Positions 1 through 64,000 of a stretch of DNA of 64,000 bases are shown piece after piece. Within the stretch, counting starts at the first letter, position 1, and each line of letters opens with the position of its first letter. The notes under the pieces were generated by a model. The model saw nothing but the letters and a program-made list of their open reading frames with translations, was not told the DNA's origin and did not search any database. The stretch covers positions 930,001 to 994,000 of the forward strand of contig NZ_QODK01000002.1 of the NCBI RefSeq assembly GCF_003324485.1. Reading direction: 5' to 3'. The translations under genes were made by a program, and so were the position numbers. This DNA comes from Cohaesibacter intestini (GTDB taxonomy: Bacteria; Pseudomonadota; Alphaproteobacteria; Rhizobiales; Cohaesibacteraceae).

Positions 1-218
1 TTGAGACCAAAAACGGCGGAAGCCCGTTCCAAAGCAGACTGATTTCCACCACTGATGGTCGCGCCATACAGCGCCGTGACAGCCAGAAAGCCGATCGACA
101 GTCCCCAGCCGATGCCCTTGGGCAACCAGGTTTCTGCCATTGGAATGATGCGACGATAAAATGGCAGACGGCGCTGTTCATAAGCGAACGCGCGCGGAAC
201 CATCGAGTCCAACTGCAT
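1..218 (-). CDS. ftsQ: Cell division protein FtsQ, N-terminal part (runs off the window)
   Basis: FtsQ is the bitopic divisome protein that links FtsL/FtsB and the septal synthase in the inner membrane. The visible 72 codons begin MQLDSMVPRAFAYEQRR, with a basic cytoplasmic tail and then one membrane segment at about residues 31-55 (WLPKGIGWGLSIGFLAVTALYG). That is the expected FtsQ layout; the POTRA and beta domains lie beyond position 1. The gene follows ddl by 44 bases on the same strand, as in most dcw clusters. The ATG at 218 has no close ribosome binding site (AGAAAGGA lies about 20 bases upstream), and the frame stays open back to a TTG inside the end of ddl, so the start is uncertain. 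The identification rests on topology and position. Confidence 0.8.
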   Translation of the reverse strand, partial: MQLDSMVPRAFAYEQRRLPFYRRIIPMAETWLPKGIGWGLSIGFLAVTALYGATISGGNQSALERASAVFGL

Positions 219-262
219 CTTGGATGCAGACCCGCGGTCCTTTCTCTTCTTCCATTTTTCGA

Positions 263-1186
263 TCAACGCCCGCACGAAGCGTCCTCCACCATCCAGGTTA
301 CCAATTGTTCAAAATCGAAGCCGGCCTCTGCTGCCAATTCAGGAACAAGAGAAGTCGGTGTCATGCCGGGTTGGGTATTCACTTCCAGACAGATCAACTC
401 ACCATCCTCGCCAACGCTCTCGTCATAACGAAAATCGGCGCGGGAGATGCCTCGACAACCAAGCGCTTTATGCGCGGTTATGGTTAACGATTGTATATAT
501 TCGTAAACATTCGGTTTAAGAATTGCCGGTAAAATGTGAGAAGAGCCACCGGGCGCATATTTTGCGTCAAAATCGTAGAAGCTATTGTTGTTGGAAACGA
601 TGTCGATAACGTCAAGCGCCTTGTCGCCCATCGCAGCACAGGTCAATTCGCGACCGGCGATATAGCGCTCGACCATCACGATGTCACCATAGGGCCACTG
701 ATCGGAATAAAGCTCTTGCGGTGGATGTTCCTGCCCCTGCTTGACGATCAGCACGCCAAAGCTGGAGCCTTCACAAACGGGCTTGATGACATAAGGGGTC
801 GGCAAAGCATGCGCCTTGGCCGCTTCCAGCCGGTGCATCACCTTGGACTCAGCCACCGGGATACCCGCTGCACGCATGATATCTTTGGCTTTTTCCTTGT
901 TCATCGCCACAGAAGAGCCCATCACCCCGGAATGAGTATAGGGAATATCAAGAACCTCCAGCACGCCCTGAATGCAGCCATCCTCGCCGAATGGACCATG
1001 CAGGGCATTGAAGGCAACGTCTGGTTTGAGGTCAGCAAGAAGCTGTGCAATGTCCCGCTGAACATCGACCCGCGTCACCTTGAAACCGGCACTTTCGAGC
1101 GCGTCGGCGCAGGCAGCTCCGGAACTCAAAGACACAGGACGCTCGGAAGACCATCCCCCCATCAGCACTGCAACATGCTTGACCAT
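263..1186 (-). CDS. ddl: D-alanine--D-alanine ligase
   Basis: ATP-grasp ligase that makes the D-Ala-D-Ala dipeptide which MurF later adds to the peptidoglycan precursor in the cytoplasm. The 307 residues match the DdlB length. Seen motifs are the N-terminal MGGWSSERPVSLSSG, the dipeptide-site ALHGPFGEDGCIQG, the loop CEGSSFGV and the C-terminal metal/ATP site CLEVNTQPGMT. The ATG at 1186 is preceded by GGTGAAG. It lies between murB and ftsQ but is separated from murB by an intrinsic terminator at 1398-1425, so ddl-ftsQ probably has its own promoter in 1187-1397. Confidence 0.96.
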   Translation of the reverse strand: MVKHVAVLMGGWSSERPVSLSSGAACADALESAGFKVTRVDVQRDIAQLLADLKPDVAFNALHGPFGEDGCIQGVLEVLDIPYTHSGVMGSSVAMNKEKAKDIMRAAGIPVAESKVMHRLEAAKAHALPTPYVIKPVCEGSSFGVLIVKQGQEHPPQELYSDQWPYGDIVMVERYIAGRELTCAAMGDKALDVIDIVSNNNSFYDFDAKYAPGGSSHILPAILKPNVYEYIQSLTITAHKALGCRGISRADFRYDESVGEDGELICLEVNTQPGMTPTSLVPELAAEAGFDFEQLVTWMVEDASCGR

Positions 1187-1397
1187 TTCACTTCACCTTT
1201 CATGTCAGACCGCAAGTGCGCGGCACTTTTCCCGTCTGACAGCAACTTTTCATGCAAGCAGGACCGGAACATGGCGAGAATCGCAGGTCATGCAAATTGC
1301 ACGGCTTCCTCCCATTTATGGTTAAAAATACCTAACAAAGTATGAGCGACCGTCACCGCCGATGATCGAGTGCACATAAAGCAGACAGCAAAAACGC

Positions 1398-1425
1398 AAA
1401 AAGCCGCCCCGAAATACGGGGCGGC
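1398..1425 (-). terminator. Intrinsic terminator after murB
   Basis: Read on the minus strand, the 8 bp perfect stem GCCGCCCC/GGGGCGGC with a 7-base loop is followed at once by five T. It lies 46 bases past the murB stop and would end the mraZ-murB transcript before ddl. Confidence 0.85.
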
Positions 1426-1470
1426 CCATCCGAAAAGACAGTCTAAAAATATGTTGATGGCGTGCCTCGT

Positions 1471-2424
1471 CTATTCTGCAAGGAAAGGTTTCACCTCACC
1501 CCCCTCAACAAAGCGGCCAATGCGTTTGATTTCCCAATGCAGTTCAATGCCGGTCATCTCACGGACCTTGCCGCGCACCATTTCTCCCAGACGCTCAATG
1601 TCTTCTGCGGTGGCTGCGCCCGTATTGATCAGGAAGTTGGTGTGCTTGGGCGAGACTTGCGCCCCGCCAAGCTCAAAGCCCCGAAAGCCCGCGTCATCGA
1701 CCAGCTTCCAGGCGCTCATGCCATCGGGATTCTTAAAGGTCGACCCGCCGGTCCGTTCCTTGGTTGGCTGATTGTCCTCGCGATAGGCCGAAACCTCATC
1801 CATCTCGGCCTTCAGCGCAGTCGGATCCCCCGCTTCGCCCTGATAGGTAGCTTGGGTGAAAATAAAGTCAGCAGGTGCAGCACAGGAACGATAGGCATGA
1901 CCCAGATCAGCCGGGGTCAACACATGAATAGTGCCGTTGCGATCCACCGCCCGGGCCGAGATCAGCCGGTCCTTGGTCTCCGATCCGTGCGCCCCGGCAT
2001 TCATCCGCAAAGCACCACCAATCGCACCGGGTATCCCCTTGTAAAAGGCAAAGCCGGCAATGCCAGCTTTGGCCATCTGGGTTGCAAAGCGCATGTCCGG
2101 CATAGCGGCCCCGACACTGACCGTGTGATCACTGTTGATCACCACATCACTGAACGCTTTGCCAGAAAGGCGGATCACCACCCCTTCGACACCGCCATCA
2201 CGGACCAGCATGTTTGAGCCAAGACCGATCACCGTCACCGGCATCTCTTCTGGCAGGTTTTTCAGGAACAGCGCAAGATCGGCTTCATCCGCCGGATTGA
2301 AAAAGAGCTGAGCCGGTCCGCCAACACGGAACCATGTATAAGGCGCAATATCGAAATTGCTCTTGAGACGCCCGCGCAGTTTCGTTGTCCAGTCACCAAG
2401 ACCGGGCAGAAGATCTTCAAACAC
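1471..2424 (-). CDS. murB: UDP-N-acetylenolpyruvoylglucosamine reductase MurB
   Basis: FAD enzyme that reduces enolpyruvyl-UDP-GlcNAc to UDP-MurNAc with NADPH. FAD-site motifs FRVGGPAQLFF and GLGSNMLVRDGG, then GIPGAIGGALRMNAGA, and GGSTFKNP, which carries the serine that protonates the product, are all present. It is of the shorter type I form common in alphaproteobacteria. I chose the GTG at 2424 (317 residues) because it lies 4 bases after the murC TGA with GGGGAG just upstream. The frame is open further upstream inside murC, but that extension reads as unlike MurB. Confidence 0.95.
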   Translation of the reverse strand: MFEDLLPGLGDWTTKLRGRLKSNFDIAPYTWFRVGGPAQLFFNPADEADLALFLKNLPEEMPVTVIGLGSNMLVRDGGVEGVVIRLSGKAFSDVVINSDHTVSVGAAMPDMRFATQMAKAGIAGFAFYKGIPGAIGGALRMNAGAHGSETKDRLISARAVDRNGTIHVLTPADLGHAYRSCAAPADFIFTQATYQGEAGDPTALKAEMDEVSAYREDNQPTKERTGGSTFKNPDGMSAWKLVDDAGFRGFELGGAQVSPKHTNFLINTGAATAEDIERLGEMVRGKVREMTGIELHWEIKRIGRFVEGGEVKPFLAE

Positions 2425-2428
2425 GCGC

Positions 2429-3838
2429 TCACTCCCCGGCCAATGCTTTGAGCTGCCCCGGCAGGGCATTCGCCCATGCGGTGATGTTGCCAGCCCCGAG
2501 GCAGACCACATAATCTCCCGGCTCGGCCATATCACGGATGCGTTCTGCCAGAACCTCCGGCGCGCCCATCAAGGAGGCATGGCGATGACCGTGGCTCTTC
2601 AACCCAGTCACCAAAGCCTCGGCACTTGCGCCCTCAATCGGCTGTTCACCGGCTTCATAGACATCAGCCACCAACACACGATCAGCAACATTCAAACAGG
2701 TGCAGAAATCCTCGAAATGGTCGCGCAAGCGGCTATAGCGGTGCGGTTGCATCACGGCGATCACCTTGCCCTGACTGGCCTGACGGGCCGCCTGCATCAC
2801 CGCCGAAATCTCGACCGGGTGATGGGCATAATCGTCAATCACTTCGATGCCGTTCCAACTGCCTGTACGGGTAAAGCGCCGTTTGACGCCCCCAAAGCTC
2901 GACAGGCCTCGACGGATCGCCTCACCCGAAATACCCAATTGATGGGCAACCGCAATCGCGGCGGTGGCGTTTGCCACATTATGCTCGCCGGGCATCGGCA
3001 GGCTAAGGCCAGTAATTTCTTCGCTCGTTCCGGTCTGGCGATTGCTGATGACAATCGAGAAACGGCTGACGCCGCCTTCCGAGCGCAAATCCTTGTAACG
3101 CACATCGGCCTGCGGATTGGTGCCGTAAGTGACGATCCGGCGATCCTCAATCTGGCCGACCAGAGCCTGCACTTCCGGGTGATCAAGGCACATGGCCGCA
3201 AAGCCATAGAAAGGGACATTTTCGACAAAGGCGGTAAAGGCAGCCTTCACCGCGGCAAAGTCACCATAATGATCCAGATGCTCAGCGTCGATGTTGGTCA
3301 CCACCGCGATATCGGCGGGCAACTTGACGAAAGTGCCATCGGATTCGTCGGCCTCAACGACCATCCAGTCGCCCTCACCCATCCGCGCATTGGTGCCATA
3401 GGCATTGATGATCCCGCCATTGATCACGGTCGGGTCCATCCCGCCCGCATCCAGCAAGGCCGAGACCAGCGAGGTGGTCGTCGTTTTGCCGTGGGTGCCG
3501 CCAATCGCGATGGCTGATTTGAAGCGCATCAATTCGGCCAGCATTTCGGCCCGTCGGACCACAGGCAACAACCGTGCGCGCGCCTCGACCAACTCGGGAT
3601 TGTCCGCCTTGATTGCCGAAGACACCACGACGACTTCCGCATTGGCGATATTCTCCGCAGCATGGCCGATGGCCACCTGAATGCCCTTGTTCCGCAACCG
3701 CAACACATTGGCGCTTTCGGCAATGTCACTGCCCTGCACGGTATAGCCCAGCTTCACCAGCACCTCGGCAATGCCTGACATCCCGATCCCGCCAATCCCG
3801 ACAAAATGCACCGGGCCGATATTTTGAGGCATTTTCAT
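2429..3838 (-). CDS. murC: UDP-N-acetylmuramate--L-alanine ligase MurC
   Basis: Cytoplasmic Mur ligase adding L-Ala to UDP-MurNAc, the first amino acid of the stem peptide. The 469 residues show the N-terminal Rossmann motif [16 protein letters not shown], the Mur ligase P-loop [11 protein letters not shown] near residue 112, EADESDGTF, the central [11 protein letters not shown] and the C-terminal [10 protein letters not shown]. Its ATG overlaps the murG TGA (ATGA), so translation is coupled. Confidence 0.97.
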
Positions 3839-4941
3839 TTGGCAACTCCTGTTGTCTCGGCCACGCTCGCGACAAGATCAGCCAGTCGGTCGGCAGCATC
3901 CAGCTTGCCTTCCTTGCGCGCAGCCTCGGCTGCTGCGTTCAGCTTGTCGGGATGGGCAAAAAGTTCTTCCAGCAAATCAGAAATATCATTGGGGCGAAGG
4001 CCGCGCTGTTCCATCATCCAGGCACCGCCCACCTTGACGAGCACGGAGGCATTGGCTTTCTGGTCCTGATCAAGCGCGCCGGGCAACGGCACAAGGATTG
4101 ACGGGCGGCCAATCGCCGCCAACTCGCCAACCGATGACGCCCCTGAGCGGCAAATGACCAGATGGGCCTTGGCGATTTTTTGCGGCATGTCAGCAAAGAA
4201 AGGCGCAAGCTCAGCATCCAGTCCCAGCTCGCGATAGCCAACCTTGACCTTCAACAGATCCTCAGGTCGACATTGCTGCACCAGCTTGATCCGGGCGCGC
4301 ATATCCTGCGGCAACCGGCCCAAGGCACCGGGCATATATTCCGAGAAAAACCGCGCCCCTTGCGAGCCACCAAACACCACCAACCGGATTTCGCTATCAG
4401 CGCTCAGCGGCGCATAGGGCAATTTAGCGGCTTCCTCGACCATCGGCCGCACCGGATTGCCGGTCAGCGTGGTCTTGGCCTCCAGCCCTTCGGCCCCTTT
4501 GAGGATCGGGAAGCTCGCAGCAATTGCTTTGGCGCCCTTGGCCAGCATCCGGTTGGCGCGGCCCATCACGCCATTCTGCTCATGCAGGCAGCTTGGCACC
4601 CCGAGGCTTTTCGCCGCCAACATTGGCGGCACGGTCGGATAGCCTCCAAAGCCAACGACCACATCAGGCTTCAACTGCTTGATCACCTTGCGAGCGGCCA
4701 CAAACCCCTTGATCAGTTTGAACACGGCCTTGGCCAGGGCAATCGGATTTTTCACTGACGGGGTCGCTGACGGGATGATCAGAATGCTCTCGGCTGGGAA
4801 ATCATGCCCATATTGGGTCGCCCGGCCATCGGTTGCCAAATGCACGTTCCAACCCCGCGCAATCAGTGCATGCGCGAGCGCCTGGGCTGGAAACAAGTGC
4901 CCACCCGTGCCACCGGCGGTCAACAAAGCGACTTTTGCCAT
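3835..4941 (-). CDS. murG: UDP-GlcNAc:lipid I glycosyltransferase MurG
   Basis: Peripheral inner-membrane GT28 enzyme that turns lipid I into lipid II. The N-terminal GTGGHLFPA glycine loop, the H-EQN segment [14 protein letters not shown], the second glycine loop [12 protein letters not shown] and the donor-site segment [15 protein letters not shown] are visible; 368 residues is normal. The ATG at 4941 follows an in-frame TTG at 4944; I chose the ATG. It lies 59 bases after ftsW and overlaps murC by four bases. Confidence 0.97.
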
Positions 4942-5000
4942 CAATTCTACCCCATCGGGTTTCTGTTACTGCGCGGATCGTTGCCAGGTCTGCGCGTCCG

Positions 5001-6140
5001 TCACTTTTGTGACTGATAAAACTGCGACTGCTCCAGTCCCACTTCAGGCCGCCGCCTTGTCAGGGCCAGCAAGAAGCCCATGGCAATCGCGACCGAGAGC
5101 AGCGATGAGCCACCATAGGAAATGAATGGCAGCGTCATACCCTTGGCAGGCAGCAACTGCAAGTTCACCGCGATGTTAATCACCGCTTGCAGACCAAACA
5201 ACAGCGCCAGACCGGAAATGGCCAGCCTTTTGAACAAATCCTGCGTTTTCAGCGCCATCGACAGCGATCGCAACACCACGAAAAGATAGGCGCTGACCAG
5301 CAACAGGCAAACAATGATGCCAAACTCTTCAGCCAGCACAGCGAAAATAAAGTCCGTATGACTGTCGGGCAGGATTCTTTTGACCATGCCTTCGCCGGGT
5401 CCGGTGCCAAGCCAGCCACCGCGCACGATCGAGTCCATCGCCGTATCCACCTGAAAGGTGTCGCCGGTTTCCGGATCCAGAAAGCGATTGATACGGCCGG
5501 TGACGTGAGGCACGAAAAAATAGGCCATGGTCAATCCGCCGACCCCAAGCCCGGCCAATAGGAAAATCCAGAAAAGCGGCATCCCCGCCATGAAGAACAA
5601 GCCGCCCCAGACCGAGGCCAACAGCACGGTCTGGCCGATATCGGGCTGGGCCACCAGCAACACCACGGACACCATGAACAGCACAATCGAGAACAGATTG
5701 CCCGGAATTTCGGGCCGCCGGTCATTCTCGGCAAACAGCCATGCCGCAAGCACCACAAAGGATGGTTTCAAAAACTCCGAGGGCTGCAGCGAAAAGCCCA
5801 GAATGGTGATCCAGCGCTGAGACCCCTTGGCGGAAAAGCCGATAAACAGGGTCATCACCATGCCCACCAACGATGCGATCAGCAAAGCCAAGGCAACACG
5901 TCGGATGGTGCGCGGATCAAGGAATGTCATGCCGATCATCAGGGTCAGGGCAATGGGAATAAAGAAGGCATGTCGCTTGACGAAGTGAAAACTGTCGAGC
6001 CCCAGACGCTCTGCCACGGGCGGACTCGCCGCCATCGACAGGATGAGACCGGAAAACAGGATCAGGATCAACACCAGCAGCATGGGTCGATCAATCGTCC
6101 ACCACCATTCGGTCAGAAGATTTTTCCGCGTCCGCCGCAT
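5001..6140 (-). CDS. ftsW: Septal SEDS glycosyltransferase FtsW
   Basis: SEDS-family lipid II polymerase of the divisome, working with the FtsI transpeptidase encoded in the same cluster. The 379 residues are strongly hydrophobic with about ten membrane segments. The family signature near the C-terminus, LPFISYGGSSLLSVAIAMG, is present, as are the extracellular-loop residues around LGTGPGEG and LPDSHTDFIFAVLAEEFG. The start codon shares one base with the murD stop codon. Confidence 0.96.
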   Translation of the reverse strand: MRRTRKNLLTEWWWTIDRPMLLVLILILFSGLILSMAASPPVAERLGLDSFHFVKRHAFFIPIALTLMIGMTFLDPRTIRRVALALLIASLVGMVMTLFIGFSAKGSQRWITILGFSLQPSEFLKPSFVVLAAWLFAENDRRPEIPGNLFSIVLFMVSVVLLVAQPDIGQTVLLASVWGGLFFMAGMPLFWIFLLAGLGVGGLTMAYFFVPHVTGRINRFLDPETGDTFQVDTAMDSIVRGGWLGTGPGEGMVKRILPDSHTDFIFAVLAEEFGIIVCLLLVSAYLFVVLRSLSMALKTQDLFKRLAISGLALLFGLQAVINIAVNLQLLPAKGMTLPFISYGGSSLLSVAIAMGFLLALTRRRPEVGLEQSQFYQSQK

Positions 6141-7567
6141 TATGCCTGTCCACCTCTGGCATGGTCGGGATCGACCGGCACGCTGCCGGTTTCGAGATAG
6201 GTCACCACCGCCTGACGGAACTGATCCCCCCGGACCATGAAGTTCGGGAATTGATCAAAGCTGGCACAGGCCGGAGACAGCAAAATGGCCACCTCGCCCG
6301 CACCATCATGGTCCGTTTTGGCCACAACAATGGCCTTTTCCAACGCGATATCCATATGCTCACACCGGCTGAAGGCGACATTGTGGCGCGCCAAGGTCTC
6401 GGCAAAGAGATCCGTTGCTTCGCCGATCAGATAGGCATGATCGACCCGCGGGAAATAATCAATCAGACTTTCGATGCCGCCATCCTTGGCCTTGCCTCCA
6501 AGGATCCAGTGGACATGCTTGAAGGCGGCCAGAGCGCGGGCTGCCGCATCCGCATTGGTGGCCTTGGAATCATTGATGAAGACCAGCCGTCCCTCGACAC
6601 CCACTTCTTCCATCCGATGGGCAAGCCCCCCAAAAGATATCAACGCACGGGACAGGGACGCCGGCGTGATATCAAATTGACGGGCAATCGCCACAGCCGC
6701 CGCCGCATTCTGGGCATTGTGGGTGCCACGCAGGGCGCGCGCCTGATCCAGATTGAACAGGAAGTCCCCTTCCATGCTTTGCAGGATGCCATCGGGCGCC
6801 GCCATCATGGCACGTTCATTGCCAAAGCCGGAGATGGTCACCACAGGCTTGCCCTTGAGGCGCATATTGGAAGCCACATTGGCAGTCAGCCGATCATCCA
6901 GCCCAACGACGGCGAGGTCGGAACTCGTGATCATCCGCGCCTTGATCCGGGCATAATTGAGCAAATCTCCATGACGATCGAGATGATCCGCCGAGACATT
7001 GAGCAACAAGCCGATAGAGGGATTGATCGTTGGTGCCAGATCGATCTGGTAGGAGGACACCTCAATCACATAAACCCGGTCCGGCGACAAGGGCTCAAGC
7101 GCCAGAATGGGCGTGCCGATATTGCCCCCCATCTGCACATCAAGCCCGGCATCACCAAGCAAATGGCTCACAAGCGCCGTTGTCGTTGATTTGCCATTGG
7201 TGCCGGTGATGGCAATGAAAGGGCAATCAATACCCAAGGCCCGGCGCTGACGACAGAACAGCTCCACGTCACCAATCACCTCAACGCCAGCCTGCTGAGC
7301 CAGCTTGACGCTCCAATGGGGTTCGGGGTGGGTCAGGGGTACACCGGGGGCCAACACCAGTGCGGCAAAGCCGGTCCAGTCCGCCTTGCGCAGGTCCTTG
7401 ACGCTCACACCCTCAATCGCAGACGCCTTGGCACAACTTGCCGCATTGTCATCATAGGCAATCACCTGCGCACCGCCCGCCACCAATGCCTCAAGGGTCG
7501 CCAGACCACTGCCTCCAAGCCCGAATACCGCAATCGTTTCATCCTTGAAAATGGTAACCGGGATCAT
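6140..7567 (-). CDS. murD: UDP-N-acetylmuramoylalanine--D-glutamate ligase MurD
   Basis: Mur ligase adding D-Glu to UDP-MurNAc-L-Ala. The 475 residues show FGLGGSGLATLEAL at the UMAG-binding end, the P-loop AITGTNGKSTTTALV near residue 120, LNVSADHLDRHG and INDSKATNADAAARAL. It lies between mraY and ftsW. A hairpin at 7615-7636 separates it from mraY. Confidence 0.96.
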   Translation of the reverse strand: MIPVTIFKDETIAVFGLGGSGLATLEALVAGGAQVIAYDDNAASCAKASAIEGVSVKDLRKADWTGFAALVLAPGVPLTHPEPHWSVKLAQQAGVEVIGDVELFCRQRRALGIDCPFIAITGTNGKSTTTALVSHLLGDAGLDVQMGGNIGTPILALEPLSPDRVYVIEVSSYQIDLAPTINPSIGLLLNVSADHLDRHGDLLNYARIKARMITSSDLAVVGLDDRLTANVASNMRLKGKPVVTISGFGNERAMMAAPDGILQSMEGDFLFNLDQARALRGTHNAQNAAAAVAIARQFDITPASLSRALISFGGLAHRMEEVGVEGRLVFINDSKATNADAAARALAAFKHVHWILGGKAKDGGIESLIDYFPRVDHAYLIGEATDLFAETLARHNVAFSRCEHMDIALEKAIVVAKTDHDGAGEVAILLSPACASFDQFPNFMVRGDQFRQAVVTYLETGSVPVDPDHARGGQA

Positions 7568-7614
7568 GACACTGTTGCCTTGCTGAAAGCTGAAAGGATG
7601 GGAAAGCCAGAAAA

Positions 7615-7636
7615 GCCGGGCACAGCAGTGCCCGGC
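7615..7636 (-). terminator. Terminator-like hairpin between mraY and murD
   Basis: The 9 bp perfect stem GCCGGGCAC/GTGCCCGGC with a 4-base loop is followed on the minus strand by only four T (TTTTC). It sits in the 76-base gap between two co-directional essential genes, so it is more likely a partial attenuator or mRNA-stabilising element than a full stop. Confidence 0.5.
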
Positions 7637-7643
7637 ATAGAGA

Positions 7644-8729
7644 TTAGCGCAGTTTGAGGGTGGCCAGACCGATCAGGGCAAGCACCACCGCAATGATCCA
7701 GAAGCGGATCACCACCTGTGGCTCGGTCCAGCCTTTATGTTCGAAATGGTGATGGATTGGTGCCATCCGGAAGACCCGTTTGCCAGTCAGTTTGAAGGAG
7801 GCGACCTGAATGATCACCGACACGGCTTCGAGCACAAACAGACCGCCGACAATCGCCAGCACCAACTCATGCTTGGTAGCAACCGAAATCGACCCCAGCA
7901 TGCCGCCCAACGCCAGAGAGCCGGTATCCCCCATGAAGATCGCAGCAGGCGGCGCATTGAACCACAGAAATCCCAGCCCCGCGCCGACCATCGCGCCACA
8001 CAAAACCAGCAGCTCACCGGTTCCGGGAACATAATGGATCTGCAAATAATCAGCGAAAATCTCGTTACCAGACAGATAGGCGATCAGACCAAAGGTCGCT
8101 GTTGCAATCATTACCGGCACAATCGCCAACCCATCGAGCCCATCGGTCAGATTGACCGCATTGCCTGCCCCGACAATCACGAACAGACCAAACGGCACGA
8201 AGAACCAGCCTAGATCAAGCAAAATGTCCTTGAAAAAGGGGAACGTCACCGAGGTGGTGAAAGATGTTTCGCCCAGCTGCGCCACGGCGAAGCAGGCCAT
8301 GCCCGCAATCACGGCCTCAATCGACAGGCGCATGCGACCTGAAAAGCCTTTGTGAGACGAACGGGAGACCTTCAGGAAATCATCGTAAAAGCCAATAAGG
8401 CCAAAGCCGACGGTGACAAACAGCACAATCCAGACGTAGGGATTGGCCAGATTGGCCCACAACAAAGTCGCCGAGATCAGACCACTCAGAATCATCAAGC
8501 CCCCCATGGTTGGGGTGCCTTTCTTGGTCAGAAGGTGGCTTTCCGGCCCGTCTTCGCGGATCGGTTGGCCCTTGCCCTGACGCATCCGAAGAGCATTGAT
8601 AATCATCGGCCCAAACAGAAACACCATCAGCAGAGCGGTGATGATCGCGCCCGCGGTTCGAAAGGTGAGATATCGGAAAACGTTCAATCCCGAGATTTGA
8701 TCCGAAAATTCAACAAGATACATCAGCAT
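7644..8729 (-). CDS. mraY: Phospho-MurNAc-pentapeptide transferase MraY
   Basis: Integral membrane enzyme that moves phospho-MurNAc-pentapeptide from UDP onto undecaprenyl phosphate to make lipid I. Ten membrane segments, the Mg-site motif GFYDDFLK, the second aspartate region [26 protein letters not shown] and the histidine motif [13 protein letters not shown] are all seen. The 361 residues are normal. Two in-frame ATG codons (8729 and 8723) share the AGAAAGG upstream; the first is used here. Confidence 0.97.
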
Positions 8730-8774
8730 CTGGGTATCTGGCCTTTCTGAAACGCAGCCTGTCCTTTGACGGGC

Positions 8775-10178
8775 CTATTGTTTGAACTCTTCAAGCAATG
8801 ACTGAACAATCGGCCCCATCCGGGATCCCAATGATCCCTTGACCATGACCGCGTCACCATCCCGCAGCGCTTCGCACAACGGGGCGACAAGATCAGCAGA
8901 GCTATTAGCATAAATGCCCCGCAGTTCAACAGGGGCAATTTCCCATAGGTGAGCCATCATCGGCCCGCAGAGATAGAGCCGATCGATGCCCGCCGACTGG
9001 ATGGCTGGCAAAAGCGCAGCATGCATCTCTGCGCTCTCTTCACCCAGTTCCAACATGTCCCCAAGAACGGCGATTTTCCGCCCCTTGGTCTCTGAAAGAC
9101 CAAGAGTCGCCAGAGCTGCAGCAACAGAAGACGGATTGGCATTGTAGCTTTCATCAATCAACGAAACTGTGCCGCCGCGCACGGCAAGATTATGGCGTTC
9201 ACCACGCCCCTTGCTCGCCCCATGGGTCCCAAGCGCCAGACAAGCAGCCTCGACATCCCCACCAGCAAGGCGCACCAAGCCAAGCACGGCCAAGGCATTC
9301 ATCGCCAGATGCTCCCCCGCCGCTGCCACATGGCAGGACACAGGCTCACCGAACAAAGACAAAGTCAGATCCGAGCCATCGGCCTGCAAATCAAGTGCTT
9401 CCAGGCGGATATCCGCATGGGCGGCACGTCCGAAATGATGGATATGGGCAATGCCGAGATCCTTGGCGGTATCGGTCAAATAGCCATCAAACGCATTGTC
9501 GGCATTGAGCAACACCGCACCGCCTTCGACCACACCTTCAAAGATTTCAGCCTTTGCTGCGGCGATCTCGTCAATCGAATTGAAATTCCCGATATGAGCG
9601 GCAACAATCGTGGTGATCGCCGCAAGGTGCGGTTTCACCATGTCGATCAGGGTGCGGATCTCACCGGGATGGTTCATCCCGACTTCAAAAATGCCAAATT
9701 CTGCATCCTCAGGCATCCGCGCCAAGGTCAGCGGCACGCCCCAATGATTGTTGAAGGACGCATTGGCTGCATGCAGCCGGCCACTTGGTGCCAAAGCCGC
9801 GCGCAAGGCATCCTTGGTGCTGGTCTTGCCCACGCTGCCGGTGATGGCAATCACCTTGCCTTTCATCCGCGCCCGCGCCGCACGACCAAGACGCTCCAGC
9901 GCCTTCAAAACATCGTCGACAAACACCACCCGCTCGCCAATGTCGGCAAAGTCAGCCCGCTGAGCCTCATCCAGCACCACCACAGCAGCGCCTGCTTCCA
10001 AGGCGGTCCGTGCAAAGGCATGGCCGTCAAACTGGTCGCCCTTGATGGCAAAGAAGGCATCGCCTTCACCAATCGTTCGGCTGTCGATGGAAATACCGGT
10101 CACATCCTTGATGCCTCCCGGCTGGGAGACCGGAGAGACTGCCGCAACAAAGGCCTCAGTCGTCCAGAGAACACTCAT
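8775..10178 (-). CDS. murF: UDP-MurNAc-tripeptide:D-Ala-D-Ala ligase MurF
   Basis: Last cytoplasmic Mur ligase; adds D-Ala-D-Ala to UDP-MurNAc-tripeptide. The 467 residues show SIDSRTIGEGDAFFAIKG, the P-loop AITGSVGKTSTKDAL near residue 112, EVGMNHPGEI, IDESYNANPSS and VLGDMLELGEES. The start overlaps the murE stop by four bases. Confidence 0.97.
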   Translation of the reverse strand: MSVLWTTEAFVAAVSPVSQPGGIKDVTGISIDSRTIGEGDAFFAIKGDQFDGHAFARTALEAGAAVVVLDEAQRADFADIGERVVFVDDVLKALERLGRAARARMKGKVIAITGSVGKTSTKDALRAALAPSGRLHAANASFNNHWGVPLTLARMPEDAEFGIFEVGMNHPGEIRTLIDMVKPHLAAITTIVAAHIGNFNSIDEIAAAKAEIFEGVVEGGAVLLNADNAFDGYLTDTAKDLGIAHIHHFGRAAHADIRLEALDLQADGSDLTLSLFGEPVSCHVAAAGEHLAMNALAVLGLVRLAGGDVEAACLALGTHGASKGRGERHNLAVRGGTVSLIDESYNANPSSVAAALATLGLSETKGRKIAVLGDMLELGEESAEMHAALLPAIQSAGIDRLYLCGPMMAHLWEIAPVELRGIYANSSADLVAPLCEALRDGDAVMVKGSLGSRMGPIVQSLLEEFKQ

Positions 10179-11671
10179 TGCGCTGTCCCCTTCCCGGTTT
10201 CGGCCAAGGCGCGCGCCACGGCGTCATGATCTGAGAAAGGCAGCACCTCTTTGCCAATCGTCTGGCCGGTTTCATGCCCCTTGCCAGCCACCAGCAAAAT
10301 ATCGCCCGGCTCCATCATGCGCACCCCGAGGGTGATCGCATCCTGACGTCCGCCAACATCCACCCCGTTGGTCACCGGCGCCATCACAGCAGCCCGGATC
10401 AGGGCCGGATCTTCAGAACGCGGATTGTCATCGGTGACGATGGAATAGTCGGCAAAATCATTGCTCGCCTGCCCCATCATCGGCCGCTTGCCGGGATCGC
10501 GGTCACCGCCTGCGCCAAAGACTGAAATCAGCCGGTTTTTAACAAAAGGCCGCAAAGCCTGAAGCGCAACGGCAAGCGAATCTGGCGTATGAGAATAGTC
10601 GACATAAATCGCCGTCTCTGGACCCGCATGGCCCACCAGCTCCATCCGCCCGCAGGCGCCTTTCAGCTTGGCAATGGCCTCCAGAATGACAGAAGGTTCC
10701 ACCCCGCCACTATAGGCCATCAGGCCCGCGACCAAAGCATTGGACACCTGAAAGCTACCAACCAGCGGCACATGGCAGGTCACATCGCCCCACAGACCGG
10801 ACAGAGTCACCGACTGGTCAAAGCCATCAATCTCGATGGCCTCGATCACCAGATCAGCCTCGGCCGCATGCCCCACCGTATAGCAGGTCAACCCGCGCGC
10901 CTCGGCAATATCGAGATAGAAAGCCCCATGCGGGTCATCAAGATTGATCACCGCAGCACCACCCTCGCGCACCAAACGCTTGAACAACAAAGCCTTGGCA
11001 TCGCGATAGGCTTCCAGCGTGCCATGATAGTCGAGATGATCGCGGGTGAGATTGGTGAAGGCGCCAACGTCAACGCTGAGGCAATCAAGGCGCTTCTGCT
11101 CCAGACCGTGGCTGGAGGCCTCAAGCGCCAGATGGGTCACCCCTTCCGCGACCAGCCCCTCCACAGAAGAAATCAAACCGACAGGATCCGGCGTTGTCAG
11201 GCCACCATAGCTGGTGCCTTTTGGCCCTTCGATGCCGATGGTGCCAATATTGGCCGCAACGGCACCCGCATGGGCCCAAATCTGTCTGAGGAAAGAAGCA
11301 ATCGACGTTTTGCCATTGGTGCCCGTCACCGCTCCAACATGCTGAAGGGAAACCGGATGCAACAACGCCGCCAGACGGGCCAACGCCAAATGTGGATCAG
11401 AAACCCGAACAATCGGCGCTGTAGCGTCGTCCAACTCAGCAGGCAGCTCAGAGGATTGTGCAATGAGAGCAAACACGGCCCCTTGCGCCAGCGCCTGCGG
11501 CACGAACTGCGCACCATCCACTGTTGACCCTGGCACCCCGACAAAGACAAATCCGGGCTTCACCGCCCGACTGTCGGCGGTCACGCCGACAATTGTCTGT
11601 CCAGAAACAGCGGCAAGTCCGCCTTGTTCAGTGGGCTGTTCCAGCGCGCCCAGCAGTTCGGCCACATTCAT
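10175..11671 (-). CDS. murE: UDP-MurNAc-dipeptide:meso-diaminopimelate ligase MurE
   Basis: Mur ligase that adds residue three of the stem peptide. The P-loop GTNGKTSIASFL, the central EASSHGLEQ and YVDYSHTPDSL are present. The motif DDNPRSEDP carries the DNPR signature that selects meso-diaminopimelate rather than lysine, as expected for a Gram-negative wall. The 498 residues are normal, and the gene is translationally coupled to murF. Confidence 0.97.
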   Translation of the reverse strand: MNVAELLGALEQPTEQGGLAAVSGQTIVGVTADSRAVKPGFVFVGVPGSTVDGAQFVPQALAQGAVFALIAQSSELPAELDDATAPIVRVSDPHLALARLAALLHPVSLQHVGAVTGTNGKTSIASFLRQIWAHAGAVAANIGTIGIEGPKGTSYGGLTTPDPVGLISSVEGLVAEGVTHLALEASSHGLEQKRLDCLSVDVGAFTNLTRDHLDYHGTLEAYRDAKALLFKRLVREGGAAVINLDDPHGAFYLDIAEARGLTCYTVGHAAEADLVIEAIEIDGFDQSVTLSGLWGDVTCHVPLVGSFQVSNALVAGLMAYSGGVEPSVILEAIAKLKGACGRMELVGHAGPETAIYVDYSHTPDSLAVALQALRPFVKNRLISVFGAGGDRDPGKRPMMGQASNDFADYSIVTDDNPRSEDPALIRAAVMAPVTNGVDVGGRQDAITLGVRMMEPGDILLVAGKGHETGQTIGKEVLPFSDHDAVARALAETGKGTAQ

Positions 11672-11717
11672 CCAACGGCTCTCCGGCTTTCAATTCGCAC
11701 CCTTGCGGGTGTCAGCT

Positions 11718-13439
11718 TTAGAAGGATGCAGCCACTGTTGGAACAACCTTTTGGCCAAAACGGGGCTTAACCCCCAAAATTGCGCCAACCCTGCGGATAA
11801 CTGCTCCTGCGGTCGGTGCGGCATTCACGCCAGCAGTGGCGTAACCATAAGTTTCCTTGATGCCCTTTGGCTCATCCAGCATCACCAGAACCACATAATC
11901 GGGATTGTCGATCGGGAAGGCTGACAGGAAAGATGTCAGCAGCTTGTTGTGAGAATATTTGCCATTCTCGACCTTTTCCGCCGTGCCCGTCTTGCCACCA
12001 ACCAGATAGCCATCAACCCGACTGCGTTTGCCCGAGCCCTTGACCGCATTCAGACGCAGCAAATAGCGCACATTCTCACTGGTTTCCTGACTGACGATGC
12101 GGTCACCCTTCGAGATGATGACATCGGCACTGCGCTTGAGGAAGGTCGGCGTCACATAGGTGCCGCCATTGACCAGAGCCGCCGCAGTCGCTGCCAATTG
12201 AAGAGGGGCTACGGTCATACCATGCCCAAAGGAAATGGTCATGGTCGACAGATCAGTCCATTTGCTCGGATAGGAAGGTGTGCGTGATTCCGGCAATTCG
12301 GTCTGGACCCGATCCAGCAAATGGGCCTTCTGCAAAAAGTCCTTATGGCCTTCACGACCCACTTTCAGGGCCATTTTGGCAGTGCCGATGTTGGAAGAGT
12401 AAATGAACACTTCCGGCACGGACAGGATCCGCTTTTTGCCATGGAAATCGCTAATCGTACCGCCCCGCACCCGGATCGGCTGGCGCGCATCAAAGCTGTC
12501 CTGCATATTGACGGTGCCTGTATCGAGCGCCATTGCAGTGGTGACCAGCTTCATCACCGATCCCATCTCATAGACACCGGCAGTCATCCGGTTGAGACGG
12601 TCCGGCTTTTGCGCATCCACTGGATCATTTGGATCATAATCCGGCAAGGAAACCATGCCGACCACTTCGCCATTCCGCGCATTCAGAACAACACCAGCCG
12701 CTGCTTCGGCCTTGTATTTCTCCATGCTTTTGCGCAGCTCGTCACGCAACACATGTTGAACCCGCAAGTCCAGAGACAATTGCACCGGCTTCTGGTCCGC
12801 CGTGCGGGCAAAGCCGGTTTCATGCAACACCGACAAGCCGGATTCATCGACAAACTTCTCGATACCCGCGATGCCTTCATTGTCAACATTGACCAGCCCC
12901 AGAATATGCGATGCCGTCGCTCCGGCTGGATAGAAGCGGCGATTTTCACTCAAAAATCCAAGCCCCGGAATGCCGGCCTCATGCACAGCCTGTTGTTGCC
13001 GTGGCGTGACTTCACGCTTGATCCAGGTGAACTTGCCGTCGCCCGACAGCCGCTTGCGCAGGCTTTCGCTTTCCAGATCTGGAAACACGCCGGTCAGCGC
13101 ATCCACCGCTTCGTCCACATCGATGATCTTGTAAGGCTCGGCAAAGACCGAAGCGGTCTTGATGTCGGTCGCAAGGATTTCGCCATTGCGATCAAGAATA
13201 TCAGGCCGCGCTGCCGCCATGGCATCCTGTGCACTGGAGCGGTGATTGGCTTCAGCCGGAGTGGCAAAGCCAAGCATCACCAGTCGGGCAGCAATGACAG
13301 TGAAACAAAAGACAAAGACGACAAGCGACATCTGGATACGCACGCCCGTTTCCTTGGAGCGCACTTTGTTGGTGCCGTCAAAATCGAAATTATGGTCCAC
13401 GGTTCGTATTTGCCCCTGTCGGGCGAGAAGATCGGTCAT
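11718..13439 (-). CDS. ftsI: Septal transpeptidase FtsI (penicillin-binding protein 3)
   Basis: Class B PBP that cross-links septal peptidoglycan in the periplasm. The 573 residues hold an N-terminal cytoplasmic tail, one membrane anchor at about residues 36-56 (MSLVVFVFCFTVIAARLVML), the dimerisation domain, and a transpeptidase domain with active-site SVMK (in YEMGSVMKLVTT), SSN (YSSNIGTAK) and KTG (VGGKTGTAEK). It lies 9 bases after ftsL and ahead of murE. Confidence 0.96.
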   Translation of the reverse strand: MTDLLARQGQIRTVDHNFDFDGTNKVRSKETGVRIQMSLVVFVFCFTVIAARLVMLGFATPAEANHRSSAQDAMAAARPDILDRNGEILATDIKTASVFAEPYKIIDVDEAVDALTGVFPDLESESLRKRLSGDGKFTWIKREVTPRQQQAVHEAGIPGLGFLSENRRFYPAGATASHILGLVNVDNEGIAGIEKFVDESGLSVLHETGFARTADQKPVQLSLDLRVQHVLRDELRKSMEKYKAEAAAGVVLNARNGEVVGMVSLPDYDPNDPVDAQKPDRLNRMTAGVYEMGSVMKLVTTAMALDTGTVNMQDSFDARQPIRVRGGTISDFHGKKRILSVPEVFIYSSNIGTAKMALKVGREGHKDFLQKAHLLDRVQTELPESRTPSYPSKWTDLSTMTISFGHGMTVAPLQLAATAAALVNGGTYVTPTFLKRSADVIISKGDRIVSQETSENVRYLLRLNAVKGSGKRSRVDGYLVGGKTGTAEKVENGKYSHNKLLTSFLSAFPIDNPDYVVLVMLDEPKGIKETYGYATAGVNAAPTAGAVIRRVGAILGVKPRFGQKVVPTVAASF

Positions 13440-13448
13440 GGCCCGCCC

Positions 13449-13820
13449 CTATTCCACGATCACTGCTGTCGGTTGTGCCTGCTTGAGAAACTCGTCGATG
13501 GTCGGCTTGTCTGCACCAACCTCTGACGGTTCCTGCACCCGTTCGGGCAAATCGGCAACCGTTCCAATCTGATAAGGCTGCACTTCGCTCAATCCCAGCT
13601 GATCGGCGAAGCGCTCGGAAAGCTGCTGCACCCGCTCGGGTCGATTGAGATAGCTCCATTCGGCTTTCAACAACAGCAAGGCTTCCTTTTCGTCCTCGAT
13701 CTGCTGCTCCAGCTTGACAATCCTGCTCTCTTCCTCTTTGGCTTCATGTTTGACCTGATAGAGCCAAAAGGCCCCCAGCAACACAAAGAGAAACAGAACG
13801 GTATTGATGAGTCTGCTCAT
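13449..13820 (-). CDS. ftsL: Cell division protein FtsL-like
   Basis: 123 residues: a short N-terminus, one membrane helix (about residues 5-22, LINTVLFLFVLLGAFWLY), then a coiled-coil stretch with a heptad pattern (about residues 27-58). That is the FtsL shape: a bitopic leucine-zipper protein bridging FtsQ/FtsB to FtsW/FtsI. Sequence conservation in this family is weak, so the assignment leans on the position between rsmH and ftsI and on topology. It overlaps rsmH by four bases. Confidence 0.85.
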   Translation of the reverse strand: MSRLINTVLFLFVLLGAFWLYQVKHEAKEEESRIVKLEQQIEDEKEALLLLKAEWSYLNRPERVQQLSERFADQLGLSEVQPYQIGTVADLPERVQEPSEVGADKPTIDEFLKQAQPTAVIVE

Positions 13821-14851
13821 GATCGGCCTCCTGAGCGGCTCTCCGCCAGCATTCTGGGCAATCCAAGCCCTTTTGCATCCAATGGGTGAGGCGCAGCATC
13901 GGTCCGTATGCCAGCCCGCATCTTTGCTGACCTGGACCGTGGATTGCGCGCCAGTTCTACCTCGTCAGGTCCCACCCCGCCTTTCACCGCCATTTCGAAA
14001 CTCGGGGCTGCGAGATCCTGCTCCGGCATATAACGTGACCCGCCGGAATGGGTCTTGGAACGCTCCTGAAAGAAGCGTTTGACAATACGATCTTCGAGCG
14101 AATGGAAGGTCACGACAACCAGCCGACCGCCTGGCTTGAGACAGCGTTCCGCCGCCATCAGCCCGTCGACCAGTTCGTCAAGCTCGCCATTGACATAGAT
14201 CCGCAGACCCTGAAACACCTTGGTCGCCGGATGTATCTTCTGTGTCGGTTTGCGGCCAATGGTCTTCTCGATCAGGTTCGCCAGATCAAGCGTGGTCTCA
14301 AACGGCGTTACCGCACGGCGCTCAACAATCGCTGCGGCGATCCGGCGCCCCTGATTTTCTTCGCCCAACTGACGGAAAATCCGGGTCAGTTCCACTGCGT
14401 CATGACCATTGACCACGTCCGCCGCGCTCGGCCCGCTCTGGGACATCCGCATATCGAGCGGCCCATCCTGCATGAAGGAAAAGCCCCTTTCGGCTTCATC
14501 CAGCTGCATCGAAGAAACGCCGATATCCAGCACAACCGCATCAAGTGGTGTCAGCCCTTCATCGGCAGCAATATCGGCCAGCTCACTGAAACAGCCCGCC
14601 ACGAACCGCAACCGCTCGCCATATTTGGTCTGCAGCACCGCCGCCCGATCAGCAGCTTCCGGATCCCGGTCAACCCCAAGCACCGAAGCACCCCGATCAA
14701 GAATGGCGCTGGAATAGCCGCCAAAACCGAAGGTGCCATCGAGCACCCATTCGCCGTCACGGGCATCAAGGGCATCAACAACAGGATCAAGCAGCACAGG
14801 GATATGACGCTGAGCGTCTTCACCATCGATCATCGCGCTGAGCTCGCTCAT
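13817..14851 (-). CDS. rsmH: 16S rRNA (cytosine-1402-N4)-methyltransferase RsmH
   Basis: SAM-dependent enzyme that methylates C1402 in the 16S rRNA P site. The 344 residues start with HIPVLLDPVVDAL, then the SAM motif DGTFGFGGYSSAIL, VLDIGVSSMQLDEAERGFS and, in the C-terminal half, FQGLRIYVNGELDEL and VVVTFHSLEDRIVKRFF. The second gene of the dcw cluster, with ATGA overlaps to mraZ and ftsL. Confidence 0.97.
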   Translation of the reverse strand: MSELSAMIDGEDAQRHIPVLLDPVVDALDARDGEWVLDGTFGFGGYSSAILDRGASVLGVDRDPEAADRAAVLQTKYGERLRFVAGCFSELADIAADEGLTPLDAVVLDIGVSSMQLDEAERGFSFMQDGPLDMRMSQSGPSAADVVNGHDAVELTRIFRQLGEENQGRRIAAAIVERRAVTPFETTLDLANLIEKTIGRKPTQKIHPATKVFQGLRIYVNGELDELVDGLMAAERCLKPGGRLVVVTFHSLEDRIVKRFFQERSKTHSGGSRYMPEQDLAAPSFEMAVKGGVGPDEVELARNPRSRSAKMRAGIRTDAAPHPLDAKGLGLPRMLAESRSGGRS

Positions 14852-15333
14852 GCCTCGTCTCCTCCGCCTTGCCCTTCTTTGGGGGCCACATTTGTTTTTC
14901 CTTGACGGATCCTCGACAGGGCAAGCTTTTGCGCTTCCTTGCGATGGACCTCATAGCGATCGGGTTGCCAGAGGCGAAATTTCGTCCCTTGACCGACAAA
15001 CACCACCACATCCGTGATGCCCGCATATTCCTTGATGCTTTCGCTCAGGACGATGCGACCATCCTTGTCGATCTTGAAAGTCTCGCTCTCCCCCAACAGG
15101 GCAGTCGAGAGCATTTCGCGCTCTTCCGAGAAGGGATCGAACTGGTTGAGCTGATCGTTGATTTCCTGCTGATAAACCAAGCCACCGGCCTCGATGGAGA
15201 CTTGGTCAAGAGAAGGACTGCAAAATAGGCTGTCCTGTCCATCCTGTGCGAGCAACTGCCGGAAGGGAGCAGGTATCGACACACGCCCCTTGGAATCCAA
15301 CCGGTTCACATATTTGGATACAAATGCCTGCAT
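14848..15333 (-). CDS. mraZ: Transcriptional regulator MraZ
   Basis: First gene of the dcw cluster. MraZ is a ring-forming DNA-binding protein with two AbrB-like halves that represses its own operon. The 161 residues show the first repeat YVNRLDSKGRVSIPAPFRQLL (residues 8-28) and the second FKIDKDGRIVLSESIKEYAGI (about residues 90-110). Each holds the expected D-x-x-GR-hydrophobic core. The likely operator is the TGGGN array 225-270 bases upstream. Confidence 0.96.
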   Translation of the reverse strand: MQAFVSKYVNRLDSKGRVSIPAPFRQLLAQDGQDSLFCSPSLDQVSIEAGGLVYQQEINDQLNQFDPFSEEREMLSTALLGESETFKIDKDGRIVLSESIKEYAGITDVVVFVGQGTKFRLWQPDRYEVHRKEAQKLALSRIRQGKTNVAPKEGQGGGDEA

Positions 15334-15871
15334 CCTATCCCGCCTACTGGACCATTTTCGACGCGCCTTGGCTGATCGAAAAATGCCTCACAACACTGAA
15401 AATCCAGCGCTCTGCTCCGCCCCGTTTTACCGGTGCGTTCCCAAACCGCCCTCAACGCTCATTGTTTCACTCTTGCCTCCCGATAAGGGAGTAGTCCGCC
15501 GCATAGTCTGTGGGATCGAGTCATTTCAGACGACACGACCCCGGACCGCATGGATATGGGATATCATGGGATTATATGGGCGTCAATGGAATCCCATGGA
15601 GTCACGCCACAGCAGCCGCGATCTCCCATTTTAAGAAAATTAGCGTTAACAAAGGGTTGAAGCCAATTTGGTCCAAAAGGCCCAAAGGCACTTTTAACAG
15701 GTTAAAAACAGGCAAATGGCGTCTGGATTTTGCACTTGCCCGACAAAACCCATGAACAAAACCCACGAACAGAACCCATGAACCACCAGAGAAGGTTTCT
15801 GCGTCTTGCGACGCAACCAACTCCGCTGCGACACCCATCAGGAGGCGAAGAAACGCAAAAGAAAGAAAAAG
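15334..15871. other. Gene-free stretch between mraZ and rnpB
   Basis: About 540 bases with no convincing coding frame. It contains the MraZ box array described separately, a long leader of some 220 bases between those boxes and mraZ, and A/G-rich DNA just 3' of rnpB. The frames open here on both strands read as low-complexity shadow peptides. Confidence 0.7.
15557..15601 (-). promoter_or_regulatory. MraZ operator array and mra promoter region
   Basis: On the plus strand TGGGA, TGGGA, TGGGC, TGGAA and TGGAG start at 15557, 15567, 15577, 15587 and 15597: five boxes at an exact 10-base period, the first three perfect. MraZ of Escherichia coli is known to bind direct TGGGN repeats spaced by five bases ahead of mraZ. 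The same stretch read on the minus strand holds TATAAT (15571-15576) and TTGACG (15581-15586), so bound protein would cover the likely promoter. The exact -35/-10 pair is not certain. Confidence 0.8.
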
Positions 15872-16263
15872 AAGAACCAGTCGGTCTGTAAGCCGGGTTT
15901 TGTACGGCGCGGCCCGAGGGCCACACGCGGCAACCATTCATCTGGGGCATCCATTGCTGAATGCCTCTAGCAACCCACCCGAATGACTGGCCTGAAAGCC
16001 GGCTGGACTTGCGCCCGCGCCATTCCTATTCGGTTTTGCTCCCGGTGGGGTTTACCATGCCGTCCGCATTGCTGAAGACGCGGTGAGCTCTTACCTCACC
16101 CTTTCACCCTTACCCGACGCGATGTCGGGCGGTTTGCTTTCTGTGGCACTTTCCCTAGAGTCGCCTCCGCCGGGCGTTACCCGGCACCGTGCTTTCATGG
16201 AGCCCGGACTTTCCTCACCGGATTGCTTTCGCGTGACCGGTGCGGCTGCCCGACCGACTGGTC
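15872..16263 (-). ncRNA. rnpB: RNase P RNA, bacterial class A
   Basis: Catalytic RNA of the tRNA 5'-processing enzyme. The P1 helix closes perfectly, with ACCAGTCGGTC at the 5' end and GACCGACTGGT at the 3' end. Between them are the universally conserved GAGGAAAGTCCGGGCTCC (CR-I), the AGGGTGAAAGGGTGAGGTAAGAG region, and the 3' CR-V block near the plus-strand text AAGCCGGGTTTTGTACGGC. About 392 nt is normal for alphaproteobacteria. Ends are set from P1 and may be off by a few bases. Confidence 0.96.
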
Positions 16264-16268
16264 TCCCG

Positions 16269-16297
16269 GACCTAAGCCCAATTGCATCGCAGGTCAA
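16269..16297 (-). promoter_or_regulatory. rnpB promoter overlapping the end of the MocR gene
   Basis: On the minus strand, TTGACC (16292-16297), a 17-base spacer and TAGGTC (16269-16274) place the start of transcription about 6-7 bases further on, exactly where rnpB P1 begins. The -35 box overlaps the stop codon of the upstream MocR-type gene. Confidence 0.65.
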
Positions 16298-17787
16298 GGG
16301 ACGAAGCGCTTGAGACAGTGCGCAACTGCCGCGACAGCGTTAACAATCTCGGCCTCATTGGATGCCGCATAGCCAAAGAACAATCCCTGCCGCACCTCAC
16401 AGCGACCGGACCAGTAAAGCGCCGACAAAGGCGTGCACTCGATGCCGATTGCTGCCAGTGCCGCCGCCAGCGCATCATCCCGCACCCCGGCTTCCAGCAG
16501 GCGCGGTGTCAGATAGGCAGGCATCTGGATGCCCCCATCCGGCACTTCCGGCATCAAGATGTCACCACACTGAGCCGCCAGAGCCTCGGCCAAACAATCC
16601 CGCCGTGCCTGATAGAGCTTGTTCATGTCGCGCACATGGCTGCGAAAATGCCCGCTGGTCAAAAACTCTGCCAACGCCATTTGCACCGTCAAACCCGGCA
16701 CCCCTCCCATATTGCGCTGCATCCTCCTGACCGGCTCGACCAGAGGCGGCGGCACCACCAGATAGGCAAGGCGCAAGGAGGGCATCAGCGATTTGGCGAA
16801 AGTGCCCATATAGAGCACCCGCTCGCCGCGACCCAACCCTTGCAAACAGGAGAGTGGCGCGTTGGAGAAATGAAACTCACTGTCGTAATCATCCTCCAGA
16901 ACGAATGCCCCATGTTTGGCAGCAAAGGCCAACAGCGCCAAACGATCCTCCAGCGCCATCACCTGCCCGGAAGGGAACTGATGGGACGGCGAAACATAGA
17001 TCAACCGTGGTACAGCCCCATCAGCCACCAAGTCGTCAAGCCGCTGAAACCGGTCTGCCGCATACACCTCAATTGGCCGGACATCCGAATGCACCCCGCG
17101 CAACACCGACAGCATTCCCGCATAGCCCGGCTCTTCATGCAACGCCACATCGCCCGGATCCAGCAACAGGCGCGCGACCAGATCCAGAGCGGCTTGCGCC
17201 GAGGAAAAGACAATCACCTGCTCCGCAGACGCAGAAACTCCTCGGCTCACGGCCACATGATCTATCAGCGCCTCACGCAGGTCCGGCAGGCCATAATAGT
17301 GAGCATAGCCCCCCAGCAGGGGCTGCTGATGCATCCCCCGTGCCGCACGCCTCAAACAGCGTCCCCACAAGTCATGGGGAAAGTGGCGCACATCTGGCAA
17401 TCCCGGCTGAAAAGTGTGCGGTGTCGGTTGATCCCGCCGCCCAACCGCGATCAGCGCTTGGGCGCTGCGCGACAAGCGCAGGGGACGCGCCTGCGGCGGC
17501 TCCTCTCGCGCCGGGGGCTCGACCGGCACAAATCCCCGTGAGGCTTCGCTGACAAAGGTGCCGCGCCGCCCTTCAGAGCGCAAATAGCCTTCTGCCAGCA
17601 GCAAGTCATAGGCAGCCACCACACTGTTGCGTCCCACGCCCAGCTGGGCGGACAGATGTCGACTGGTCGGCAAGCGACTGCCAGCCCCAAGCACACCCGT
17701 CTCGATCAGCCCTCTGAGCTGTTCAAACAATTGCGGCACGAGACCCTTCCCCCCGGCACGATCCAGAGTGATGTGACTTGCAAGCAT
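16294..17787 (-). CDS. MocR/PdxR-type GntR regulator with aminotransferase domain
   Basis: Transcription factor with an N-terminal GntR winged helix (about residues 10-75; LPTSRHLSAQLGVGRNSVVAAYDLLLAEGYL) fused to a class I aminotransferase-like domain. The PLP-lysine site is MGTFAKSLMPSLRLAYLV and the cofactor region is LEDDYDSEF. Proteins of this group sense pyridoxal phosphate or an amine and bind direct repeats. The divergent gene encodes a pyridoxamine-phosphate-oxidase-fold protein, a common partner, and the 121-base gap holds repeated TTGG-TC motifs. 497 residues is typical. Confidence 0.9.
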   Translation of the reverse strand: MLASHITLDRAGGKGLVPQLFEQLRGLIETGVLGAGSRLPTSRHLSAQLGVGRNSVVAAYDLLLAEGYLRSEGRRGTFVSEASRGFVPVEPPAREEPPQARPLRLSRSAQALIAVGRRDQPTPHTFQPGLPDVRHFPHDLWGRCLRRAARGMHQQPLLGGYAHYYGLPDLREALIDHVAVSRGVSASAEQVIVFSSAQAALDLVARLLLDPGDVALHEEPGYAGMLSVLRGVHSDVRPIEVYAADRFQRLDDLVADGAVPRLIYVSPSHQFPSGQVMALEDRLALLAFAAKHGAFVLEDDYDSEFHFSNAPLSCLQGLGRGERVLYMGTFAKSLMPSLRLAYLVVPPPLVEPVRRMQRNMGGVPGLTVQMALAEFLTSGHFRSHVRDMNKLYQARRDCLAEALAAQCGDILMPEVPDGGIQMPAYLTPRLLEAGVRDDALAAALAAIGIECTPLSALYWSGRCEVRQGLFFGYAASNEAEIVNAVAAVAHCLKRFVP

Positions 17788-17788
17788 A

Positions 17789-17848
17789 TTGGTTCCTACA
17801 AATTGATGCTATTGGATCTTCATTAAGAACCAAAAGCCTGTTTGGATC
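17789..17848. promoter_or_regulatory. Putative MocR operator: repeated TTGGxTC motifs
   Basis: TTGGTTC (17789-17795), TTGGATC (17812-17818) and TTGGATC (17842-17848) lie in direct orientation between the divergent genes. GAACCAA (17827-17833) adds one inverted copy of the first. MocR-type proteins usually bind direct repeats in such spacers. No experimental consensus is claimed. Confidence 0.45.
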
Positions 17849-17908
17849 AAGCCAAACCCAAACAGCACCGCATCTACGCCCGCAAGGCGTCAAGACAAGA
17901 GCAAACCA

Positions 17909-18577
17909 ATGAGTGAGCAAACAAGCCAACAGGTTCCCATCACAGCCACCAACAAGGTACGGACGGCCAACCGCGCTAACTATGACCGGCAAACCATTCA
18001 CGCCATCCTCGATGATGGTCTCATCGCCCATGTGGCCTTTTCCCTCGATGATCAACCCTTCGTTCTGCCCATGGCCTATGGCCGGATCGGCGACCAGCTT
18101 TATATCCATGGAGCCAAGGGCGCACGCATGTTCAAGGCCCTGAAAAAGGGCCTGCCGATCTGCATCAATGTGACCATCGTCGACGGCTTTGTCGTCGCGC
18201 GTTCCGCCTTCCATCATTCAATGAATTACCGTTCGGCCAATATTCATGGCATCGGCCGTCTTGTGGAAGACAGAGATGAAAAATACGATGCTCTGGTCGC
18301 GGTCACCGACCATATCGCGCCGGGCCGCTGGGACGAAACCCGCGAGACCACAGACAAGGAAATCAATGCCACCACGGTGATCGCGGTCGAGATCGAAACC
18401 GCCGCTGCCAAATGCCGCGCCGGCATGCCGGTCGATGACGAGGAAGACTATGCGACCGACTTCTGGGCCGGCATCGTGCCGATTGCCACCAGCTTCGGCC
18501 CAGCCATTGATGACAGCCGTCTGAAAGACGGCATTCCGGTCGCCGACAGCATCAAGAAGCTGGTCGCTCGCCGCTAG
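17909..18577 (+). CDS. Pyridoxamine 5'-phosphate oxidase-family flavoprotein
   Basis: 222 residues of the split-barrel flavin-binding fold (Pyridox_ox_2-like). It opens with NRANYDRQTIHAILDDGLIAHVAF, then LPMAYGRIGDQLYIHGAKGARMFKAL, the stretch that would hold FMN phosphate in the family, and CINVTIVDGFVVARSAFHHSMNYRSANIHG. Substrate is unknown; related proteins act on FMN, heme or small amines. It diverges from the MocR regulator, which probably controls it. Confidence 0.85.
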   Translation: MSEQTSQQVPITATNKVRTANRANYDRQTIHAILDDGLIAHVAFSLDDQPFVLPMAYGRIGDQLYIHGAKGARMFKALKKGLPICINVTIVDGFVVARSAFHHSMNYRSANIHGIGRLVEDRDEKYDALVAVTDHIAPGRWDETRETTDKEINATTVIAVEIETAAAKCRAGMPVDDEEDYATDFWAGIVPIATSFGPAIDDSRLKDGIPVADSIKKLVARR

Positions 18578-18790
18578 CGCCTTCAAAAACAGGCAACCTT
18601 GCCAAGCTTGACAAGATCTGAGGACAGGTTTATATCCGCCCTCAGGTTGCAGGCACCTGCCGCTCGCAAGGCGACAGCCCATGGTGAAGTCCTGATGATA
18701 GATCCGAAATCTCTGCCCCACATGCATTTCATGCGGGTGGCAATGCGAGCCCCATCCTTATTTGGAAATGCGTCTTGTTAGGAGGCTGAG

Positions 18791-20200
18791 ATGTCATCGG
18801 ACAACTCTTCCCAATCGCACGCGCATAGCCCGTTTTTAAGCGGTGCCCTCAGTGCGCATTTTGCTCGCACGGCCCTACCCATCATTTTCGTGATGGGCAT
18901 GAACGGTCTACTGACGGTCGTCGACGCCATTTTTCTCGGTCACTATGTCGGCCCCGAGGCCTTGGCGGCGGTCACCCTGATCTTTCCCATCTATATGCTG
19001 ATGGTGGCCCTGTCGACGCTGGTCTCTAGCGGTCTTGCCAGCTTGATCGCCCGGCAACTGGGCGCTGGCAATATTGATGAGGCACGCGCCCATTTCAGCG
19101 GCGCGCACGGCCTCGCTCTACTGATCGGCTTCTTCTTCATCGCCAGCTATCTCGCATTTGGCAAGGAACTGACCCTCATCGCCGCCAATGGGTCAGAAAC
19201 ACTTGCCCATCTTGGCACGATCTATTTGCGCATCATGGTCTTTGCCACACCGATGGTCATGGTCCTCTCGCTCCATGTCGATACCTTGCGCAATGAGGGC
19301 TTTGCTCCCATCATGGCTGCAATGAGCCTATTGGTGTCCCTTGCCAATATCGGCTTCAACGCCCTGTTCATCATCCACTATGATTTGGGCATTGCAGGCT
19401 CGGCCTATGGCACCCTAGCTGCACAATCTCTGGCATTCACAATCATTCTCGGCTTTCGCCATTGGGGGCCAAGTGCCTTCAAGCCAATGGGTCTGATGCG
19501 CCATTCGCTTGCCACGGGCTGGCGGCAGATTCTGGCGCTTGGCGCAACGCAAAGCTTTGGCTTTATCGGCATGTCGCTCATCGCCACAGCCACGATCACC
19601 GCCTTGCAACTGGTCAACACCAGCCACTATGGCGAAACCATCTCGGCTTATGGCATCATCACCCGCATGATGACCTTCTATTTCCTGCCTCTGTTAGGAA
19701 TGGGACAAGCCATGCAGTCGATTCTCGGATCCAACTTTGGTGCCGCCCTTTGGCATCGCTCCGACCATGCCTTGCGCATCGCGCTTGGTGTAGCATTGAT
19801 CTACAGCCTGCTGGCTCAGGCTCTATTCATGCTCGCACCCGGCATGCTTGCCAGCCTGTTCATCTCCGAGCAAGGGGTGATTGACGAGATGATCCGCATC
19901 CTGCCCAAGACAACCATGATGATGTTTACGGCAGGGCCACTCTTCATTCTGGCAACCTATTTTCAGGCCATCGGCGACGTGCCACGCGCAGCGATCCTCA
20001 GCCTGATGAAAACCTACTGCCTGATGCTGCCGCTGCTGTTCCTCCTGCCCATGCTGACAGGTGAAATCGGCATCTGGTTCACCGGTCCGCTGGCGGATGC
20101 CCTGATGTTGGCCATCACATTTGCGCTGCTGCGTCATGCGGCACGAAAGACAGGATATCAATGGGGTCTGTTTGCAGCCCCCGCAAAGGTGCAATCATGA
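18791..20200 (+). CDS. MATE-family efflux transporter
   Basis: 469 residues with twelve predicted membrane helices in two homologous halves. MATE features are TALPIIFVMGMNGLLTVVDAIFLGHYVGPEALAAVTL at the N-terminus and GIAGSAYGTLAAQS in helix 6. These inner-membrane antiporters export cationic drugs or metabolites with Na+ or H+. Substrate cannot be read from sequence. A strong GGAGG precedes the ATG. The stop overlaps the start of the next gene. Confidence 0.92.
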   Translation: MSSDNSSQSHAHSPFLSGALSAHFARTALPIIFVMGMNGLLTVVDAIFLGHYVGPEALAAVTLIFPIYMLMVALSTLVSSGLASLIARQLGAGNIDEARAHFSGAHGLALLIGFFFIASYLAFGKELTLIAANGSETLAHLGTIYLRIMVFATPMVMVLSLHVDTLRNEGFAPIMAAMSLLVSLANIGFNALFIIHYDLGIAGSAYGTLAAQSLAFTIILGFRHWGPSAFKPMGLMRHSLATGWRQILALGATQSFGFIGMSLIATATITALQLVNTSHYGETISAYGIITRMMTFYFLPLLGMGQAMQSILGSNFGAALWHRSDHALRIALGVALIYSLLAQALFMLAPGMLASLFISEQGVIDEMIRILPKTTMMMFTAGPLFILATYFQAIGDVPRAAILSLMKTYCLMLPLLFLLPMLTGEIGIWFTGPLADALMLAITFALLRHAARKTGYQWGLFAAPAKVQS

Positions 20201-20625
20201 CAAACAAACCCGCATCCATCGATGCAGCCAAGAAACAGGCCAAATTACTAAGAAACAAATTGGCGGACGACGGCACTGCCATCTCCCATTCCAAGTCACT
20301 GGAACTGATTGCCCAGCAATATGGCTTTCGGGATTGGAACAGCCTGTTCGCAGACTATGGCAACCGGCCGAAACGGAACTGGCAGGTCGGCGACATCGTG
20401 TCCGGCCATTATCTCTCCCAGCCTTTCCGGGCCGAGATCCTCAGCGTCACCCGCATGGGCGACGGCTGGTTCCGGCTCACCTTCAAGTTTGATGAGCCGG
20501 TTGATATCATCACCTTTGAGAGCTGGTCCGCCTTCCGACAGCGCACCACACAGGTGATCGGCCCGGATGGCATGACACGAGAGAAGACATCGGACGGGCG
20601 CCCCCACATGGTGCTCGAACTCTAG
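20197..20625 (+). CDS. Small glyoxalase-related protein
   Basis: 142 residues starting MTNKPASIDAAKKQAKLLRNKL. The N-terminal half, through HSKSLELIAQQYGFRDWNSLFA, matches the short helical module found in glyoxalase-superfamily related proteins (the LA...GFRDWN motif). The C-terminal half is a small beta domain beginning VGDIVSGHYL. Function unknown. The ATG overlaps the MATE stop (ATGA), so the two are translated together; I chose this start over an upstream in-frame one inside the MATE gene. Confidence 0.75.
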   Translation: MTNKPASIDAAKKQAKLLRNKLADDGTAISHSKSLELIAQQYGFRDWNSLFADYGNRPKRNWQVGDIVSGHYLSQPFRAEILSVTRMGDGWFRLTFKFDEPVDIITFESWSAFRQRTTQVIGPDGMTREKTSDGRPHMVLEL

Positions 20626-20657
20626 ACCAGCCAGGCAACGAGCCCCCTGAAGCCGGT

Positions 20658-21416
20658 TTAAAGCTTCGGCATCAGGGTGTTCAGCTTGTAGAGGGTGGTG
20701 ATCGTCGCGGCGTCCGCCACCCCATCCACTCTCTCTGGCAGGAAATGCATCTGGAACGCCTTGACCACCGCTTCTGTCGCAGCGTCAAAAACACCGGTCA
20801 CATCCACCCGATAGCCATAAACCGCCAGCATCGTCTGCAAAGCCTGAATCGGCTGCCCCTCATCGCCACGCTGGAACGTTCGCCCCCCTTGCGCCGTTTC
20901 CGGCTCTGGCATCAGACCAACACCGGCATCGGCCAGTTTTTGCCACGGGAATTTCGCTCCCGGATCGATTTTGCGTCCCGGAGCGACATCGGAATGGCCC
21001 AGCACCCGATAGGCCGGAATATCGTGGCGTGCCATCAAGTCCTGACAAAGGGCAATCACCGCCTCGATCTGCTCCTCGGTAAAGTCTTCATGCCCGGCAT
21101 TGGCGATTTCGATACCGATCGAGCAACTGTTGATGTCCTTTTCGCCCTTCCAGAAAGCCTCCCCCGCATGCCAGGCGCGCATTTCCTCGGCCACCAGCTG
21201 CTGGGTCGCACCGGCTCGGTCGATATAATAGTGCGACGACACTTCGCTTGTCTCATTGCACAACCAGTTGAGCGCCTGATCGTCATCCTCCATGCCGGTA
21301 TAATGCAGCAGGATCATATCGATTCTGCCATCATTCTTGCGATCACCGAAATTGGGGGAAGGGTTCAAACTGCAAGCGCATTGGGTCTGGGTCGCTGACA
21401 GCATTGTCGTCTCCAT
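20658..21416 (-). CDS. N-acetylmuramoyl-L-alanine amidase with peptidoglycan-binding domain
   Basis: Type 2 amidase (AmiD-like) that cuts the MurNAc-L-Ala bond of wall fragments. Zn ligands are seen at LLHYTGM, SSHYYIDRAG and the catalytic end VLGHSDVAPGRKIDPGAKFPW. The C-terminal 65 residues are a PG_binding_1 domain (LQTMLAVYGYRVDVTGVFDAATEAVVKAFQ). Starting at METTMLSAT gives 252 residues with no clear signal peptide, so it may act on recycled muropeptides in the cytoplasm. An upstream start at 21467 is possible. Confidence 0.88.
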   Translation of the reverse strand: METTMLSATQTQCACSLNPSPNFGDRKNDGRIDMILLHYTGMEDDDQALNWLCNETSEVSSHYYIDRAGATQQLVAEEMRAWHAGEAFWKGEKDINSCSIGIEIANAGHEDFTEEQIEAVIALCQDLMARHDIPAYRVLGHSDVAPGRKIDPGAKFPWQKLADAGVGLMPEPETAQGGRTFQRGDEGQPIQALQTMLAVYGYRVDVTGVFDAATEAVVKAFQMHFLPERVDGVADAATITTLYKLNTLMPKL

Positions 21417-21469
21417 TCTGTCTTGTCTTGATATTTGTTTCGATGCCTTGTCTGGGACAGGCCACAAAT

Positions 21470-22180
21470 CTAACGCAAGCCGCGCTCCAACTGGACCTGT
21501 GACCAGGCCAGATTGATCGCCGCAAGTTTGTCGGTTGAAATGCGGACAAACTCCTCGGGCACACCACGGGCGATCAACCGATCCGGATGATTCTCCCGCA
21601 CAAGCTTGCGATAATGGCTTTTGATCTCCAGATCCGACATGCCGCGATTGGCTTCCAGGATGGTATAGGGATCCTGTTCATCGGGCTGCACATGTCCCAT
21701 CTTTATGCGTTCGAAACAACGCTCGGGGATACCGAAAATGTCGGCCACATGCTCCAGATAGAGCATTTCGCGTGCATGCATCACCCCATCGGCGGCCGCA
21801 ATCATGAACAACCCGTCGATGATGTCTTCGAGCACATCGCGTTCTTCCTCGAACAGATCGGCAATCTGCCGCGCATAGGCGTCATATCCGGCCACATCCT
21901 GCTTGGCGAGGTTGAACAGACGCGTCACATTGCGCTCTTCCCCTTCGGGAATTTCAAACATTTCATGAAAGACGAGGATTTCGTCGTGGGTCACGACACC
22001 ATCCGCCTTGGCCATTTTGGCTGAAAGCGCGATCATCGCCACCGTGAAGGTCAGTTGCTTGCGATCAACACCGGCACCCATGCCACGCACCACCGCCGCC
22101 GCTTTGTCAACAAAGGCCGATAAAGTCTCGCTCTGACGGAGCCCGTCAATAAGTGTGCCGATCTGGCTCCAGATACTCAT
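21470..22180 (-). CDS. DjlA-like co-chaperone with TerB and J domains
   Basis: 236 residues from MSIWSQIGTLIDG. The N-terminal two thirds are a TerB/DjlA helical domain with two acidic metal-site-like motifs, AKADGVVTHDEILVFHEMF and AAADGVMHAREMLYLEHV. The last 65 residues are a J domain with the essential HPD (RENHPDRLI) and DPYTILEANRGMSDLEIKSHYRKLV. It would recruit DnaK. It has no membrane anchor, unlike E. coli DjlA. Sits upstream of the amidase on the same strand. Confidence 0.88.
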   Translation of the reverse strand: MSIWSQIGTLIDGLRQSETLSAFVDKAAAVVRGMGAGVDRKQLTFTVAMIALSAKMAKADGVVTHDEILVFHEMFEIPEGEERNVTRLFNLAKQDVAGYDAYARQIADLFEEERDVLEDIIDGLFMIAAADGVMHAREMLYLEHVADIFGIPERCFERIKMGHVQPDEQDPYTILEANRGMSDLEIKSHYRKLVRENHPDRLIARGVPEEFVRISTDKLAAINLAWSQVQLERGLR

Positions 22181-22340
22181 TGCAGTTCCTGATCTTCCCC
22201 CAGCTCGCACAAGTCTCGTCCGGGACACGCCCTAAACCCAGACCATAGGCGACTTCACTGGGAAATGCGAGAGTGAAAGCACCATAACGCACATCCACCA
22301 ACCCATTGGGACAGGCCGGAGCGCGCCCGCGCCGATGCCC

Positions 22341-23045
22341 CTATTGGCAAGACCGCCACGTCCCCTTGCGGCCATGGCGACCATGATCCAGATGCAGATG
22401 ATCCTGATGATATTTGTCACCCCCCGGACCGATCACTGTCGTGAAATAGCGACAGGCCGAGCGATTGATCGCCCTGAGGAACCGCCCCTTGCGTCCCATC
22501 GAATGCCAGTCATCCTCGATGGTCAGGACTGTGCCATCCGCCAGTGTCAGAGCACTCATATCGAAGGCATTCATCTTGGCATGTTCTGACAGTTTGGCCC
22601 CGCGCTTGCTGTTGCGCGTCCGGCAGGAATAGCTCGCGGCCACACGGACCTCAACCACAGGCTGGCGCAGCATCGACAAAGCCATCGGCTGCACACTGTC
22701 GGCAAAATAGCGCTGCAACTGTGTCGCCATCACACAGTTGATCTTGGCGTCCGTATTGAACGAAACCGGATTGCGTCCATTGATCCCGGCAATTGTGTAA
22801 GGATAGGGGTGACCACAGACCTTGCGTTCCTTGACTCCAGGCAACTCCCGACCGGACACCAGCCCCATCTCCAACACCGGACATTGACCCTCCAAACCAT
22901 CGAGTCCAGGCAAAACCGCGTCTTCCTGCAAAGCGCCCTGATCAACCGGTTCCAGGTCCGCAACCGCGCTGCAACCAGCCAGCACCATGACACCAACGAG
23001 GCCCCACAATGCCGTCTTCGCAAGGTCTATTGCCTTCACCATCAT
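22341..23045 (-). CDS. Extensin-like family lipoprotein
   Basis: 234 residues from MMVKAIDLAKT. A membrane-export signal ends in the lipobox VMVLAGCSAV, so the protein is probably lipid-anchored. The rest matches the extensin-like C-terminal domain found in rhizobial cell envelope proteins: four or more cysteines, SYSCRTRNSKRGAKLSEHAKMNAFDMSAL, and a terminal DKYHQDHLHLDHG that looks like a metal site of a D-Ala-D-Ala peptidase-type fold. The role in the wall is inferred. The upstream open frame before the chosen start lacks signal character. Confidence 0.82.
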   Translation of the reverse strand: MMVKAIDLAKTALWGLVGVMVLAGCSAVADLEPVDQGALQEDAVLPGLDGLEGQCPVLEMGLVSGRELPGVKERKVCGHPYPYTIAGINGRNPVSFNTDAKINCVMATQLQRYFADSVQPMALSMLRQPVVEVRVAASYSCRTRNSKRGAKLSEHAKMNAFDMSALTLADGTVLTIEDDWHSMGRKGRFLRAINRSACRYFTTVIGPGGDKYHQDHLHLDHGRHGRKGTWRSCQ

Positions 23046-23221
23046 TGGCTTCCCGCTTGCAGCCCATCCAAGAAAGGCGCATCCTGTTAGAGTTTGTTTC
23101 GCGCAAGTCAGGCCGCGCAAATGCGCCCAAAAGATGAAATCAGGCACGTCGTTTCAATCGGATTGCTCTGATTATTTTCGAAACGCGCTAGGAAAGTGTT
23201 AAGATTAAGGGAGGGGAACCC

Positions 23222-24514
23222 ATGGTGGAGACAAAAAGCAATTCAGGGCTTGTCGGCCCGGTCAGCCTGCTTGATCAATTGAAGGCCATGGAACAGGGCA
23301 GTCTGTCCCCAGAGGCATCCATCGCAGCCTGCCTTGAGCGCATTGATCAAGTCGAAGAGCATTTGAAAGCCTTCTGCGCCTTGAATGCCAACGCGACCAG
23401 CCAGATTGCCTCATCCGGTCCGCTCAAGGGGATTGGCCTTGCGGTCAAGGACATATTTGACACCGCCGATCTGCCCACAGCCCATGGATCTCCCATCTAC
23501 CACGCCCACAATCCCGCACGCGACGCCAGCATTGTCATGCAGGCCAGACGGGCGGGATGCACCCTGCTGGGCAAGACCGTCACCACCGAATTTGCCTTCT
23601 TCCACCCCGGCCCGACCCGCAATCCCCACAATCTGGATCATACTCCCGGCGGCTCCTCGTCCGGCTCGGCAGCGGCCGTCGCCTCGGGCATGGCCCATCT
23701 GGCAATCGGCAGCCAGACCGGTGGCTCGATCATCCGCCCCGCCGCTTTTTGCGGCATCACCGGCTACAAGCCATCCGCAGGATTGTTACCCAAACCGGGC
23801 ATGAAAGACGGCGCATGGTCGCTTGATACGATCGGCCTTTATACGGCCACGGTTGCTGATGTCGCCTATGCCATGTCGGCACTGACTGGCCGCAATTGCT
23901 CCATCCAGCCAAGAGCCCCCTTCCGCACCCCGAAATTTGGCATCGTTCGCAGCCACAGCTGGCCCGAAGCGGATCCGGGCTACAAATCCCGTTTCAATAG
24001 CCTGCTGGAGCATCTCCATTCTCTGGGAGCGGAGCTGGTCGAAATCGAACCCAGCGAAACCTGGATTGCCGCCTTCCATGCTCATCAGATCATTCAGGAT
24101 TATGAAATCCGTCAATCCCTGGCTTGGGAACATGACACACACGGCGATCTGCTCAGCCCGGTTTTGAAACAGACCCTCGATTTCGCAAAAACCATCACCG
24201 CTGCCGACTATGACGAAGCCCATCTCTGCGCACAAGAGGCACGCATCGAAGCCGCTGAGCATCTTGAAGATCTCGATGCCTTCCTCTCCCTGTCTGCCCC
24301 CGGCCCTGCGCCCCTGGGACTTGCCTCCACCGGCTCCTCCATCTTCAACCGCATCTGGACCCTGTTCGGCTTGCCATGTGTCAATGTGGCAGGCATGCAA
24401 ACAGAGGATGGACTGCCACTTGGCGTTCAGATCATCGGCCCCTTCATGGAAGACCATCACACCTTGCATGTTGCTCACTGGCTAGAAGGAGCGATTGCCC
24501 GCGCTCGATCATAA
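23222..24514 (+). CDS. Amidase-signature family hydrolase
   Basis: 430-residue Ser-cisSer-Lys hydrolase. The catalytic lysine is in GIGLAVKDIFDTADLPTAHGS, the glycine/serine loop is HTPGGSSSGSAAAVASGMA, and the nucleophilic serine region is GSQTGGSIIRPAAFCGITGYKPS. The length and the missing GatA C-terminal segment argue against GatA of the tRNA amidotransferase. The substrate is an unknown amide. A strong GGAGGGG precedes the ATG. Confidence 0.9.
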   Translation: MVETKSNSGLVGPVSLLDQLKAMEQGSLSPEASIAACLERIDQVEEHLKAFCALNANATSQIASSGPLKGIGLAVKDIFDTADLPTAHGSPIYHAHNPARDASIVMQARRAGCTLLGKTVTTEFAFFHPGPTRNPHNLDHTPGGSSSGSAAAVASGMAHLAIGSQTGGSIIRPAAFCGITGYKPSAGLLPKPGMKDGAWSLDTIGLYTATVADVAYAMSALTGRNCSIQPRAPFRTPKFGIVRSHSWPEADPGYKSRFNSLLEHLHSLGAELVEIEPSETWIAAFHAHQIIQDYEIRQSLAWEHDTHGDLLSPVLKQTLDFAKTITAADYDEAHLCAQEARIEAAEHLEDLDAFLSLSAPGPAPLGLASTGSSIFNRIWTLFGLPCVNVAGMQTEDGLPLGVQIIGPFMEDHHTLHVAHWLEGAIARARS

Positions 24515-24529
24515 AGCACAAAAATCACA

Positions 24530-25300
24530 TCAGCGTCCGGCCTTGCGCCCAGCCATCCGCTTGGCCTTCAACCGTTGCTTGACCGATGGATCGAGTTTTT
24601 CAGTTGCAGCCTGCCAGGCGGCAGGGGCAAGTGTGACGATATGCCTATCCAGAAAGGCCATCACTGGCTCCGGCCAAACATGCCAGGCTTCGCGCAATGT
24701 CCAGCCAAGCCCCTTCTGCACATAATAGTCAGGATCCGCCAGCAGGGCCTCCACCAGCTCGAAAACCAACGCTTGTTCGGGAAATGAGCGCCGAAATCGC
24801 GAATAGCATAGCAAGGCCACCAGCGACTGCCGGCGTTCCCACGGATTGTCGCTGCCATTCCAGTGCCTGAGCACCGGCACCACCAGCTCCGGATGGGCTT
24901 CGTTGATCCGGGCATAGAGGTTTGACAAGGTGTCCGACTGATCCCAGCAATTGACGCTCGACACCCAATCTTTCACTGCCCCCCAAAGCCAGACAAGATC
25001 TGTCCCTGCGGGCGGTTTCTCGATGAAGAAGGCTGCTTGCATTCTGGTTTCGTGATGGGTCGCCTCGGACCAGATATGAGCCCAGAGCGGCAATTGCACC
25101 TCGAACGGCAAGTGAGAGAAGCTGTAACCGCAACGCAGCAGCTTTCTTTGCGCAGGCACGCCAAGCCCGAACATCGGCATGGTCGCCTTCATGAAATGCG
25201 CCCGCTCTGCGGCTTTGTGCGGATCTATGCCCCGTGCATCTGCCTTAAGGGCAGCTTGCACTTCCACAAGCGCTTCTTGACACTTTTGTGAATGCTGCAT
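24530..25300 (-). CDS. DNA alkylation repair protein, AlkD-like
   Basis: 256 residues from MQHSQKCQEAL. Seen are the HEAT-repeat-type helices of the AlkD/AlkC family: YSFSHLPFEVQLPLWAHIWSEATHHETRMQAAFF, VKDWVSSVNCWDQSDTL with the tryptophan and aspartate that line the AlkD groove, WERRQSLVALLCYSR and DYYVQKGLGWTLREAW. Family members excise N3/N7 alkylpurines. It is convergent with the amidase. Confidence 0.85.
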   Translation of the reverse strand: MQHSQKCQEALVEVQAALKADARGIDPHKAAERAHFMKATMPMFGLGVPAQRKLLRCGYSFSHLPFEVQLPLWAHIWSEATHHETRMQAAFFIEKPPAGTDLVWLWGAVKDWVSSVNCWDQSDTLSNLYARINEAHPELVVPVLRHWNGSDNPWERRQSLVALLCYSRFRRSFPEQALVFELVEALLADPDYYVQKGLGWTLREAWHVWPEPVMAFLDRHIVTLAPAAWQAATEKLDPSVKQRLKAKRMAGRKAGR

Positions 25301-25496
25301 CGCAATATTCCGATCCTGTCCCCGGTTTTGATGCTCTCGATTGTCGCACGTTGCCCCCTGAATCCACAAGGAGTTATGAGCAAATAGTGACTGGCGGCTG
25401 ATATTATTTTGCAGCGCAGCATGTTTTTCTCTTCGCGAATTACCGAAGTTGCCGTAGACTCGATCACAAGCAATAAAAGCAGATAGGAGAGGTTAC

Positions 25497-25574
25497 ATGG
25501 TCAAATCAATGAATTTCATGATTTTGTGTGCCGCTTTCGCATTCATTGCAGCTATTGTGGTTGGAATTATTTAA
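25497..25574 (+). CDS. Small membrane peptide of 25 residues
   Basis: The frame MVKSMNFMILCAAFAFIAAI plus VVGII is a short charged N-terminus followed by one hydrophobic helix filling the rest. It has a very good ribosome site (AGGAGAGG, 5-6 bases before ATG) and is followed 90 bases later by a strong intrinsic terminator, so it forms a complete small transcription unit. No function is known; single-span peptides of this size often bind and tune larger membrane complexes. Confidence 0.55.
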   Translation: MVKSMNFMILCAAFAFIAAIVVGII

Positions 25575-25664
25575 AACAAGGAACCAGCCACAAAAGCACG
25601 CATCCGGGAGGAAAGCTCAGAGAGGCACTTGAAAAACAACGCTGTTTCTGAAGTTAGGAAGCGT

Positions 25665-25692
25665 AAAAACCGGGATTTTTCCCGGTTTTTTT
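25665..25692 (+). terminator. Bidirectional intrinsic terminator
   Basis: Arms AAAAACCGGGA and TCCCGGTTTTT pair perfectly over 11 bp around a TTTT loop, with T runs reading out on both strands. It would end the small-peptide transcript from the left and metH from the right. Confidence 0.85.
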
Positions 25693-25785
25693 ATTTGCGA
25701 ATACTACATGTAAAAGCAGAACTATACATAAAGAAGGATTAGCCCGGCTTCCTCGCAGATTACGTCGAGGGAACCGGGCAGTTCC

Positions 25786-28700
25786 TCATGGCCGATAGTT
25801 CAGAATTGGCGCAAGCCAACGTTCGGCTTCTTCGGTTGTCCAGCCTTTCCGGGCTGCATAATCTGCGACCTGATCCTTTTCGATCTTGCCGACACCGAAA
25901 TAGTGCGAATCAGGATGGGAGAAATACAGCCCCGCCACGGCTGATCCCGGCACCATCGCAAAACTCTCCGTCAGTTTGATTCCGATCGCCGCTTCCGCAT
26001 CGAGCAGATCAAACAAGGTGCCCTTCTCGGTGTGATCCGGCTGAGCCGGATAGCCTGCAGCCGGACGAATGCCCTGATAACGCTCGGCGATCAGATCTTC
26101 AACATTGAGTGTTTCATCGCTGGCATAGCCCCAATGCTCTTTGCGCACCTTGTGATGCATGGCTTCGGCAAAGGCTTCCGCCAAACGGTCCGCCAGAGCC
26201 TGCAGCAGGATCTTGGAATAGTCATCTCCAGCCGCATCAAAGGCCTTGGCTCGCTCAGCTTCACCAAAGCCGGTCGAGACCGCAAAGCCACCGATATAAT
26301 CGGCAACACCGCTGTCGAGCGGGGCAACAAAGTCCCCAAGCGCCACATTGGCGCGCGCCGACCGTCCGGCCATCTGCTGACGCAGACCATAGAAGCGACC
26401 AAGCTCGCTGTCGCGGCTCTCATCCGCATAGACAGCAATGTCGTCACCAACCCCGTTGGCAGGCCAGAGGCCAAACACACCACGGGCCGTAAGCCATTTT
26501 TCCTCGACGATCTGCTTCAACATCGCCTGTGCATCCTTGAACAGGCTGCTCGCCGCTTCCCCATAGACATCGTCGCTGAGGATCGCCGGATAACGCCCCT
26601 TCATTTCCCAGGTCGAGAAAAACGGCGTCCAGTCGATATAGGGCACCAGATCCGCCAGATCGATATCATCAATCACCTTGGTGCCAAGGAAAGCGGGCTT
26701 GGTTGGCTGATAGGCAGTCCAGTCCAATGCCATTTTCTTGGTCCGTGCCTCATCAATGCTCAAGCGGCGCTTCTTGTCCTGTGCGGCCTCATGCTTGGCC
26801 CGCACGCCGACATAACTGTCCTTGATCTCGGCGATATAGGCATCCTTGTCCCGCGACAGCAGCTTGGTCGCAACTCCGACTGCGCGACTGGCATCGGTCA
26901 CATAAATGGTCTGACCACGATCATAATTCGGATCGATCTTCACCGCCGTATGCACCTGCGAGGTCGTAGCCCCACCGATCATCAGCGGTTGATCAAAGCC
27001 TTGCCGCTCCATTTCAGCCGCCACATGACACATTTCATCCAGCGACGGTGTGATCAGACCGGACAGGCCGATGATATCGACCTTCTCGCGCCGCGCCGCT
27101 TCCAGAATGTCATTGGCTGGCACCATCACGCCGAGGTCAACCACCTCATAGCCGTTGCATTGCAGCACCACGCCGACAATATTCTTGCCGATATCATGCA
27201 CATCGCCTTTGACGGTCGCCATCAGCACCTTGCCGGCGCTCTGGCGCTCGCCTTCCTGCTCCGCGTCCATGTAAGGCAGCAGATAGGCCACAGCCTTTTT
27301 CATAACGCGGGCAGACTTCACCACCTGTGGCAGAAACATCTTGCCGTCGCCAAACAGATCGCCGACCACATTCATGCCATCCATCAGCGGTCCCTCGATC
27401 ACATCGAGCGTGCGGCTGGCGGCCAGACGGGCTTCCTCGACATCCTCATCGACATAGTCGCCAATGCCCTTGACCAAAGCATGCTCAAGGCGCTTTTCGA
27501 CCGGCAACTCACGCCATGCCAGATCGACCACTTTGGCTTCGCCCTTCTGGTGCAGGAACCGCTCGGCCACTTCCAGCAGACGGTCGGTGCCGTCAGACCG
27601 GCGATTGAGGATCACATCCTCGATCCGCTCCAAAAGCTCCTTGTCGATCTGATCATAGACCATCAGCTGGCCAGCATTGACGATCGACATATCCAGCCCT
27701 GCCTTGATGGCATGGAACAGGAAGGCCGAATGCATCGCCTCACGCACCAGATTGTTGCCGCGGAAGGAGAAGCTAAGGTTTGACAGGCCACCAGACACAT
27801 GGGCACCGGGCAGATTCTGGCGAATCCAGCGGATCGCCTCGATGAAGTCGACCCCGTAATTGTTATGCTCCTCGATGCCCGTTGCCACCGCAAAGACGTT
27901 TGGATCGAAAATGATGTCTTCGGGCGGGAAGCCCACTTCATTGACCAGAATGTCATAGGAGCGCTTGCAGATGTCGATCTTGCGCTCAAGGCTATCGGCT
28001 TGCCCCTTCTCATCGAAGGCCATCACAACCACCGCCGCACCATAGCGCAACACCAGTTTGGCCTGTTCGATAAAGGCCTCCTTGCCTTCCTTCATCGAGA
28101 TCGAGTTGACCACCGATTTTCCCTGCAAGCATTTCAGGCCCGCCTCGATGACGCTCCATTTCGAGCTATCGACCATCACCGGCACACGGGAAATGTCCGG
28201 CTCGGCCACGATCAGATGGAGGAAGGTCACCATTGCCTCTTCCGAGTCGAGCAAGCCTTCATCCATGTTCACATCGATGATCTGGGCACCATTCTCCACC
28301 TGCTGGCGGGCCACATCGAGTGCGGCTTCATAGTCGCCATCCTTGATCAGCTTGCGGAATTTCGCCGACCCGGTAACGTTGGTCCGTTCCCCGATATTGA
28401 CGAAATTGGTCTCAGGCGTCAGCGTGAAGGGCTCCAGCCCCGACAGACGCATATGCTGTTCGATGGTCGGAATGACGCGGGTTTTGACCGGCTTGACCAC
28501 TTCGGCAATGGCCGCAATGTGGTCCGGCGTCGTGCCACAACAGCCACCGACAATGTTAACAAGGCCAGATTCGGCAAATTCCTTGATCAGTCCGGCCATA
28601 TGTTCCGGGCTCTCGTCATATTCCCCGAACTCGTTCGGAAGACCCGCATTCGGGTAGGTCGAGACCAGTGTCTCGGCAACACGCGAAATCGACGCCACAT

Positions 28701-29484
28701 GCTGACGCAATTCAGCTGCCCCGAGGGCACAGTTGAGACCAACCGCAAAAGGCTTGGCATGACGGACCGAATGATAGAAGGCTTCCGCCGTCTGGCCAGA
28801 CAGGGTGCGCCCCGATTTATCGGTGATGGTGCCCGAGATGATCACCGGCCAGCGCATGCCGCGCGCTTCAAACTCTTCCTCAATCGCAAACAAGGCTGCC
28901 TTGGCATTCAGCGTATCAAAGATGGTTTCAACGGCCAGCGCATCCGCACCGCCATCGATAAGACCGCGCGCCGCCTCGCGATAGGCGTCCTTCAACACAT
29001 CGAATGACACCGCCCGGAAACCGGGATTGTTGACATCGGGCGAAATGGAGGCGGTCCGGTTGGTCGGCCCCATGGCACCCAGCACAAAGCACTGGCGGCC
29101 CGGCTCCTTGGCCATTACCTCTTCGGCTGCTTCCTTGGCAATTTTGGCGCTCTCGACATTCAGCTCATAGGCCAGATGCTCCATCGCATAGTCCGCCTGC
29201 GCGATGGTGGTCGAGGAAAAGGTGTTGGTGCCCGCAAAATCGGCCCCGGCTTCATAATATTGCCGATGGATATCGCGAATGGCTTCCGGCTTGGTGATCG
29301 AGAGCAAATCATTGTTGCCCTTCAGATCCTGATTCCAGCTTTTGAAGCGCTCCCCGCGGAAATCCTCTTCCGTCAGATTGAGCCGCTGGATCATGGTACC
29401 CATTGCCCCATCGAGAATGAGGATACGGTCGGACGCCAAACGACGCAGCGCGTCAAAGGACGGGCTAAGAGGCAAGCTCGACAT
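25786..29484 (-). CDS. metH: Cobalamin-dependent methionine synthase MetH
   Basis: Transfers a methyl group from 5-methyltetrahydrofolate via cobalamin to homocysteine. The 1232 residues hold all four modules: Hcy-binding (about 1-330, with zinc cysteines in GLNCALG and VGGCCGTTP), pterin-binding (about 360-620, [16 protein letters not shown]), cobalamin-binding (about 650-890, [13 protein letters not shown] with the cobalt-ligating histidine), and the C-terminal SAM-activation domain (IDWTPFF, then [15 protein letters not shown]). The start [10 protein letters not shown] was preferred to an open extension of ten codons. It follows metF on the same strand. Confidence 0.97.
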
Positions 29485-29580
29485 GATGACTGGTTCCTTG
29501 TCTATCCAGAGCAAGGCGGGTCGCTCTCCCGCACGGCTCTGTCAGTTTATGTCTATTCGGTCTTGATCTTGTTGCTCAGC

Positions 29581-30495
29581 TTAATCTTGCTCTGCCGCGC
29601 CCTTGATCGGACGCAAGCCAAGCAAATGACAGATCGCATAAGACAGATTGGCTCTGTTCATGGTGTAGAAATGGAAATCATCGACACCACGTTCATGCAG
29701 ATCATTCACCTGCTCGGCAGCAATGGCAGCAGCCACCAACCGGTGGGTTTCCTCGTCATTTTCCAGACCTTCAAACCGGTTGGCCAGCCATTGCGGCACA
29801 CTCGCCCCCGTGCGTGAGGCGAAATTGGCCATCTGCACGAAATTGTGAATCGGCAGAATGCCCGGCACGATGGGAATGAATATTCCGGCCCGCCGCACCC
29901 GCTCGACATAGGCCTCATAAAGATCATTGTCGAAGAAAAATTGCGTGATCGCCCGTGTCGCCCCTGCATCGACCTTCTGGCGAAGCATTTCGACATCGGT
30001 CGCAAAGTCCGGACTTTCGGGATGCTTTTCCGGATAGGCCGAGACGGACACCTCGATATCACCCAATTGCTTGATGCCACCGACCAGATCGGCCGCATTG
30101 ATATAGCCCCCCTGATGCGGCTGATATTTGGTGCCTACCCCGTCGGCCGGGTCCCCACGCAAGGCAACAATATGCTTGACGCCAGCCTCGATATAGGAGC
30201 GCACCACATCATTGACTTCTTCCTTGGTCGCCCCGACGCATGTCAGATGCGCAGCAGCCGGAACAGAGGTCTCCCTGATGATCCGTTCGACAGTGGCGTG
30301 GGTCCGCTCGCGGGTCGAGCCGCCAGCGCCATAGGTCACAGACACGAAGTCAGGGGCGAGCGGGGCCAAACGCTCAACGCATTCCCAAAGCTTTTCTTCC
30401 ATCTTCGGGGTCTTTGGTGGAAAGAACTCGAAGGAAATATTCAGCTTGTCGGCGCTTTGGCTGCGGCGTCCGCTGCGTTCTGCATTATGGTTCAT
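29581..30495 (-). CDS. metF: 5,10-methylenetetrahydrofolate reductase MetF
   Basis: FAD enzyme that makes 5-methyl-THF, the methyl donor for MetH downstream. From MNHNAERSGRR the 304 residues give the family start ISFEFFPPKTPKMEEKLW with the catalytic glutamate, SVTYGAGGSTRERT, HLTCVGAT, ALRGDPADG and ITQFFFDNDLY. An open extension upstream lacks family similarity. The gap to metH is 96 bases. Confidence 0.97.
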   Translation of the reverse strand: MNHNAERSGRRSQSADKLNISFEFFPPKTPKMEEKLWECVERLAPLAPDFVSVTYGAGGSTRERTHATVERIIRETSVPAAAHLTCVGATKEEVNDVVRSYIEAGVKHIVALRGDPADGVGTKYQPHQGGYINAADLVGGIKQLGDIEVSVSAYPEKHPESPDFATDVEMLRQKVDAGATRAITQFFFDNDLYEAYVERVRRAGIFIPIVPGILPIHNFVQMANFASRTGASVPQWLANRFEGLENDEETHRLVAAAIAAEQVNDLHERGVDDFHFYTMNRANLSYAICHLLGLRPIKGAAEQD

Positions 30496-30619
30496 CAGTC
30501 TTCTCTCAGTCTTGACGGCCCTGTCTTGGGAGGTTCGGGCCAGTCCTGTCATCACTTTGGTGATCCACCCCTTCATTGGTGAGGCGACACCCAAATCGGT
30601 AAAGGCAAAGTCTCGGCGC

Positions 30620-31591
30620 TCAATCAGGCATTCGTTTTTCGGCAACCCAGATCGTCACCGTCAGCGGCGTATCGCTCATCTCGTCGATCCGGCGGGTTTC
30701 CGACAGATCAGTCGCCGAGACAACGGCAAAGCCAGCCTGTTTCATCCAGCGGCTCATGACGTCATGGGAGAAACCCAGTCGTCTGTGAGCATGGTCCTTT
30801 CGCAAGAATTCATAATCATGGGGCGCAAAGTCAGCCACCAGAATGCGGCCACCGGGCAGCAACACCCGCCCCGCCTCATTCAGCGCCGCCGACGGATCGT
30901 CCAGATAGTGCAGCACCTGATGCACCGTCACCAGATCGAAGCTCCGCTCCAGCGTCGTCAGATCGAGAATGTCGCCCTGCTGCACATGCAGGTGATTGTG
31001 ATGGGGGCCATCCAGACGTGTCCGTGCGATGGCCAACATTGAACGGTTGGCATCCACCCCAAGGCCAAAGCGGCAGCGATCCGCCAAAAGCGACAACATG
31101 CTGCCCGTGCCGGTGCCCAGATCAAGCATCCGCTGGATCGGCTTGTCGCCCAGCGCCTCGACAATGGCACTTTCCACGGCACTCTCAGGCACATGCAGCG
31201 CTCGTAATTCGTCCCACCGCTCGGCATTCTGCTGGAAATATTCCGTCGCCTGCTGTCGCTGGGTTAGTTTGATCTGGGAGAGACGCTCCATATCACGGCG
31301 AATCATCAGATCGTCCTGATCGATATGCCGCAGGGAAGCGGAAACCAGATCCCCCTTGGCCTGATCCCGCGTCAGGCAATAATAGACCCAGGCCCCTTCC
31401 GGCAGCCGGTCGACCAGACCGGCCTCATAAAGGAGCTTCAGGTGACGTGAGATTCTTGGCTGGCTCTGATTGAGGATCGCAGTCAAGTCCTTGACCGACA
31501 AATCCCCTTCCGCAAGCAGCGACAGAAGGCGCAGACGGGTTGGTTCCCCGCTCGCCTTCAACAATCCAACCATTTCATCAAGTGATAGCAT
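30620..31591 (-). CDS. ArsR-family regulator fused to SAM-dependent methyltransferase
   Basis: 323 residues from MLSLDEMVGLLKASGEPTRL. Residues 1-95 are an ArsR winged helix (LSVKDLTAILNQSQPRISRHLKLLYEAGLV) without an obvious metal-cysteine motif. Residues about 130-320 are a class I methyltransferase fold with MLDLGTGTGSMLSLLADR, FGLGVDANRSML and DLVTVHQVLHYL. Standing directly before metF and metH, it probably senses S-adenosylhomocysteine or SAM through the methyltransferase fold and controls the methionine cycle; that role is inference. A perfect palindrome 18 bases upstream is the likely operator. Confidence 0.88.
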   Translation of the reverse strand: MLSLDEMVGLLKASGEPTRLRLLSLLAEGDLSVKDLTAILNQSQPRISRHLKLLYEAGLVDRLPEGAWVYYCLTRDQAKGDLVSASLRHIDQDDLMIRRDMERLSQIKLTQRQQATEYFQQNAERWDELRALHVPESAVESAIVEALGDKPIQRMLDLGTGTGSMLSLLADRCRFGLGVDANRSMLAIARTRLDGPHHNHLHVQQGDILDLTTLERSFDLVTVHQVLHYLDDPSAALNEAGRVLLPGGRILVADFAPHDYEFLRKDHAHRRLGFSHDVMSRWMKQAGFAVVSATDLSETRRIDEMSDTPLTVTIWVAEKRMPD

Positions 31592-31608
31592 CTGAACTCC
31601 CCAAAGAT

Positions 31609-31624
31609 ATAAAGATATCTTTAT
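31609..31624 (-). promoter_or_regulatory. Palindromic operator before the ArsR-methyltransferase gene
   Basis: ATAAAGATATCTTTAT is a perfect 16 bp palindrome ending 17 bases before the chosen ATG (31591), where it would block transcription or initiation. ArsR-family dimers bind such AT-rich dyads, so autoregulation of the ArsR-metF-metH block is likely. Confidence 0.7.
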
Positions 31625-31739
31625 GCGACAAATGCAGAAGATGCAAGCCGGAAAGACGCTCCCTGATATCCTGTGCACATACACATGCACTGATTGCCGA
31701 CCCAATGGTCAAAAATGCCTCATAGGTCAGCCAAACATC

Positions 31740-31771
31740 AAAAAACCCCGCCTCTTGTGAGGCAGGGTTTT
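31740..31771 (-). terminator. Intrinsic terminator after gapR
   Basis: On the minus strand CCCTGCCTC, an ACAA loop and GAGGCGGGG are followed by six T, just 25 bases past the gapR stop. Confidence 0.85.
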
Positions 31772-31795
31772 GATGAAAAGCATCGATAAAGGTGC

Positions 31796-32053
31796 TTATT
31801 CGGCGCTTGGCGCCATGCCGAGGGCATGCAGATACAGATCCAACAGAGCTTCCATTTCCTGACGCTCATTGTTGTCCTGCTTGCGCAAGCGAACCACCTG
31901 ACGCATCACCTTGACGTCGTAGCCATTGCCCTTGGCTTCTGCATAGACATCCTTGATATCATCAGAGATGGCTTTCTTTTCTTCTTCTAGGCGTTCAATG
32001 CGTTCGACAAAAGCACGCAGCTGATCGGCAGCGACACCACCTGGATTTGACAT
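31796..32053 (-). CDS. gapR: GapR-family DNA-binding protein (DUF2312)
   Basis: 85 residues matching the alphaproteobacterial GapR/DUF2312 family: [52 protein letters not shown] and a C-terminal [14 protein letters not shown]. GapR is an essential nucleoid protein in Caulobacter that clamps overtwisted, AT-rich DNA ahead of replication and helps gyrase and topoisomerase IV. It sits downstream of the DUF1244 gene and has its own terminator. Confidence 0.93.
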
Positions 32054-32067
32054 ATCCTACACTCCAA

Positions 32068-32268
32068 TTATCGGTTCGTCGCCCGAAAGCATCGGCACTC
32101 GGGGGCCAACATGCCTGGGCGAGCGTAACCGCTCTTCAACCAAATTTGTGTTGCGACATCCTTAACAGCGATCCATTCCGGCGCAAAGTCTCTTTGACAC
32201 CGAGCACACCATTTTTGCCAGTCCTTCAGAATAGGGCTTGCGGACCAGATACGCTCAATTGCCCGCAC
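32068..32268 (-). CDS. Possible small cysteine-containing protein
   Basis: 66 codons starting at a GTG immediately after the TGA of the DUF1244 gene, ending 15 bases before gapR. It reads VRAIERIWSASPILKDWQKW, then CARCQRDF and, near the end, ECRC: two cysteine pairs that could hold a zinc ion. The tight junctions on both sides fit an operon gene. I do not recognise a family, and it could be a chance frame. Confidence 0.35.
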   Translation of the reverse strand: MRAIERIWSASPILKDWQKWCARCQRDFAPEWIAVKDVATQIWLKSGYARPGMLAPECRCFRATNR

Positions 32269-32565
32269 TCAGTCGTGTTTGTGCGAAATTTTGAACGCGT
32301 CAAGCTGGCCCTGACTTGCCTCTTTCTGATATTTTTCTTTCCATTCGTCATAGGGCATCCCATAGACGATTTCGCGCGCAGCTTCCTTGTTCATATCGAG
32401 TCCGGCCTCATTGGCCGCCTCCATATACCAGCGCGACAGGCAATTGCGGCAAAAGCCTGCAAGATTCATCATGTCGATATTTTGCACATCGGTGCGTTCG
32501 CGCAAATGCGCCATCAAGCGGCGAAAGGCTGCGGCTTCCAATTCGGTCTGACTGATCTCACTCAT
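32269..32565 (-). CDS. DUF1244 family protein
   Basis: 98 residues starting MSEISQTELEAAAFRRLM. The DUF1244 core is clear: HLRERTDVQNIDMMNLAGFCRNCLSRWY, then EAAREIVYGMPYDEWKEKYQ. The two cysteines in FCRNC are conserved in the family. Biochemical function is unknown. A longer open frame upstream to 32775 has no family character. Expressed with gapR. Confidence 0.88.
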   Translation of the reverse strand: MSEISQTELEAAAFRRLMAHLRERTDVQNIDMMNLAGFCRNCLSRWYMEAANEAGLDMNKEAAREIVYGMPYDEWKEKYQKEASQGQLDAFKISHKHD

Positions 32566-33025
32566 ACGGCTCCCCTTCCTGTCATTCGCCCACCGATTGA
32601 TCGCGAGCGCGAGAAAGCCCGCATCATATCGAAGGTGATGGCAGCAACAAGGCCAATCTGCCTTCCGATCCCCCATTTGACGCCTCGTGCACAGATCCTG
32701 TGAGGAACCCGTATGACAGCCGCTTTTTCGCCCAACTGATCGCCGATCATATCCCGTCACACAGCCGTCAAGCACAGTCGCTAAACAGGCCCATGTCAGT
32801 CAGAAGCCCTAGAATATCCATCCGGTCAGTCAGCCCACCCATGCACAGCGTCTCTCAAACTGTGGTGCAGAAGTTGGTACAGATTACCCCGGTCAGTTGA
32901 AAACCGCACAAAATGGGGAATGTTTGATCCCCTTTAACGCACAGTCTTCGACTATTGTAGAGTTCCTGCATTGACATTACGGGCGCAAGACGCGAAACAA
33001 AAGGCGGCTTACGAACAGCTTCAAG
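32566..33025. other. Divergent intergenic region without genes
   Basis: About 460 bases between the leftward DUF1244-gapR unit and the rightward DUF1036-pyk unit. It must hold both promoters. I see no RNA gene or repeat in it and no coding frame worth reporting. Confidence 0.6.
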
Positions 33026-33499
33026 ATGATATTGAGCCCAATGATTGTTTCAAAAAAGACAACAGCTCCTGCGACCAACACCTTGGTAAAGACCCATATC
33101 CGGACATGCACCATGGCAGGTCTGATGCTGCTGGCAAGCAGTCTTCAGGCGGCAGCCGACCTTCGTGTATGCAACAAGACCAGCAGCACGATCGGTCTGG
33201 CCATCGGATATAAGATGAAGGGCGAATGGATCAGTGAGGGCTGGTGGAACATTGACCAGAGCAAGTGCGAGACTGTCCTCAAGGGCGTGCTTGTAAACAA
33301 TCGCTATCTGATCCATGCCATCGATTATGACAAGGGCGGACAGTGGAACGGCGAGGCATTCATGTGCACACAGGATCTTGAATTCAAGATCAAGGGCACG
33401 CACGAATGTGTCGCGAGGGGATTTGAGCGCACCGGCTTTTTCGAAATCGATACGGCCGGGAAGCAGGATTATACGGTCCAATTGACCGATCAAGAATAG
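33026..33499 (+). CDS. DUF1036 family secreted protein
   Basis: 157 residues. A hydrophobic stretch MAGLMLLASSLQAAA at about residues 30-44 looks like a signal peptide ending before ADLRVCNKTSSTIGLAIGYK. The DUF1036 body follows with GWWNIDQSKCETVLKG, NRYLIHAIDY and FMCTQDLEFKIKGTHEC, giving conserved cysteines. The signal suggests that the true start may be further in than 33026. Function unknown. Ten bases separate it from pyk, an arrangement common in rhizobia. Confidence 0.85.
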   Translation: MILSPMIVSKKTTAPATNTLVKTHIRTCTMAGLMLLASSLQAAADLRVCNKTSSTIGLAIGYKMKGEWISEGWWNIDQSKCETVLKGVLVNNRYLIHAIDYDKGGQWNGEAFMCTQDLEFKIKGTHECVARGFERTGFFEIDTAGKQDYTVQLTDQE

Positions 33500-33509
33500 G
33501 AAAAAAACC

Positions 33510-34952
33510 GTGACTGTAAGACGCAATCGGAAGGTCAAGATCCTGGCCACCTTGGGCCCGGCTTCAGATAAAGAGGAACAGATCAAGGCTCTGTTCCTGG
33601 CGGGTGCGGATGTATTCCGCATCAATATGAGCCACTCGTCCCATGACGAAATGCGCGAGCGCGTCGCAAAAATTCGCTCTGTCGAAAAAGAAGTCGGCCG
33701 CCCGATTGGCATTCTGGCTGACCTTCAGGGCCCCAAACTGCGTCTTGGCAAATTCGCCGAGACCAAAGTGCGCCTCAAAAATGGTGCCAACTTCACCCTC
33801 GACATGAAGGATGAGCCCGGCGACGTCCATCGCGTCCAATTGCCCCATCCGGAAATTTTTGGCTCGGTCAAGGAAGGTGACATGCTTCTGCTTGACGATG
33901 GCAAGGTTCGCCTGCGCACCATCGGCACCGCAGCCGACGCCATCCACACCGAAGTCGTCACCGGCGGCCCAATCTCTGACCGCAAGGGCATCAGCTTCCC
34001 CGATTCCACCCTCTCCTTCTCGGCCCTGACCGACAAGGACCGTGCCGATCTGGAAGCCGCCGTCAATGCCGATGTCGACTGGATTGCCCTGTCCTTCGTG
34101 CAGCGTCCCGAAGATGTCGCCGAAGTGCGCAAACTGTCCCGTGGCCGGACCGGCATCCTGTCGAAAATCGAAAAGCCGCAGGCCGTCAAACATCTGGCCG
34201 AGATCATTGAGCTGTCCGACGCGATCATGGTGGCCCGTGGTGACCTTGGCGTTGAAATGCCGCTGGAACAGGTCCCCGGCGTTCAGAAGCAGATCACCCG
34301 AGCCGCTCGACAGGCCGGCAAGCCGGTGGTGGTTGCCACCCAGATGCTTGAATCAATGATCACGTCGCCAATGCCAACACGCGCCGAGGCGTCTGACGTC
34401 GCCACAGCAGTGTTCGAAGGCGCCGACGCGATCATGCTGTCCGCCGAATCCGCTGCCGGTGAATATCCGCAGGAAGCGGTTGCCATGATGAACCGGATTG
34501 CCGAGCAGGTCGAAAAAGACCCTTACTATTCCAACATCATCTACGCGCAGCGCGCCGAACCCGAAGCAACCGGTGCCGATGCCATCTCTGCTGCAACCCG
34601 TCAGATCGCCGAGACGCTGAAGCTGGCCAACATCGTCTGTTACACCTCTTCAGGCACCACCGGCCTCAGAGCGGCCCGTGAGCGCCCACAGACGCCAATC
34701 ATCACCATGAGCCCGATCAACGCCACCGCGCGTCGCTTGTCCCTCGTCTGGGGCCTGCACTGCATCGTGTCTGAAGATTCCGGCACTCTGGATGAAATGG
34801 TCGACCGCGCCTGCTCCACCTCCTATCAGGAAGGTTTCGCCAAGCCCGGTCAGCGCGTTATCATCACCGCCGGTGTCCCTCTGGGCACCCCGGGTGCAAC
34901 CAACATGCTGCGCATCGCCTTTGTCGGCAGCGACGGTCTGGGCGGCATTTAA
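33510..34952 (+). CDS. pyk: Pyruvate kinase
   Basis: Converts phosphoenolpyruvate and ADP to pyruvate and ATP, the last step of glycolysis. The 480 residues carry KILATLGPASDKEEQ, FRINMSHSSHDEM, DLQGPKLRLG, the signature region LSKIEKPQAVKHLAEI with the catalytic lysine, MVARGDLGVEMPLEQVP, ATQMLESMITSPMPTRAEASDVA and DAIMLSAESAAGEYP. It starts with GTG (33510), ten bases after the DUF1036 stop. Confidence 0.97.
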   Translation: MTVRRNRKVKILATLGPASDKEEQIKALFLAGADVFRINMSHSSHDEMRERVAKIRSVEKEVGRPIGILADLQGPKLRLGKFAETKVRLKNGANFTLDMKDEPGDVHRVQLPHPEIFGSVKEGDMLLLDDGKVRLRTIGTAADAIHTEVVTGGPISDRKGISFPDSTLSFSALTDKDRADLEAAVNADVDWIALSFVQRPEDVAEVRKLSRGRTGILSKIEKPQAVKHLAEIIELSDAIMVARGDLGVEMPLEQVPGVQKQITRAARQAGKPVVVATQMLESMITSPMPTRAEASDVATAVFEGADAIMLSAESAAGEYPQEAVAMMNRIAEQVEKDPYYSNIIYAQRAEPEATGADAISAATRQIAETLKLANIVCYTSSGTTGLRAARERPQTPIITMSPINATARRLSLVWGLHCIVSEDSGTLDEMVDRACSTSYQEGFAKPGQRVIITAGVPLGTPGATNMLRIAFVGSDGLGGI

Positions 34953-34980
34953 AGCGCACCACGACCCACAATAAAAATTC

Positions 34981-35019
34981 AAACGCGACAGATATCATCC
35001 GATGTCTGTCGCGTTTTTT
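34981..35019 (+). terminator. Intrinsic terminator after pyk
   Basis: AAACGCGACAGA pairs perfectly over 12 bp with TCTGTCGCGTTT, followed by more T, 28 bases past the pyk stop. Confidence 0.85.
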
Positions 35020-35066
35020 GTTCAGGGGCAGGCACCTGGCCAAAGCACTTGGATCAAATCAAACAA

Positions 35067-35101
35067 CAAAAAGGCCGGTTCCCTGAGGAACCGGCCTTTT
35101 T
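35067..35101. terminator. Second, bidirectional terminator between pyk and rpmJ
   Basis: AAAAAGGCCGGTTCC and GGAACCGGCCTTTTT pair around a four-base loop, with T runs on both strands. It backs up the pyk terminator and serves leftward transcripts from rpmJ. Confidence 0.8.
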
Positions 35102-35234
35102 CTGTCTTCTGCTTTGCGTATGAAACAGATTGACTTTATCCAGCGCCTTGCGCCATCCATTGCCAATCTATACAAAAAACGCGCGTGAGCTACACTCCTG
35201 CGCGCCTTATGTTCATGCAATCAAGAAACCTGAC

Positions 35235-35360
35235 TTAGCCCTGACGAGCTTTAAAGCGAGGATTCTTCTTGTTGATGATATATACGCGACCCTTGCGGCG
35301 AACCATGCGGTTGTCACGGTGACGCTTGGCAAGTGCTTTCAGAGAATTCTTGATTTTCAT
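35235..35360 (-). CDS. rpmJ: 50S ribosomal protein bL36
   Basis: 41 residues [20 protein letters not shown] and [21 protein letters not shown]. This is the zinc-free (C-minus) form: the zinc-binding cysteines and histidine of the other bL36 type are replaced. It is the usual form in alphaproteobacteria. The start follows TTGGGACA. Its promoter and a hairpin in its leader are described separately. Confidence 0.96.
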
Positions 35361-35696
35361 TGTCCCAAGCCTCGGCCATTTATTCGAAACAAAAAGCGCG
35401 CCGAGGCGCGCAAAATTCGAAGCGGAAACTACGGCCAGAGACACGGCTTGTCAACTAGCAAATGACCTTGAATCGCAAGATTCACGCGATCTTTTCATAA
35501 TTATCACGCCCCCATGGCCAGCATTTGCATCTTAACAACGGAATCACACGGTCATCCCCGTCCCAGTCCACAACAACCCAGCCTTTGATCAACAGATCAT
35601 CCCTTAGGAGCGATTCTTTCGAAAAAGCTCGACAGGTTGGCCGCATTTAAATACGCTTTTCCAAAAGGTCTCAAGGTTGCAAGGGGTGAATGCACT
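35361..35696. other. Divergent spacer between rpmJ and the next gene
   Basis: About 336 bases. The left 95 hold the rpmJ promoter and leader hairpin. The rest shows no coding frame or RNA that I can support; a promoter for the rightward gene at 35697 is presumed. Confidence 0.5.
35391..35454 (-). promoter_or_regulatory. rpmJ promoter and leader hairpin
   Basis: On the minus strand TTGACA (35449-35454), a 17-base spacer and TAGTTT (35426-35431) form a good promoter. Just downstream, before the rpmJ start, lies GCGCGCC/GGCGCGC (35396-35411) followed by five T and G: an intrinsic-terminator-like hairpin inside the leader. This suggests attenuation of rpmJ. Confidence 0.6.
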
Positions 35697-36011
35697 ATGG
35701 CTTTTGGCGGGTCAGCAGATTTAAACTGGCATCATAAAGAAACAGTGCTTGTGGACATGAAGTGGGTCAACAAGACAATTGTCGTCCATGTCGAAATGCG
35801 ACAATTCGAGGAGGCCGAACATCAAGGCCACGCGCCCTCAGTCATCCTGACGCGCAAAACACCCTCAAAGACTGAGGATCTCGTTGTTGTTTCAGGCCGC
35901 GCAGGCACGCGCCTCTTGGTCTCTCTCGACCATCAGGACAAACTGATTGGTCGCATCAACCAGGCCAATCCCAATTCCGCGGGCAACGTGAAATGGGAAA
36001 TCGTCGCCTGA
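35697..36011 (+). CDS. Uncharacterised protein
   Basis: 104 residues from an ATG preceded by AGGGGTGA. An upstream TTG would add 20 residues but has a poorer site. The protein is soluble and beta-rich in pattern: GSADLNWHHKETVLVDMKWVNKTIVVHVEMRQFEE, then VVVSGRAGTRLLVSLDHQDKL. No signal peptide, no membrane segment and no known motif. I do not recognise the family. Codon use resembles its neighbours. Confidence 0.55.
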   Translation: MAFGGSADLNWHHKETVLVDMKWVNKTIVVHVEMRQFEEAEHQGHAPSVILTRKTPSKTEDLVVVSGRAGTRLLVSLDHQDKLIGRINQANPNSAGNVKWEIVA

Positions 36012-36216
36012 CAAGCGACGTCCGCAAACAACATACCAGCATGCCTTATCCACACACCCGCTTCCCGCCAGGAGGCGGGGCGTGCCCTATATGCGTAAGC
36101 AATCGACTGGATTGGCGAAATGGTATCCCAAAAGAGTGCCTAAAGGTCTCGCACTTCTCACTGGAGCATGATAGATTGCAATCAGTAATTGCATTATCAA
36201 GCAACAAGGTTGAATC

Positions 36217-36420
36217 GTGAACAACCAGCCAAGTTCCCAAACCCGGACCACAGACCCCTCCCTCATCCAACTCGGACGCGACCTCAGCGCAACCTTGCTG
36301 GTTGGCAATCTCGACCAATCCCTTGCCCTGTTGATCGATCATGCGGATCGAACGGAATATCGCTTTTCCGATCAAACCCGTGCCCGATTGCGTGCAAGAC
36401 TAAGCGAAACCTCTCCGTGA
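36217..36420 (+). CDS. Possible small uncharacterised protein
   Basis: 67 codons from a GTG at 36217. It is rich in charged residues with a central hydrophobic helix (LIQLGRDLSATLLVGNLDQSLALLIDHADR) followed by SDQTRARLRARL. It is plausible as a small helical protein, but the start site is weak and the opposite strand is open too. Confidence 0.3.
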   Translation: MNNQPSSQTRTTDPSLIQLGRDLSATLLVGNLDQSLALLIDHADRTEYRFSDQTRARLRARLSETSP

Positions 36421-37016
36421 GGCGTCTCCAAAGACACTGACAAATGAAGCGGGGACAAGTGAAGCGGGAAAAATGTGACCTGACACTCAAAAAATGAGCC
36501 AAAAAAAAGAGCCATAGATCATCCGACCAAAGGGCCGATTGATCTATGGCGCTTCTCATTGCCATGAACCTTGACGGTTCACGACACCGATTGCCAATTT
36601 GACAGGCGGATCAGACTTGCAACACAAAACTGACCGCGCAAACATGCCATTCTGCAGGGCAGAACCGTCAGCGGCAATCACCAGCCTTTTGAAGAGAAAA
36701 TGTAAGATATACCCCCCTGTAGGCCAGTCCGCTTTTGGAGAGTCCCCCGATCCCCCAAAGCAGTGGTATTTTTATCATTTCATAATCAAAACTGCAACCG
36801 CTGAGACGACACCTTTCAACCACTGCACTTATTTGTCGCAATTGGCATACCAATTGTCACCGGCAGCGCACCAAGGGAATGCCCGCCCTCAGGGAAAAAT
36901 CCCCTGAAAAAGGCAAACCTGCCGATTTTCTTATCCACCGCCCGGCCCATCACTTCAGGGAAAAGCGACCATCGAGCGGCTTGTTGCGAATCGATGGCAC
37001 CTGACGCGTTTTTCGG
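36421..37016. other. Gene-free stretch downstream of the HAD gene
   Basis: About 600 bases with no credible coding frame. It contains a strong leftward terminator (36501-36550) nearly 470 bases past the HAD stop, plus a short CAGGG/CCCTG hairpin near 36892. The distance raises the possibility of an independent leftward small RNA between them. Confidence 0.45.
36501..36550 (-). terminator. Strong intrinsic terminator, leftward
   Basis: On the minus strand GCCATAGATC and its partner GATCTATGGC pair perfectly over 10 bp around a G/C-rich loop, and the stem is followed after two bases by eight T. Confidence 0.75.
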
Positions 37017-37682
37017 TCAGCGCGCGATCGTCAACGCAAACCGTCCACCGCTTGGAGCGATGGACAGAAGCCGATAGCTTGCAATGGCGGGAATACCGGC
37101 AGGAACATGCGCGGTTTGCGTTGCAGTGATGCCAATCACTTGCGCTCCGGCCGCCAGCCCGGCTGTGATCCCGGCTGCGGCATCCTCGAACACAACGCAC
37201 TGTTCTGGCGCCAGACCAACCAGATCCGCCCCTTTCAGGAACGGTTCAGGGTTTGGCTTGCCGTTGGTGATGTCATCGGAGGTGATCATACGCGCGGGCG
37301 TGGGGATGCCTGCGGCCCGGATCCGTGCACCGGCAACCGGCACCGAGCCTGATGTTACGATTGTCCAGGGCACTGACAGGCGATCAAGCTCGGCGATAAA
37401 GTCAAGCGCCCCGTCAAGAGCAACAATGCCCTCCACATCGGTGCTTTCCATATGTTGCAACCACCGGATCTCTTCTTCAATGATAGCCTCATCCTTGCCT
37501 GACAGCAGATCCCGAATGGATTCGTGCGCCGGACGACCGTGAATTTTGGCAAGATAGATTGCCGGATCCAGATCATGACGCTCAAGCAATGCACTCCAGC
37601 AGCGGACGACCGGCGGAGTGGAATCAATCAATGTCCCATCAAGATCAAACAGACAGGCGTCAAGCAGCAGGGAATGGGACAT
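37017..37682 (-). CDS. HAD-superfamily (HAD-IA) sugar-phosphate phosphatase-like
   Basis: 221 residues with all HAD motifs: DACLFDLDGTLIDSTP (nucleophile and acid), VTSGSVPVAGARI, the lysine in SDDITNGKPNPEPFLKGA and the acidic FEDAAAGITAGLAAGAQVIGI. The helical cap between residues 20 and 90 is like that of small sugar phosphatases (YfbT, glycerol-phosphatase type). Substrate is not determined. It diverges from the cytidylyltransferase pair. Confidence 0.88.
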   Translation of the reverse strand: MSHSLLLDACLFDLDGTLIDSTPPVVRCWSALLERHDLDPAIYLAKIHGRPAHESIRDLLSGKDEAIIEEEIRWLQHMESTDVEGIVALDGALDFIAELDRLSVPWTIVTSGSVPVAGARIRAAGIPTPARMITSDDITNGKPNPEPFLKGADLVGLAPEQCVVFEDAAAGITAGLAAGAQVIGITATQTAHVPAGIPAIASYRLLSIAPSGGRFALTIAR

Positions 37683-38092
37683 GGATACCTCGTTAAAGCA
37701 GAAACCGGCCCGGACACTCGGTCAGTGCACCAACATCTAAGGGCCACCCGGTGCGCTTCTGCTTACCACCCGCTTGGTGGAGGGGAAAGGCAAAATTTCA
37801 AGTGCATAACGGCTTTGCAGATTGCCCGGAGCGACGTCATCATGCCCGCACGGAGATCGTCCGCCTATCAACAACAGCAATGCACCAAGCGCGCCTTCAT
37901 CGGGGCTTTTCCTTGACCACCCACGACCGACGGGTCGCAAAGGGAGCCCAATAGGCACACCACACCAGCAATCAGAATAGACGCGTTTTTGGGTCGCACT
38001 TGGCTGCCATTCGTGCCATATCTGGCGCCAAAGTGAAGCCACGGCATCACCGCCCGGAAGCCCGCGGCCGATATCTGGAAAGGAATGCAGCC
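37683..38092. other. Divergent intergenic region without genes
   Basis: About 410 bases between the HAD and cytidylyltransferase genes. Open frames here are rich in Cys, Trp and Arg and look like non-coding shadows. I see no RNA gene. Confidence 0.5.
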
Positions 38093-38875
38093 ATGTCCAC
38101 CGCCATCATCATCCCAGCGCGCTATGGATCCAGCCGCCTGCCCGGCAAACCGATGTTACCGATCCTTGGCACCAGCATGCTCGAGCGGATCTGGCGGATC
38201 GCCAAGGCAACGACGGGCTGCTCCCGTGTCGTCATCAGCACCGAGGATGAACGCATCATCAAACACGCCATGAGCTTTGGCGCCGAAGCCGTCCTGACCC
38301 CGGAAAGCTGTCGCAATGGCTCGGAACGCTCCTTTGCCACGCTGGAAGCTGCCAACATCACCGAAGAGGCCATCCTCAATTTTCAGGGCGACGCGGTCCT
38401 CACCCCGCCATGGGTGCTGCAGGCGATGATCGATGAATTTGCAAAGGGGGAAGGTGATTTCGACATTGTCACCCCGGCGACCGTGCTGGATGACACCATG
38501 CTGGCAAACCTTGTGGAGAGCAAAAAGGCCAATCCCGCCAGTGGCACCACCGTGGTGTTCGATGCCAACCGCAATGCGCTCTATTTCTCCAAAATGATCC
38601 TGCCCTATATCCGCGCAGCCGGTCACACATCGGTCTATCGCCATATCGGGCTTTATGGCTATCGCCGCGAGGCACTTGAGCGTTATGTCAATCTTGCCCC
38701 CTCGCCGCTGGAATTGACCGAAGGGCTCGAGCAATTGCGAGCGCTGGAAAATGGCATGACAGTGCGCATCGTCACGGTCGACTATCTGGGGCGCACCCAT
38801 GCCTCGGTCGATGCGCCCGACGACGTCAAGATTGTTGAAGACATCATCAAACAGGAAGGCGAGTTGGTGGCATGA
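38093..38875 (+). CDS. KdsB-like CMP-sugar cytidylyltransferase
   Basis: 260 residues starting MSTAIIIPARYGSSRLPGKPM, the nucleotide-binding start of 3-deoxy-manno-octulosonate cytidylyltransferases. Further family marks are GTSMLERIWRIA, VVISTEDERI, ESCRNGSERSFATL and YRHIGLYGYRREALERYV. The canonical VNVQGDEPL is changed to LNFQGDAVL, so the second metal-site acidic residue is missing at that spot. It may activate a different 2-keto sugar acid, or be a second KdsB. It overlaps the next gene by four bases. Confidence 0.8.
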   Translation: MSTAIIIPARYGSSRLPGKPMLPILGTSMLERIWRIAKATTGCSRVVISTEDERIIKHAMSFGAEAVLTPESCRNGSERSFATLEAANITEEAILNFQGDAVLTPPWVLQAMIDEFAKGEGDFDIVTPATVLDDTMLANLVESKKANPASGTTVVFDANRNALYFSKMILPYIRAAGHTSVYRHIGLYGYRREALERYVNLAPSPLELTEGLEQLRALENGMTVRIVTVDYLGRTHASVDAPDDVKIVEDIIKQEGELVA

Positions 38876-39477
38876 AACTGATCCTTGTCAGACACGGCAA
38901 CACCTTTGGTCCCGACGACAAGGTCGTCTGGGTCGGGGCACGCTCTGATCTCGATCTCGTTGAAAAAGGTCGCGCTCAGGCCAAAGAGGTTGGCGAGGCC
39001 ATGAAGGCCGCCGCGATCCGCCCTGATTGCGTTGTTTGTGGCCCGCTCAAACGCACCCGCCAGACCGCCAGCATCATGGCCGAGACAGCAGGCTGGCTCG
39101 ATCTGGAGCCACAGGTCGATGACGCCCTGTGCGAAATCGATTATGGCGCGTGGGAAGGTCGATCCAACGACGACATCCGCAAAGCCCATGGCGACAGGGA
39201 CATTGACGGCTGGCAAAAGAGCAGCCTATGGCCCGAAGGCTATGGCTGGACCCCAAGCCCCGAAGCCATTCTCAATGGTTGGAATGCCATGATCGCCAGC
39301 ATCGAAGAACAACATGGCCCGGACGCCACCGCCATCATTGTTACCAGCAATGGCATCCTGCGCATGGCTGCTCCCACTTACTGCATAAAAGCCGAAGAGG
39401 CCAAGGTCGGCACCGGCCATATCTGTGTGATCGAGAACGGAACGGTCGCTCTTTGGAACACCCGTTCGTTGGTCTGA
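38872..39477 (+). CDS. Histidine phosphatase family protein
   Basis: 201 residues of the phosphoglycerate mutase-like branch. The catalytic RHG is in LILVRHGNTFGPDDKVVWVG, the second arginine in CGPLKRTRQTASIM and the acid in EIDYGAWEGRS. The second histidine expected near the C-terminus (usually in a SHG motif) reads TSNGILRMA, so the activity may be reduced or altered. Coupled by ATGA overlap to the KdsB-like gene, so it probably acts on a sugar phosphate in the same route. Confidence 0.82.
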   Translation: MKLILVRHGNTFGPDDKVVWVGARSDLDLVEKGRAQAKEVGEAMKAAAIRPDCVVCGPLKRTRQTASIMAETAGWLDLEPQVDDALCEIDYGAWEGRSNDDIRKAHGDRDIDGWQKSSLWPEGYGWTPSPEAILNGWNAMIASIEEQHGPDATAIIVTSNGILRMAAPTYCIKAEEAKVGTGHICVIENGTVALWNTRSLV

Positions 39478-39502
39478 TCCACCCCATGCCCGATCAACAA
39501 GC

Positions 39503-39534
39503 AGCCCTCTGCAAGAGCTTGCAGGGGGCTTTTT
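39503..39534 (+). terminator. Intrinsic terminator after the histidine phosphatase gene
   Basis: AGCCCTCTGCAAG and CTTGCAGGGGGCT pair with one mismatch and are followed by TTTTG, 25 bases past the stop. Confidence 0.75.
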
Positions 39535-39599
39535 GTTGCAAAACAGCCCTTTGATTGAGCAGATCTCCACATTGCCAAGCGGCCACCTCTTGGCCACTA

Positions 39600-39704
39600 T
39601 GTCCGACAAAATCAACAGAATCGGCCGATTTGTCGCGCAGAAAATCAGCCATTCCCGTCATTCTTTCAAATTATGTCTGATATAATCCTTTACATTGTCT
39701 GACA
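39600..39704 (+). promoter_or_regulatory. Three GntR-type operators (TGTCnGAyA)
   Basis: TGTCCGACA (39600-39608), TGTCTGATA (39674-39682) and TGTCTGACA (39696-39704) are near-identical inverted repeats ahead of the GntR start at 39731. They share the GT-N3-AC core known for FadR-subfamily GntR proteins. The last two are 22 bases apart, two helical turns, which fits cooperative binding. Confidence 0.65.
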
Positions 39705-39730
39705 TAGTTGTTTCAATATCAGGAGCACCC

Positions 39731-40531
39731 ATGAGCAACCAACGATCTGACACCCCGATGAGCGACGCCACCGACAAGCAACTTGAGCAGGCATCCCGCG
39801 AGACCGTCATTCGCGAAGCCAAGAAGCGCCGCCTGACTTTGTCGGGTGAAAGCCGCAGCTCGAGCCGGGTTCAGGACATTCTCGACGCACTGGTGGAGAT
39901 CATCGAAGCGTCGGGCTTGCAGGCTGGTGACCGCCTCCCATCAGAAACAGAACTGGCGCAGTCTCTGGGGGTTGGGCGCTCCACCATCCGCGAAGCCTTG
40001 ATGGCTTGGCAGCGGATGGGCATCGTGGTGCGCAACAAGGGCGCAGGCACGCGCCTGTCGGCCGACATTTCCCAGCGTTCGATGAACTTCCCCCTAACCG
40101 TCAAGGTGGAGGCCGCCGGATTGATGCGGACCCATCAGGTGCGTATGCCGCTCGAGATCGAAGCCACCCGCCTTGCCTGTCAGAATGCCACTGACAAGGA
40201 CAAACGCATCATCAATGCCCGATGCGAGGAGCTTATGGCAATTTTCGAAGCGGGCGAAAACTGGCATGCCGCTGACAAGCGCTTCCACGCCGCCATTCAT
40301 GATGCGAGCGGCAATCCGCTGTTCGGTCAACTCATCTTGCAGCTTCATGAGGCTTTTGAAGAGACCTATGAAGCCCCCTTCGATCAACCGCAAATGGCTG
40401 ATTCCAGCATACCCCTGCACCGCAATCTGGCAGATGCCGTCATCAATCAGGATGCGGATCAGGCAGAAGCCATCTTGCGGAAAATCCTCTCCATAGTAGA
40501 AGACGAGGTCGCCATAAGGCTCAATGAATAA
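39731..40531 (+). CDS. GntR-family (FadR subfamily) transcriptional regulator
   Basis: 266 residues from an ATG with AGGAGC upstream. Residues about 55-125 are the GntR winged helix (LQAGDRLPSETELAQSLGVGRSTIREALMAWQRMGIV). Residues about 140-260 are the all-helical FCD ligand domain with the metal-site pattern LEIEATRLAC, ADKRFHAAIHDASGNPLF and PLHRNLADAVINQD. The long 50-residue N-terminal tail is unusual. It leads the PLP enzyme/ABC operon, overlapping it by eight bases, and likely represses it in the absence of substrate. Confidence 0.9.
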   Translation: MSNQRSDTPMSDATDKQLEQASRETVIREAKKRRLTLSGESRSSSRVQDILDALVEIIEASGLQAGDRLPSETELAQSLGVGRSTIREALMAWQRMGIVVRNKGAGTRLSADISQRSMNFPLTVKVEAAGLMRTHQVRMPLEIEATRLACQNATDKDKRIINARCEELMAIFEAGENWHAADKRFHAAIHDASGNPLFGQLILQLHEAFEETYEAPFDQPQMADSSIPLHRNLADAVINQDADQAEAILRKILSIVEDEVAIRLNE

Positions 40532-41702
40532 GACGCTTCAGGACGAGACCAACACTCTGGCACTGGCCACGCGGCTCAACCGCCCACACGCGGATGCGAC
40601 CGGCACCATTGCACCGCCAATCTATCAAAGCTCGCTGTTTGGCTTTGAGAGTTTTCAGGACTTTGAAGACACGGTGTCCGGCAACAGCAACCACCCCATC
40701 TATACGCGCGTTTCCAACGAAACGGTCACTGCCTTTGAAACGCTCATGGCCGATGCGGAAAATGGTGAAGCAGCTGTTGCCTTTTCCTCGGGCATGGCGG
40801 CCATTTCTTCGACGCTTCTCGCCTTCCTCAAGCCCGGAGACCGGGTGGTTTGCATCGAACATGTTTATCCGGACAGTTTCCGGCTGTTCGAAAAAATGCT
40901 GCGGCCATTCGGCGTTGAGACCAGTTACCATTCCATTGAAGAGATGGAAAACAATCCTGATCTGATGGCGGGCGCCAAACTCGCCTATCTTGAAAGCCCC
41001 AACAGCATGATGATGCAGGCGATGGATCTGCCAAAGGTTGCCGCCCATGCCCGCAACCATGGAGCCATCACCGTCATCGACAACAGTTGGGCCACCCCGG
41101 TCTTCCAGCGCCCGATCGAGTTGGGTATCGATATCGTCCTTCATTCAGCGTCGAAATATATTTCTGGCCATTCCGATGTGGTGGCTGGCGTTGTGATCGC
41201 CAGTGCAGAGCATATCGCAGCCATCCGCACCATGAGCCTGACGCTGCTCGGCGGCAAACTGGCGCCGTTTGAAGCGTGGCTCTTGACCCGTGGTCTGCGC
41301 ACCCTGCCGATCCGCATGCAGGCCCATCAAGCCACCGCCAATCTGTTTGTCGAAAAGCTTACTGCTCACCCAATGATCCGCGCGGTCCATTCCCCCGCTG
41401 CGGGCTCAGTGCCCGGTCTGGAAGGTCGCTCGGGCCTGTTGTCCGTCGAAATTGCTCCAGAGGGCGACATCCGCACACTGGTCGACAGCCTCAAACTGTT
41501 TCGCCTTGGCGTCAGTTGGGGTGGCTTTGAAAGTCTTGTGGTCCCCACCGCCATCAGCCTCAAACAGAAAGATCCAACCAACTCCCTCCAAGCCTTCAAG
41601 GTTTCAGACCGGATCATTCGCCTCAGCCTCGGCCTGGAAGACGCCAACGATCTGTGGGCCGACTTCGAGCAGGGCTTGGCAGCCTGCCGCAGCAACCGCT
41701 GA
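40524..41702 (+). CDS. Cys/Met-metabolism PLP enzyme (cystathionine lyase/synthase type)
   Basis: 392 residues of the trans-sulfuration family. Seen are PPIYQSSLFGFESFQDF, YTRVSNETVTAFE, the phosphate-binding AVAFSSGMAAISSTLLAFL, and the PLP lysine in LHSASKYISGHSDVVAG. Members cleave or form C-S bonds beta or gamma to the amino group. Which one is not readable from sequence. Linked to an importer of the sugar class, it may split a sulfur conjugate taken up from outside; this is inference. Confidence 0.88.
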   Translation: MNKTLQDETNTLALATRLNRPHADATGTIAPPIYQSSLFGFESFQDFEDTVSGNSNHPIYTRVSNETVTAFETLMADAENGEAAVAFSSGMAAISSTLLAFLKPGDRVVCIEHVYPDSFRLFEKMLRPFGVETSYHSIEEMENNPDLMAGAKLAYLESPNSMMMQAMDLPKVAAHARNHGAITVIDNSWATPVFQRPIELGIDIVLHSASKYISGHSDVVAGVVIASAEHIAAIRTMSLTLLGGKLAPFEAWLLTRGLRTLPIRMQAHQATANLFVEKLTAHPMIRAVHSPAAGSVPGLEGRSGLLSVEIAPEGDIRTLVDSLKLFRLGVSWGGFESLVVPTAISLKQKDPTNSLQAFKVSDRIIRLSLGLEDANDLWADFEQGLAACRSNR

Positions 41703-41775
41703 CCATCACCGACCAAAGCAATCCAGACAATCCAGAAGTTCCCTGATTTTTCGTTTTTACAAAGTGGAGGACAAG

Positions 41776-43041
41776 ATGAAGAAAACCGTATTCGGGCTGA
41801 CCGTCGCCAGCCTTGCCCTGCTGGCCAACACGGCGTTTGCCGACACCCAGCTCAAGCTGGTGGAAGTGATTACCAGCCCGGCCCGCACCGAGACCCTCAA
41901 GGAAATGGTCAGCGCCTACGAAGCCGCAAATCCCGGCGTCACCGTTGAGATCGTCTCCCTGCCATGGGGACAGGCTTACGAGAAGCTGGCAACCATGGTC
42001 GCCGGTGGCGATGTGCCCGACGTGGTGGAAATGCCTGACAAGTGGCAGGCGCTGTATGCAGGCGCTGGCAAACTGGCAAGCCTTGAAGATCACATCAAGG
42101 CTTGGGAGCATGGCCCCACTCTGACCGACAAGACCATGGCCATGGCTCGCCTTGCCGGTGGCACCGCCTATTCCGTGCCTTATGGCTTCTATCTGCGCGC
42201 CATGTTCTACAACAAGAAACTGCTGGCTGAAGCAGGCGTCGCCAAGCCACCGAAAACCATGGAAGAGTTCCATGAGGCACTGGCCAAGGTCTCGGCGCTT
42301 GATGGCAAATCCGGCTACTGCCTGCGCGGCAGCCGCGGCGGCCACAGTGGCTGGCTGATGAATGCGGCAGCCATGAATGGCAGTGCCGACTTCTTCACCG
42401 CAGACGGCAAAAGCACCCTTAACACCCCTGAAGCCATCAAGGGCTATCAGGAGCTGATTGATATCTATCAGGAAGGTCTCGCACCAAAAGACTCGGTCAA
42501 CTGGGGCTTCAACGAGATCGTCGCCGGCTTCTATTCCGGCACCTGCGCCTTCCTTGATCAGGATCCCGATGCGTTGATCGCCGTTCAGGAACGCATGGAC
42601 AATGCTGACTTCGCCGTCATCCCGATGCCAACCGGCCCGCATGGCAAAGCCTATCCAACCATCGGCTTCGTTGGCTGGTCGATCTTCAACACCACCGAGC
42701 ATGAGAGCGACGCCTGGAAGTTGGTGGCCCATCTGTCCGATCCGGAAAACAACAAGGTCTGGGCCCGCAAAGTCGGCGTCATCCCGGTTCACACCGGCGC
42801 TGACAAGGACCCTTACTTCCAGACCGAACAGTTCGCCGGTTGGTTCGAGACCCTGAATGGCGCTGACTATGTGCCCCTCGTTCTGCCCCATCAACTCGAA
42901 GGCTTCGGCTATTTCGCAGACACCATCGCCGTTGAAACCGCTCAGCAGGCCCTGCTTGGTGAAATCACCGCCAAGGAAATGGCCGACCAGTGGGCTGACT
43001 ATATGAACGAAGAATATACCAAGTGGAAAGCCAATCAATGA
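41776..43041 (+). CDS. ABC transporter substrate-binding protein (CUT1 type)
   Basis: 421 residues. A signal peptide MKKTVFGLTVASLALLANTAFA precedes the mature start DTQLKLVEV. The body is a family 1 sugar-binding lipoprotein-like fold: AYEAANPGVTVEIVSLPWGQAYEKLATMVAGGDVPDVVEMPDKW, GTAYSVPYGFYLRAMFYNKKLLAEAG and GFVGWSIFNTTEHE. It delivers the ligand to the permeases encoded next. GTGGAGG precedes the ATG. The next gene overlaps its stop. Confidence 0.93.
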   Translation: MKKTVFGLTVASLALLANTAFADTQLKLVEVITSPARTETLKEMVSAYEAANPGVTVEIVSLPWGQAYEKLATMVAGGDVPDVVEMPDKWQALYAGAGKLASLEDHIKAWEHGPTLTDKTMAMARLAGGTAYSVPYGFYLRAMFYNKKLLAEAGVAKPPKTMEEFHEALAKVSALDGKSGYCLRGSRGGHSGWLMNAAAMNGSADFFTADGKSTLNTPEAIKGYQELIDIYQEGLAPKDSVNWGFNEIVAGFYSGTCAFLDQDPDALIAVQERMDNADFAVIPMPTGPHGKAYPTIGFVGWSIFNTTEHESDAWKLVAHLSDPENNKVWARKVGVIPVHTGADKDPYFQTEQFAGWFETLNGADYVPLVLPHQLEGFGYFADTIAVETAQQALLGEITAKEMADQWADYMNEEYTKWKANQ

Positions 43042-44024
43042 GCCGCCCCTTGCATGACGACAAGCTCCCGGGGACACCCCGGGAGCCCAAGATCAGGCGC
43101 AGAAGTGCCCACGAGGCGAAAGCCGCGCAAGGGAGCCGCTTCGGTCTGTCCCTGTCCTATCTGCTTGAGCCTTACCTCTATCTCTCCCCGGCGGTGATCT
43201 TCATAGGCTTGGTCATTCTGGTACCGCTCAGCATCGGCATTTCCTATTCCTTCCAGTCTATCGCCCTGTTGAAGCCCTTTGACACCGGCTGGGTTGGCTT
43301 TGAGAATTACGAGGCCCTGCTGCATGATTCCAAATTCATGCTGGCGCTGAAAAACACCGTCCGCTGGACTCTCTATAGCGTCTTCTTCCAGTTTTTCCTC
43401 GGCCTTGGCCTTGCCATGCTGCTGAACACCAAGTTCCACGGCAAGAAGATCGTTCAGGCGCTCGTCTTTCTGCCATGGGCAGTCCCCGCCATGCTCTCGG
43501 CACTGACCTGGGCCTGGTTGTTCAACCCGGTCATTGGTCCCATTCCTCACTGGCTGGCCGCCCTTGGCATCCTGTCCGAGCCCTACAATATTCTCGGCGA
43601 CAAGGACCTCGCCCTCTGGGGGCCGATCGTCGCCAATATCTGGTTCGGCATTCCCTTCTTTGCGATCACCATGCTGGCGGCGCTGCAATCCATCCCGTCC
43701 GACATGTATGAAGCGGCCGAGATCGATGGCGCGACCCCATGGCAGCGCTTCACAAAGATCACCCTGCCCTTCCTTGCACCGATGATCGCCATCACCGTGA
43801 TGCTGCGCACGATCTGGATCGCCAATTTCGCCGACCTCATCTATGTGATGACCAGCGGGGGACCTGCCAACTCCACCCAGATCCTGTCGTCCTACATCTT
43901 CACCACCGCCTTCCGAAAACTCGATTTCGGCTATGCCTCGGCCATTGCCGTGGTGCTTTTGGTGCTGATGATGCTCTATGCGATGATCCTGCTGCGCATG
44001 CGGCAAAAGCTTGTGAAGGTGTGA
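43038..44024 (+). CDS. ABC transporter permease, CUT1 (MalF type)
   Basis: 328 residues, six or seven membrane helices after a charged 40-residue N-terminus. The EAA loop that contacts the ATPase is MYEAAEIDGATPWQRFTKITLPFL. It forms a heterodimer with the next permease. ATGA overlap with the binding-protein gene sets the start. Confidence 0.93.
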   Translation: MSRPLHDDKLPGTPREPKIRRRSAHEAKAAQGSRFGLSLSYLLEPYLYLSPAVIFIGLVILVPLSIGISYSFQSIALLKPFDTGWVGFENYEALLHDSKFMLALKNTVRWTLYSVFFQFFLGLGLAMLLNTKFHGKKIVQALVFLPWAVPAMLSALTWAWLFNPVIGPIPHWLAALGILSEPYNILGDKDLALWGPIVANIWFGIPFFAITMLAALQSIPSDMYEAAEIDGATPWQRFTKITLPFLAPMIAITVMLRTIWIANFADLIYVMTSGGPANSTQILSSYIFTTAFRKLDFGYASAIAVVLLVLMMLYAMILLRMRQKLVKV

Positions 44025-44025
44025 C

Positions 44026-44871
44026 ATGTCCACCCGTAACCGTGCAACGCGCCCCCTCCTTGTTGGCGGCAAATATCTGGCCATCCTGCTCTATTTGCTG
44101 TTTGCCCTATTCCCGCTCTACTGGCTTTTGAAAATCGGCCTGACCCCGGACAAGTTGATCTATACCGAAGGCACGGCCCTGTGGCCGAGCTGGGTGACCT
44201 TCGACAATTTCCGCTCAGTCGTCACCCAGACCGACTTCCTGATCTATTTCCGCAACAGCATCACCGTGTCGCTGAGCACTGCCTTCGTCACCACTTTGGT
44301 CGCCAGCGCGGCGGGTTATGCCTTCTCGCGCTTTGTCTTTCGCGGCAAGAATCTGATCATCCTGTTGATGCTGCTGACACAGATGTTCCCGCTATTGATG
44401 ATCATCTCGCCGATCTACAAGATTTTTGCCACCGTTGGCCTGCTCAACACCCTGACCGGCCTGATCATCGCCTACACCGCCTTCAACATTCCCTTTGCCA
44501 CCTTCCTGATGCAGTCCTTCTTTGATGGCATCCCGCAGGATCTGGAAGAAGCGGCCATGACCGATGGCGCCACCCGCTTTCAGGCCCTGCGGCTGGTCAT
44601 CTTCCCGCTCACCCTGCCCGGCATGGCAGCGACCCTTGGCTTTGTCTTCACCGCCGCCTGGAGCGAGCTGCTCTTTGCGCTGATGCTGATCAATTCCAAC
44701 GACACCATGACCTTCCCGGTGGGGCTGATGACCTTCGTGTCGAAATTCTCCGTCGACTGGGGGCAGATGATGGCCGCAGGCGTCTTGGCACTGATCCCGA
44801 GCTGCCTCTTTTTCTTCTTCATTCAACGCTATTTGGTTCAGGGCCTGACCTCAGGCGCCGTGAAAGGCTAG
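44026..44871 (+). CDS. ABC transporter permease, CUT1 (MalG type)
   Basis: 281 residues with six membrane helices. The EAA loop reads LEEAAMTDGATRFQALRLVIFPLTLPG, and the helix ending NIPFATFLMQSFFDGIP is typical of MalG-type subunits. One base separates it from the first permease. Confidence 0.93.
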   Translation: MSTRNRATRPLLVGGKYLAILLYLLFALFPLYWLLKIGLTPDKLIYTEGTALWPSWVTFDNFRSVVTQTDFLIYFRNSITVSLSTAFVTTLVASAAGYAFSRFVFRGKNLIILLMLLTQMFPLLMIISPIYKIFATVGLLNTLTGLIIAYTAFNIPFATFLMQSFFDGIPQDLEEAAMTDGATRFQALRLVIFPLTLPGMAATLGFVFTAAWSELLFALMLINSNDTMTFPVGLMTFVSKFSVDWGQMMAAGVLALIPSCLFFFFIQRYLVQGLTSGAVKG

Positions 44872-44875
44872 AGAC

Positions 44876-45937
44876 ATGGCACGTATCCAGCTTCAGAATA
44901 TCTCAAAATCCTATGGCCCTGTCTCGGTGCTTGATGACATCAATCTCGACATTGACGAGGGCGAATTCATCGTCCTTGTCGGCCCGTCGGGCTGTGGCAA
45001 ATCCACCTTGCTGCGGATGATTGCCGGGCTTGAAACCGTCACTGGAGGCGACATCCTTATCGGTGACACGCTCGTCAATGAGCTGCGCCCGCGCGAACGC
45101 GACATTGCCATGGTGTTCCAGTCCTATGCCCTCTATCCGCATATGGATGTCGAACGCAATATGGGCTTCAGCATGGAGATCCGAAAGGAAGACAAGACCT
45201 TGCGGGCAGAACGCGTCGGTGAGGCAGCGGGCATCCTTGGCCTTGGCAAGCTCCTTGGCCGAACACCCAAAGCCCTGTCTGGCGGCCAGCGTCAACGCGT
45301 TGCCATGGGCCGCGCCATCGTCCGCGATCCCAAGGCCTTTCTGTTTGACGAGCCCTTGTCCAATCTTGATGCGGCCCTGCGCGTTGAAATGCGACTGGAA
45401 ATCGCCAAACTGCACAAGCGTCTGGATGCGACCATGATCTATGTGACCCACGATCAGGTCGAGGCCCTGACACTGGCGGACCGCATCGTGGTGATGAATG
45501 CAGGTCATATCCAGCAGGTTGGCACGCCGATGGAGCTTTATGATCAGCCACACAACCTGTTTGTCGCCCAGTTCATCGGCTCGCCCAACATGAACATTGT
45601 TGGCACCGACACCATGCCCGATGCGCTGAAAGCAACCCTGCTGCCAAAAAGCAAGCAAAGCGCCAGTGCAAAGGTCGCCCATTTCGGCATCCGACCTGAA
45701 CACACTATGATCATCGAGAACGGAGAGCACCAGCTTACCGGACAAGTCATCATCGCTGAGCGGCTCGGCTCGGACACCAACGTCTATATTGAAGCAGACG
45801 GCATTGGACAAATGCTGGTGCGCCAGCGCGGCGACGTTTCGCTTGCATCGGGGCAACAGGTCAAGGTGCAGCTGGACCTCACCAAGGCCCACTATTTCAA
45901 TGCTGACGGCGAAGCTTTGTTTTTGCGCGAGGCGTAA
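44876..45937 (+). CDS. ABC transporter ATP-binding protein (UgpC/MsmK type)
   Basis: 353 residues. Walker A GPSGCGKSTLLRMIAGLE, Q-loop MVFQSYALYPHM, signature LSGGQRQRVAMGRAIVRDP, Walker B FLFDEPLSNLDAALR and the switch histidine IYVTHDQVEALTLADRI. The C-terminal 110 residues are the OB-fold (TOBE) regulatory domain of the sugar-importer class. Last gene of the operon before a strong terminator. Confidence 0.95.
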   Translation: MARIQLQNISKSYGPVSVLDDINLDIDEGEFIVLVGPSGCGKSTLLRMIAGLETVTGGDILIGDTLVNELRPRERDIAMVFQSYALYPHMDVERNMGFSMEIRKEDKTLRAERVGEAAGILGLGKLLGRTPKALSGGQRQRVAMGRAIVRDPKAFLFDEPLSNLDAALRVEMRLEIAKLHKRLDATMIYVTHDQVEALTLADRIVVMNAGHIQQVGTPMELYDQPHNLFVAQFIGSPNMNIVGTDTMPDALKATLLPKSKQSASAKVAHFGIRPEHTMIIENGEHQLTGQVIIAERLGSDTNVYIEADGIGQMLVRQRGDVSLASGQQVKVQLDLTKAHYFNADGEALFLREA

Positions 45938-45960
45938 ACATCCCCTTTCCCCACCACCCC

Positions 45961-46006
45961 AAAAAGCCATGCCGTGGCTGCGAACAGCAGCCACGGCATG
46001 GCTTTA
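45961..46006. terminator. Very stable bidirectional terminator
   Basis: GCCATGCCGTGGCTGC and GCAGCCACGGCATGGC pair perfectly over 16 bp around GAACA (45982-45986). The stem is flanked by A and T tracts, 28 bases past the ABC operon. Confidence 0.85.
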
Positions 46007-46117
46007 TCCTCTTGTCTCGCCCGTTGCGACAATAAGCCGACATCTGGCATGTCATTCGAACCAGCATTTGCGTTATGATATGACACAATCGTTCCCCCAA
46101 CGCAGAAACAGACAGTC

Positions 46118-46786
46118 ATGAGACTATTGCTGGTAGAAGATGATCAGGGGCTGGTAACGCGGCTGAAAAAGGACTTCGAAGCAAACGGCTATGTCGTCGA
46201 CCATGCTGACAACGGCATTGACGGCCAATATCTCGGAGAGACAGAAGCCTATGATCTGGTCATCCTCGATCTGGGATTGCCCGGAAGACCCGGCCTCGAC
46301 ATCTTGCACAATTGGCGTGAAAGCGGATTGACGCTGCCGGTCATTCTCTTGACGGCCCGCGATGCCTGGCATGAGCGTGTCGAGGGATTTCGCTTCGGGG
46401 CAGACGATTATGTCGGCAAACCCTTTCACTTCGAGGAACTGCTCGAGCGGACCAAAGCCCTTATCCGGCGCAGCAACAACACCCAGAATAGCGAGCTGCA
46501 CACGAAGGGCTTGTCGCTCGATGAAGAGCGGCAATGCGTCCTCATGGACGATGGCAGAACCATCGATCTGACCGGCACCGAATTTCGCCTGCTGCGGTAC
46601 TTCCTGCTGCACAAAGGCAAGATCCTCTCCAAGTCAACACTGACCGAACATATCTATGATCGCGACTTTGATCGCGACAGCAATGTCATCGAGGTCTATG
46701 TCCGCCATCTTCGCAACAAACTGGGCGACGAATGGATCCAGACCCGTAGGGGGCAAGGCTATGTCTTTGAGGGTGGTGACCAATGA
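46118..46786 (+). CDS. OmpR/PhoP-type response regulator
   Basis: 222 residues. The receiver domain has the acidic pair VEDD, the phospho-acceptor aspartate at 51 (LVILDLGLPGRPG), LTARDAWHERVEGF and the lysine in DDYVGKPFHFEEL. The OmpR winged helix follows (ERQCVLMDDGRTIDLTGTEFRLLRYFLLHKGKILSKSTL, VIEVYVRHLRNKLG). It overlaps the kinase gene by four bases. The likely target is the EF-hand gene downstream. Confidence 0.94.
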   Translation: MRLLLVEDDQGLVTRLKKDFEANGYVVDHADNGIDGQYLGETEAYDLVILDLGLPGRPGLDILHNWRESGLTLPVILLTARDAWHERVEGFRFGADDYVGKPFHFEELLERTKALIRRSNNTQNSELHTKGLSLDEERQCVLMDDGRTIDLTGTEFRLLRYFLLHKGKILSKSTLTEHIYDRDFDRDSNVIEVYVRHLRNKLGDEWIQTRRGQGYVFEGGDQ

Positions 46787-48114
46787 ATTCGATGGAGCGG
46801 CAACTGCAAGTCGGTCTGGCGGCCATTCTGCTTCTGCTGATGCTGTCGGCCTGGTATGTGGTCAATCAATCGGTTCAGACGCTGGTGGAGGACTTTGTGG
46901 TGTCTCGCCTCAAGCATGACGCTCAAAGCATGATTGGCGCTCTCGAGCCTGATCCGGCCTTTACCCGGGTGCGTTGGCGCGGTGTCAGCGACATCTACAA
47001 CAAGGTCGATTCAGGTCATTATTATGTTTTCGCCTTCACCGATGGCCGGGTCATAACCTCACCCTCTCTGTGGGACCAGACCCCACAGGTTCCAAAGGTT
47101 GCTCCGAATGATGAAGTCGTCACACGCATAGAGACCCCCGACGGGCAAACCGTTCTGGTCTGGGCCAAGCAGTTCGAGAAGGACGGACAAGGGTTCACAC
47201 TGGCTGTCGCCGAAGACCTTGAGCCCATGCTCGCCCAGATCGACAGGCTCAAGCGCAACTTTGCCGGTCTGTTGGCCTTTGGCTTCGCCTCGCTTCTGGT
47301 CTTGCAAAGCTGGCTGGTACGAAGATCCTTTCGGAAACTGGACCCCATCCGGCAGGACATCAAGAGCCTTGAGCAAGGCAAAAGAGACAAGCTGCGCGAA
47401 GAAGTCCCTTCCGAAATCCAGCCGCTCGTCAGGAGCTTCAATCACTTGCTGGCACTGCTGACAACAAGGCTGGAGCGTTCGCGCAACTCACTGGGTAACT
47501 TGACCCATGCACTCAAAGGTCCTCTCAATCTGCTCATCCAGCAGCTGCATGAAAGCGATCAGTTGAATGGCAAGGGCCTGAAGGAAGCCCGTGATCAGAC
47601 CGAGCGCCTGCACTTTTTGATCGAGCGGGAACTGAAGCGAGCCCGTATGGCAGGCCGAGGCATCAGCGGCCAACAGTTTGATGCCGGCCGCGACCTTCCA
47701 GACCTCATCGGAGTGATGCAACAAACCCACCGAGACAAACAGCTCGAAATCATCGCCATCGGCGCCAGTGCCATGCCCTTGTTTGGTGACCGGGAGGATT
47801 TGCTCGAGCTCATTGGCAACATTCTGGACAATGCCTGCAAATGGGCCAACGGAAAAGTGGTCTGCCGCATGTCCCTTGATGAAACCTATCGCATAACCAT
47901 TGAAGATGATGGCGCCGGACTGCCAAAAGAAAAGCTGGATCAGTTGATCATGCGCGGCGTCCGATTGGATGAAAGCGTCGGGGGAACCGGTCTTGGCCTT
48001 TCCATCGCCAAGGATATTGTCAGCCTTTATGGGGGCACCATGCGCTTTGACCTGTCAGAGGAACTGGGAGGCCTCAGGGTCGACATGACCTTGCCGCTGA
48101 TCGCCGCCAAATGA
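46783..48114 (+). CDS. Sensor histidine kinase
   Basis: 443 residues: membrane helix at about 12-32, a periplasmic sensor of some 120 residues (with VRWRGVSDIYNKVDSGHYYVFAF), a second helix at about 160-180, a HAMP-like linker, the H-box LTHALKGPLNLLIQQL, N-box NILDNACKWANGK and the G-boxes EDDGAGLPKEKL and GGTGLGLSIAKDIV. The family is PhoQ/FeuQ-like. Partner of the response regulator upstream. The signal is unknown. Confidence 0.93.
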   Translation: MNSMERQLQVGLAAILLLLMLSAWYVVNQSVQTLVEDFVVSRLKHDAQSMIGALEPDPAFTRVRWRGVSDIYNKVDSGHYYVFAFTDGRVITSPSLWDQTPQVPKVAPNDEVVTRIETPDGQTVLVWAKQFEKDGQGFTLAVAEDLEPMLAQIDRLKRNFAGLLAFGFASLLVLQSWLVRRSFRKLDPIRQDIKSLEQGKRDKLREEVPSEIQPLVRSFNHLLALLTTRLERSRNSLGNLTHALKGPLNLLIQQLHESDQLNGKGLKEARDQTERLHFLIERELKRARMAGRGISGQQFDAGRDLPDLIGVMQQTHRDKQLEIIAIGASAMPLFGDREDLLELIGNILDNACKWANGKVVCRMSLDETYRITIEDDGAGLPKEKLDQLIMRGVRLDESVGGTGLGLSIAKDIVSLYGGTMRFDLSEELGGLRVDMTLPLIAAK

Positions 48115-48124
48115 CCTTATTGTT

Positions 48125-48141
48125 TTCAGCTTCATTTCAGC
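48125..48141 (+). promoter_or_regulatory. Direct-repeat box before the EF-hand gene
   Basis: TTCAGC at 48125-48130 and again at 48136-48141 gives two half-sites exactly 11 bases apart, the spacing expected for an OmpR/PhoB-family dimer. A GATATAAAG -10-like element lies about 30 bases further. It fits activation by the adjacent response regulator. Confidence 0.55.
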
Positions 48142-48217
48142 ATGCTGCTCTAGACTTGGGGATATAAAGTCGTCTGCCACATGAGGCATGGCGATATCAC
48201 TCAAAAGGAGATGTGCC

Positions 48218-48664
48218 ATGAAAATGCTAGCAAAAACCATCACAATTGCTGCCATTGCCCTTGGCTTGACGAGTGGGGCAGCGCTTGCTGTCGATATGAC
48301 TCAACGCGGAATGTTGCCCTTCGCCACTTGGGACATGAACAATGACGGCTCAATTTCAAGCAAGGAATTCACGTCGATCCGTTCCAAACGACAGGCTGCG
48401 CGCGCCGCCGAAGGGCGCTTCATGAGGAATCAGGCCACCTCGCCATCCTTTGCCTCGTTTGATACGGACGGAAACGGTTCGATTTCGTCCAGCGAGTTCA
48501 ACACCCGCCAGACCGCATTGCTCCCAAGCCGTCCCGGCGCTCAGAGAATGGGTATGGCCCGCAATATGGGCAACCGCAACTGGGGTAACCGAGGTTGGGG
48601 AAACCGTGGTTGGGGCAATCGAAACGGGCGTGGTCGCGGCATGGGCCGGAGATGGGCGCAATGA
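48218..48664 (+). CDS. Secreted EF-hand protein with Gly/Asn/Arg-rich tail
   Basis: 148 residues. A signal peptide MKMLAKTITIAAIALGLTSG ends near ALAVD. Two canonical EF-hand loops follow, DMNNDGSISSKE and DTDGNGSISSSE, each with D/N at positions 1, 3 and 5 and E at 12, so Ca2+ binding is likely. The last 45 residues are low-complexity with WGNRG repeats ending GRGRGMGRRW, strongly basic. AAAGGAG precedes the ATG. It is directly behind the two-component genes, probably as their target, and has its own terminator. Confidence 0.85.
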   Translation: MKMLAKTITIAAIALGLTSGAALAVDMTQRGMLPFATWDMNNDGSISSKEFTSIRSKRQAARAAEGRFMRNQATSPSFASFDTDGNGSISSSEFNTRQTALLPSRPGAQRMGMARNMGNRNWGNRGWGNRGWGNRNGRGRGMGRRWAQ

Positions 48665-48687
48665 AGCCTTGTTGCAAGCTTTGAAAG

Positions 48688-48714
48688 TGGGCAGGTATTT
48701 CCTGCCCATTTTTG
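48688..48714 (+). terminator. Intrinsic terminator after the EF-hand gene
   Basis: TGGGCAGG and CCTGCCCA pair over 8 bp with a TATTT loop, followed by TTTTTG. Confidence 0.8.
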
Positions 48715-48886
48715 TTTGCAATGACATCCACACTTGTTAAGGCAGCACCAAATGGTGTCCTCAATAGCACTGCAACCATCAGGCGCAAGAAACAGCTTGA
48801 ACCTATACAATAACGATGGCCAGCAAGCAGGATAGAGGAGTGATCAAGATCGAGCAGCCGGTCCGCAGCCTCAAACAGACCTGTGG

Positions 48887-49000
48887 TTGCAGGTGGCAAA
48901 TCTGCCTTTCGAGAAGATCAAGCCCAATGCGATACTGGTCTGCTCGTCTCGCGGTGGCATCATCAATGACGATGCGCTTTATGAAGCGCTGAATGCCCAT
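48887..49000 (+). pseudogene. Fragment of a D-isomer 2-hydroxyacid dehydrogenase gene
   Basis: About 38 codons read NLPFEKIKPNAILVCSSRGG and then IINDDALYEALNAH, the well known region of NAD-dependent 2-hydroxyacid dehydrogenases (KPNAILVN-SRGGIIND-AL-EAL). Both ends are missing: nothing similar precedes it, and at about 49000-49020 it runs into the broken end of an IS3-type transposase. It cannot make an enzyme. Confidence 0.65.
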
Positions 49001-49011
49001 TTCAGCAAAGC

Positions 49012-49418
49012 ATCGAAGCGACCACCGCTCATTTGTCTGGTTGGGCACGACAATAGGCTTTCTGGTGCCCAGAGCGCGTTTGCGACCACCCATTGCCCGG
49101 CAGGCAAGCGAAGCGCCGCCGAGAGGGGCGCTTGCGGACCTGCAGCTTCTCTTCACGATAAAGTCGCCTGAGCTTCTTGTGGTTCATATGGATGCCTTGC
49201 TTGGACAGCATGAGCGCAATCCTTCTATACCCAAAGCGGCGGCGTTTAGCCGCCACCGCCTTGATTGCTTCTCGAAGATCTGCGTCATCATCCCGAATGC
49301 TTTTGTAGCGCACACTGGACCGATCAACTTGAAGAATGGCACACGCCCGTCGCTGGCTCACACCATGCTCTTTACAGGCATGAGCCACAGCATCTCGCTT
49401 GCCGACAGGCGTCACCAT
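49012..49418 (-). pseudogene. IS3-family transposase OrfB, truncated and frameshifted
   Basis: Starts MVTPVGKRDAVAHACKEHGVSQRRACAILQVDRSSVRY and continues FGYRRIALMLSKQGIHMNHKKLRRLYREEKLQVRKR, the N-terminal helix-turn-helix part of IS407-like OrfB. A frameshift around 49115-49140 moves the continuation (GGRKRALGTRKPIVVPNQTNERWSL) into another frame, and the sequence ends at the point where the DDE integrase core should begin. Not functional. Confidence 0.85.
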
Positions 49419-49677
49419 TTTTTGAAGCGATATCCTTCAGGACCGCATTGTCCAGCATCTGCTCGGCCAAAAGCTTTTTGAGCTTGGCATTCTCTTCTTC
49501 GAGTGCCTTCAGCTTGCGAGCATCAGATATATCCATGCCACCATATTTGGCCTTGTATTTGTAAAAGGATGCTGAGCTGATCCCGTGCTTGCGACAAACC
49601 TCTGCGGTTGGAACCCCGGATTCCTGTTCCTTGATCATTCCGATGATCCGTTCTTCTGAAAATCGCGTGCGCTTCAT
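49372..49677 (-). CDS. IS3-family transposase OrfA
   Basis: 101 codons: MKRTRFSEERIIGMIKEQES, a helix-turn-helix (VPTAEVCRKHGISSASFYKYKAKYGG) and a leucine-zipper region (LKALEEENAKLKKLLAEQMLDNAVLKDIASK). In relatives the frame ends right after a run of A as KKW; here the A run gives KNG and a 15-codon odd tail (GDACRQARCCGSCL), suggesting loss of one A. DNA-binding protein of a dead element. Confidence 0.85.
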   Translation of the reverse strand: MKRTRFSEERIIGMIKEQESGVPTAEVCRKHGISSASFYKYKAKYGGMDISDARKLKALEEENAKLKKLLAEQMLDNAVLKDIASKNGDACRQARCCGSCL

Positions 49678-49733
49678 TATCCGTCTCCGTTAAGTAGGAC
49701 GGACTCTACCAAATTCTGGAGGAGTTTTTTAGG

Positions 49734-50675
49734 GCGCAGAGCACGAAGTATGGCGTGCGTGATTCGGACGGAAACCTGTCTGATGAGAAACTGCGTGAAA
49801 TTGCGTCGCACCCACAAGTGCGAATGATTGAAATCAAGCTCAGCCAAGGGGCCAAGCCCGGAAAAGGCGGCATTCTGCCTGGCGGCAAGGCCACTGCTGA
49901 AATCGCAAAAGTTCGTGAAATTGCAGAAGGACAGGATTCTCTCTCACCCAACCGGCACACCGACATCAACAGCCTTAGGGAGCTGCTCGACATGATCGAT
50001 TACGTGCGCGAGACAACGGGCTTGCCAACCGGCTTCAAGACAGTCATCGGTGACACCGCTTGGCTCGATGAGTTATTCTCGATAATTGCTGATCGAGGTG
50101 AACGGTCCGCTCCCGACTTTATCACTGTCGATAGCGGCGACGGCGGCACTGGAGCTGCTCCAATGCCGTTGATGGACAATATGGGATTGCCGATCAAGGA
50201 ATCGCTGCCAATGCTGATCGCAGCTTTACACCGATCCGGATTGCGCAACCGGATCAAGGTTGCCGCATCAGGCAAATTGGTTACGCCAACTGAGGTTGCC
50301 TGAGCCTATTGCGCTGGGGCCGATGTTGTCAACTCAGCTCGCGGTTTCATATTTGCGTTGGGCTGTATTCAAGCGCTCAAATGCAACAGGAACACCTGTC
50401 CGACGGGCATCACTACTCACAATCCACGCCTTCAGCGAGGACTGGATCCTGCAGACAAATCGGTTCGCGTTATAAATTACGTCGAGAAGATCCACAAAGG
50501 TGTCGGCGTCATCGCGCATTCGTGTGGCGTTTCGCATGCAAGGGCTCTTGGGCCGGCTCATGTCCGGATGGTCCAGCCGAATGGCGCTTCAAAATCACTT
50601 GAGCAGATTGCGTGGATGCTTGAGGCCGGTCTGCCAGAGGCCCCCAAAAACTTGGAACGAAGTTTGATGGATTGA
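49734..50675 (+). pseudogene. FMN-dependent glutamate synthase family gene, 5'-truncated and with an in-frame stop
   Basis: About 313 codons of the C-terminal FMN-binding glutamate synthase domain. The reading AQSTKYGVRDSDGNLSDEKLREIA begins abruptly at the IS boundary. It continues IEIKLSQGAKPGKGGILPGGK, FITVDSGDGGTGAAPMPLMDN and RIKVAASGKLVTPTEVA, then TGA (50301-50303), then in the same frame AYCAGADVVNSARGF, CNRNTCPTGITTHNP with the Fe-S cysteine region, and SHARALGPAHVRMV. Relatives have tryptophan at the stop, so TGG to TGA is likely. Two lesions make it dead. Confidence 0.85.
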
Positions 50676-50848
50676 AGGGCCCGGAACTGAGGGACGCTGT
50701 TGATCTCAATTTTTTTAGTGCATCAGCAGCTTTAGTCCCTCACCTCTCGATGGGTTGATGAAATGTTGTGTCTCAATCGAATGCGAGGAATGGAAAAGCA
50801 GGCTTCTTGAAAGTCGTCCGTGCTGAAGGTCTCCAAAGGGCCGCAAAT

Positions 50849-50871
50849 GCTCTTCTTGGACCAAGAAGAGC
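50849..50871. repeat. Perfect 23 bp inverted repeat behind the catabolic operon
   Basis: GCTCTTCTTGG, one A, then CCAAGAAGAGC. It lies 55 bases past the stop of the last operon gene (50926). There is no T run behind it on the minus strand, so it is a protein-binding dyad or an mRNA 3'-end hairpin rather than a standard terminator. Confidence 0.7.
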
Positions 50872-50925
50872 GGTTTCATATGATGATGCTCCGCGTCAGT
50901 CAGCTTCTTCCATGGGCGCAGGTCA

Positions 50926-52797
50926 TCATCGCGCCAACCGTTTTAGGGCTGCTGTGCGATAGGGGGCGTTGCGGGCACCATAGCCGTTATAGCCGCCGCG
51001 TCGTTCGACCACCTCGAAGAAGAAACCATCCCCATGGGGTCGGGAATAAAGCTGCAGGAAAGAGCCGCCATTGTCATCCTGATCATAGAAAATGTTGCGC
51101 GCGCGCAAGGTTTCAATCACTTCTGGCCCCAGCTCGAATTCGGTCGCCAACTCGTCATAATAGGTTTCCGGGATTTCCAGGCTTTCAAAGCCATTGGCTG
51201 CCAGTTTTCGAGCGGTGTCGATGATATTGCCACTCAGGAAGGCAAAATGCTGCATTGATGCACCATAGCTGTCTGACAGGAACCGTCCGGCAAAGGTGCG
51301 GTGGGTGTCGACGCCATTCATCGTCAGGCGGAAACTGCCATCTGCATTTTGCAGGGAGCGGGACTGCACAAGCCCCCCCGCATCTGCCACCCCCACATCG
51401 GGCGCCTTGTTGATATTGAAGATCGAAGTGTAAAACTGGGTCCAGCTGTTGAGCTCTTCCTGTTTCATCACCTGCGCCAAATGATCGATGCGCAACAGAC
51501 CGGTGGGCTGAACATTGCTTTCATCGGTCACCGGAACAAATTCTTTCTCCCAAACCTCGCCCAGTTCGGTCTGTCGATCGAGGAAATGCAATACAGAACC
51601 ACCAACACCGCGCATCGCGGGAATGTCGAGCTCTCCAGAATGACGCTTCTGCATGAACCGTTTGGCCCCGAGTAGTTCCGAACGCACGGTCGCGGCTTCG
51701 GCATCGCCGACCATCAGGCCAATATCGCAGACGCTCGTGCCATGCATCACATAGGCGGAATGGGCATAGCCCTTCGTTTCGGAGTTGATGACGATATTAA
51801 TGCCATTTTGCTGCCAAAGCGTCACTTTCCGGGCGATATGCTTGGCAGTCGGTTTGAAGCCCAATTGTGACAGCATGGCCTCCATCGAAGGGGCGTCTTT
51901 ATCACCAGCCGCAAACTCGATGAACTCGACGCCTTCAATCTTGGCCTTCTGTGGCATGGGAGGCAGATCGACATGACAGCTTGGTTCGGATTTTCGGGCC
52001 GCATCGGCAATGACAATCAGCGCGCGATAGCCATCGAGTGCCAATTGTCGGGTCGAAGCGCGGCTCTTGTTCTCAACCAAGTCAAGACCGTAGCCATCCG
52101 AGTAGCCGGTGGCCGCGACCGCCTTGACGAAATCGAGAATGGGAAAATCCCCTTCTCCCGGCAAGGAGCGGAAGTTGCGAGACTTGTATTGAAGATCCAT
52201 GCTGACAGCAGGTGCATCGGCCAACTGGACATGAAACAGTTTGTCCGCAGGAATGGCACGGATGCTTTCAGACGAGAGGCCTCTGGCCAATGTGTGATAG
52301 CTGTCCAGCACGAGTCCGATCGCCGGATGATTGGCTCGACGCACCACTTCCCAGGCATCGCGATAATCGGAGATATGGCGCCCCCATGCGAGCGCTTCAT
52401 AGCCTACTCGCATGCCGTATTTTTGCGCCAGTTCACCAAGTTCGGTAAAATCATTGGCCATCCGGTCTACGCCACCCAGGCAGTCCGGTGAGGTGGCTGA
52501 ACAGATCAACAAAAGATCAGTGCCCAGTTCCGCCATGGCGTTGAAGCGGCGTTCAATGCGGTCAAAGGCCCGACGGCGTGATGCCTCGGGCAGGCCTTCA
52601 AAATCGAGCGCCGGTTTGAACAGCCGGATGCTCAAACCCTGATCGCGGACCATCTGACCGATTTCGGTTGGGGTGCGGCCCTGCACCGCGAAATCCTGTT
52701 CCGTGATTTCAATGCTGTCAAAGCCAGCCGCAGCAAAGGCAGCAAGCTTGTCTTCCAACGCATCGGCAACGGACAAAGTGGAAATCGAAGTCTTCAT
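50926..52797 (-). CDS. quiC: Two-domain 3-dehydroshikimate dehydratase (QuiC type, HPPD-like C-terminus)
   Basis: 623 residues. Residues 1-280 are an AP-endonuclease-2/sugar isomerase TIM barrel (FDSIEITEQDF, YEALAWGRHISDY, GLVLDSYHTLARG, HVQLADAPAV with metal-site residues). Residues about 290-620 are two glyoxalase-type modules like 4-hydroxyphenylpyruvate dioxygenase (RIDHLAQVMKQEELNSWTQFYTSIF, MQHFAFLSGNI, FFFEVVERRGGYNGYGARN). This is the architecture of bacterial QuiC1 enzymes, which convert 3-dehydroshikimate to protocatechuate. Last gene of the operon. Confidence 0.88.
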   Translation of the reverse strand: MKTSISTLSVADALEDKLAAFAAAGFDSIEITEQDFAVQGRTPTEIGQMVRDQGLSIRLFKPALDFEGLPEASRRRAFDRIERRFNAMAELGTDLLLICSATSPDCLGGVDRMANDFTELGELAQKYGMRVGYEALAWGRHISDYRDAWEVVRRANHPAIGLVLDSYHTLARGLSSESIRAIPADKLFHVQLADAPAVSMDLQYKSRNFRSLPGEGDFPILDFVKAVAATGYSDGYGLDLVENKSRASTRQLALDGYRALIVIADAARKSEPSCHVDLPPMPQKAKIEGVEFIEFAAGDKDAPSMEAMLSQLGFKPTAKHIARKVTLWQQNGINIVINSETKGYAHSAYVMHGTSVCDIGLMVGDAEAATVRSELLGAKRFMQKRHSGELDIPAMRGVGGSVLHFLDRQTELGEVWEKEFVPVTDESNVQPTGLLRIDHLAQVMKQEELNSWTQFYTSIFNINKAPDVGVADAGGLVQSRSLQNADGSFRLTMNGVDTHRTFAGRFLSDSYGASMQHFAFLSGNIIDTARKLAANGFESLEIPETYYDELATEFELGPEVIETLRARNIFYDQDDNGGSFLQLYSRPHGDGFFFEVVERRGGYNGYGARNAPYRTAALKRLAR

Positions 52798-52857
52798 TTT
52801 TCATTCCTTGCTGAACACCGGGACAGAATATCGAAAAGGGGCCGCATCCGGATCTTG

Positions 52858-54645
52858 TTAGGTGCTGGCGTGGCCACCGCTTCCATCAGGGGAATAGATG
52901 TCGAGAATGTTCCAATGGCCCGAAGTCGGAGTCGGGTTGTTGATCATCGCCACATCAATCACCGTCGGCTTGCCGCTGGCAATCGCCGCTTCAAGCGCCG
53001 GACGGAAGGCGCCAGCCGAAGTGACCCGTACGCCATCACAGCCATAGGCTCTGGCAATCGCCGCATAGTCTGGCGTTTGTTCTTGCGGGTTGTCAGCTGC
53101 GGGGAAGACCGTGCCATGGGTCAGGCCATAGTTCGACTTTTGCAGACCAGCGATAGTGCCATAGGCATTGTTATTCATGATGATCCAGATGACCGGCACA
53201 TTCTCGGCGTTGGCGGTGGCGAGCATCGCCGGATTCTGGCCAAAACCTCCATCGCCGACGAGGCTGATCACCACCCGATCAGGCGCTGCGATCTTGGCCC
53301 CGATGGCAGCTGGCGGGCCAAAGCCCATGGTGGCAAAGCCGCCGGGAATGAGGATCGAGCCCGGTGTGAAAATGTCAAACTGCTGGGCAACGCCATTCTT
53401 GTTCCAGCCCACATCGGAGGTGAGGATGGCATCGCGCGGCATGACGGTCCGCAGATCGGCCAAAATCCGTTCCGGCATCATCGGGAAGGCATCGGACTGC
53501 TGCATCTCGACATTTTGAGCGCTGAAGTTCTGGCGCTCAGTGGCGATCTGCGAGGCCCGGCCATCGGATGGACGTCCGTCGGGCAACATCTCGCGGGCCA
53601 CGCGATTGAGCACGGTGAGCGCCGCCTTCAGGTCAGCCACCGCCCCAATCTCGACCGGATAGTTGCGGCCAATTTCCTGCGGCTCGATGTCAATCTGCAT
53701 CAAGCTGGTCGCGTCTTTGCCGATATTGAAGGTGTAGTCCGGATACCAGCTGGAGCAATCAGCTTCCTTAAAGCGGGTGCCGAGCGCCAGAATCCAGTCG
53801 GCGGCCAAGGTCTGCTGGTTGGTGAATTGCATCCCCCAGAAGCCGGTCATGCCCAGCACCATCGGGTGATCATCGGGCAGCACGCCCTTGCCCATCAAGG
53901 AGAAGGAAACCGGGATCTGCATGTGATCGACAAAGGCGCGCAGCTCGTCATAGGCCTTGGACAGCGCGATGCCGCCGCCGACATGGATGATAGGTTGTTT
54001 GGCGTCTGCCAAGGTTTGAACGATCTGACGCGCTGTCGCCTCATCAATGGTTGGCTTGGCCAAGACCTTGGAGCCGGTCTTGACGCGCTCCCAGCAGGCC
54101 GGGTCAACTTTGGTGGAGAAGAAATCCATCGGCACATTGACCAGAACCGGACCGGGCTGGCCGCTTTCGGCCAAAAGGAAAGCCTTTTCGAGGATTTCGG
54201 GTAGCAGCTCCGGGGTATCGACGCGCCAAGCACGCTTAACGAAGGGGCGATAGATTTCATATTGCGCCGCATCCGCATGGAGGTTGACCTCCTGATGGGG
54301 ATGCTTGCCGTAATAATAAGACGGAATGTCGCCGGCAATCACCACCATCGGGATGCAGTCGAGCGCCGCATTGGCCACCCCGGTCGCCGCATTGGTCAGG
54401 CCGGGGGAGAGATGGCTCAGCACCACCGACGCACGGCCTGTGACACGGGCATAGCCGTCTGCGGCATGAGCGGAAACCTGCTCATGGCGAACATTGACGA
54501 ATTTGATGCTCGAGTCGGCCAAAGCGGACAGGACCGCGATGTTGGTGTGGCCGCAAAGGCCGAAAATATGTTCAATGCCGCGATATTCGAGATAATCCAC
54601 CAACTGGGGTGCATTCTCGATCAGAGTCGTTTGATCCTTTTCCAT
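52858..54645 (-). CDS. Thiamine diphosphate-dependent enzyme, acetolactate synthase-like
   Basis: 595 residues in three domains. The catalytic glutamate is in VRHEQVSAHAADGYARVTG (about residue 55); the middle domain has FSLMGKGVLPDDHP; the ThDP motif is LVGDGGFGQNPAMLATANAENVPVIWIIMNNNAYGTI (GDG to NN). Close members make or cleave C-C bonds next to a carbonyl. The N-terminus (YRGIEHIFGLCGHTNIAVL) is unlike that of sulfoacetaldehyde acetyltransferase. The start overlaps the upstream stop as TGATG, so it is made with the acylating dehydrogenase. Substrate unknown. Confidence 0.88.
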   Translation of the reverse strand: MEKDQTTLIENAPQLVDYLEYRGIEHIFGLCGHTNIAVLSALADSSIKFVNVRHEQVSAHAADGYARVTGRASVVLSHLSPGLTNAATGVANAALDCIPMVVIAGDIPSYYYGKHPHQEVNLHADAAQYEIYRPFVKRAWRVDTPELLPEILEKAFLLAESGQPGPVLVNVPMDFFSTKVDPACWERVKTGSKVLAKPTIDEATARQIVQTLADAKQPIIHVGGGIALSKAYDELRAFVDHMQIPVSFSLMGKGVLPDDHPMVLGMTGFWGMQFTNQQTLAADWILALGTRFKEADCSSWYPDYTFNIGKDATSLMQIDIEPQEIGRNYPVEIGAVADLKAALTVLNRVAREMLPDGRPSDGRASQIATERQNFSAQNVEMQQSDAFPMMPERILADLRTVMPRDAILTSDVGWNKNGVAQQFDIFTPGSILIPGGFATMGFGPPAAIGAKIAAPDRVVISLVGDGGFGQNPAMLATANAENVPVIWIIMNNNAYGTIAGLQKSNYGLTHGTVFPAADNPQEQTPDYAAIARAYGCDGVRVTSAGAFRPALEAAIASGKPTVIDVAMINNPTPTSGHWNILDIYSPDGSGGHAST

Positions 54646-56051
54646 CAGAGCACCTCTGTATTGTAAAATTCACCAAACAGTTCGGCGTCAGACGGGCGGT
54701 CTTCGGCGATTGGACGGGCAACCCAGGTGACATTCATATAATGCTTGAGGGACACATTCTCGTTGGTGATGTTGCCGCCCCAGATGCCGCAGCCGAGCGA
54801 TGAGGTCATCGGCATGCCGTTGGAGAAGGAGCCGGCATTGGCTTTTGATTGTGGCTGACGCACCATGACGCGGGAGACCGGCGCATTGGCGGCGTGACGC
54901 AGAATGCGCTCCTCATCAAAGGAATAGATGCCGCAGGAATGGCCCTTGCCGCCGACTTCATAAATTTCACGCACCATGCGCAGGGTGTCGTCAAAATCCT
55001 TGGCCCGATAGAGCGCCATGGTGACGGACAGCTTTTCACGGCTGAAAGGATGATCCTTGCCGATCTCGTCCTGCTCAACCATCAGGAATTTGCGATCGTC
55101 GGGCAGGTCAAACCCCGCAAAGTCGGCAATGGTTTTGGCCGACACAGCCACGGTTTCGACGCGACGGGAGCCATCGTCTTTCCAGAGCGCCTTGGCAAGC
55201 AGCTGTTTTTCCTCTGGCGAGCAGAGATAGCCGCCTTCGCTGATCAGCGCTGCTTTCATTTGCTCATAGACCGCATCGACGATGATCAGGTTACCATCGG
55301 CCGAACAGCCGGAACCGAAGTCGGACATTTTCGACATCCGCGAATTGGCGGCAGCCTCGGCAATGTCGGCGGTCTCGTCAATCACCATGGTGGAATTGCC
55401 TGCCCCCACGCCATAGGCCGGTTTGCCCGAGCTATAGGCCGCATGGACCATTGGTTTGCCGCCGGTGGCCAGCGTCAGATCGGCCTGACTCATCAAATAA
55501 TTGGTGCCCGGGATGGATGGCTGGGTGACACATTGGAACAGGTCTTCGGGTGCACCAACCAGTTTGCAGGCATGGCGCATGACATTGACCATTTCATTGG
55601 TTGTCGCCTTGGCGCGGGGATGGGGCGAGAAGATTACCGCATCCTTGCATTTGGCCGCATAAAGGCCGGTGACCGGCGGGGTCAATTCCGGGTTGGTGGT
55701 GGGGATGAGAGAGGCGATGACGCCTGCCGGTTTGGCGATCTTGGTCAGGCCTTTTTCTGCGTCTTCCTCGATCACACCAACGGATTTGCCACGCAAGGCA
55801 TCACGCAGAACACCGAGCACCTTGAAGCGCTTGCCTGCGCGTCCAGCGCGGTCGCCAATGCCGCTTTCATCAACGCCCATCTGGGCGATGCGGACAAAGG
55901 TTTTTTCGTTACCGCAATGCCAACCAATGGATTGTGCCAACCGGTCTACTTGTTCTTGATCCCAGTCGGCTATGGCGTCCATGGCAGCACGCGCACGGAT
56001 GATCATTGCGTCGATGGTTTCGATTTCTTCTGGTGAAATGTCACGAGCCAT
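54645..56051 (-). CDS. CoA-acylating aldehyde dehydrogenase (SauS/EutE-like)
   Basis: 468 residues. Family features are GVIASLIPTTNPELTPP, FSPHPRAKATTNEMVNVM, GGKPMVHAAYSSGKPAYGVGAGNS, and the probable catalytic cysteine in DFGSGCSADGNLI. The shape matches short acylating dehydrogenases such as those acting on sulfoacetaldehyde, acetaldehyde or succinate semialdehyde. It would turn an aldehyde made by a neighbouring enzyme into an acyl-CoA with NAD(P). The gap to the TIM-barrel gene is 29 bases. Confidence 0.88.
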   Translation of the reverse strand: MARDISPEEIETIDAMIIRARAAMDAIADWDQEQVDRLAQSIGWHCGNEKTFVRIAQMGVDESGIGDRAGRAGKRFKVLGVLRDALRGKSVGVIEEDAEKGLTKIAKPAGVIASLIPTTNPELTPPVTGLYAAKCKDAVIFSPHPRAKATTNEMVNVMRHACKLVGAPEDLFQCVTQPSIPGTNYLMSQADLTLATGGKPMVHAAYSSGKPAYGVGAGNSTMVIDETADIAEAAANSRMSKMSDFGSGCSADGNLIIVDAVYEQMKAALISEGGYLCSPEEKQLLAKALWKDDGSRRVETVAVSAKTIADFAGFDLPDDRKFLMVEQDEIGKDHPFSREKLSVTMALYRAKDFDDTLRMVREIYEVGGKGHSCGIYSFDEERILRHAANAPVSRVMVRQPQSKANAGSFSNGMPMTSSLGCGIWGGNITNENVSLKHYMNVTWVARPIAEDRPSDAELFGEFYNTEVL

Positions 56052-56080
56052 ATCGGATACTCCTGATTATCGCTGCGGCC

Positions 56081-56917
56081 TCAGGCCATTTGTTTGAACG
56101 ATGCCGGGTCGGCATCAAAGACAGAACGGGCTGCTTCAAGGCAGTTTCGGGCATGCTGCTCGGGGCCAAATTCGGCAATCCGTTTGGCATGGGGCAGCTC
56201 GATGGAAAGGGGCAGATCGGGGAAAAGATAATTGACGGCCCAGAAATCGATTGCCCCTTCGCCAGGATAAAGACGGGCATCGCGGGCTGTGTCGATCATC
56301 GCTTCGCGGGTGAAGGCCAGATCCTCGGCGTCACAGATATGGAGGAAATTGATCCATTCTGGCGGCACCTTTTCGAGTGCCAGAAGGGGGGCCTTGTTGA
56401 AATGCATATAGAGGGTGTCGACCAGCATGCCCTGATTGCGCCGACCGGTCCGTTCGAGAACTTCCATTACCTCTTCGAGCGTTGTCAGCCGAGAAAAGGC
56501 CGGGAATTCCAGATTGACCGTCAGGCCAAAGGGAGCGGCGAGATCGCAGATCTCGGCAAAGGTCTCGACGATGAATTTGCGGTCGTTGCGCACATCGGTC
56601 CATGCAGAGCAAATGACTTGCCCAGCGCCCAGCTCAGCCCCGGCTTCAAAGGCGGGCACAAAATCCTTGGGGTCAAGGCCACGCATGATGCGCATCAGCT
56701 CGATGTCAAAGCATTTCAGATCGGTGTCCGCCAGCGCCTGTTTGGTCTCGCGGATGATCTGCGGGTCAGTCGGGTTAATATCCGGCTCGCCCGCCACACC
56801 CAGATGAAACAGCCGATAGCTGACATAATCATAGCCTGTGCGGGCAGCGATATAGGTCTGTTCGGGTGGGGTCACCCCGGGAACCGTCAAATAGGACAGG
56901 GCATAGGGATGGCTCAT
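56081..56917 (-). CDS. Sugar isomerase/AP-endonuclease-like TIM-barrel protein
   Basis: 278 residues from MSHPYALSYLTVPG. The Xyl-isomerase-like TIM barrel shows FDIELMRIM, QVICSAWTDVRNDRKFIVETFAEICDLAAPFGLTVNLEFPAF, DTLYMHFNKA, FLHICDAEDL and a late PLSIELPH: the E-D-H-E metal set of IolE/IolI-like isomerases, epimerases and dehydratases. The true reaction is unknown. ATGA overlap with the aldolase gene. Confidence 0.85.
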   Translation of the reverse strand: MSHPYALSYLTVPGVTPPEQTYIAARTGYDYVSYRLFHLGVAGEPDINPTDPQIIRETKQALADTDLKCFDIELMRIMRGLDPKDFVPAFEAGAELGAGQVICSAWTDVRNDRKFIVETFAEICDLAAPFGLTVNLEFPAFSRLTTLEEVMEVLERTGRRNQGMLVDTLYMHFNKAPLLALEKVPPEWINFLHICDAEDLAFTREAMIDTARDARLYPGEGAIDFWAVNYLFPDLPLSIELPHAKRIAEFGPEQHARNCLEAARSVFDADPASFKQMA

Positions 56918-57846
56918 GACTGATCCTCCGATGATTGCAGCCAAGGGGGCGGTGGCATATGGGACATGCGACCGGGCAAGGCCCGCTCAAACAGGGCTTC
57001 GGCCTCGGCGACGGGGCCACGCAAGGCCTGCCAATTGATGCCGGTCTTGAGGCCCATTTCCTCGCAGGCATAGGCGACATCTTCGGTCGCAACATTGCCC
57101 GTTGCCATCGGCACGAAGGGACAGCCGCCAAGGCCACCCATGGCGGCGTCAAAGATCCGCACGCCAGCCTGAAGTCCGGCCACCATATTGGCCAGTCCCA
57201 GCCCGCGCGTGTCATGCAGATGCAGCGACAGGGCGGTTTCGTCGCCGATCTCGCCGCGCAACCGCTGGCATAGGTTGAAGACCTGCTGCGGATTGGCCAA
57301 GCCTGCCGTGTCGGCAATGTTGATTTCCTGCACCCCAAGCGCCGCAAAGCGCTGGGCAATGCGGGACACTTGATCCGGGTCGATATGACCTTCAAAGCCG
57401 CAGCCAAGGGCCGACTGGATGCCTGCGCGGACGGCGACGCCTTCGGACAAAGCCTTTTCGATCACCGGCAGGATGCGGGTGATGCCATCCTCGACCGAGC
57501 GGTTGGTGTTTTTCTGCGAATGGGTCTCAGAGGCGGAGACCGAAATGGACAGATGCTTGACCCCAACCGCCAAGGCCCGATCAAGGCCAGAGCCATTGAG
57601 CACCAAGGCGGTATAGACCACGCTCTCCTTTGGCTCGATGCGGTCAAACAACGCATCGGTATCGGCCATTTGCGGCACCCATTTGGGATGAACGAAGGAG
57701 CCGACCTGGATCCGCCGCACGCCAGCAGCCTCAAGATGGCCAAGGAAGTGCAGTTTTTCATCCAAGCTCAAAAGACGCTTTTCATTCTGCAGCCCGTCGC
57801 GCAGAAATTCGTCCTCGATGAGAATGTCACCTGAGAGTTTCATCAT
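56914..57846 (-). CDS. HMG-CoA lyase-like aldolase
   Basis: 310 residues of the DRE-TIM family. LRDGLQNEKRLLSLDEKL with the catalytic R-D pair, GSFVHPKWVPQMAD, SVSASETHSQKNTNRSVED, the metal histidines LHLHDTRGLG and the lyase signature GGLGGCPFVPMATGNVATED with the active cysteine are all seen. Family members split 3-hydroxyacyl-CoA esters into a keto acid and acetyl-CoA or a relative. The start is the ATG in TGATG, overlapping the DctM stop. Confidence 0.88.
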   Translation of the reverse strand: MMKLSGDILIEDEFLRDGLQNEKRLLSLDEKLHFLGHLEAAGVRRIQVGSFVHPKWVPQMADTDALFDRIEPKESVVYTALVLNGSGLDRALAVGVKHLSISVSASETHSQKNTNRSVEDGITRILPVIEKALSEGVAVRAGIQSALGCGFEGHIDPDQVSRIAQRFAALGVQEINIADTAGLANPQQVFNLCQRLRGEIGDETALSLHLHDTRGLGLANMVAGLQAGVRIFDAAMGGLGGCPFVPMATGNVATEDVAYACEEMGLKTGINWQALRGPVAEAEALFERALPGRMSHMPPPPWLQSSEDQS

Positions 57847-59120
57847 CAGAAGCCCATCATCCGAGGAAGCCATGTCACCGTGTCTGGCAGGAAGGTGATG
57901 ATGATGAGCACCAGAACTTCAACCACGAAGAAGGGCATGATGGCCTTGATCAATCGGGCCATGCCGACCCCGGCGACGCTCTCCGCCACAAAGAGGCAGA
58001 GACCAAGTGGTGGAGTAATCAGGCCGATCATCAGGTTGAAGATGACGACAATGCCGAAATGAACCGGATCGACCCCAAGCGACACGGCGATCGGATGCAG
58101 GATCGGCACCAGAACCAGCATTGCGGCGATGCCTTCAAGAAACAGGCCAACAAACAGGAACAGCAGGATGACCGCGATCAGGAAGGTGGTCTTGCTGTCG
58201 ACATTGCCCAGCACCCAGTCGGTGACCATGTTGGGAATGCGATTGTAGGTGAGGAGCCAGTTGGCGGCGGCGACGGCGGCGATGATCACCAGAATGACCG
58301 CGCTGTCGCGCATGGCGCCCGAAAAAATCTGCGGCAGGCGTTTGAAGGAAATCTTGCGATAGACAAACAGACCCAGCACCAATGCATAGCAGACCGCGAA
58401 GCTTGCCGCTTCGGTCGGCGTGACAACGCCGAGCAGGATCGAACCGACAACAAAGACTGGCATCAAGAGTGGCAGGATTCCGCCCATAATGGCGTCCCTG
58501 TTCGAGGTGCCGTGGATGTTTCTCTCACCTGAGACCGTGTCGGCCTTGACCGTCAGCATGACATAGATCGAGAGAAACACCGCCAGCAGCAAGCCGGGGA
58601 CGATACCAGCCAGAAACAGCGCGGGAACGGAGACACCAGAGACGATGAGGGCGTAAATGATGACGGGAATGGATGGAGGAATAATCGGGCCAATTACCGA
58701 GGAGGCTGCCGTGAGCGCAGCCGCAAAGGCGCGGTCATAGCCATGCTTTTCCATTTCGGGAATGAAGACCCGGCCAATGGCCGAGGTGTCGGCAACCGCC
58801 GAGCCGGACAGCCCGGCAAAGATCACCGAAGCCCAGATATTGACATGGGCAAGACCCGCACGAAACCCGCCAACCAGTACATTGGCAAAGGCGATGATGC
58901 GGCGGGTAATGCCGCTTTCGTTCATCAATTCGCCCGCCAGAATAAAGAGCGGGATTGCCAGAAGGGGATAGGAATCGAGCCCCTTGAACATTTCGGTTGC
59001 GACGATGCGCAAGGTATAAGGTGCTTCGCCTGTGGTCATGAACCAAATGAGGGCAACTAGAATGGCGAACGCGATGGGCAGCCCCAGCAACAGGCCGGAT
59101 GTCAGAATGAAAATGGTCAT
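57846..59120 (-). CDS. dctM: TRAP transporter large permease (DctM type)
   Basis: 424 residues, about twelve membrane helices. Seen are PLLAIPLFILAGELMNESGITRRIIAFANVLVG, HVNIWASVIFAGLSGSAVADTSAIG and IPPSIPVIIYALIVSG, all DctM signatures. It carries substrate with Na+ in the tripartite importer made with the two genes upstream. Overlaps dctQ by four bases. Confidence 0.94.
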   Translation of the reverse strand: MTIFILTSGLLLGLPIAFAILVALIWFMTTGEAPYTLRIVATEMFKGLDSYPLLAIPLFILAGELMNESGITRRIIAFANVLVGGFRAGLAHVNIWASVIFAGLSGSAVADTSAIGRVFIPEMEKHGYDRAFAAALTAASSVIGPIIPPSIPVIIYALIVSGVSVPALFLAGIVPGLLLAVFLSIYVMLTVKADTVSGERNIHGTSNRDAIMGGILPLLMPVFVVGSILLGVVTPTEAASFAVCYALVLGLFVYRKISFKRLPQIFSGAMRDSAVILVIIAAVAAANWLLTYNRIPNMVTDWVLGNVDSKTTFLIAVILLFLFVGLFLEGIAAMLVLVPILHPIAVSLGVDPVHFGIVVIFNLMIGLITPPLGLCLFVAESVAGVGMARLIKAIMPFFVVEVLVLIIITFLPDTVTWLPRMMGF

Positions 59121-59644
59121 GCGTCACCCTTTTCCTGAATGCGTTCAATAAAGCGAATGCCAGCGGAAATCGCCAGAATGATGCCGCCGCAGGCAATCGC
59201 GGCCTGCCAAGTTCCAACCCGCCCGAGCCATTCGAGCCAGGCCATGTCGAGGCTCTGGGCCAGCTCCTTGGCCGTACCGATAAGCCCGGAGGCTTCGATC
59301 TGCGGTCGCCGGGATGCGAAGGCAATCCCTGACAGCGTGAGGCCAATGCCGGTTGCAAGCGTGACCAGATCCATCGCGGCGAAAGTCCAGCGCCGCCATT
59401 GATCCGTCAGTATGTCCGTAACGATGGAAAAGCGAATATGTCGATCCTGCAGATATGCCAAGCCAATGCCGAACATGACCCCATAGATGGTCAGATAGAT
59501 CGGCATTTCCTCACCCCAAGCCAGAGAATGGCCAGTGGTGTAACGACGCACGGAATTGACCAAAATGATCGCAAAGACCAGAGCAATGGAAAGGCCTGCG
59601 CCAAAAGCCCAAATCCGCTGGGTAAACCGACTGATTACACGCAT
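59117..59644 (-). CDS. dctQ: TRAP transporter small permease (DctQ type)
   Basis: 175 residues from MRVISRFTQRIWAFGAG with four membrane helices. The DctQ motifs RRYTTGHSLAWGEEMPIYLTIY and RHIRFSIVTDIL are seen. Couples the binding protein to DctM. An upstream start at 59698 would add a hydrophilic tail without support. Confidence 0.88.
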   Translation of the reverse strand: MRVISRFTQRIWAFGAGLSIALVFAIILVNSVRRYTTGHSLAWGEEMPIYLTIYGVMFGIGLAYLQDRHIRFSIVTDILTDQWRRWTFAAMDLVTLATGIGLTLSGIAFASRRPQIEASGLIGTAKELAQSLDMAWLEWLGRVGTWQAAIACGGIILAISAGIRFIERIQEKGDA

Positions 59645-59711
59645 TCGATGTCTCACGATCCTTTGGGTGGGAGAGATGGGTGGCGTTTGGGCGGCCACCC
59701 ATCCTTGGGTC

Positions 59712-60728
59712 TTACTTGGTGGCAGCTTTCACAGCAGCATCAAGCTTTTCAATCCACTCGGCTTCGCCGCCCAGCTCGCCAGCCAGCCATTTTTTGACAG
59801 CTGGTTGCGCCGCATCGCGGAACTGCGCCAATTCTTCGGCGGTTGGCGAATAGACCTGCATGCCTTCGGCTTGCACGGCATTCACACCAACGGCGGTGGA
59901 GAATTGCTGAATGGAACGACCCATATTGCCTGCCACGACGGCTGCTTTCTGCACCACGGCCTGCTCGGCAGGGGAAAGGGACTGGAAGAACTCATCAGAG
60001 ATGAGCAGGAAGTCGGCTGCATAGACGTGACCGTCAAGGGTCATGTATTTTTGCAGTTTATGCAGGCCGTTATTGTAGATCACGCCGACCGGATTTTCCT
60101 GACCGTCAACCACACCTGTTGACAGAGCATTTGGCAATTCGGTCCAGGCAATCGGTGTTGGCTCGCCGCCAAGGCCCTTGACCATCTCAATATAGAGCGG
60201 GATCGGCTGGACACGGAATTTGAGGCCCTTCATATCTGCCGGGGTGCGAATTTCGCGCTCACCATTGGTGAAGTTGCGGAAGCCGGTTTCCCCGTAGGCA
60301 AGCGTACGCAGGCCGGTTTTATCCAGACAATGTGCGGCCAGTTCGCTCCCGAAGGAACCATCCAGCACGTTCCATGCCACTGGTGCAGACGGGAAGGTGT
60401 AAGGAATATCCAGCACGGATGCCGCGCGGCAGATTTTTGACATGGCACCGGAAACCATCACCACCTGGGTGAGATTGTCCTGTGCCTGAGCGACGAGTTC
60501 ATCTTCGTTGCCTAACGCACCGGCTGGGAACAACTCGACTGTCAGACCGGTTTCGCCTTCAACGATGTTTTTGAAGATTTCGGCTGCGGCGCCCTTTTTC
60601 GAGCTTTGCCAATCAGCCGGGTCAACGTGAGCGAAGCGGATGGTCTGGGCCTGTGCACTGGCAGCAACGCCCAAGCCAATGGCCAGGCCTGCAAGGGCTG
60701 ACAGGGTTTTGGTTGTGAAATTACGCAT
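59712..60728 (-). CDS. dctP: TRAP transporter substrate-binding protein (DctP type)
   Basis: 338 residues. The signal peptide MRNFTTKTLSALAGLAIGLG ends at ASAQAQ. The DctP body has RFAHVDPADWQSSKKGAAAEIFKNIVE, GETGFRNFTNGEREIRTPADMKGLKFRVQP with the arginine that binds the ligand carboxylate, and VDGQENPVGVIYNNGL. The ligand is an organic acid; a quinate/shikimate-like acid is inferred from the operon. Confidence 0.92.
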   Translation of the reverse strand: MRNFTTKTLSALAGLAIGLGVAASAQAQTIRFAHVDPADWQSSKKGAAAEIFKNIVEGETGLTVELFPAGALGNEDELVAQAQDNLTQVVMVSGAMSKICRAASVLDIPYTFPSAPVAWNVLDGSFGSELAAHCLDKTGLRTLAYGETGFRNFTNGEREIRTPADMKGLKFRVQPIPLYIEMVKGLGGEPTPIAWTELPNALSTGVVDGQENPVGVIYNNGLHKLQKYMTLDGHVYAADFLLISDEFFQSLSPAEQAVVQKAAVVAGNMGRSIQQFSTAVGVNAVQAEGMQVYSPTAEELAQFRDAAQPAVKKWLAGELGGEAEWIEKLDAAVKAATK

Positions 60729-60771
60729 GGTTCTCCTCCCATTTCGATAAAGTCAGTGTGATCTATTGATT

Positions 60772-61650
60772 TCAGGGCTTACTGTGTGCGTGCAAAAAGG
60801 CCTCACGCATCACATCTCGATCGGGGCTTTGCTCGGTGAAAAGAGCAAATGCCCTTACAGCCTGCCAGAGCGCCATGCCACCACCACCCATGGTGCGGCA
60901 TCCTTGAGCGCGCGCTGCTGCAAGCAATTCGGTTTCCATTGGAAAATAGATGATATCTGCCACCCAGGCGCCATGCGGAATGGAGGCAACAGGCAAGGGC
61001 GTTCCCGGCAGTTTTGCCATACCCACAGGGGAGGCATTGACCAGTCCGTCACAATTCTGGACTGCCTCTTGTGCATTGGTGACGACCTTGATCCGGCGCG
61101 GGTCATAATGCTTGGAAAGCTCACTGGCCAGATCTTGGGCGCGCGCTTGTTCAGGGTCACAGAGGCGCAACTCGCCCACCCCCTCGCACAGAAGACCATA
61201 AGCAGTCGCCGCGCCAGCCCCGCCAGCGCCAAGCTGCAAGACACGCTCTCGGGCAACGCCGGTCAACTCGGTTCGAAAGGCTTCGGCAAACCCCCAGATG
61301 TCGGTATTGTGGCCATACCGGCGGCCATCGCGCAGAACGACCGTGTTGACGGCACCAACGCGTTCGGCATTTTCTGACAACTCGTCAAGGAAAGGAATGA
61401 TTTCCTGCTTGCACGGATAGGTGATGTTCAAACCATCGAACCCCATCCACTCGGCGGTCTTTAGAAGGTTTTCCAGAGAAAGCTTGCAGTCGAAATCGAG
61501 GTCCAGACGACGATAGACCAGCGGGAAGCCGAGGGCTCGAGCGGCAGCCTCATGCATGGCCGGGGTACGAGATCCTGCGATTCCTGCACCGATAAGCCCA
61601 ATCAGGACGGATTTCGGCTCCGCTTGATGCTGCATTGTGTGATTGTTCAT
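60772..61650 (-). CDS. Shikimate/quinate 5-dehydrogenase-like protein
   Basis: 292 residues of the AroE family. The substrate part has IGLIGAGIAGSRTPAMHEAAARALG (the SxTP serine-threonine site), FDGLNITYPCKQEIIPFLDEL with the catalytic lysine, VGAVNTVVL and YGHNTDIWGFAEAF. The cofactor part has VLQLGAGGAGAATAYGLL, and DIIYFPMETELLAAARAQG and GGGMALWQA close it. The catabolic setting fits a quinate or shikimate dehydrogenase rather than biosynthetic AroE. First gene of the operon. Confidence 0.9.
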   Translation of the reverse strand: MNNHTMQHQAEPKSVLIGLIGAGIAGSRTPAMHEAAARALGFPLVYRRLDLDFDCKLSLENLLKTAEWMGFDGLNITYPCKQEIIPFLDELSENAERVGAVNTVVLRDGRRYGHNTDIWGFAEAFRTELTGVARERVLQLGAGGAGAATAYGLLCEGVGELRLCDPEQARAQDLASELSKHYDPRRIKVVTNAQEAVQNCDGLVNASPVGMAKLPGTPLPVASIPHGAWVADIIYFPMETELLAAARAQGCRTMGGGGMALWQAVRAFALFTEQSPDRDVMREAFLHAHSKP

Positions 61651-61671
61651 GTCTCACTCCCTGCACCATAA

Positions 61672-61718
61672 TTAACTGAACAGTTAAATCTGTCAATTGT
61701 TTTTAACTGGACAGTCCA
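61672..61718. promoter_or_regulatory. Twin TetR operators in the divergent control region
   Basis: TTAACTGAACAGTTAA (61672-61687, arms TTAACTG/CAGTTAA) and TTAACTGGACAGTCCA (61703-61718) are two copies of one dyad with starts 31 bases apart, three helical turns. They lie between the shikimate dehydrogenase start (61650) and the TetR start (61753), so one regulator could control both directions. Confidence 0.75.
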
Positions 61719-61752
61719 TTAGGGTAAGGGAAACACGATATGCAGGCTTCAG

Positions 61753-62418
61753 ATGACCAACCAGAAGAGCGCAGCTGCGCCCGAGCGAAAGAAGAGATGG
61801 AAGCAGGATCCGGAGGCTGTGCAAGCCAGCATTCTGGAGGCGGCTGCGACGGAGTTTGCCGAGCACGGTTTGACTGGCGCACGCGTCGATGACATTGCCG
61901 ATCGTTCTCGCTTTACCAAGCGGATGATCTATTATTATTTCAATGACAAAGAGACCCTCTATCTGCGTGTTCTGGAAGAAGCCTATCGCAAGGTACGCGG
62001 TGAGGAAGCGGCGCTGGATCTATCATCCCTGAATGCCAAACAGGCCCTGCGCAAACTGGTCGAATTCACCTTCGATCATCATCGCAAGAATGAGCCTTTC
62101 ATCCGACTGGTGATGATTGAGAATATCAACAACGGCCGTCATCTGGAAACGTCGACCCTGATTGCCAAGGTCAATGAAAGCGCTGTAGATCGGATCAATG
62201 AGATCTGCGCTCTTGGCAAAGAGGACGGAACCATCCGCGCCGACCTGTCACCGCTGGAGTTGCACTGGATGATCAGCGCGATGTCCTTTTTCAATGTCTC
62301 CAACCAGCCCAGCTTCGCCCGCGTCTTTGGCGGCACCCTGTTTTTGCCCGACGGTCAGGAACGGTTGCGTGACATGGTCGTTGAGGCTGTGCTTGCAATT
62401 GCCGAGCCTAAGCTTTGA
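61753..62418 (+). CDS. TetR-family transcriptional regulator
   Basis: 221 residues. The N-terminal helix-turn-helix is ILEAAATEFAEHGLTGARVDDIADRSRFTKRMIYYYFNDKETLYLRVLEEAY. The C-terminal ligand domain (about 80-220) with FIRLVMIENINNGRHLETS resembles the RutR-like branch. It is divergent from the ten-gene catabolic operon with shared operators, so it likely represses that operon until an intermediate binds. Confidence 0.93.
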   Translation: MTNQKSAAAPERKKRWKQDPEAVQASILEAAATEFAEHGLTGARVDDIADRSRFTKRMIYYYFNDKETLYLRVLEEAYRKVRGEEAALDLSSLNAKQALRKLVEFTFDHHRKNEPFIRLVMIENINNGRHLETSTLIAKVNESAVDRINEICALGKEDGTIRADLSPLELHWMISAMSFFNVSNQPSFARVFGGTLFLPDGQERLRDMVVEAVLAIAEPKL

Positions 62419-62807
62419 GGAAAATTCTTCATACGGGTCAGGGTCTTTTGTGCGACAGTTTGGCAGATATGAATCAATGTGGTTTTCTAGATCGTGCCCC
62501 TTTTGCTGCATCGCCAGTGAAAAGCATGATGTCGATTGTGATGCAGATATAGAGTGCATTGCGGGGTCGGCAAAAACCGCTGCGTTCCCGCCAAAGCGTA
62601 CCGCGAACAGGATGTCACTGGAGTGGCCCAAGCCGAAAGAGGCTCTTTCCTGCGCTCCGACTTGATGATCGAACAGGCTGGACGCCAGCATGGTATGGCT
62701 GCATCAGGATTCCTGTGGTCGGTCATCTTCGCGGTGTTTTCACCCACCTTGGTGAGTTTTTCGGCAATAGTTCTTTGTACTTGACTGTGAGGAAATGCCG
62801 CTCACCC

Positions 62808-62905
62808 ACACGGCGCTTCAAAATCACTGCGGCAAATTGCGTGGCTGTTTGAAGTTGATCGGTCAGGGCAGTCTTGAACTTGAAACGAAGCTTGTGGATA
62901 GAATC
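62808..62905 (+). pseudogene. Degraded second copy of the glutamate synthase 3' end
   Basis: The frame GASKSLRQIAWLFEVDRSGQS followed by a stop aligns with GASKSLEQIAWMLEAGLPEA of the pseudogene near 50580-50640. The DNA matches too (GGCGCTTCAAAATCACT, ATTGCGTGG, GAACGAAG/GAAACGAAG) across roughly 95 bases before both diverge. Too short to be a gene. Confidence 0.6.
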
Positions 62906-63359
62906 GATCCGTTGCATCTATCAGGCTAGGTTCTCGCGGGCGTTGAGACTCCGGGATTTATGATCGTCAAGCGCACAGGTCATGGCTATTTTGGAATGGC
63001 TTCCACCGGTGTCAAACATAGCTGCGACAAATGCGATTGACTGGTAGATTTCAGATTTTCAAATATTTGTGATCTTCGAGATTTGATCCAATATTGGCGC
63101 TAAATCTATCATCCGTTTGAATGCAAAATCAATTTTGGCGACACCCGTGACAATTGAAATCCCTTGAATTTCTATGCTTTTAGATGACATTTGCCGCATG
63201 CCCAACGTTACATTTGTATTTGCTTGCACAATAGCTAAAGCTGCTGGCATGTCGCTTTCTGAAGATGGCAGCCTTTGGAGCGATGGTGAAATTGTTCACC
63301 GGGTTGTTCAACCAGTGGACGGGCGTCTCACCTCCCCCCCCCTCACCACTGACGTAAGA

Positions 63360-63389
63360 CCAACGGGATGGGCGTATAGCTCAGCGGGA
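63360..63389 (+). repeat. Inverted partial copy of the tRNA-Val 5' half
   Basis: Thirty bases, from CCAACGGGATGGGCG through the D-stem to AGCGGGA, match the minus-strand text of the true tRNA and its 5' flank (63593-63622) at 29 of 30 positions. The match covers the acceptor 5' strand and D arm and then breaks. It cannot fold as a tRNA. Confidence 0.8.
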
Positions 63390-63537
63390 ACGCAGAGCAA
63401 GAGCCGAAGGCAATTGCGAAAACTTCGTTGTCCACTCACATTGACTGGTGTGAATAAAATCAGAGACTGAAAGGCTGGGCCTCAAGCTCATTCTATGAAC
63501 GAAGCCATTGTTTTTCTTGACGAATGAGGAGAAAGGA

Positions 63538-63612
63538 TGGTGGGCGTAACTGGGATTGAACCAGTGACCCCTTCGATGTCAACGAAGTGCTCTCCCGCTG
63601 AGCTATACGCCC
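63538..63612 (-). tRNA. tRNA-Val (anticodon GAC)
   Basis: The acceptor GGGCGTA pairs with TACGCCC; the D arm is GCTCAGCGGGAGAGC; the anticodon arm is CTTCG TTGACAT CGAAG with GAC at 63578-63580; the T arm is ACTGG TTCAATC CCAGT. The discriminator A is at 63541 and CCA is encoded (63538-63540). All stems close fully. It lies near a CpdR-like gene. Confidence 0.96.
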
Positions 63613-63779
63613 ATCCTGTTGGCGATCTATGGTTTTCGCCTTGCGGTGAGAAGGCTTCTACCGCCCTCAAGAAGTGATTGCAAGCCCCTTTTGCAAACTT
63701 GTCACATAGGGCTGTGGATCTGTGAAAAAACATGCACCACCAACACCATGGCGCATGGAAAGAAGATCACAGGGCCCGA

Positions 63780-64000
63780 TCAGGCGGCAAGCATTTTGCC
63801 GACTTCATTCACCAGATCACGCAGATGGAAGGGCTTGGAAAGCACCTTGGCGTCCTTTGGAGCCTGGCTGTCAGGATTAAGGGCCACCGCCGCAAAGCCT
63901 GTGATGAACATCACTTTGAGATCCGGATCAAGTTCTGTCGCCCGGCGCGCCAGTTCGATGCCGTCCATCTCAGGCATGACGATATCGGTCAACAGCAAGG
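63780..64000 (-). CDS. cpdR: CpdR-like single-domain response regulator, C-terminal part
   Basis: 73 visible codons ending the gene; the 5' end lies beyond the window. LLLTDIVMPEMDGIELARRA carries the phospho-acceptor aspartate, then VMFITGFAAVAL and the conserved lysine in VLSKPFHLRDLVNEVGKMLAA. The receiver ends the protein with no output domain. CpdR is the adaptor that steers ClpXP to cell-cycle substrates in alphaproteobacteria. The symbol is based on domain-only layout and the tRNA-Val neighbourhood. Confidence 0.75.
   Translation of the reverse strand, partial: LLLTDIVMPEMDGIELARRATELDPDLKVMFITGFAAVALNPDSQAPKDAKVLSKPFHLRDLVNEVGKMLAA

Follow-up and report, generated by a model that had tools for sequence, protein, structure and literature searches.

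A conserved antisense TGGG ladder over the mraZ promoter of Cohaesibacter intestini, a probable MraZ operator

What does a ladder of five TGGG-like boxes do on the promoter of mraZ in Cohaesibacter intestini, and which protein reads it? Few regulators are as broadly conserved in bacteria as MraZ, and the Escherichia coli MraZ boxes are three TGGGN repeats. From the letters of a 64,000-nucleotide stretch (the window) alone, an initial annotation had proposed that the boxes extend here to five, lie on the strand opposite to mraZ and cover its promoter. The gene itself (14848..15333, - strand) is the first of the dcw operon and encodes a 161-residue protein that matches PF02381 (E 9e-16), carries DSKGR and DKDGR (DxxxR) motifs and starts in the context MxxFVS.YVNRLDSKGRVSIPA, which is common to its relatives; solved relatives by sequence include 1n0e and 9qlr. 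It is followed, in order, by rsmH (mraW), a short ftsL-sized ORF that had no Pfam match and is named by position only, ftsI and murE. Directly upstream of the mra promoter, on the same strand as mraZ, lies the RNase P RNA gene rnpB (15873-16261); sequences resembling the end of rnpB were also seen, as judged by eye, upstream of mraZ in some relatives (L023, L025 and L031). One genome (G015, contamination 8%) held a second MraZ match of equal score on another contig, and another (G016) a second, distant MraZ-like protein with 29% identity. Published work is cited below by PMC number.

Direct reading of the sequence recovered the five boxes, TGGG/TGGG/TGGG/TGGA/TGGA, at exact 10-base steps and at the place first proposed (15557-15600, + strand). 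They begin as TGGGA at 15557, TGGGA at 15567, TGGGC at 15577, TGGAA at 15587 and TGGAG at 15597. The ladder strand is opposite to that of mraZ, and the boxes lie 224 bases ahead of its ATG. On the + strand, box 1 (15557..15560), box 2 (15567..15570) and box 3 (15577..15580) are TGGG, that is, CCCA in the sense direction of mraZ, and box 4 (15587..15590) and box 5 (15597..15600) are TGGA.

We collected 157 alphaproteobacterial mraZ upstream regions, 18 from the genus (this genome included), 30 from the order and 109 from the class. The class regions were taken from 110 of 206 mraZ genomes, at the top of the E-value list, and are hence biased toward good Pfam matches; one of the 110 fetched (L040) belongs to the same order. 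A position matrix, seeded on the sense strand and re-estimated on the same sequences that it then scored, located the ladder over the mraZ promoter in 154 of the 157 regions (18/18 genus, 30/30 order, 106/109 class), with scores above every shuffled copy (shuffle maximum -1.4; reversed-sequence maximum 14.1). Three regions (L045, L056 and L092) were left out of the column counts and kept in the distance, TTGAC/TATCCC and run-length figures. The box and junction column counts also leave out regions matching TTGAC at fewer than four of five bases (4 in the order, 49 in the class) and refer to the remaining, registered, 26 order and 57 class regions.

With TTGAC as zero, the sense CCCA of boxes 3, 2 and 1 stands at +6, +16 and +26, where it was found in 18/18 genus members each, in 21, 21 and 24 of 26 order regions and in 44, 48 and 50 of 57 class regions. 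At -4 (box 4), CCCA was present in 28/57 class regions and in 0/18 genus members, which read TCCA (12) or TCCG (6), so that TCC was kept in 18/18 and its A in only 12/18. At -14 (box 5), NCCA was found in 18/18 genus members (TCCA 14, CCCA 4; CCA(T) kept throughout) as well as in 6/26 order and 8/57 class regions. A CCCA at +36 was present in 30/57 class and 11/26 order regions and in 0/18 genus members. With a box gained at -14 and the one at +36 lost, the genus ladder is slid one step upstream; class relatives often have a true TGGG box 4 plus a further downstream box instead of the degenerate pair. Sequence and conservation thus bear out the proposal that MraZ boxes on the strand opposite to the gene cover the mra promoter. 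The boxes are retained by every one of the 18 genus members and across the class, so that the lack of conservation in close relatives, which the initial annotation had named as a refutation, was looked for and not found. The extension past three boxes also stands.

The promoter under the ladder was only partly recognized at first. TTGACG (15581..15586, - strand), which had been named as a promoter element, is the -35, present in 18/18 genus members (exact TTGAC in 25/30 order and 50/109 class regions). The second element named, TATAAT (15576-15571, - strand), exists but was rejected as a -10, being only 4 bases from TTGACG and conserved in 2/18 genus members. An extended -10, TGATATCCC (TGN-TATCCC; 15558..15566, - strand), lies 17 bases from the -35, and its TGNTAT was found in 18/18 genus, 19/26 order and 51/57 class regions. 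This TGNTAT is fixed at one junction (+20 to +25), compared with 0-1 occurrences per group at the remaining box junctions that were tested. The promoter conserved in these columns reads TTGACG-N17-TATCCC, its -10 extended by TGN (15586-15558, - strand; TGNTATCCC), and the boxes share its bases: boxes 4 and 3 adjoin the -35 on its upstream and downstream sides, respectively, box 2 leads, when read in the sense direction, into the TG of the extended -10, and the CCCA of box 1 overlaps the -10. As a sigma-70 -10 hexamer TATCCC is poor, and a consensus promoter scanner found no promoter at the ladder. The TTGAC match at this register is below four of five in 51/109 class regions; some of these poorly matching regions are registered 10 bases off, and others may use another promoter.

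The published mraZ leaders of Sinorhizobium meliloti and Rhodobacter sphaeroides measure 170 and 268 nt (PMC5089854). In the S. meliloti locus of our set (L195), the ATG lies 206 bases from the first T of TTGAC, and the 170-nt leader therefore puts the transcription start at +36, with the limit that L195 is from strain 4H41 and the published start may be that of another strain. A start 36 bases from TTGAC is at the spacing that a sigma-70-type promoter requires. The same geometry predicts a start at about 15550 (15549..15551, - strand) in C. intestini and hence a leader of about 217 nt (15334..15550, - strand; RNA fold z -2.0), in line with the long leader that the initial annotation had expected. 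The median predicted leader is about 111 nt in the genus and 78 nt in the registered class regions. A long leader with a terminator was reported as exclusive to Rhodobacteraceae (PMC5089854); the long leaders predicted here outside that family indicate that such length is not confined to one family. In family f61 (L313-L324), which is possibly Rhodobacteraceae, 8 of 12 loci had a degenerate ladder scoring 13.7 to 30.9, one of them (13.7) below the reversed-sequence maximum of 14.1, and the other 4 scored -13.2 to 6.7. A MraZ motif was found in 5 of the 8 ladder loci, with the ladder 317-377 nt before its D; these distances are compatible with the 268-nt R. sphaeroides leader and the long UpsM leader of Rhodobacteraceae.

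The intrinsic terminator of an UpsM-type leader had no counterpart here, as no terminator-like site was found on the - strand of 15250-16400. A candidate hairpin in the leader was also rejected, since its covariation score was 0.116 compared with 0.142 in shuffles, 449 of 500 of which scored as high; RNAalifold kept 3 pairs. Early in the leader, at about 15520-15534 (- strand), we noted a conserved GTCKTTAGNAATGAC-like sequence, present by strict pattern in 15/18 genus members, as a variant in the window, and in none of the order or class regions. As covariation fails to support an RNA hairpin, it may be a protein site on DNA or RNA. Some 48-64 bases upstream of the -35 lies a GTTAAC...TTAA element (15631-15650, - strand), whose GTTAA occurs in 18/18 genus members compared with 0 in the preceding 310 nt. 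It possibly represents CtrA-like half sites.

The initial annotation had treated boxes 4 and 5 as simply degenerate and had missed that in the genus they spell GANTC methylation sites. Both boxes are rewritten there as GANTCCAT, CcrM sites. One GANTC overlaps box 4 (15589..15593, both strands; GAATC on +, GATTC on -) at offset -7 from TTGAC in 18/18 genus members, the other overlaps box 5 (15599..15603, both strands; GAGTC on +, GACTC on -) at offset -17 in 14/18, and the N of both (columns -7 to -3 and -17 to -13) varies within the genus. The four members without the -17 site have a true CCCA box instead, and CCAT is invariant in 18/18. The remaining upstream sequence of the genus members contains little GANTC (0.0017 per base). 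A conserved GANTC in the promoter region, as in GcrA/CcrM promoters, is thus present, and the genome encodes GcrA (E 1.3e-58) and a RAMA-domain protein of the CcrM kind, a putative methylase. This pattern suggests that, in the genus, box quality was traded for methylation sites with the ATGG core kept.

It is conceivable that the two upstream boxes were rewritten as paired CcrM sites (GANTCCAT-NN-GANTCC[A/G]TTGACG), through which methylation that depends on replication would modulate MraZ or RNA polymerase at the dcw promoter, or bring GcrA to it. We regard this reading as tentative because, in the class, promoter GANTC is equally frequent in genomes lacking GcrA (10/43) and in those having it (14/63; p = 1) and because the extended motif YGAKTCK does not fit the sense-strand sites, TGACTCC and GGATTCC. 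In Caulobacter, YGAKTCK was reported for activation by GcrA (PMC7987155), whereas no YGAKTCK preference was seen in a study of Brevundimonas. Promoters of Caulobacter whose GANTC lies outside the stretch between -35 and -10 were reported to be lowest at 40-60 min (PMC4287350). Outside the genus, the -7 GANTC was found in 5/26 order regions (1.45 expected from column frequencies) and in 1/57 class regions (0.73 expected), and the excess in the order is suggestive at most. A further GANTC at +2 (TTGACTC), present in 18/106 class regions, was rejected as a methylation feature (11/63 with GcrA vs 7/43 without, p = 1; 10/77 with RAMA/CcrM vs 8/29 without) and is taken to arise simply where CCC follows TTGACT.

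The same sites feed the alternative that survives best, namely that only boxes 1-3 are MraZ boxes and that boxes 4 and 5 resemble them only through a TCCA that happens to occur in the -35 flank and in two CcrM sites (GANTCCAT). The high occupancy of GANTC at -7 and -17 and the loss of the A of box 4 in 6/18 genus members speak for it. However, the CCAT of box 5 is invariant even in the four members without the -17 GANTC, although GANTC needs no CAT, and 28/57 class regions have a true CCCA as box 4. We therefore consider this restriction to three boxes possible, though doubtful.

Our preferred reading, based on the sequence features above, is that the five-box ladder very probably serves MraZ as its operator at the mra (dcw) promoter, likely for autorepression. 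The ATGGG copies, in helical phase on one face of the DNA, would be read by an MraZ oligomer, and the same bases also form the promoter, with boxes 4 and 3 flanking TTGACG, box 2 ending in the extended -10 TG and box 1 overlapping the -10 TATCCC. An MraZ ring along the ladder would cover the region from -35 to -10 and shut out RNA polymerase, and the outcome would be negative autoregulation of the cell-wall and division operon. The boxes with their conservation and their link to mraZ, and the promoter geometry with its agreement with a start published for a relative, are results of this analysis, whereas binding of MraZ in this organism, and repression, are what we infer. Our search of the open-licence PMC literature retrieved neither binding nor expression data on an alphaproteobacterial MraZ.

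In Mycoplasma, MraZ was reported as an activator, and MraZ could likewise bind the ladder and activate. Its role in Alphaproteobacteria was not found in the open-licence PMC literature, which leaves room for such a function. The boxes coincide, however, with bases of the -35 and -10, where repressors classically sit, and E. coli MraZ is a repressor (PMC8475190). Activation thus seems rather unlikely.

The assignment of the operator to MraZ draws on its co-occurrence with the gene. A core pattern of 20 fixed bases, allowing up to 3 mismatches, was scanned against 241 class genomes and was found in 175/206 genomes with mraZ compared with 7/35 without (p 4e-14); it was absent from 31/206 mraZ genomes, and the reversed control pattern occurred in 6/241 genomes. 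All seven exceptions without mraZ were 3-mismatch matches. In one of them (G096, locus L340), the ladder lies just before an ORF with NKVDRKGRVSVPAAFR, a mraZ that the Pfam search had overlooked; the loci of the remaining six showed no MraZ motif and look like chance matches. With the exceptions examined, the ladder is conserved with mraZ and dependent on its presence. In agreement with this, a blind scan of the named genomes with a 31-base DNA pattern gave at least 118 loci, and 113 of the 118 among the matches listed lay upstream of mraZ, as judged from an MraZ start motif that followed within 900 bases. Two traits of an MraZ operator, TGGG direct repeats at a 10-base period and a location at the mraZ/dcw promoter, are thus found together.

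These data also bear on the possibility that the ladder is the site of another dcw regulator, such as CtrA, NtrX or CenR. In R. sphaeroides, the region upstream of mraZ is bound by NtrX and CenR (PMC7240162, PMC9275681), and a CtrA motif was listed for S. meliloti mraZ (PMC3616915). Yet the presence of the ladder follows that of mraZ, its TGGG unit at 10 bases matches the E. coli boxes (locus L034), and the published motifs of NtrX (GCAn9TGC) and CtrA (TTAA-N7-TTAA) are different sequences, which makes such a site very improbable.

Within the window there is a single exact match to the three-box pattern, compared with 0.02 expected from shuffles (2/100 shuffles had at least one), and the five-box pattern matches once with 0 mismatches, with 0.22 expected even at 3 mismatches. 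Genome-wide, the bare three-box pattern is not rare and gave 3 matches, 2 of them overlapping at one other place, and its reversed control gave 2. That place (G000:C1:921395-921428, - strand; TGGGTTGGGTTGGG...) is the sole other exact three-box TGGG ladder in the genome and is probably of low complexity. At up to 3 mismatches, the core pattern matched only the mra ladder in the 4.8-Mb genome, and this search thus revealed no other MraZ targets. The significance of the ladder rests on its conservation and not on the repeat alone: a chance low-complexity repeat, which the bare pattern at one other genomic place might suggest, is refuted by its retention in 154/157 mraZ upstream regions, by the co-occurrence with mraZ, by the blind scan and by the shuffle counts.

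The regulator and the kind of site are already known. The interlocked antisense layout covering the promoter, its class-wide spread and an MraZ target in Alphaproteobacteria were not found described in the open-licence PMC literature. With a class-wide operator whose bases also serve as -35 flank, extended -10 and -10, autorepression becomes directly testable in models such as S. meliloti, and the ladder is a DNA signature able to find overlooked mraZ genes, one of which was found here. The rewriting into GANTC marks a definite point at which methylation in the cell cycle could act on the control of division genes; if true, the expression of cell-wall and division genes would be tied to the passage of the replication fork through one composite element.

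How does this locus compare with known systems? Like the dcw leader of Rhodobacteraceae with the sRNA UpsM (PMC5089854), it has its predicted mraZ start far upstream, but no counterpart of the terminator of that leader was found on the - strand here; the text of that paper contains no terms for repeats or an MraZ binding site. The Mollicutes MraZ site, (AAAGTGKN3)3, also consists of 10-nt direct repeats in the dcw promoter, although its core differs from the TGGG ladder (PMC5282649). In Burkholderia cenocepacia, MraZ binding was shown for PmraBc, which has four 7-nt repeats with 3-nt spacers and thus the same 10-nt period; unlike the boxes described here, its GTG-type repeats lie downstream of the -10 and overlap the start (PMC7761207).

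The closest comparison is E. coli, where mraZ is likewise the first gene and TGGG boxes stand at 10-base steps next to the promoter (GTGGGAAATTGTGGGGCAAAGTGGGAATAA in MG1655). The K-12 boxes, which read GTGGGAAATTGTGGGGCAAAGTGGG, are on the sense strand between the promoter and the ATG, whereas in Cohaesibacter five boxes are antisense, lie upstream on the -35 and -10 bases and precede a predicted long leader; the E. coli layout of sense boxes downstream of the -10 was not found at this locus. The initial annotation had missed this inversion of orientation and position. TGGG runs were antisense-dominant in 145 of the 157 alphaproteobacterial upstream regions, with 9 ties and 3 sense. Among the best 30 Pfam-matched loci outside the class, which we call gamma/beta-type on the basis of their assignment to the same phylum, 14 were sense-dominant, 16 were ties and 0 were antisense-dominant, with AAAGTGG-like repeats on the sense strand. 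Since the boxes of these 30 loci and of E. coli are in the sense orientation and downstream of the -10, the alphaproteobacterial layout is inverted, and one regulator family thus appears with opposite site orientations in sister classes.

Follow-up and report, generated by a model that had tools for sequence, protein, structure and literature searches.

Plants contain quinate and shikimate in abundance, and bacteria are described in textbooks as degrading both acids via protocatechuate and its O2-dependent ring cleavage. A catabolic gene block of Cohaesibacter intestini, located within a window of 64,000 nucleotides (the whole stretch of DNA that was analysed), raises the question of whether it follows this route. 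An earlier note on this DNA had proposed that the first and last genes of the block make protocatechuate, while the four enzymes encoded between them do not belong to that route and form a second branch.

Based on open reading frames and family matches, the block consists of nine structural genes, all co-directional on the minus strand (61650-50926), in the order shikimate dehydrogenase (SDH)-like enzyme, DctP, DctQ, DctM, HMG-CoA lyase (HMGL)-like enzyme, TIM barrel, acylating aldehyde dehydrogenase (ALDH), ThDP enzyme and QuiC-like fusion (Table 1). Every enzyme and transporter subunit listed in the earlier note was found, and its view of the block as an operon stood; its count of ten genes did not, since no gene other than the divergent TetR could make up the tenth. 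As the note had described, the majority of junctions are coupled, with overlaps of 4 nt (DctQ/DctM and HMGL/TIM) and 1 nt (ALDH/ThDP), and a DctM/HMGL junction that is overlapping or abutting depending on the choice of HMGL start, where an internal ATG at 57846 may be the true one; the remaining gaps measure 13-60 nt. The TetR and SDH genes are separated by 102 nt, and two operator-like palindromes, TTAACTG-AA-CAGTTAA (61672-61687) and TTAACTG-GA-CAGTCCA (61703-61718), overlap the predicted promoter in this region. This arrangement is consistent with a single TetR-controlled operon.

Table 1. Features of the operon and its boundaries, with positions in the window.
Feature	Position	Strand	Evidence and remarks
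TetR-family regulator, divergent	61753..62418	+	PF00440/PF17938; same position in L001, L002, L006, L009, L020, L022
Predicted operon promoter	61668..61718	-	-35 TTGACA 61696-61691, -10 AATTAT 61673-61668, spacer 17
Shikimate/quinate dehydrogenase-like oxidoreductase, predicted entry step	60772..61650	-	PRK12549 385 bits, cut-off 235
TRAP solute-binding protein DctP	59712..60728	-	PF03480
TRAP small permease DctQ, GTG start	59117..59698	-	PF04290
TRAP large permease DctM	57846..59120	-	PF06808; TIGR00786 407 bits
HMG-CoA-lyase-like retro-Claisen lyase, predicted homocitryl-CoA lyase	56914..57873	-	NF004283 309 bits, cut-off 246
Xylose-isomerase-like TIM barrel, E-D-H-E metal site	56081..56917	-	PF01261; ATG start overlaps HMGL stop by 4 nt
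CoA-acylating aldehyde dehydrogenase	54645..56051	-	NF047625 (SauS) 461 bits, cut-off 600; AdhE/EutE-type structures
ThDP-dependent enzyme, predicted cyclic 1,2-dione hydrolase	52858..54645	-	ALS-like, below cut-off of all 25 families listed
QuiC-like fusion: TIM-barrel dehydratase domain and HPPD-like VOC domain	50926..52797	-	R64L, E239D; intact VOC His-His-Glu triad
11-pair hairpin 3' of last gene	50848..50872	-	terminator-like; without strong T-run on minus strand

Scanning GTDB genomes with the ThDP enzyme yielded 343 relatives, and neighbourhoods were drawn from the best 80 of these 343. The comparison covered 83 loci encoding the same ThDP enzyme (50-86% identity), which were chosen by this gene and often have incomplete flanks. 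Among them, the ALDH was found in 79, the TIM barrel in 77, a VOC protein in 67, citryl-CoA lyase (CCL) in 45, SDH in 44 and HMGL in 30, and among the 3-dehydroquinate dehydratases, AroQ is encoded no more than 12 kb from the ThDP gene in 14 loci and AroD in 4. The conserved set comprises an SDH-type or other dehydrogenase, a metal-dependent TIM barrel, the ThDP enzyme, an acyl-CoA-forming step and a retro-Claisen lyase. In layout A, that of the window, the order is [TetR] SDH-TRAP-HMGL-TIM-ALDH-ThDP-QuiC; genomes with the complete set include those of Rhodobium, Aliiruegeria, Tropicimonas and Cohaesibacter, and further genomes have shorter versions of it. Many Rhodobacteraceae display layout B, TRAP-QuiC-SDH-c4-(Gfo/Idh, c13, Gfo/Idh)-TIM-ALDH-ThDP, in which c4 is the CCL. 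Azoarcus KH32C groups a VOC gene, a dehydratase-like TIM barrel, a CoA-transferase, CCL, the ThDP enzyme, a shikimate dehydrogenase and AroD in one cluster, with a TIM barrel of the window type 14 kb away. Such recurrence of operon blocks in dozens of genomes is far from chance. The four middle genes, held in the earlier note to be foreign to the pathway, are thus the conserved core itself, and the suggestion that they constitute a branch of their own is supported. The link to shikimate or quinate is likewise supported, as the core is accompanied by shikimate dehydrogenases and, in a minority of loci, by AroQ or AroD. Placement of the core inside an already described pathway, the outcome that the note had named as speaking against it, did not emerge from the comparison of neighbourhoods.

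The SDH-like protein scores above the PRK12549 cut-off, as expected of a quinate/shikimate dehydrogenase, and its nearest structure matches are the Corynebacterium glutamicum quinate/shikimate dehydrogenase 3jyo and also 2nlo. It carries an Asp after beta-2 (LRLCDPEQ), where the housekeeping AroE at C1:867827 has an NRT motif, which is consistent with the use of NAD+. For the TIM barrel, 74-75 of 75 homologues conserve the E-D-H-E metal ligands, and the structural model (pLDDT 93) has IolI, Lmo2234 and the QuiC1 dehydratase domain as its nearest folds, with IolE further down. This proximity to IolI, QuiC1 and IolE means that the protein may be a dehydratase or an isomerase; by analogy, we predict a 3-dehydroquinate dehydratase that yields a 1,2-dione. 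The ThDP family possesses a GHxN loop that is common to the genome's own IolD and absent from its ALS. Nevertheless, the window enzyme reaches only 233 bits against the IolD equivalog model (cut-off 715) and is 25% identical to the true IolD encoded elsewhere in the genome, so a hydrolase activity is proposed by analogy only. Since the ALDH (461 bits against 600 for the sulfoacetaldehyde dehydrogenase SauS), the ThDP enzyme (against the ALS models) and the QuiC-like fusion (530 bits against 1200) all fall below their cut-offs, the standard names should not be taken literally, and a SauS/taurine-type reading of the ALDH and ThDP genes was rejected on these curated cut-offs.

In 44 other loci, the HMGL slot is taken by CCL; by raw counts over the 83 ThDP-selected loci, with kinship ignored, 29 have HMGL only, 44 CCL only and 1 both, and the two never occur together in proteobacterial loci. 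At least four switches between HMGL and CCL are seen on the ThDP tree. The HMGL-like family keeps the HMG-CoA lyase catalytic residues R25, D26, H218, H220, C251 and N260. CCL belongs to NF004864 (434-461 bits, cut-off 261), has the citrate-synthase fold and conserves His/His/Asp at 106/154/209 plus an Arg, which align with their counterparts in citrate synthase and are presumably its catalytic residues. The retention of these residues suggests that the CoA ester is citrate-like, and the interchange of two unrelated lyases in one slot points to a citrate-like tertiary alcohol, namely a 3-hydroxy-3-carboxy-acyl-CoA. A tertiary alcohol-carboxylate is already present at C1 of quinate and 3-dehydroquinate. 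The acyl-CoA-forming step also varies: four loci (L080-L083) have a class III CoA-transferase instead of the acylating ALDH, there together with CCL.

The gene set, its conservation, the enzyme superfamilies, the conserved catalytic residues and the substitutions of the lyase and of the CoA step are direct observations; from here on, we infer the substrate, intermediates, regiochemistry and products. By analogy with inositol catabolism, we lean towards an operon that imports quinate and/or shikimate for degradation along a similarly built route that is non-aromatic and O2-independent. The TRAP transporter would import the hydroaromatic acid, and the SDH-like enzyme would oxidize quinate to 3-dehydroquinate (DHQ). 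From shikimate, the product would be 3-dehydroshikimate, which the housekeeping AroQ, of which the genome has one, can hydrate to DHQ. The TIM barrel would then remove the C5 hydroxyl of DHQ, as IolE does on keto-inositol, to give 1-hydroxy-3,4-dioxocyclohexane-1-carboxylate, and the ThDP enzyme would cleave the C3-C4 bond hydrolytically, in the manner of IolD and cyclohexane-1,2-dione hydrolase, to OHC-CH2-C(OH)(COO-)-CH2-CH2-COO-. Of the two possible directions of cleavage, only an aldehyde at C3 would give a substrate for the lyase. The acylating ALDH would convert this semialdehyde into homocitryl-CoA, which the HMGL-like lyase would split into acetyl-CoA and 2-oxoglutarate. The net reaction, quinate + CoA + 2 NAD+ to acetyl-CoA + 2-oxoglutarate + 2 NADH + 2 H+, is balanced for C, H and O and for redox. 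No published description of such a quinate/shikimate route was found in the open-access literature, which is weak evidence of absence.

In myo-inositol catabolism, keto-inositol is dehydrated by IolE and the resulting cyclic dione is opened hydrolytically by IolD. The predicted roles in the window parallel this sequence of a dehydrogenase (IolG), a metal-dependent TIM-barrel dehydratase producing a cyclic 1,2-dione and a ring-opening ThDP hydrolase, and the GHxN loop is shared with IolD. In contrast, the window operon lacks IolB, IolC and IolJ, its ThDP enzyme lies far under the IolD cut-off, its predicted substrate is a carboxylated ring and its route would end in a CoA-dependent retro-Claisen lyase. 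The cyclohexane-1,2-dione hydrolase of Azoarcus is a member of the ThDP decarboxylase superfamily and breaks a C-C bond in a cyclic 1,2-dione (PMC12247030). Its structure, 2pgn, is among the matches of the window ThDP enzyme, a relation of sequence only, while substrate and gene context differ. With respect to HMG-CoA lyase and citryl-CoA lyase, the catalytic residues of both families are kept and a retro-Claisen release of acetyl-CoA is predicted, whereas the ring-catabolism context and the substitution of one family for the other within one pathway are distinct.

The same enzyme logic might operate with other details, on another hydroaromatic or cyclitol acid, or towards citryl-CoA or 4-hydroxy-2-oxoglutarate, with the TIM barrel acting as an isomerase and no dehydration; the lyase could, for instance, act on citryl-CoA instead of homocitryl-CoA. 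The entry dehydrogenases do vary between loci (SDH, Gfo/Idh/MocA, SDR and PQQ-type), as in the Desulfobulbaceae locus L050, where Gfo/Idh/MocA dehydrogenases stand in place of SDH and the substrate range may therefore be wider. In addition, the isomerase IolI is the nearest fold match of the TIM barrel, and an HpaI-type aldolase (cluster c16) found in 12 loci, mostly downstream of the ThDP gene, might mean a 4-hydroxy-2-oxo acid product. We nevertheless consider this alternative rather unlikely: SDH and AroQ/AroD are repeatedly found next to the core, the tertiary alcohol-carboxylate required by CCL and HMGL is present in quinate, and the route with dehydration has no orphan product.

The proposal of the earlier note, with protocatechuate made from shikimate or quinate by SDH and QuiC and the middle four genes as an unrelated second branch, is improbable. 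It draws on the homology of the fusion to QuiC (530 bits) and on the dehydratase domain, in which most metal ligands are kept; mapped onto the active-site residues of QuiC1 (taken from PMC7442255), R64L and E239D are changed and the other ligands retained. Moreover, C. glutamicum QsuB and Pseudomonas putida QuiC1 are real dehydratases (PMC7442255). Against it, besides these two changes and a score well under the cut-off, stands the fate of the domain across the loci. Of 25 HMGL-type proteins, 14 retain all four metal ligands if E239D is counted as kept, compared with 1 of 40 CCL-type proteins; in the other 39 CCL-type operons the dehydratase domain is dead through missing metal ligands, although operon and VOC domain persist. 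The note's observation that no protocatechuate ring-cleavage genes lie in the window holds and extends to the whole genome (99.4% complete), which encodes no intradiol dioxygenase (PF00775) and no LigB-family protocatechuate dioxygenase; its sole LigB-family protein is a 4,5-DOPA-extradiol dioxygenase. Elsewhere, 49 genomes with the ThDP gene, some of them possibly incomplete MAGs, comprise 19 with an adjacent PcaHG-like pair, 7 with LigA and 23 with neither. A protocatechuate branch is thus weakly supported. The operon differs from QuiABC and QsuABCD, which lead via protocatechuate to beta-ketoadipate, in the missing cleavage step, the altered or dead dehydratase and the extra ThDP/ALDH/lyase core, and shares with them the SDH-type dehydrogenase, the QuiC-like fusion and, in related loci, AroQ/AroD.

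An intact VOC His-His-Glu triad is present in 23 of 25 HMGL-type and 39 of 40 CCL-type proteins. Its retention beside a dead dehydratase suggests that it is the VOC portion of QuiC that selection has maintained in layout B. Azoarcus encodes the VOC domain as a separate gene; aerobe genomes without VOC at the locus carry one elsewhere, and in two apparent exceptions at the lyase slot (L076 and L079) CCL adjoins a QuiC-type VOC gene elsewhere in the genome. A genome-wide look detected no VOC/QuiC homologue in UASB270, a Desulfobulbaceae MAG and one Rhodospirillales MAG. This pattern suggests that the domain is linked to aerobic life, as an accessory of aerobes. The C-terminal QuiC domain is stated to have an unknown role and showed no activity on protocatechuate (PMC7442255), and our proposal, if true, would offer a first handle on it. 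We hold the full reading more tentatively: quinate or shikimate may be converted without O2 or aromatic intermediates to acetyl-CoA and 2-oxoglutarate, with a modular CoA step (ALDH or CoA-transferase) and lyase (HMGL or CCL), and with the HPPD-like domain catalytic in aerobes independently of protocatechuate.

A role after meta-cleavage, in which the ThDP enzyme decarboxylates 4-carboxy-4-hydroxy-2-oxoadipate to citrate semialdehyde, which then passes via citryl-CoA to acetyl-CoA and oxaloacetate, makes chemical sense and agrees with a literal reading of the name citryl-CoA lyase. We regard it as very improbable and rejected it on the missing LigAB in the genome and the presence of the core in anaerobes; LigA occurs in only 7 of the 49 carrier genomes, and SDH, AroQ/AroD and the TIM barrel would be left without a role. 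Least credible is a chance or loose set of catabolic genes, e.g., for sulfoacetaldehyde metabolism (SauS-like ALDH) or leucine degradation (HMGL): the best family match of each middle gene does come from another pathway, but ALDH, ThDP and QuiC lie below curated cut-offs and conserved synteny of the same combination across distant taxa already contradicts it.

The ThDP/ALDH core is also found in UASB270 and in the Desulfobulbaceae MAG, both of which we take to be anaerobes. UASB270 has neither the TIM barrel nor CCL, so its variant is incomplete or different. Brune and Schink reportedly described, in 1992, anaerobic hydroaromatic degradation without aromatic intermediates, and to our knowledge no genes have been assigned in such degraders. 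The proposed five-enzyme route, without O2 or carbon loss, could, if true, explain the use of quinate and shikimate by anaerobes, an old open point; it would also give functions to conserved genes that, in many Rhodobacteraceae, are now annotated as citryl-CoA lyase, thiamine pyrophosphate-binding protein and shikimate dehydrogenase. PMC9041414 cites Brune and Schink 1992 for anaerobic hydroaromatic degraders and the use of hydroaromatic acids without O2.

Among 369 genomes from the same class as Thiobacillus MAG G049, the pathway was found in G049 itself only and is therefore rare in that class. Within the genus of the window, 8 of 18 genomes carry the ThDP gene; the window copy shares 71-78% identity with the other seven but 86% with that of Rhodobium orientis, which suggests horizontal transfer.

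The ThDP-enzyme gene of the window was likely acquired horizontally, judging from its 86% identity to the gene of Rhodobium orientis versus 71-78% to those of congeners, and from its presence in 8 of the 18 genomes of the genus. The tRNA-Val(gac) gene listed in the table is a possible integration site. Because a true IolD (803 bits) is encoded elsewhere in the same genome, inositol catabolism is probably separate from the window operon.

Among the neighbourhood loci of other genomes (L-numbers), the QuiC-like genes of operons carrying citryl-CoA lyase in place of the HMG-CoA lyase-like enzyme (CCL-type; L028-L078) have systematically lost the metal ligands of the N-terminal dehydratase domain, which is truncated in several of them, but have kept the VOC triad of the C-terminal domain intact; for these genes the name 3-dehydroshikimate dehydratase is probably a misannotation. 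Protein cluster c13, present in 17 loci (among them L030, L033, L050 and L055), occurs chiefly in CCL-type operons, its gene flanked on each side by a Gfo/Idh/MocA dehydrogenase gene. Its product matched nothing in Pfam or NCBIfam, and by eye looks cupin/IolB-like.

Two actinobacterial loci, L082 and L083 (ThDP identity 50-52%), contain a PQQ-dependent dehydrogenase in the vicinity of the ThDP, CoA-transferase and citryl-CoA-lyase set, and in L082 branched-chain-type ABC transporter genes adjoin the shikimate dehydrogenase gene. The acyl-CoA dehydrogenase/IclR groups of three other loci, joined in the Azoarcus plasmid by ETF and CoA-transferase genes, possibly feed other cyclohexane carboxylates into the pathway, and the HpaI-type aldolase may serve a 4-hydroxy-2-oxo acid.

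Coordinates of the genes discussed
Feature	Location	Strand	Remark
ThDP-enzyme gene	window 52858-54645		
tRNA-Val(gac) gene	window 63538-63612	-	~1.1 kb beyond TetR gene
IolD gene	G000 (own genome) C3:523307-525148		
c13 example gene	L053:5721-6395	+	~220-aa product
Acyl-CoA dehydrogenase + IclR genes	L111:3329-9842 (Azoarcus KH32C plasmid); L014:13833-15825; L080:16889-18061		near TIM or ThDP gene of pathway
HpaI-type aldolase gene	L057:11774-12538; L076:11807-12577; L079:11765-12544		directly 3' of ThDP gene

Follow-up and report, generated by a model that had tools for sequence, protein, structure and literature searches.

Organization of the operon

The analyzed DNA, referred to as the window, is a 64,000-nt stretch of the Cohaesibacter intestini contig NZ_QODK01000002.1 (positions 930,001-994,000; assembly GCF_003324485.1), and all coordinates given here are those of the window. 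On its minus strand nine genes form a tight operon running from position 61650 down to 50926, the spacing between the genes being short or negative. The operon begins with a gene for an AroE-type dehydrogenase, followed by the genes of a TRAP transporter (DctP, DctQ and DctM) and those encoding an HMGL-like lyase, a TIM barrel, a SauS-like dehydrogenase, a ThDP enzyme and a QuiC-like fusion protein:

61753..62418, plus strand: TetR-family regulator, divergent from the operon (PF00440, PF17938)
61672-61687 (TTAACTGAACAGTTAA) and 61703-61715 (TTAACTGGACAGT), no strand: two probable operator copies between the TetR and AroE genes
60772..61650, minus strand: AroE-type quinate/shikimate dehydrogenase, first gene of the operon (PF08501 and SDH_C; PRK12549, 385 bits, cut-off 235)
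59712..60728, minus strand: TRAP transporter binding protein DctP (PF03480, 234.6 bits)
59117..59698, minus strand: TRAP small permease DctQ (PF04290)
57846..59120, minus strand: TRAP large permease DctM (PF06808)
56914..57873, minus strand: HMG-CoA-lyase-like (HMGL-like) acyl-CoA lyase (PRK05692, 309 bits, cut-off 246)
56081..56944, minus strand: xylose-isomerase-like TIM barrel of the IolI/IolE/QuiC type, 287 aa (PF01261, AP_endonuc_2)
54645..56051, minus strand: SauS-like CoA-acylating aldehyde dehydrogenase, 468 aa (NF047625, 461 bits, cut-off 600)
52858..54645, minus strand: ThDP enzyme, 595 aa (three TPP domains)
50926..52797, minus strand: QuiC-like fusion of a dehydroshikimate-dehydratase-type TIM domain and an HPPD-like domain (NF042435, 530 bits, cut-off 1200)

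A preliminary description had covered positions 52858-57846 and assigned four enzyme genes to them. All four were confirmed as full-length minus-strand ORFs of the families named, although the genes for AroE, DctP, DctQ, DctM and QuiC as well as the divergent TetR gene were missing from it. An in-frame ATG downstream of the start of the HMGL-like lyase gene fits the boundary at 57846 given there, and an alternative start of the TIM-barrel gene, an ATG at 56917, would result in a 4-bp overlap with the lyase gene. A second shikimate dehydrogenase gene resides elsewhere in the host genome (C1:868352).

Within the gap of approximately 100 bp between the TetR and AroE genes the sequence TTAACTGNNCAGT is present as two copies, one of which is a perfect palindrome. 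In the whole window this motif gave three matches, all of them within 61672-61715, at an expectation of 0.01. The candidate operator was also sought in the ThDP-gene loci of the other genomes, where it was not found.

Family placement of the ThDP enzyme

The best NCBIfam matches of the ThDP enzyme were models of acetolactate synthase (385 bits), and its fold is AHAS-like, as would be expected of a carboligase of this type. The structural model (pLDDT 77.5), however, gave a TM score of about 0.8 to AHAS, Gcl and HACL alike, so that the fold search does not separate the families, and the 385 bits lie below the TIGR00118 cut-off of 538. In the phylogenetic tree the enzyme fell into a clade of its own (100/100), apart from the AHAS clade (100/97) and from Gcl, PoxB and Oxc. 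The Gly of AHAS at the position of His33 is missing, and the protein contains an insertion that AHAS lacks. Moreover, a separate AHAS is encoded in the genome (G000:C2:892383) and no IlvH gene lies beside the ThDP gene, all of which makes a carboligase very improbable. A sulfonate pathway resembling SauS/Xsc, acting in the metabolism of sulfoacetaldehyde or sulfopyruvate, was suggested because the acylating dehydrogenase matched SauS best among the NCBIfam models and because the matches of the ThDP enzyme included Xsc. Yet both scores remained below the cut-offs (SauS NF047625, 461 versus 600; Xsc TIGR03457, 290 versus 676), there is no sulfonate-specific gene nearby, and such a pathway, which we regard as extremely improbable, would leave AroE, AroD and citryl-CoA lyase unexplained. 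On the grounds of scores, gene context and tree, both identities were rejected.

The residues His33 and Glu55 of the ThDP enzyme were invariant in all 30 orthologs compared. His33 is part of the motif GHTN and aligns with His28 of CDH and with the GHGN motif of IolD. Both this GH(G/T)N histidine and an insertion after the Gln-Gln/Glu motif are common to the ThDP enzyme and four IolDs, whereas they are absent in IlvI, IlvB, Gcl, PoxB, Oxc and AlsS. CDH belongs to the same ThDP superfamily. Its His28 was the only conserved one of the residues compared; N484, H31 and H76 are replaced by Ile498, Ile36 and Leu79 in the window protein, and the IolD-type insertion is absent from CDH. His28 is one of the two residues changed in the CDH variant H28A/N484A, which forms C-C bonds (PMC12247030).

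The label "IolD-like" of the preliminary description cannot be read as IolD. With TIGR04377 the ThDP enzyme scored 233 bits (cut-off 715), and a sister grouping with IolD was supported by 71/37 only. Its gene has AroE, TRAP, HMGL, SauS and QuiC genes as neighbors and no iol context, and a genuine IolD gene, scoring 803 bits with the same model, is located elsewhere in the host genome. The identification as IolD was thus rejected. On the other hand, the placement outside the acetolactate synthases leaves the underlying idea of a ring-opening enzyme intact, and the active-site comparison, even though the fold search did not discriminate, disclosed a His and an insertion as in IolD and unlike acetolactate synthases. 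By analogy we infer that the ThDP enzyme is a ring-opening dione hydrolase of the IolD type, though not an IolD.

The TIM barrel and the QuiC-like protein

The metal ligands E146, D176, H202 and E249 of the TIM barrel were kept in 63 to 65 of 65 orthologs. Its structural model (pLDDT 91.7) matched IolI (1i60, TM 0.77), QuiC1 (5hmq, 0.74) and IolE (9zmv, 0.70), all of which act on cyclic ketones by isomerization or dehydration. From this resemblance we propose that the TIM barrel is a 3-dehydroquinate dehydratase or a ketol isomerase giving a 3,4-dione. If this enzyme dehydrates 3-dehydroquinate, the 3,4-dione would arise with no need for a second dehydrogenase, which the window operon does not contain.

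In the N-terminal domain of the QuiC-like protein, which stays below the NF042435 cut-off, E134, D165, H168 and Q191 are kept and E239 is changed to Asp. With most of the dehydratase residues present, this domain may still form some protocatechuate. In the Roseobacter group, by contrast, the metal ligands E134, D165, H168 and E239 have been lost while the cluster was retained, which indicates that the clusters are independent of a working dehydroshikimate dehydratase domain. The H/H/E triad of the C-terminal HPPD-like domain was kept in 74, 71 and 75 of 77 rows; in the related protein QsuB the C-terminal domain has no known activity (PMC7442255).

The aromatic route

The operon has a quinate/shikimate dehydrogenase and a QuiC-like protein in common with the protocatechuate route of QuiC1/QsuB. 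It could thus encode the ordinary aromatic pathway, with AroE and QuiC leading to protocatechuate, while the ThDP, SauS, HMGL and TIM-barrel genes would act on an unrelated substrate in the same operon. The dehydratase residues retained in the window QuiC would suit this explanation, as would the intradiol or LigB-type dioxygenases found in several other cluster-bearing genomes, but 16 of 50 such genomes possess neither a PF00775 nor a LigB match above 150 bits. A search of the host genome (completeness 99.4%) for intradiol dioxygenases was negative, and catechol 2,3-dioxygenases gave no match above the cut-off. The sole LigB-family match in this genome is a YgiD-type/DODA 4,5-DOPA dioxygenase. 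Since no protocatechuate or catechol ring-cleavage dioxygenase was recognized, the aromatic route looks closed in the host, whose operon differs from that route also by the extra ThDP, acyl-CoA and lyase genes. Furthermore, the cluster persists in the Roseobacter group despite the defective QuiC domain, and at four loci (L025, L056, L057 and L062) AroE, AroQ or AroD genes lie beside ThDP and lyase genes without QuiC nearby. We therefore consider the aromatic route unlikely.

Conservation of the gene set

Orthologs of the ThDP enzyme (identity about 68-86%) were gathered from genome contigs, whole genomes and plasmids; two actinobacterial loci with ThDP proteins ~51% identical are part of the sample. 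By six-frame tblastn the gene content of 92 loci was scored, which were picked by ThDP similarity and stem mostly from related Alphaproteobacteria, so that the counts are non-independent. The gene set is conserved in these loci, which belong to Alpha-, Beta- and Gammaproteobacteria, Desulfobulbaceae, UASB270 and Actinomycetota. In 82 of 82 loci the SauS and ThDP genes share one strand and are close neighbors (median gap 39 bp), indicating that the association of the four genes is beyond chance. Among 87 long loci, 50 contain AroE and 17 contain AroQ or AroD, frequencies far above the chance level for one gene per 20-kb stretch of a 4-Mb genome, roughly estimated at 0.5%. Transporters recur as well. 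On an Azoarcus plasmid, a single operon unites genes for the ThDP enzyme, a citryl-CoA lyase, a CoA transferase, a shikimate dehydrogenase and a type I dehydroquinate dehydratase (AroD). A 1057-aa ORF of Nonomuraea was dismissed as an ALDH-ThDP fusion, the ALDH being encoded in a separate reading frame.

Exchange of the lyase and of the acyl-CoA-forming enzyme

The HMGL-like lyase belongs to the HMG-CoA lyase family according to its PRK05692 score and its catalytic residues; R25, D26, D188, H218, H220, C251 and E264 were invariant in all 34 orthologs. At many loci, though, another enzyme takes its place. Of the 92 loci, 33 contain only HMGL and 47 only citryl-CoA lyase, a non-homologous protein with the citrate-synthase fold, while one contains both. 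Replacement citryl-CoA lyases scored 430 and 461 bits with NF004864 (cut-off 261). On the ThDP tree the lyase type changed at least four times, two of these changes being forced by well-supported branches. In five loci devoid of a local lyase, a lyase gene was detected elsewhere in each genome: citryl-CoA lyases of 80-85% identity in three (L028, L107 and L110), an HMGL of 68% in Salipiger, and an HMGL of 52% in UASB270 beside AroE and a Gfo/Idh gene.

A second exchange concerns the SauS-like dehydrogenase. Its catalytic Cys249, kept in 67 of 67 orthologs, and its similarity to known enzymes (best PDB matches acetylating ALDH/AdhE) place it in the superfamily of CoA-acylating aldehyde dehydrogenases. 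SauS is present in 87 of the 92 loci. At each of the four loci with a lyase but without SauS (Thiobacillus MAG, Azoarcus KH32C, Streptomyces and Nonomuraea) a CaiB-type CoA transferase is encoded; three of these loci additionally have an ordinary aldehyde dehydrogenase gene close by. The transferase, together with ALDH, suggests that there the aldehyde is converted to the acid and then to the thioester instead of directly to the thioester.

Both exchanges point to an aldehyde destined for a CoA thioester as the product of the ThDP enzyme. The simplest reading of these comparisons, and one they support well, is that the ThDP enzyme yields an aldehyde whose CoA thioester may be cleaved by either lyase, the lyase substrate probably being a 3-hydroxy-acyl-CoA of the citryl/HMG type. 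Citryl-CoA lyase and HMG-CoA lyase both split a 3-hydroxy-3-substituted acyl-CoA into acetyl-CoA and an oxo acid, and a citryl-CoA-type lyase requires a tertiary carbinol carboxylate adjoining a CH2 group in its substrate. C1 of quinate, a tertiary alcohol carrying COOH and flanked by CH2, is the group that both lyase families require and therefore fits the lyase step. The reaction type would thus be that of the known lyases, one or the other of which accompanies this ThDP gene, whereas homocitryl-CoA, or a hydroxy analogue of it, is proposed as the substrate in place of citryl-CoA or HMG-CoA. The genomic context argues for a citryl-CoA-like over an HMG-CoA substrate of the HMGL-like enzyme. 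Rather than as a substitute for the class II aldolase of the iol pathway, its earlier interpretation, the protein is better seen as one that splits a citryl-CoA-like thioester.

Proposed pathway

From the genes and their conservation we conclude that in this marine bacterium and in scattered relatives the operon probably serves the uptake and degradation of quinate (and shikimate) without formation of an aromatic ring, by way of the ThDP, SauS-like and lyase steps. The TRAP system would import quinate and shikimate. Oxidation at C3 by the AroE-type enzyme would convert quinate to 3-dehydroquinate and shikimate to 3-dehydroshikimate, which could be hydrated by AroD or AroQ to 3-dehydroquinate. 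As IolE dehydrates inosose, the TIM barrel would then eliminate the hydroxyl group at C5, which lies beta to the ketone, to yield 1-hydroxy-3,4-dioxocyclohexane-1-carboxylate. With water, the ThDP enzyme would cleave the C3-C4 bond of this dione, comparable to IolD and CDH, to an open-chain aldehyde-acid, whose aldehyde the SauS-like enzyme would convert to a CoA thioester, here homocitryl-CoA. Finally, the HMGL-like lyase would release acetyl-CoA and 2-oxoglutarate from homocitryl-CoA, or acetyl-CoA and another 2-oxo acid from an analogue. Carbon and redox balance in the proposed pathway. As enzyme classes, the AroE, acylating and lyase steps are supported by comparison; dione formation, ThDP ring opening, the regiochemistry and the exact products we infer from analogy with IolE, IolD, CDH and citryl-CoA lyase.

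The scheme follows the logic of the iol pathway (IolG, IolE, IolD, IolB, IolC, IolJ, IolA) with its dehydrogenase, TIM dehydratase, ThDP hydrolase and acyl-CoA-forming dehydrogenase, and the GH(G/T)N motif as well as the insertion are common to IolD and the ThDP enzyme. In contrast to the iol pathway, however, the window operon contains neither a kinase nor a class II aldolase, its dehydrogenase is AroE, its substrate is of the carboxylate type, and the chain would be cut as acyl-CoA by a lyase. As its main idea, the preliminary description considered it conceivable that a ThDP enzyme opens a quinate-type ring non-aromatically, with acyl-CoA and lyase products at the end. Apart from the IolD identity, this idea gains support; in its favor are the exchange of HMGL for citryl-CoA lyase and of SauS for CoA transferase, the recurrent AroE and AroQ/AroD genes, and the lack of a recognized protocatechuate ring-cleavage enzyme in the host.

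The same core might also operate on a dione generated by C4 oxidation, or the ThDP enzyme might directly cleave the acyloin 3-dehydroquinate. The lyase would then release acetyl-CoA and a 4-hydroxy-2-oxo acid, which an HpaI-type aldolase would split into pyruvate and glyoxylate or glyoxal. Directly 3' of the ThDP gene, 12 loci carry such an aldolase gene, in 12 of 12 on the strand of the ThDP gene and after a median gap of 16 bp, and Gfo/Idh dehydrogenases occur in 49 of the 87 long loci, some of which are devoid of AroE. Both genes, however, are missing in the window operon, where AroE is the only dehydrogenase besides SauS, and for this variant we see a real but minor chance. In relatives with Gfo/Idh and HpaI-type genes the C5 hydroxyl could be kept and the dione arise by C4 oxidation, leading through 4-hydroxy-2-oxoglutarate to pyruvate and glyoxylate. 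The occurrence of the aldolase, and of Gfo/Idh without AroE, suggests that loci may differ in their substrate or in how the product is hydroxylated.

Significance of the proposed route

Both quinate and shikimate are acids that occur abundantly in plants. To our knowledge, the described bacterial and fungal routes for them all aromatise to protocatechuate, whose usual ring cleavage requires oxygen. In the open-licence literature we found no non-aromatic route of quinate cleavage, nor one upon searching for dione hydrolase or citryl-CoA lyase together with quinate or for quinate TRAP transport in roseobacters; this is not proof that the route is undescribed. We tentatively suggest a previously undescribed, oxygen-independent route that leads from quinate or shikimate by way of a 3,4-dione and homocitryl-CoA to acetyl-CoA and 2-oxoglutarate, has swappable non-homologous acyl-CoA-forming and lyase enzymes, and occurs across Proteobacteria, Desulfobulbaceae, UASB270 and Actinomycetota.

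If this is true, the ThDP-based use of quinate would need no oxygen and could explain how bacteria that lack protocatechuate dioxygenases, Desulfobulbaceae and UASB270 among them, utilize hydroaromatic compounds. It would extend the ring-opening logic of inositol degradation to a new class of substrates, and it would assign functions to gene clusters of many marine bacteria whose members at present bear the names acetolactate synthase, SauS, HMG-CoA lyase or citryl-CoA lyase.

Aliiruegeria lutimaris possesses two paralogs of the ThDP family of the window's proposed ring-opening enzyme, which are located on separate contigs (loci L098 and L038) and are 70% and 84% identical to the window protein. 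More distant relatives (33-36%) were detected on haloarchaeal plasmids (L127 and L135), in Aminobacter (L125) and in Antarctobacter (L126), each neighboured by dehydroquinate dehydratase or by cyclitol-type genes (scyllo-inosose dehydrogenase, TIM barrels, Gfo/Idh, CoA-acylating MMSDH). These four loci probably represent additional ring-opening pathways.

Several clusters harbor a 218-aa protein family flanked by two Gfo/Idh dehydrogenases. Searches of Pfam and NCBIfam with the following member gave no matches.

L081:8611-9267, - strand, 218-aa family member

Downstream of the operon, two gene fragments reside within window positions 49029-50303, both assigned by eye only.

49029-49418, - strand, IS3-type transposase-like fragment
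49755-50303, + strand, glutamate synthase FMN domain-like fragment

The metal triad of the HPPD-like C-terminal half is preserved in QuiC-like proteins, including those with a dead N-terminal dehydratase half. In Azoarcus KH32C, the HPPD-like part is not fused and forms a stand-alone gene.

Window 50926-52797, QuiC-like protein with HPPD-like C-terminal half
L122:5943-6767, HPPD-like half as own gene (Azoarcus KH32C)

The HPPD-like half of QuiC-like proteins is a putative orphan enzyme in hydroaromatic metabolism.
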